Shown one piece after another: positions 1 through 12,244 of a stretch of 12,244 nucleotides of DNA. Below the pieces are notes generated by a model. The model was not told where the DNA came from, searched no databases, and saw nothing but the letters and a program-made list of their open reading frames with translations. The stretch's first letter is position 1; each line of letters begins with the position of its first letter. The position numbers and the translations under genes are program-made. The stretch covers positions 1 through 12,244 of the forward strand of contig JABDPH010000400.1 in the NCBI GenBank assembly GCA_013042925.1, written 5' to 3'. This DNA is from Eudoraea sp. (GTDB taxonomy: Bacteria; Bacteroidota; Bacteroidia; Flavobacteriales; Flavobacteriaceae).

Positions 1-480
1 GCAGATCTTGGGGTATCTGGAATTGTTTCCGGAGTTTTACATTCCAACGGTGCCCTGGATAAGGACCGAACCGCAGAATTAATTTCTGCGGCTGGGGATT
101 TACACTTTACTTTTCACAGGGCATTTGACTGGGTAGAAGACCCACTAAAAACTCTATTGGAACTTGAAAATTTAGGTGTGGATTGTGTTTTGACATCCGG
201 AGGCAGACAAAAGGCAGAAGAGGCTATAAATGAGCTCATCTCTTGGAAAAAGAAAGTAGAAAAATGTATTATTATGCCAGGTGGAGGAATACGTAACCAC
301 AATGCGTTGCTTTTCAAAAATAATGGATTTGAAGCAATACATCTTTCCGGATCAATGTTTAATAAAACACTTGAAAAAATGCCTGAACCTTCAATGAACA
401 ATGCCTCATACCTGAGAGATGATGAAATAGCCTTAACCGACCCTGAGATAATACGTACTCTGGTTCAAAGCGTTAAATAA
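1..480 (+). CDS. cutC: CutC family protein, 3' part (5' end outside window)
   Basis: The frame is open from base 1 to a TAA stop at 478-480 and gives 159 residues. CutC proteins are usually about 235-250 residues, so roughly the first 80-90 are missing to the left. Family signatures visible in this fragment are HRAFD (residues 39-43 of the fragment), LTSGG (64-68) and MPGGG (92-96), followed by a phosphate-loop-like IHLSGS segment. These belong to the TIM-barrel fold of the CutC family, a cytoplasmic protein historically linked to copper tolerance in E. coli; its enzymatic activity is not established. The C-terminal tail is ordinary for the family. No terminator is seen after it, and the next gene starts 54 bases downstream behind its own -7 box. 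Identification is secure; the biological role is not. Confidence 0.93.
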   Translation, partial: ADLGVSGIVSGVLHSNGALDKDRTAELISAAGDLHFTFHRAFDWVEDPLKTLLELENLGVDCVLTSGGRQKAEEAINELISWKKKVEKCIIMPGGGIRNHNALLFKNNGFEAIHLSGSMFNKTLEKMPEPSMNNASYLRDDEIALTDPEIIRTLVQSVK

Positions 481-514
481 AGGCAAAGATTTAAACAATA
501 CTCTGTTAAAGAAA

Positions 515-522
515 TATATTTG
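515..522 (+). promoter_or_regulatory. Bacteroidota -7 box before the metallophosphoesterase gene
   Basis: TATATTTG matches the Bacteroidota -7 consensus TAnnTTTG at all fixed positions. The only -33 candidate is TTTA at 490-493, 21 bases upstream, one base off TTTG. A start about 6 bases after the box would leave a leader of only a few bases before the ATG at 535, so expression may be near-leaderless, or may also depend on read-through from cutC. Confidence 0.5.
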
Positions 523-534
523 TAAAAAAAGCAT

Positions 535-1764
535 ATGCTGCGCTGGATAGTTTTTGTAATAATTTATCTTATTCTGGGATTCTACACCCTGCAAGCCCTT
601 AAGACCGTGAGCAGGTTTCCATGGGTTTATTTTGTATTTGCAGCTATATCCTTGCTGGTACTTAGTAATTTTATTTTTCAATTTACCTTGGGCGAAGAAG
701 GAGGAAGGGTACTAAGCAGGCCTAAAAGTTATGCTTTTGGCTTTTTAATAGCCATCCTTACTTTCAAAATAATCACGATAATATTTCTTTTTTCTGAAGA
801 CATTTTCAGATTCATTGCCGCAGGGTATCATAAATTTTATAGTACAGACAGGGAGTTCAGCCTACCGGAGCGAAGGAGGTTTTTAAGCCTAATTGCAATG
901 GGTATTGCAGCACTTCCTTTTGGATCATTGCTTTACGGCATGTATAGGGGAAAATACAATTTTAAGGTATTGAAATACCAAATGGAATTTGAAGATCTGC
1001 CCCCTGCTTTTGATGGATATCAGATTACTCAAATCTCAGATATTCACAGCGGAAGTTTTGACAATAGAAAAAAAATTGAATATGCGGTAGATTTGATTAA
1101 TAGGCAAAAGAGTGATGTTATTTTTTTTACCGGAGACATGGTAAATAATAAGGCTGATGAAATGAAACCATGGGCTGAACTGTTTTCAACCCTTAAAGCC
1201 GTAGATGGGAAATATTCAATTCTTGGGAACCATGATTATGGAGATTATATAGTTTGGGATACAGAAGAGGAAAAAATTGAAAATTTGGATGATCTTAAAC
1301 TTATGCAAAAAGAAATGGGTTTTGATCTTTTGCTGAATGAGAGTAGATATCTGCAAAAAGCAGACGATAAATTGGCACTAATTGGTGTAGAAAATTGGGG
1401 TAGAGGAGGTTTTAGAAAATCAGGGGACTTAAAAAAAGCGGCTTCCGAAATTACCCAGGACGATTTTAAAATCTTATTGAGCCATGACCCGTCTCACTGG
1501 GAGGATGTGGTTTTAAAAGATAAGTATCACTATCATCTCACGCTAAGTGGTCATACACATGGGATGCAGTTTGGGATTGAAATTCCCGGATGGGTGAAAT
1601 GGAGTCCGGTTAAATGGCGATATAAGTATTGGGCCGGCATTTATGAGGAATTAGGAGAATTTATTAATGTAAATCGCGGATTTGGATTTATAGGCTATCC
1701 TGGAAGAGTTGGTATTTGGCCGGAAATCACTGTAATAACCCTTAAAAAGAAAGATTTAACTTGA
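535..1764 (+). CDS. Membrane-anchored calcineurin-like metallophosphoesterase (YkuE-like)
   Basis: A 409-residue protein whose C-terminal two thirds is a complete calcineurin-type phosphoesterase domain. Metal-site motifs are present in order: D169-x-H171 (SDIHSG), G200-D201, G231-N232-H233-D234, S316-H317-D318 and G339-H-T-H-G343. All expected two-metal ligands are intact, so it should be active. The N-terminal about 137 residues hold hydrophobic segments near 4-22, 30-52 and 65-95, plus a fourth near 115-137 preceded by three arginines and FL (residues 113-117). Positive charges favour loops 1 and 3 inside, which would put the catalytic domain outside the cytoplasm; this is inference. The family includes Bacillus YkuE, and related enzymes act on phosphodiester or lipid A precursor substrates; the substrate here is unknown. 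ATG at 535 is chosen because hydrophobic TM1 begins at once and a -7 box lies just upstream. A stem-loop with T-rich tail follows. Confidence 0.9.
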   Translation: MLRWIVFVIIYLILGFYTLQALKTVSRFPWVYFVFAAISLLVLSNFIFQFTLGEEGGRVLSRPKSYAFGFLIAILTFKIITIIFLFSEDIFRFIAAGYHKFYSTDREFSLPERRRFLSLIAMGIAALPFGSLLYGMYRGKYNFKVLKYQMEFEDLPPAFDGYQITQISDIHSGSFDNRKKIEYAVDLINRQKSDVIFFTGDMVNNKADEMKPWAELFSTLKAVDGKYSILGNHDYGDYIVWDTEEEKIENLDDLKLMQKEMGFDLLLNESRYLQKADDKLALIGVENWGRGGFRKSGDLKKAASEITQDDFKILLSHDPSHWEDVVLKDKYHYHLTLSGHTHGMQFGIEIPGWVKWSPVKWRYKYWAGIYEELGEFINVNRGFGFIGYPGRVGIWPEITVITLKKKDLT

Positions 1765-1779
1765 ATTTAACTATCAAGT

Positions 1780-1812
1780 TATGCCCAAAATTAAGGGCAT
1801 ACCGGATTTTTT
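1780..1812 (+). terminator. Candidate intrinsic terminator of the metallophosphoesterase gene
   Basis: TATGCCC at 1780-1786 pairs with GGGCATA at 1795-1801 (7 bp, 8-base A/T loop), followed five bases later by a run of six T (1807-1812) and more T-rich sequence. It lies 16 bases after the stop codon. The stem is short and the T-run is not directly adjacent, so efficiency is uncertain. Confidence 0.5.
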
Positions 1813-1824
1813 AACATTTTTTCA

Positions 1825-1832
1825 TACATTTG
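1825..1832 (+). promoter_or_regulatory. Bacteroidota -7 box before the thioredoxin-like gene
   Basis: TACATTTG fits TAnnTTTG, 23 bases before the ATG at 1856, so the predicted leader is about 15-18 bases. No TTTG is seen at the expected 19-21 base spacing upstream. Confidence 0.5.
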
Positions 1833-1855
1833 ATCTGTAACCCAATGTACTATAT

Positions 1856-2152
1856 ATGTCAAAATTCGGTGAACTTATTGATCTAAATATCCCCGTGTTA
1901 CTTGACTTTTATGCTGAATGGAATGAGCAATCTACTTCAATGCACCCGGTGCTAAGGGATGTAGCGGCCGCCTTAGGTGATAAAGGAAAGGTTATTAAAA
2001 TAGACGTGGATAAGAATAAAGAATTATCACAAGCGCTTAGAATTAAGGGTCTTCCTACCCTTATGATCTACAAAAAAGGAGAAATGGTTTGGAGACAAAG
2101 TGGTGAACAAGATGCAAATACACTAATTGGAATACTTAACGAATACCTGTAA
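1856..2152 (+). CDS. Thioredoxin-fold protein lacking the CxxC active site
   Basis: A 98-residue protein with the length and order of a thioredoxin: strand LLDFYAEW (15-22), helix HPVLRDVAAAL, strand VIKIDVDKN and the cis-proline loop KGLPT (P67) followed by LMIYKKGE. The canonical WCGPC is replaced by W22-N-E-Q-S26, and the whole protein has no cysteine, so it cannot do dithiol chemistry. The fold, tryptophan, buried aspartate (D17) and cis-proline are kept, which points to a conserved binding or scaffold role rather than decay. There is no signal peptide, so it should be cytoplasmic. It has its own -7 box and no close operon partner; the DUF2723 gene converges on it 90 bases away. I recall similar cysteine-free thioredoxin-like proteins in flavobacteria but cannot confirm this here. 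Function unknown. Confidence 0.85.
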   Translation: MSKFGELIDLNIPVLLDFYAEWNEQSTSMHPVLRDVAAALGDKGKVIKIDVDKNKELSQALRIKGLPTLMIYKKGEMVWRQSGEQDANTLIGILNEYL

Positions 2153-2242
2153 ATCTTAAAATCGGATTTACCTCCAATTCCCTTTGAAATAATATTTAAT
2201 TACCATTTGTTGATTCTGACCAATTCATTGTCCAAATCTTTC

Positions 2243-5200
2243 TCATTCGTCCATAACTGAATCTTGTTCAACTTCCATAGTATCTTCTATATCCGGATTC
2301 GATTGCTGCATTAAAGGTGGTTCCTCTATTACTTCTTCTTCATAGAAATGACTGAACCTATCTATATGCTCATTAAAAATTAAAGTTTCTTTTTCAGCAA
2401 TTTCCCTGTCATTATTTTCTATAAGAATATCAATGTTTCTTCTATAAGCTTCCATATCGCCAATAATATCTTCGATATTGTCATATTGTTCATCTAACGG
2501 GATGCTCGAATAATAGTCTAAACGATCCTGATAAATATCTCTTAATTTATAGAATAAATCCCGGGCCTTTGTTGTTTCTCCCACCTTATAATAACTATCT
2601 ACATAAGGTTCTACAAAAGCATAAAAACCAAAGTATTCGACAGGCATATTGGTCATGGAAATGTTAATCACATCTTTTGCTTTGTCTATTTTGTTTTCAT
2701 TTATCAGAGCTTCCGTTAATCGCGCGAGATTGCCCCTGAATGATAAACTTTGTGACCTGGTTTGTGGATCATGATAGATATCTGAACTTCCTGAATTGCC
2801 CCAATCCCATCCTTTTACAATATCATACATTAGTTCGGTATCTATTCGCCCCATCTCAAAAGAACTTCGATTTTTGGTATAGATAGGCACCAATTTATAG
2901 GCTAATCCTTCAAGCTGCAGATAGTCTTTCATCCAAATGTATTCTGCTTTGTCAAAACTACCACCAGAGAAGTAGATTGGGCGCTTCCAATCATTATTGG
3001 CAATGATATCCAACATCATAATCCTGTTTTTTGGTAAAGCACTCTTCGGCAGATCAATATCAATATAATCAACAATTAATGCAGAATCTTTTACCTTAAC
3101 CAGGCCACTTTCCAGTACATTTTTCTTATTCACGGGGACCCTGATTTTATTAGTTGGATAATAAACAAGATCTAATGTGCTCTCAGAATATTCACTCAGG
3201 TCAGCACCTTGTTTTTCAAGTATATATTTGAATTTTGTTTGCGGCTTATTGCTGCCCACCCAATTCATAAAATCTTTAATATTCCATCTTTTTTCAGCCA
3301 CACCGGGGAGGCCCTGATAATAGATTACATCCCTATTGCCATATCTATAAAGGTCATGCGTCAGTTGAGAGGGTATAGGTTCACTTTTATAGGCTTTTCG
3401 TTTCATTTGATCTACATACCAATCCGTTGCGAAAAGGCTGGTACAAACTATGCGTATATCGGTACGGTATCCCTCAATTTCCTGTGCATACCAAAGTGGA
3501 AAAGTGTCATTGTCTCCTATTGTGAATAACATAGCCCCCGCATCTTTCTGGCATGAATCCAGATAAGCTTTGGCACTTGCCCGTGCAGTATAGCGATTGG
3601 AGCGGTCATGATCATCCCAATTCTGGAAGGCCATTACTCCGGGAACAGCTAAAAGGCAGATTGCGAGGATAAGCGGTCCAAGTACCTTAGGCTTTAAGAA
3701 TCTTTTAAATTCTTCATATAAGCCATATACTCCTAAACCAATCCATAAAGCAAAAATATAGAAGGAACCAACAAGGGAATAATCCCGCTCCCTTGGTTGA
3801 AAAATATAGGGATTTGTATAAAATTGAATTGCAATTCCCGTAAAAATAAAAAACACAAAAAGCGCCCAGAATTGTTTGGGATCTTTTGTGAATTGGAAAA
3901 CCAAACCTATAATTCCCAGAATCAGGGGTAAAAAGAAATACGTATTTCTTCCTTTGTTTTCCAGGACATCTTTAGGTAGATTTTCCTGACTTCCCAATCG
4001 AAGACTGTCTATAAACCCAATTCCGCTTAACCATTCACCATTACCATTATATCTGCCCTGTACGTCGTTTTGTTTTCCTACAAAATTCCACATAAAATAA
4101 CGCCAGTACATATAGCCAAATTGAAACTGAAACATATATTTAATGTTCTGCCATACACTGGGGGGTTCTACTTCCAGATATTCCCCAAATTGGCGCAAAA
4201 AACCGATGTATTGCTCCTCATCTATCTCGCCATTCGCAAGACCAGATTTCACCTGGGTTACTGCTTTGCGTAGCTCTTCATTTGAGGTCTTCATTCTAAA
4301 ATTCAAAGGGCCAAAATATTTCATGTAGTTCTCAGCGTTCTGATCACTCCACATTCTGGGTAATAATCCCCTGTGATCTTCATTGGGCCCCTGCATTGCA
4401 TTCTTGTATTTATTTACAATAATGTATTTACCCAGCTCTTCATCTTTTTCATATTTGGGTTTATCATCCTTATCTGGGCCTGCCGGGGCAAACGTATCAG
4501 AATAATATGTGCCATAGATTGGGCTGTCTACTTGTGGATATTGTTCTCTGTTATAATAGGCGAGTAATGAGCGAGCATCTGCCGGATTATTTTCATTGAC
4601 TACCACATTGGCATTTGCCCTTATTGGCAACATAAGCCAGGAAGAAAACCCAAGGAATAAAAACATTGCACATAGTACCAAAGTATTGGCTACTCTATAA
4701 TTGTTTTTTCTGGTATAGCGCAACCCATAGTAAAAGGCCCCGATAAAAATCAAAAGCATAATCACAGTACCCGAATTAAAGGGTAAACCAATGCTATTGA
4801 TAAAGAAAACTTCACTCCAACCAAATAATTTTAGGACGTAGGTCAACGAAAATTTATAGACCAGCATTAATATAGCAACTACAGCGATATTGGCGATAAG
4901 AAAGTTCTTAACGGTAGTGGTCTTATATTTTTTGAAATAGTATAATAAACCTATGGTCGGAATTGCCAAAAAGCCCATAAATTGAATGCCAAAAGTCAGG
5001 CCCACTACAAAGGAAATGAGTATCAACCATCGGTTACCTCTTGGATCATCAAGATCATCTGTCCATTTTAATCCTAACCATAATAGCAGTGCCATTATAA
5101 AACTAGCCATGGCGTAAACTTCAGTTTCTACGGCATTAAACCAAAAACTGTCTGAAAAAGTAAATGCCAAAGCACCTACAAGGCCACTGCTCAAAACCAC

Positions 5201-5557
5201 GAATGCATTACTATTCGTAAATTCTTCTTTTTTGGATATTAACTTTCGTGGAATATTGGTAATGGTCCAGAACATAAACAAAATGGTAAAAGCACTGGAA
5301 ACCCCGGAAACATAATTCACCATCCGCGCAATCTGGTCAGGTTCAAAAGCGAACATGGCAAAAAAAGCTCCGATCATTTGAAGCAAAGGTGCGCCTGGTG
5401 GATGTGCCACCTGCAATTTCGCAGAAGTTGTAATATATTCACCCGCATCCCAAAAACTTCCCGTGGGTTCTACGGTAATAGCGTAAGTAATAAGGGCTAT
5501 AAAAAAAACGACCCATCCAAGGATGGTGTCCCATTTCTCGAAATTCTTTGAAAACAT
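2243..5557 (-). CDS. DUF2723 (GT117/TMEM260-like) multi-pass membrane protein
   Basis: 1104 residues from ATG at 5557; a TTG two codons earlier is in frame but weaker as a start. The N-terminal half shows about nine hydrophobic segments (first near 12-29), a soluble region of roughly residues 315-535, four more membrane segments near 545-655, then a large soluble C-terminal domain. The DUF2723 signature lies in the first external loop: SFWDAGEY (D37, E40) followed by HPPGAP (H52-G55). A second conserved block, GDNDTF, is at 681-686. The layout resembles a GT-C glycosyltransferase, where an acidic pair in the first loop is catalytic. Human TMEM260 of the same family has been described as a protein O-mannosyltransferase; whether bacterial members glycosylate proteins is inference. 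The extreme C-terminus is strongly acidic, after helical segments that look TPR-like. It is transcribed toward the thioredoxin-like gene, alone, with no obvious partner. Confidence 0.88.
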   Translation of the reverse strand: MFSKNFEKWDTILGWVVFFIALITYAITVEPTGSFWDAGEYITTSAKLQVAHPPGAPLLQMIGAFFAMFAFEPDQIARMVNYVSGVSSAFTILFMFWTITNIPRKLISKKEEFTNSNAFVVLSSGLVGALAFTFSDSFWFNAVETEVYAMASFIMALLLWLGLKWTDDLDDPRGNRWLILISFVVGLTFGIQFMGFLAIPTIGLLYYFKKYKTTTVKNFLIANIAVVAILMLVYKFSLTYVLKLFGWSEVFFINSIGLPFNSGTVIMLLIFIGAFYYGLRYTRKNNYRVANTLVLCAMFLFLGFSSWLMLPIRANANVVVNENNPADARSLLAYYNREQYPQVDSPIYGTYYSDTFAPAGPDKDDKPKYEKDEELGKYIIVNKYKNAMQGPNEDHRGLLPRMWSDQNAENYMKYFGPLNFRMKTSNEELRKAVTQVKSGLANGEIDEEQYIGFLRQFGEYLEVEPPSVWQNIKYMFQFQFGYMYWRYFMWNFVGKQNDVQGRYNGNGEWLSGIGFIDSLRLGSQENLPKDVLENKGRNTYFFLPLILGIIGLVFQFTKDPKQFWALFVFFIFTGIAIQFYTNPYIFQPRERDYSLVGSFYIFALWIGLGVYGLYEEFKRFLKPKVLGPLILAICLLAVPGVMAFQNWDDHDRSNRYTARASAKAYLDSCQKDAGAMLFTIGDNDTFPLWYAQEIEGYRTDIRIVCTSLFATDWYVDQMKRKAYKSEPIPSQLTHDLYRYGNRDVIYYQGLPGVAEKRWNIKDFMNWVGSNKPQTKFKYILEKQGADLSEYSESTLDLVYYPTNKIRVPVNKKNVLESGLVKVKDSALIVDYIDIDLPKSALPKNRIMMLDIIANNDWKRPIYFSGGSFDKAEYIWMKDYLQLEGLAYKLVPIYTKNRSSFEMGRIDTELMYDIVKGWDWGNSGSSDIYHDPQTRSQSLSFRGNLARLTEALINENKIDKAKDVINISMTNMPVEYFGFYAFVEPYVDSYYKVGETTKARDLFYKLRDIYQDRLDYYSSIPLDEQYDNIEDIIGDMEAYRRNIDILIENNDREIAEKETLIFNEHIDRFSHFYEEEVIEEPPLMQQSNPDIEDTMEVEQDSVMDE

Positions 5558-5596
5558 GTACAATGAAGTTTACCAGTCTGGGCGAATTTACTAATT

Positions 5597-5627
5597 TAAA
5601 TAGATATGGGCTTATAATTTTGTCAAA
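5597..5627 (-). promoter_or_regulatory. Candidate promoter of the DUF2723 gene
   Basis: Read on the minus strand, TTTGACA (5627-5621) is followed after 18 bases by TATTTA (5602-5597). TTTG matches a Bacteroidota -33 box, but TATTTA only partly matches TAnnTTTG; the pair also resembles a classical TTGACA/-10 promoter. It lies about 40 bases before the ATG at 5557. No better candidate is visible in the divergent spacer to tRNA-Gln. Confidence 0.4.
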
Positions 5628-5677
5628 CCTTTAACAACAGAGAGTAGCTCTTTTTTTTGTGGATTGTATCCAAAATA

Positions 5678-5708
5678 TTTGTGCAAATAAAAGTTTGTCT
5701 TAAATTTG
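5678..5708 (+). promoter_or_regulatory. Canonical Bacteroidota promoter of tRNA-Gln
   Basis: TTTG at 5678-5681, exactly 19 bases, then TAAATTTG at 5701-5708: both boxes match the Bacteroidota primary sigma factor consensus (TTTG, N19, TAnnTTTG). The predicted start near 5714 precedes the mature tRNA 5' end (5727) by about a dozen bases. Confidence 0.85.
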
Positions 5709-5726
5709 CAGGCTCTTATACACTAT

Positions 5727-5798
5727 TGGCCTATGGTGTAATTGGCAACACAGCTGGTTTTGGTCCAGTCGTTCTAGGTTCGAGTCCTAGTAGGCCAA
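5727..5798 (+). tRNA. tRNA-Gln (anticodon UUG)
   Basis: The full cloverleaf folds by hand. The acceptor stem TGGCCTA (5727-5733) pairs with TAGGCCA (5791-5797). The D arm is GTGT/ACAC around a GG-containing loop. The anticodon arm GCTGG/CCAGT (one G.U) has loop TTTTGGT, with anticodon TTG at 5760-5762. The T arm CTAGG/CCTAG has loop TTCGAGT. The discriminator is A5798, and the 3' CCA is not encoded, so it must be added by nucleotidyltransferase. UUG decodes CAA and, by wobble, CAG. The gene stands alone with its own promoter and terminator. Bacteroidota make Gln-tRNA either directly by GlnRS or via GatCAB; the sequence does not say which. Confidence 0.97.
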
Positions 5799-5814
5799 CT
5801 AGAATTATAAGTCT

Positions 5815-5848
5815 ATCCCAGCACTACTTGGTGTTGGGATTTTTGTTT
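5815..5848 (+). terminator. Intrinsic terminator of tRNA-Gln
   Basis: ATCCCAGCAC (5815-5824) pairs with GTGTTGGGAT (5831-5840) as a 10-bp stem with one G.U and a 6-base loop, followed directly by TTTTGTTTT. It sits 17 bases after the tRNA 3' end. Confidence 0.85.
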
Positions 5849-5905
5849 TAGGACTTTAATCCCAACCTTCTGGAATTATTCAAGCCCCCGACAATTTTGA
5901 GTGGT

Positions 5906-5937
5906 AAAAAAAACAGGAAACCGAAGTCTCCTGTTTT
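5906..5937 (-). terminator. Strong UUCG-loop intrinsic terminator, minus strand
   Basis: Read leftwards, AAAACAGGAGAC (5937-5926), TTCG (5925-5922) and GTTTCCTGTTTT (5921-5910) form a 12-bp hairpin closed by a C(UUCG)G tetraloop, one of the most stable RNA loops. The 3' arm ends in TTTT and runs into four more T (5909-5906). One stem pair is G.U on this strand and would be an A.C mismatch on the plus strand, so the minus strand is the intended one. It would end leftward transcription coming from the repeat array, before the tRNA-Gln region. Confidence 0.82.
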
Positions 5938-5957
5938 CTATGAACTGCTTTGTACTT

Positions 5958-6072
5958 TTATTGCTTACGAACATAATCCTTCATCATCTTATTTCTAAAA
6001 TAATGCCAACATACATTCGGGCAAATGGGGTATTAAACACTTCATTTGACTTATTTCGTCTTGCAACTTCAT
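5958..6072 (-). other. Spacer with two very short open frames, minus strand (uncertain)
   Basis: On the minus strand, ATG at 6072 opens a 25-codon frame (MKLQDEISQ..., stop 5995-5997) with AAGGA nine bases upstream. A second frame starts ATG ATG at 5987 and ends MMKDYVRKQ (stop 5958-5960), 20 bases before the UUCG terminator; that frame is open back to 6032 without an ATG and reads CPNVCWHYF in the added part. Both are too short to call as genes on length alone. The only support is the placement, a short frame ending just before a strong terminator. The stretch might instead be a diverged relative of the 199-bp units or simple spacer. The remaining bases between 5849 and 5905 show nothing recognisable. 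Confidence 0.2.
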
Positions 6073-6093
6073 AAATCAATATCCTTATTTTTT

Positions 6094-6126
6094 AAAGAAA
6101 CCGAGATACCGAAATATCCCGGTTTC
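6094..6126 (-). terminator. Terminator-like hairpin of repeat unit 1
   Basis: On the minus strand GAAACCGGGATA pairs with TATCTCGGTTTC (12 bp, one G.U) around the loop TTTCGG. Only TTT follows before an A-run, so this copy should terminate weakly and may let transcription run on to the UUCG terminator at 5906-5937. Confidence 0.6.
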
Positions 6127-6275
6127 CAAGAAACTGTCAAATCTTCCCAATGACCGCTTACACTGATCCCTAATAGGAACTATCGCTAGATCCGTTCACA
6201 ATTCAAATAGTTTAATGGGAGCCAATGACGGCTTCAATACTTATGGATTTTCTTATCCCCACGATAAAAACCCCA
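6094..6275 (-). ncRNA. Candidate structured small RNA, repeat unit 1 (last in array)
   Basis: About 182 bases on the minus strand, from a 5' hairpin (GGGG...TTTTTATC, GATAA, G, AAAATCC; 6275 to about 6244) to the 3' hairpin at 6126-6097. In this copy the 5' hairpin keeps the TTATC/GATAA inner stem and the GG/CC outer end but has one internal mismatch. The variable window reads UUGGCUC on the RNA. The T-tract is the shortest of the three copies. No promoter box is seen in front of it, so it probably depends on read-through from units 2 and 3. Confidence 0.5.
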
Positions 6276-6289
6276 ATCTAATAATTTTC

Positions 6290-6325
6290 AAAAAAGAAAC
6301 CGAGATACCGAAATATCCCGGTTTC
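6290..6325 (-). terminator. Intrinsic terminator of repeat unit 2
   Basis: Same 12-bp hairpin as unit 1 (GAAACCGGGATA / TATCTCGGTTTC, loop TTTCGG on the minus strand), followed directly by TTTTTT (6295-6290). This is the best T-tract of the three copies. Confidence 0.7.
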
Positions 6326-6473
6326 CAAGAAACTGTCAATTCTTCCCAATGACCGCTTACACTGATCCCTAATAGGAACTATCGCTAGATCCGTTCGCAA
6401 TTCAAATGGTTTAATGGATGCCCATGACGGCTTCTATACTTACGGATTTTCTTATCCCCACGATAAAAAACCC
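6290..6473 (-). ncRNA. Candidate structured small RNA, repeat unit 2 (middle)
   Basis: About 184 bases on the minus strand. The 5' hairpin is GGGTTTTTTATC (6473-6462), loop GTGGG, then GATAA, a bulged G and AAAATCC: 12 bp with one G.U that would be A.C on the plus strand. Next come the variable window (UGGGCAU), a conserved CCATTTGAATTG segment, the 51-base invariant core with a small ATAG/CTAT hairpin, and the terminator at 6325-6290. There is no open frame of useful length. This copy has the cleanest architecture of the three: structured head, invariant core and intrinsic terminator. I do not recognise a known family. Confidence 0.58.
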
Positions 6474-6489
6474 ATTCTAATAATTTTTT

Positions 6490-6524
6490 AAAAAGAAACC
6501 GAGATACCCAAATACCCCGGTTTC
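6490..6524 (-). terminator. Intrinsic terminator of repeat unit 3
   Basis: On the minus strand GAAACCGGGGTA pairs with TATCTCGGTTTC around TTTGGG, followed by TTTTT (6494-6490). Relative to units 1 and 2, one A-U pair has become G.U, so the 12-bp stem is kept although the sequence changed. On the plus strand the same change breaks the pairing. Confidence 0.68.
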
Positions 6525-6675
6525 TAAGAAACTGTCAATACTTTCCAATGACCGCTTACACTGATCCCTAATAGGAACTATCGCTAGATCCGTTCGCAAT
6601 TCAAATGGTTTAATGGATAACTTTGACGGCTTCTATACTTATGGGTTTTCTAATTCCCCCGATTTAAAAAACCCA
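6490..6675 (-). ncRNA. Candidate structured small RNA, repeat unit 3 (first in array)
   Basis: About 186 bases on the minus strand and first in the direction of transcription. The 5' hairpin pairs TGGGTTTT (6675-6668) with AAAACCCA (6649-6642) perfectly and continues inward with TTAA/TTAG pairs. The sequence inside differs from units 1 and 2, including two extra bases, but a hairpin is retained at the same place. The variable window reads AAGUUAU; the core is identical to the other two copies. A weak -7-like box lies about 42 bases upstream. This is the copy most likely to have its own promoter. Confidence 0.55.
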
Positions 6676-6716
6676 CTTATTTATATTTTTCAAAGAACTT
6701 TTTTAAATATTCCACT

Positions 6717-6757
6717 AAAATATACAGCGTTACTGAGGTATGACATGATCTAGATCA
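6717..6757 (-). promoter_or_regulatory. Possible activator-dependent promoter of the RNA array
   Basis: On the minus strand TATATTTT (6724-6717) is one base from TAnnTTTG, and no -33 box precedes it. A 12-bp perfect palindrome TGATCTAGATCA (6757-6746) is centred about 40 bases before the predicted start. It resembles the FNR half-sites TTGAT-N4-ATCAA at 8 of 10 positions (ATGAT-CTAG-ATCAG). A class II activator site plus a weak promoter would fit, but a 12-bp palindrome is expected by chance a few times in 12 kb. Nothing else recognisable lies in 6694-6847. Confidence 0.28.
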
Positions 6758-6847
6758 GTTTGAGTATTTTTTTTGTTTTTTTAACATTCTGAGTAGTAAT
6801 CCATATTAACTGAAGGCGTGTCCTAATGCTTTGTGCTGGATGAATAA

Positions 6848-8161
6848 TCAGGAATTTTGGCCTAATTCATCTGGTAGCTGAGGGTCAGAGGTTTTGGGAA
6901 GATCACTTTGTTGGATCAATTTGTTTTCTTCCTGTAATGTGTCGATTTCCTTGTCTGCCAAGTCCAAAATAGTGCTCATTTTTTTCTTATCCTTAATCAT
7001 AGCCCATGTCATGATAAGGCTTGTGCCTATAATTACAAAGAGCAGAATCCCCGGTTCAAATGTTGCTACCTGCGCTTCTAAAGGAATTGCGTAAAAAAGT
7101 AATATTGTAATGAGCCCTCTCGGAGCAATAAATAGTTGAGGTAGAATATCGCTGCCAATAAATGTTCTTAAGATAACAAATCTAATGGCATAGATAGATA
7201 AGATAATAAGAACACTAACCAGGGCTACCTGGATGTTAAATAAAGAGGCAATGGCAATGGTCAACCCAAAAATAACAAAGAAAAAAGTACGGACAACAAA
7301 TGCTGTTTCCAGGGTTACTATATGGAGTTCATGATAAATGCGGTGGGCTTTTTCATATTCCAGAAAGTGTGATAATTTCCCACCAAAAAACAGTTTCATA
7401 TTGGCTATTACTAAACCGAATATTAAGATGATAAGCAAGGAAGACAGATGCAGCTGTTTACCTATTGCATATAACAGGAGCAATACAGCAATAAGCAGAA
7501 ATAGTTTAGCCTGACTTTTTATCTGCTGAAAAATAAGAATGATCGCATAACTTGCAATAAGTGAAATTACTATGGTAAGAAGAATATTAAGGGCGAAACC
7601 TCCGGCACCTGAATCTTCTGCCGGATTTAACCCGCTCACCAGGAAATAGAACATCATGATTCCCATAATGTCCGAAAATGTACTTTCATAGATATGGAAT
7701 TCTTTTTTCTTTTCTGAAAGCTCACTAACACTTGGAATAATAATAGCACTGGATAGGATGGATAAAGGTGTGGCGTACAGCCATGCCGCATCCATAGACA
7801 TATCCGGGACAAATTGATGCAGGATTAAAGCTGCTACCCATGCAGAACCTATGAGGCCTGTAAGGGCTATGGCCATAGATTTTAATATAGGAATGAGTTT
7901 TTCTTTTTTTAATTCAAGTTCAAGAGCAGCCTCGAGGACAATCATAATTAGCCCAATAATTCCTAAAACTTCCAAGGCTGGAAAGAAGTCCACTTCTTCG
8001 GATGTAAAAGTCTTTAAGACAAATTGTAAAATGAATCCTAGTAATATGAGTAATAAAACAGACGGAATGTTTGTTCTTTTCGATATTCCATTAAAAAGAA
8101 AAGAAAGAATAAGTATTACCGATGCTTCAATAATGAGGTTATAGGAGTTAAAGATGTCCAT
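6848..8161 (-). CDS. Cation:proton antiporter (CPA, Na+/H+ exchanger family)
   Basis: A 437-residue protein with about 12-13 hydrophobic segments across residues 8-387, then a hydrophilic, partly helical C-terminal tail of about 50 residues. The region E159-S-T-F-S-D164-I-M-G-I aligns with the ESxFNDPxG active-site helix of CPA1 exchangers, with D164 as the expected ion/proton-binding aspartate. A-P-R-G (346-349) matches the conserved arginine motif of a later helix. An inner-membrane role in Na+ or K+/H+ exchange for pH and salt balance is expected for the family; ion specificity cannot be read. No TrkA-type regulatory domain is attached. The residue before the key aspartate is S, not the N of CPA1 or D of CPA2. 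ATG at 8161 is followed at once by the first membrane segment. The gene is divergent from rimP across a 0.2-kb AT-rich spacer (8162-8368) with no good minus-strand promoter box; no terminator is clear after its stop. Confidence 0.9.
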   Translation of the reverse strand: MDIFNSYNLIIEASVILILSFLFNGISKRTNIPSVLLLILLGFILQFVLKTFTSEEVDFFPALEVLGIIGLIMIVLEAALELELKKEKLIPILKSMAIALTGLIGSAWVAALILHQFVPDMSMDAAWLYATPLSILSSAIIIPSVSELSEKKKEFHIYESTFSDIMGIMMFYFLVSGLNPAEDSGAGGFALNILLTIVISLIASYAIILIFQQIKSQAKLFLLIAVLLLLYAIGKQLHLSSLLIILIFGLVIANMKLFFGGKLSHFLEYEKAHRIYHELHIVTLETAFVVRTFFFVIFGLTIAIASLFNIQVALVSVLIILSIYAIRFVILRTFIGSDILPQLFIAPRGLITILLFYAIPLEAQVATFEPGILLFVIIGTSLIMTWAMIKDKKKMSTILDLADKEIDTLQEENKLIQQSDLPKTSDPQLPDELGQNS

Positions 8162-8293
8162 TTATAGTTTGTTAAAGCAATTAGATTAATTCCAGTTATA
8201 ATAAAGTTACTATTAAAAATTAAACGTTAATGGGATTACTATTAGTATCTATACAAATGGAATAAGCATCTCTTTTAAAGTCAAAAAAAGTTG

Positions 8294-8301
8294 TATATTT
8301 G
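8294..8301 (+). promoter_or_regulatory. -7 box of the rimP-nusA-infB operon
   Basis: TATATTTG matches TAnnTTTG fully. No TTTG is found at the usual spacing; the nearest is TTTTAAAG at 8273-8280. A start near 8307 would give a leader of about 60 bases before the rimP ATG at 8369, long enough to hold the hairpin at 8331-8351. Confidence 0.65.
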
Positions 8302-8330
8302 CGCCACTGAAAGAATATAATTGTATTCAT

Positions 8331-8355
8331 GAGGGGACAAGTTGTCCCCTCTTTT
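8331..8355 (+). promoter_or_regulatory. Leader hairpin with short T-tract: candidate attenuator of rimP-nusA-infB
   Basis: GAGGGGACA (8331-8339) and TGTCCCCTC (8343-8351) are perfect complements around AGT; in RNA an 8-bp stem with a 5-base loop is likelier. TTTT follows at 8352-8355. The stem is much richer in GC than the surrounding leader. It lies between the -7 box and the rimP start, so it could act as a leaky intrinsic terminator or limit ribosome access. A weaker hairpin GAATA/TATTC (8313-8317, 8324-8328) precedes it. Since NusA acts on hairpin pausing and termination, feedback control is plausible but is inference. Confidence 0.55.
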
Positions 8356-8368
8356 GTTACTTATGGTT

Positions 8369-8830
8369 ATGTTAAAGACACAAGTTGAAGAGCTTTTGGC
8401 AAAAGCATTGAAGGAGAATAAAAAATTGTTTTTAGTTAATTTTTCAATTACTCCTGATAACACTATTAAGATTGTTCTCGACGGTGATGAAGGAGTAAAT
8501 CTTAAGGACTGTATAGCCATAAGCAGAGCTATTGAGCACAATTTAGACAGGGACGAACATGATTTTTCCCTGGAAGTTACTTCAGCGGGGGCGGCAGAAC
8601 CTATTGTGATGGCCCGTCAGTATCCAAAAAATATTGGCAGGAAATTAGTAGTAAAAACAGCGACCGAAAATTATGAAGGTGACCTCACCGAAGCTACAGA
8701 AAAAAGCATAACACTGGAGTGGAAAGAACGAGAACCTAAACCGGTGGGCAAAGGAAAAGTAACTGTTCAGAAAAGAAAAAAAATAGCCATATCTGATATT
8801 GATGAGGCAAAAGTTAAATTAAAATTTTAA
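8369..8830 (+). CDS. rimP: Ribosome maturation factor RimP
   Basis: 153 residues, the usual RimP length. The N-terminal alpha/beta domain (about 1-75) carries the family block DFSLEVTSAGAAEP, the counterpart of the LEVSSPG motif in other phyla. The C-terminal Sm-like beta domain (about 80-153) contains GRKLVVKTATENYEGDL and ends in KVKLKF. RimP assists 30S subunit assembly in the cytoplasm. The frame is open further upstream through TTG at 8342 and ATG at 8363, but TTG falls inside the leader hairpin. MLKTQVEELL from 8369 best matches the family N-terminus; ATG 8363 (two extra residues) is the alternative. It is the first gene of the conserved rimP-nusA-infB operon, 12 bases before nusA. Confidence 0.95.
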   Translation: MLKTQVEELLAKALKENKKLFLVNFSITPDNTIKIVLDGDEGVNLKDCIAISRAIEHNLDRDEHDFSLEVTSAGAAEPIVMARQYPKNIGRKLVVKTATENYEGDLTEATEKSITLEWKEREPKPVGKGKVTVQKRKKIAISDIDEAKVKLKF

Positions 8831-8842
8831 TTACAGGGCAAA

Positions 8843-10075
8843 ATGGAAAATATTGCATTGATCGAATCTTTCTCGGAATTTAAGGATGACAAATTCATTG
8901 ATCGGGTAACGCTAATGGCGATATTAGAGGACGTTTTTAGGAATGCTTTAAAGAAGAAATTCGGATCCGATGATAATTTTGATATCATCATTAACCCGGA
9001 TAAAGGAGATTTAGAAATTTGGAGAAACAGGATTGTTGTTGAAGACGGAGAAGTAGAAGAACCCAATGAGGAAATATCCCTTTCTGAAGCACGTAAGATT
9101 GAACCCGATTTTGAAGTTGGAGAAGATGTTTCTGAGGAAGTGAAGCTTATAGACCTCGGAAGAAGGGCAATTTTGGCTTTGCGCCAAAACCTGATATCCA
9201 AAATTCATGAACATGACAATACTACCATTTACAAACAATTTAAGGACCTTGAAGGCGAGATTTACACGGCTGAAGTGCATCATATAAGACATAAGGCCAT
9301 TATCTTATTAGATGATGAAGGCAATGAAATAATCCTTCCTAAGGATAAACAAATACCTTCTGACTTTTTTAGAAAAGGAGACAATGTGAGGGGTATTATC
9401 GAAAGTGTTGAGCTCAAGGGAAATAAGCCAATGATCATCATGTCAAGAACTTCACCAATCTTCCTGGAGCAATTGTTCTTCCAGGAAATTCCCGAAGTGT
9501 TTGATGGGTTGATTACCATAAAGAAAGCAGTTAGAATTCCAGGTGAAAAGGCAAAAGTAGCAGTAGATTCCTATGATGACAGGATAGATCCTGTGGGAGC
9601 TTGTGTGGGGATGAAAGGAAGCCGTATACACGGAATAGTGCGCGAGCTTGGAAATGAAAATATAGATGTTATTAACTGGACAAATAATCCTCAGTTAATG
9701 GTAACCCGTGCACTAAGTCCCGCACGTGTTTCTACAGTGGCATTAAATGATGAAAAGAGGACAGCTCAGGTTTATTTGAGGCCTGAAGAAGTTTCTAAGG
9801 CCATTGGCCGTGGCGGTCATAATATAAGGCTAGCAGGCCAACTTACAGGTTATGAGATAGATGTATTCCGTGAAGGGGTTGAGGAAGATGTAGAACTTAC
9901 AGAATTCTCTGATGAAATTGAAGGTTGGATTATTGAAGAACTGAAAAAGATAGGCCTTGATACGGCCAGAAGTGTTCTGGAGCAGGATGTAGACGATTTA
10001 GTAAAACGCACTGATCTGGAGGAGGAAACTATTTCAGACGTTGTGAGAATACTTAAAGAAGAATTTGAAGATTAA
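8843..10075 (+). CDS. nusA: Transcription termination/antitermination factor NusA
   Basis: 410 residues in Bacteroidota-type architecture. The N-terminal RNA polymerase-binding domain spans about 1-125, including a family-typical acidic insert near 66-100. The S1 domain is about 135-200. KH1 follows with G256-M-K-G-S-R-I262, then KH2 with I321-G-R-G-G325 and GYEIDV. A short C-terminal helical segment of about 50 residues ends in an acidic tail. The two acidic repeats found at the E. coli C-terminus are absent, as is common outside Proteobacteria. NusA binds elongating RNA polymerase and modulates pausing, intrinsic termination and rRNA antitermination. The ATG lies 12 bases after the rimP stop, so the two are co-transcribed and probably translationally close. 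No damage is seen. Confidence 0.97.
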   Translation: MENIALIESFSEFKDDKFIDRVTLMAILEDVFRNALKKKFGSDDNFDIIINPDKGDLEIWRNRIVVEDGEVEEPNEEISLSEARKIEPDFEVGEDVSEEVKLIDLGRRAILALRQNLISKIHEHDNTTIYKQFKDLEGEIYTAEVHHIRHKAIILLDDEGNEIILPKDKQIPSDFFRKGDNVRGIIESVELKGNKPMIIMSRTSPIFLEQLFFQEIPEVFDGLITIKKAVRIPGEKAKVAVDSYDDRIDPVGACVGMKGSRIHGIVRELGNENIDVINWTNNPQLMVTRALSPARVSTVALNDEKRTAQVYLRPEEVSKAIGRGGHNIRLAGQLTGYEIDVFREGVEEDVELTEFSDEIEGWIIEELKKIGLDTARSVLEQDVDDLVKRTDLEEETISDVVRILKEEFED

Positions 10076-10117
10076 GCTATATATTAGCAACTTAAAAGTA
10101 GAGAGTAAACAGTATTT

Positions 10118-12244
10118 ATGGCAGACAATGCAACAATAAGGCTTAATAAAGTCCTGAGAGAACTTAATATTTCTTTGGATAGAGCAGTGGAATTCCTTGC
10201 GTCTAAAGGACACAAGGTAGAAGCTAGACCTACCACAAAGATTTCTGAAGACATACATCAGGTTCTTTTAGACGAATTCCAGACGGATATGAGCAAGAGG
10301 GTTGCATCCCAGGAAGTCGGCGAAGAAAAGCGCAAGGAAAAAGAAGCTATAAGACTGCAGTTAGAGCAGGAGCAGGAAGAAAAAAGACTGCAAAGAGAAA
10401 AAAGAGCTGCTTCCAGAGAGGTAGTGAAAGCCAAGGTTGAACTTTCAGGGCCAAAGAAAATAGGTAAAATTGACCTTGAACCTGCTAAAAAAGTTAAAGC
10501 GGAAACTAAGAAAGTTGAAGAAAAACAGACTCCTAAAGAAGAGGTAGTTAGTCAAACAAAAGAAGAAGTTTCACAAGAAGTTACTGAGGAAATTAAGCCT
10601 GAAAAAGTTCCTGAGGCAAAAAAGGTTGATGAAGAAGTTCCGGAGGAGGAAAAATCTGAGGAAACCGGTTCTATAACTACACAATATAAAAAGCTTTCTG
10701 GGCCAAAAATAATGGGAGATAAAATAGATCTCTCCAAGTTTGATAAGCCCAAGAAAAAGAAAGAACCTGCAAAGGCACCTACCGAAGCTGATAAACGCAA
10801 AAGAAGAAAACGTATAGTAAGTAACGGTTCGCCTGGTGCGGGCAGAACTAAGACTACTGCCAAAAAGGGACAACGTTTTGCATCTGCACCCAAGGTAGAG
10901 CCAACAGAAGAAGAAGTGCAAAAACAGGTTCGTGAGACCCTGGAGAAACTTCAGGGCAAATCCAAGAAAGGAAAAGGAGCAAAGTATAGAAGGGATAAAA
11001 GAGACCAGCACAGACAGCAGACTGAGAAAGATCTGGAACAACAAGAGCTGGAAAGCAAAATTCTTAAGGTTACTGAGTTTGTAACCGTAGGTGAAGTTGC
11101 GACTATGATGGAGGTTTCTTCTACCGAAATAATTTCTGCCTGTATGTCACTTGGAATCATGGTAACAATGAATCAACGACTGGATGCCGAAACACTTTCT
11201 ATTGTTGCCGAAGAATTTGGTTATGAAGTTGAATTTATTACCGCAGATCTTGAAGAATCTATTGAAGAAGAAGTAGATGCTCCGGAGGATTTAAAGCCAA
11301 GGGCCCCTATTGTTACGGTAATGGGTCATGTAGATCATGGTAAAACATCATTATTAGATTACATCCGGGAAGAAAATGTAATTGCCGGAGAGAGTGGCGG
11401 TATAACGCAACATATAGGCGCGTACGGTGTTGCATTATCAGGGGGGCAGAAGATTACCTTTTTAGATACACCGGGTCACGAAGCATTTACTGCGATGAGA
11501 GCACGGGGAGCACAGGTAACCGATATTGCCATAATTGTAGTTGCTGCGGATGACGATATCATGCCTCAGACCAAAGAGGCTATCAGTCACGCCCAGGCAG
11601 CAGGCGTTCCTATCGTTTTTGCGATTAATAAAATTGACAGACCAACAGCAAATCCTGAAAAGATTAAAGAAGGTTTGGCCGCCATGAATTTGCTTGTAGA
11701 AGATTGGGGTGGCAAAATACAATCCCATGATATTTCGGCAAAAACCGGTGAAGGGGTAAAAGATCTTTTGGAAAAAGTGCTTTTAGAGGCAGAACTTTTA
11801 GAATTAAAAGCTAATCCGGATAAGTTAGCTGCCGGTACCGTAGTTGAAGCATTTCTGGATAAAGGTAGAGGATATGTCTCTACTATTTTGGTCCAGGCCG
11901 GTACTTTGGAAATAGGGGATTACGTTTTGGCGGGCACTTGTAGTGGCAAGATTAAAGCAATGCAGGATGAACGCGGCAAGACGGTTAAAAAGGCCGGTCC
12001 TTCTACACCGATTTCAATTTTAGGACTAGACGGGGCACCTCAGGCCGGGGATAAATTCAATGTATTTGAAGATGAAAAAGAAGCTAAACAAATTGCTTCC
12101 AAAAGGAGTCAGCTTCAACGGGAACAGTCAGTAAGAACGCAAAGACATATTACCCTTGACGAAATTGGCAGGCGAATTGCTTTGGGTGAATTCAAGGAGT
12201 TGAATATTATTTTAAAGGGAGATGTGGATGGATCAGTAGAGGCA
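10118..12244 (+). CDS. infB: Translation initiation factor IF2, 5' part (3' end outside window)
   Basis: 709 codons are open to the window edge; Bacteroidota IF2 is usually above 900 residues, so about 200 or more are missing. The first IF2_N-like domain (1-55, from [15 protein letters not shown]) is followed by a long Lys/Glu-rich linker to about 310. A second IF2_N domain spans about 313-375. The GTPase domain follows, with G1 GHVDHGKT (403-410), [10 protein letters not shown] in switch I, G3 DTPGH (450-454), G4 NKID (504-507) and G5 SAK (540-542). Domain II begins near 570 ([17 protein letters not shown]). All GTP-binding motifs are intact. IF2 delivers initiator tRNA to the 30S subunit and promotes subunit joining. 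The linker holds two copies of a SGPK...KIDL motif (110-120 and 194-205). The gene starts 42 bases after nusA with no promoter box seen, so it is part of the same operon. Confidence 0.97.

Follow-up and report, generated by a model that had tools for sequence, protein, structure and literature searches.

What does a tandem array of three 199-bp units encode when its region holds no convincing open reading frame (ORF), how is it switched on, and what keeps its copies alike? These questions are raised by a stretch of 12,244 nucleotides from Eudoraea sp. of the family Flavobacteriaceae (hereafter the window), in which a preliminary description had recognized such an array, free of ordinary protein genes, and had read it as a set of leftward small-RNA genes, each composed of a 5' hairpin, a core identical over 51 bases and a 3' hairpin. 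As far as sequence can show, conserved pairing, strand and anatomy support that reading. The analysis presented here also adds to it a fourth unit, a CRP/FNR-type box, a boxA-like leader, a stress island and a candidate regulator.

Tandem Repeats Finder reported one tandem array in the whole window (6094-6675, period 199, 92% matches, 0 indels), and an ungapped comparison resolved it into three 199-bp units on the minus strand, in exact 199-base register (6094-6690). In plus-strand order, the first and second units agree at 187 of 199 positions, the first and third at 163, and the second and third at 171, and the longest run common to the three units spans 51 nt (unit positions 54-104), which bears out both the register and the identical core. 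Read on the minus strand, each unit presents a 5' hairpin, then the core and then a terminator-like hairpin, and the window ORF list contains no convincing ORF in the array region. The middle unit folds better than most dinucleotide shuffles on the minus strand (z -2.68; 2 of 200 shuffles as good) and more weakly on the plus strand (z -2.02; 7 of 200), and its terminator is the only one among the three that a simple terminator scan flagged. By DNA comparison, the genome of origin (an assembly of 537 contigs, 76.5% complete) contains three copies, the remaining 11 rows being of 14-25 nt. The putative transcription unit is larger than the extent given earlier, 6097-6693, with promoter elements at about 6715-6761 and a fourth unit at 5906-6049 (Table 1).

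Table 1. Features of the array and its upstream region, in window positions
Feature	Position	Strand	Score or basis
CRP/FNR-type box AAACTGATCTAGATCATG, TGAY-N4-RTCA inverted repeat, centre ~6751.5	6744..6761	-	23.2 bits
-7-like element TATTTTAG	6715..6722	-	similar element at like distance in most array leaders
boxA-like element GTTCTTTGA, 5' end of inferred transcript	6690..6698	-	like rRNA leaders
Unit 1, 5' hairpin with G-rich loop	6641..6675	-	reading of 5' segments
Unit 1, core and terminator, type A	6492..6639 (hairpin ~6495-6524)	-	R1 158.4 bits; sequence in model
Unit 2, core and terminator, type A	6293..6440 (hairpin ~6296-6325)	-	R1 160.6 bits; sequence in model
Unit 3, core and terminator, type A	6094..6241 (hairpin ~6097-6126)	-	R1 153.7 bits; sequence in model
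51-nt identical stretch	6147-6197, 6346-6396, 6545-6595	-	ungapped unit comparison
Unit 4, divergent type B, longest U-tract	5906..6049 (hairpin ~5910-5937)	-	R1 36 bits, E 7.4e-7

Twenty-two homologous units were aligned (alignment A1). Row G009b was then removed, so that alignment A2, the covariance model R1 and the pair count are based on 21 sequences from nine genera, the broken first unit of genome G003 having been left out of the alignment. The core of these type A units is rod-like. It is closed by an outer stem (GAAG.../...CUUC) and capped by an apical hairpin whose loop is UAGCRAUA-like; it also contains short helices that flank conserved internal loops, several positions of which are invariant or nearly so in the alignment. 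A 14-pair terminator follows the core. Among the 21 sequences, 93.9% of 881 cells are paired, compared with 87.4% in shuffles, and pairing falls to 37-55% when partners are slid by 1-3 columns; because the structure was derived from these same sequences, it has an advantage over its slid versions, and kinship between sequences can also outdo shuffles, so that the count of double changes is the stronger evidence. By that count, 24 of 42 pairs carry changes on both sides, against a shuffle mean of 13.4, and none of 500 shuffles reaches 24. The preliminary description had made the small-RNA reading hinge on homologues with conserved pairing, and these results indicate that they exist. A by-eye reading of the 5' segments found one clear hairpin in 20 of the 22 units and GGGG in 15; the exceptions are G391, which forms no hairpin, and G255, whose hairpin differs. 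Taken as a whole, the sequence comparisons provide good support for assigning the three units to an unnamed family of structured RNAs.

The fourth unit (L015:1313-1456) lies outside model R1, which was run over 53 loci, and its score alone is not conclusive, because the terminator palindrome produces wrong-strand matches of up to about 20-33 bits in the same search. Sixteen units of this type B, from the window and related genomes, align and pair, with 88.3% of cells paired compared with 78.4% in shuffles and changes on both sides in 24 of 37 pairs (mean of shuffles 12.8; none of 500 as high), a result that adds weight to type B. Conserved secondary structure with compensatory changes, as in structured bacterial small RNAs, was thus found for both types, which share their shape, a UAGNRAUA-type apical hairpin and the closing stem, but not sequence. 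Arrays of relatives combine units of types A and B with units of other types; since additional divergent members with boxes of their own stand at L139:9297-9440, L140:15304-15447, near 9435-9581 of L143 and near 9695-9830 of L147, the family has more types than these two. Array organization varies as well. In L134 (G266:C12) and L020 (G009), two neighbouring units each have their own boxA-like leader, while the window array has one leader for four units. In genome G003, about 9.2 kb separate the two parts of the first unit (G003:C1:787235-787303 and 796549-796846; L022, L018, L145), with an N run at one end; either something has inserted into the RNA gene or the assembly is faulty here.

The identity of the core had been ascribed earlier to selection or recent concerted amplification. 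Across species, however, the 5' hairpins cluster by array position: the first units of two genomes are 95% identical in this segment, whereas the first and second units of the window genome are 68% identical, and first and later units within one array 57-70% (G000, G006, G001). This clustering places the duplication before the species split. Every comparison among nine units gives 86-98% identity for the cores, which we attribute mainly to selection and perhaps in part to homogenization.

Matches to the array at E 0.01 or better were found in seven of ten genomes of the genus, including that of origin. In a draw from the family Flavobacteriaceae, R1 matched 27 of 397 genomes and 22 of 237 genera (E 0.001; rows near 1e-4 may be chance), and in a draw from the order it matched 5 of 395 genomes (E 1e-4), all five in the same family; both draws used strict filters, by which weak matches are lost. 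Named carriers with an R1 match include Eudoraea adriatica, Arenibacter, Allomuricauda/Muricauda, Pricia and Zeaxanthinibacter. DNA comparison gave matches in 48 of the 397 family genomes, mostly short, terminator-like or due to chance, and of 21 stretches from a collection-wide pattern scan, the five lacking an R1 match at E 1 (L090, L092, L097, L100, L109) are taken as chance rows. Searching the window with cmscan against Rfam 15 returned nothing at gathering score except tRNA, and all 15 sub-threshold matches fall under their cut-offs, so the statement that no named family fits the array holds against Rfam. The 6S-Flavo model (RF01685) matches the genome of origin once, at 110 bits, outside the window (G000:C150:2058-2165), which rejects 6S identity for the array, and no other Rfam family reached its gathering score. 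Among the titles and abstract openings of the openly licensed literature, no description naming the array RNA was found.

Upstream of unit 1 stands the CRP/FNR-type box, scored with a matrix whose training boxes, first chosen with help of the boxA-like pattern, came from 17 leaders of genera other than Eudoraea. Random positions exceed 19 bits once in 8 million, and within the window just one further row exceeds 5 bits, namely this box read on the opposite strand (6.8 bits), so that the inner units have no box. The flavobacterial -7 consensus is TAnnTTTG, and the -7-like element listed in Table 1 would set the transcription start near 6709, with the box centre then near -41.5, a class II position. 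An FNR-type inverted repeat at an activating position, as in FNR-regulated small RNAs, is thus found, the distance of about 42 nt depending on that predicted start. Together with the terminator hairpins, these elements, recognized by sequence, would provide the promoter and terminator signals of a small-RNA gene. The leaders of relatives repeat the arrangement: a box AAACTGAYCTAGGTCATTT comes first, a TANNTTAG-like element next, and after it GTTCTTTGAAAA or GTTCATTGAAAA, which stand 59-66 nt after the TGA of the box. Among the 19 R1-matched loci, the RNA lacks a preceding box only in L151, whose R1 match is weak. The output of the promoter-pattern search includes chance rows inside genes. A sigma-70 scan of the window, not made for Bacteroidota promoters, gave 3 promoter-like sites compared with 3.2 in shuffles. 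The comparison of leaders gives good support to a box shared by the RNA arrays.

The box is not confined to RNA leaders. In 376,601 bases from 20 loci of relatives, the first matrix gave 118 rows of at least 10 bits against a Markov-shuffle mean of 2.8, a count in which the two strands of the palindrome are separate and which includes 26 script-flagged RNA leaders and about 12 more recognized by eye, leaving about 80. Although ORFs cover 321,229 of these bases, 106 of the 118 rows lie outside them, often 35-95 nt before Usp, Hsp20, PPDK/PEP-synthase, DUF302, DUF2267 and Pyridox_ox_2-type genes, some of which were named by eye. A pattern search of four whole genomes found 17 sites compared with 5 for the reversed pattern; among the 17 are the RNA leaders, along with several that fall within ORFs. 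In a joint Pfam scan (not a homology alignment) of 136 ORFs, the eight nearest the middle of each of 17 loci, there were 12 Usp, 8 Pyridox_ox_2, 7 PPDK, 7 receiver-domain, 6 kinase-domain, 5 DUF302, 4 PfkB, 4 PTA, 2 acetate kinase and 3 Crp-type proteins. Usp, Hsp20, PfkB and P-type ATPase, which are kinds of genes on the island, are kinds found in DosR regulons, and we take the island set as a whole to resemble the DosR and Anr regulons. On this resemblance, the island looks like a low-oxygen or dormancy regulon, and the signal would be low oxygen.

The array in the window has no island genes beside it; its neighbours are tRNA-Gln, a TMEM260-like protein, a Na/H exchanger and rimP-nusA. Eudoraea adriatica has otherwise the same neighbours, with PfkB-like and lipoprotein-like ORFs between the array and the Na/H exchanger (L144:10200-12079) that are missing in the window (6762-6847). 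Because the RNA follows a PfkB-like ORF in six of 19 loci, those of E. adriatica and five others, the window may have lost a remnant of the island. Archease-like and RtcB-like ORFs, recognized by eye, recur with the box or near the RNAs in L117 (G001:C4:40702), L134:1-2144, L141:13098-15032 and L146:14334-16836, coming after a methyltransferase in most of these loci; in L117, where the box stands just upstream of such genes, RNA repair may belong to this regulon as well. One island also encodes a release-factor-like protein of the baeRF kind.

One of the RNAs shares its 19-kb stretch with the gene for a protein that fuses receiver, cNMP_binding and HTH_Crp domains, and a near full-length counterpart of this protein was found in all 15 carrier genomes searched (in the genome of origin at C195:3010-4050, 56% identity). 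In a control draw of 120 family genomes, the fusion was present in 54 (E 1e-60), which lowers its weight as a candidate: it occurred in all ten R1-matched genomes, three of them with weak R1 matches, compared with 44 of the 110 others. The candidate regulator thus appears to go with the RNA but is more widely spread; it may bind the box, and other Crp-type paralogues exist in the carriers searched. ORFs of 347-356 aa, which the receiver-CRP fusion matches along almost its entire length, also stand beside or near divergent family RNAs at L139:9549-10619, L150:11607-12674 and L151:9327-10370, and two of them adjoin kinase-like ORFs recognized by eye. The Pfam model of Hfq matched none of the nine carrier genomes searched, one of which is 76.5% complete, so that base pairing by the RNAs, if any, would use another helper, and Hfq-dependent pairing of the FnrS kind was rejected for these carriers.

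The 5' end of the predicted transcript carries an element resembling rRNA leaders, six of seven of which, from five of six genomes, contain GTTCATTGACATATTG or close variants, the seventh being a 96-nt piece at a contig end. Among the sense-strand RNA leaders, 22 by a by-eye count, the exact boxA-like pattern occurs in 14, and the other eight comprise six near variants (e.g. GCTCTTTGATAAA) and two with no visible boxA-like element. The exact pattern was found in none of 118 other box rows (second matrix, threshold 8 bits; the equality with the 118 rows of the first matrix at 10 bits or more is a coincidence). By this contrast, 14 of 22 against 0 of 118, the boxA-like element belongs to the RNA leaders and not to the regulon as such. 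A boxA-like sequence, AAGTTCTTTAACATAA or AAGTTCTTTTACATAA, also lies upstream of 6S-Flavo RNA in Eudoraea genomes (L051, which is the RF01685 match given above, and L052-L055), with the exact script pattern in three of the five loci. As the inner units have no box, units 2, 3 and 4 would need read-through. In excerpts of the literature, boxA is described as the recruiter of NusB-S10 in rRNA operons, and CRISPR arrays are said to use antitermination complexes as well (PMC12691694, PMC10931766). A boxA-like leader on a long untranslated transcript would be common to those systems and the present array, but an array of small RNAs with internal intrinsic terminators is not among the cases that these excerpts describe (PMC12691694, PMC10931766).

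In our judgement, the locus is probably a stress-induced, presumably low-oxygen-induced, multi-copy array of regulatory small RNAs, served by one promoter with read-through of internal terminators. We propose that the single box near -41.5 switches the array on, the likely regulator being the receiver-cNMP_binding-HTH_Crp fusion, probably run by PAS histidine kinases and also controlling the stress island. RNA polymerase would start near 6709 and copy the boxA-like leader, three type A units and one type B unit, each closed by its own intrinsic terminator, and NusB-S10 at boxA would let part of the polymerases pass the inner terminators, so that the products would be monomers and longer, subsequently processed transcripts. 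These RNAs would act without Hfq, through base pairing of variable stretches with putative targets, through contacts of the internal loops and the conserved UAGCRAUA-like apical loop with one shared protein, or through both, and the outcome would be a reset of gene expression when respiration fails.

The last step of this proposal has a rival in which there is no mRNA pairing and the molecule, a protein-binding decoy or a ribosome-associated rod-like RNA, titrates or guides a protein during stress. CsrB/RsmZ and 6S are RNAs that act on proteins, and a conserved core would be expected of an RNA that binds protein no less than of an antisense RNA. That types A and B have kept a common shape, apical hairpin and closing stem without a common sequence points in this direction, as do the nearly invariant internal-loop positions, the suitability of multi-copy arrays for titration, the nine genomes in which Hfq was not found and the release-factor-like protein of one island. 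We nevertheless consider a pure decoy rather unlikely, since the 57-70% identity between the 5' hairpins of first and later units resembles the diversification of a contact region and not the upkeep of simple copies.

The array architecture could also be explained by each unit ending at its own terminator, the first doing the work and the downstream ones, hardly made, being relics or spares. The single box site, the strong hairpin that ends each unit and relatives such as G209 and G168, which have a single strong type A match, agree with such an arrangement. It is difficult to reconcile with cores kept 86-98% identical after an old duplication, with the double-sided changes in type B, which has no box of its own in the window, and with the retained boxA-like leader, and we judge it distinctly improbable. 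A mobile or selfish repeat of the REP or MITE kind, devoid of RNA function, would account for the tandem arrangement, the palindromic ends and the AT-rich intergenic site, and a known mobile repeat had been named from the outset as what would overturn the small-RNA reading. No sign of one was found: the genome of origin has the three copies and no other by DNA comparison, the promoter box and leader keep a near-constant distance, pairs change on both sides, and stress genes surround the RNA in many relatives. Copy number, covarying pairs and context thus largely refute this explanation, to which we give hardly any credence.

Among known systems, NgncR_162/163 sibling RNAs, LhrC and the NsiR1 arrays also place related small-RNA copies close together; they belong to other phyla and are likened here by description, and none of them is known to have a boxA leader. 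FnrS of E. coli is FNR-activated, single copy and Hfq-bound. The present array is like FnrS in being a small-RNA gene under a putative CRP/FNR-family activator, with an FNR-like inverted repeat and probable low-oxygen induction, but it differs in its structured units of about 200 nt arranged in arrays, in the box CTGAY-N4-RTCAT, in the receiver-CRP fusion as candidate regulator and in that no Hfq was found. 6S-Flavo is likewise a structured flavobacterial RNA, although its model matches elsewhere in the genome and not the array. As excerpted, DrrS (MTS1338) is a DosR-regulated small RNA made as a longer precursor and then processed (PMC5360333); the dormancy-type regulator and the processed precursor, proposed for the array, are common to both, whereas the regulator family is another one and the excerpt mentions no tandem array (PMC5360333). 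Rfp18 and other Rfp small RNAs of Flavobacterium psychrophilum are, in the excerpt of their report, structured and expressed in a condition-dependent manner (PMC9723704), and are compared with the array, a structured flavobacterial RNA too, by description and not by sequence.

These observations allow a more speculative idea, which we offer tentatively and regard as doubtful: a new design of non-coding operon in which a two-component CRP switch of a low-oxygen stress regulon would drive a polycistronic array of paralogous structured small RNAs, and in which an rRNA-style boxA leader would set the read-through of the serial terminators and the level of stress would set which and how many RNAs are made (A, A, A, then B), quieting the ribosome or metabolism. 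To our knowledge, there has been little mapping of small RNAs in marine flavobacteria, and riboregulation without Hfq in Bacteroidota is an open question. With the locus present in named species that are in culture, and with a covariance model, a promoter box and candidates for both the regulator and the antitermination leader, a small-RNA branch of a Bacteroidota stress regulon becomes directly testable. If read-through proves true, boxA antitermination would extend to small-RNA arrays.
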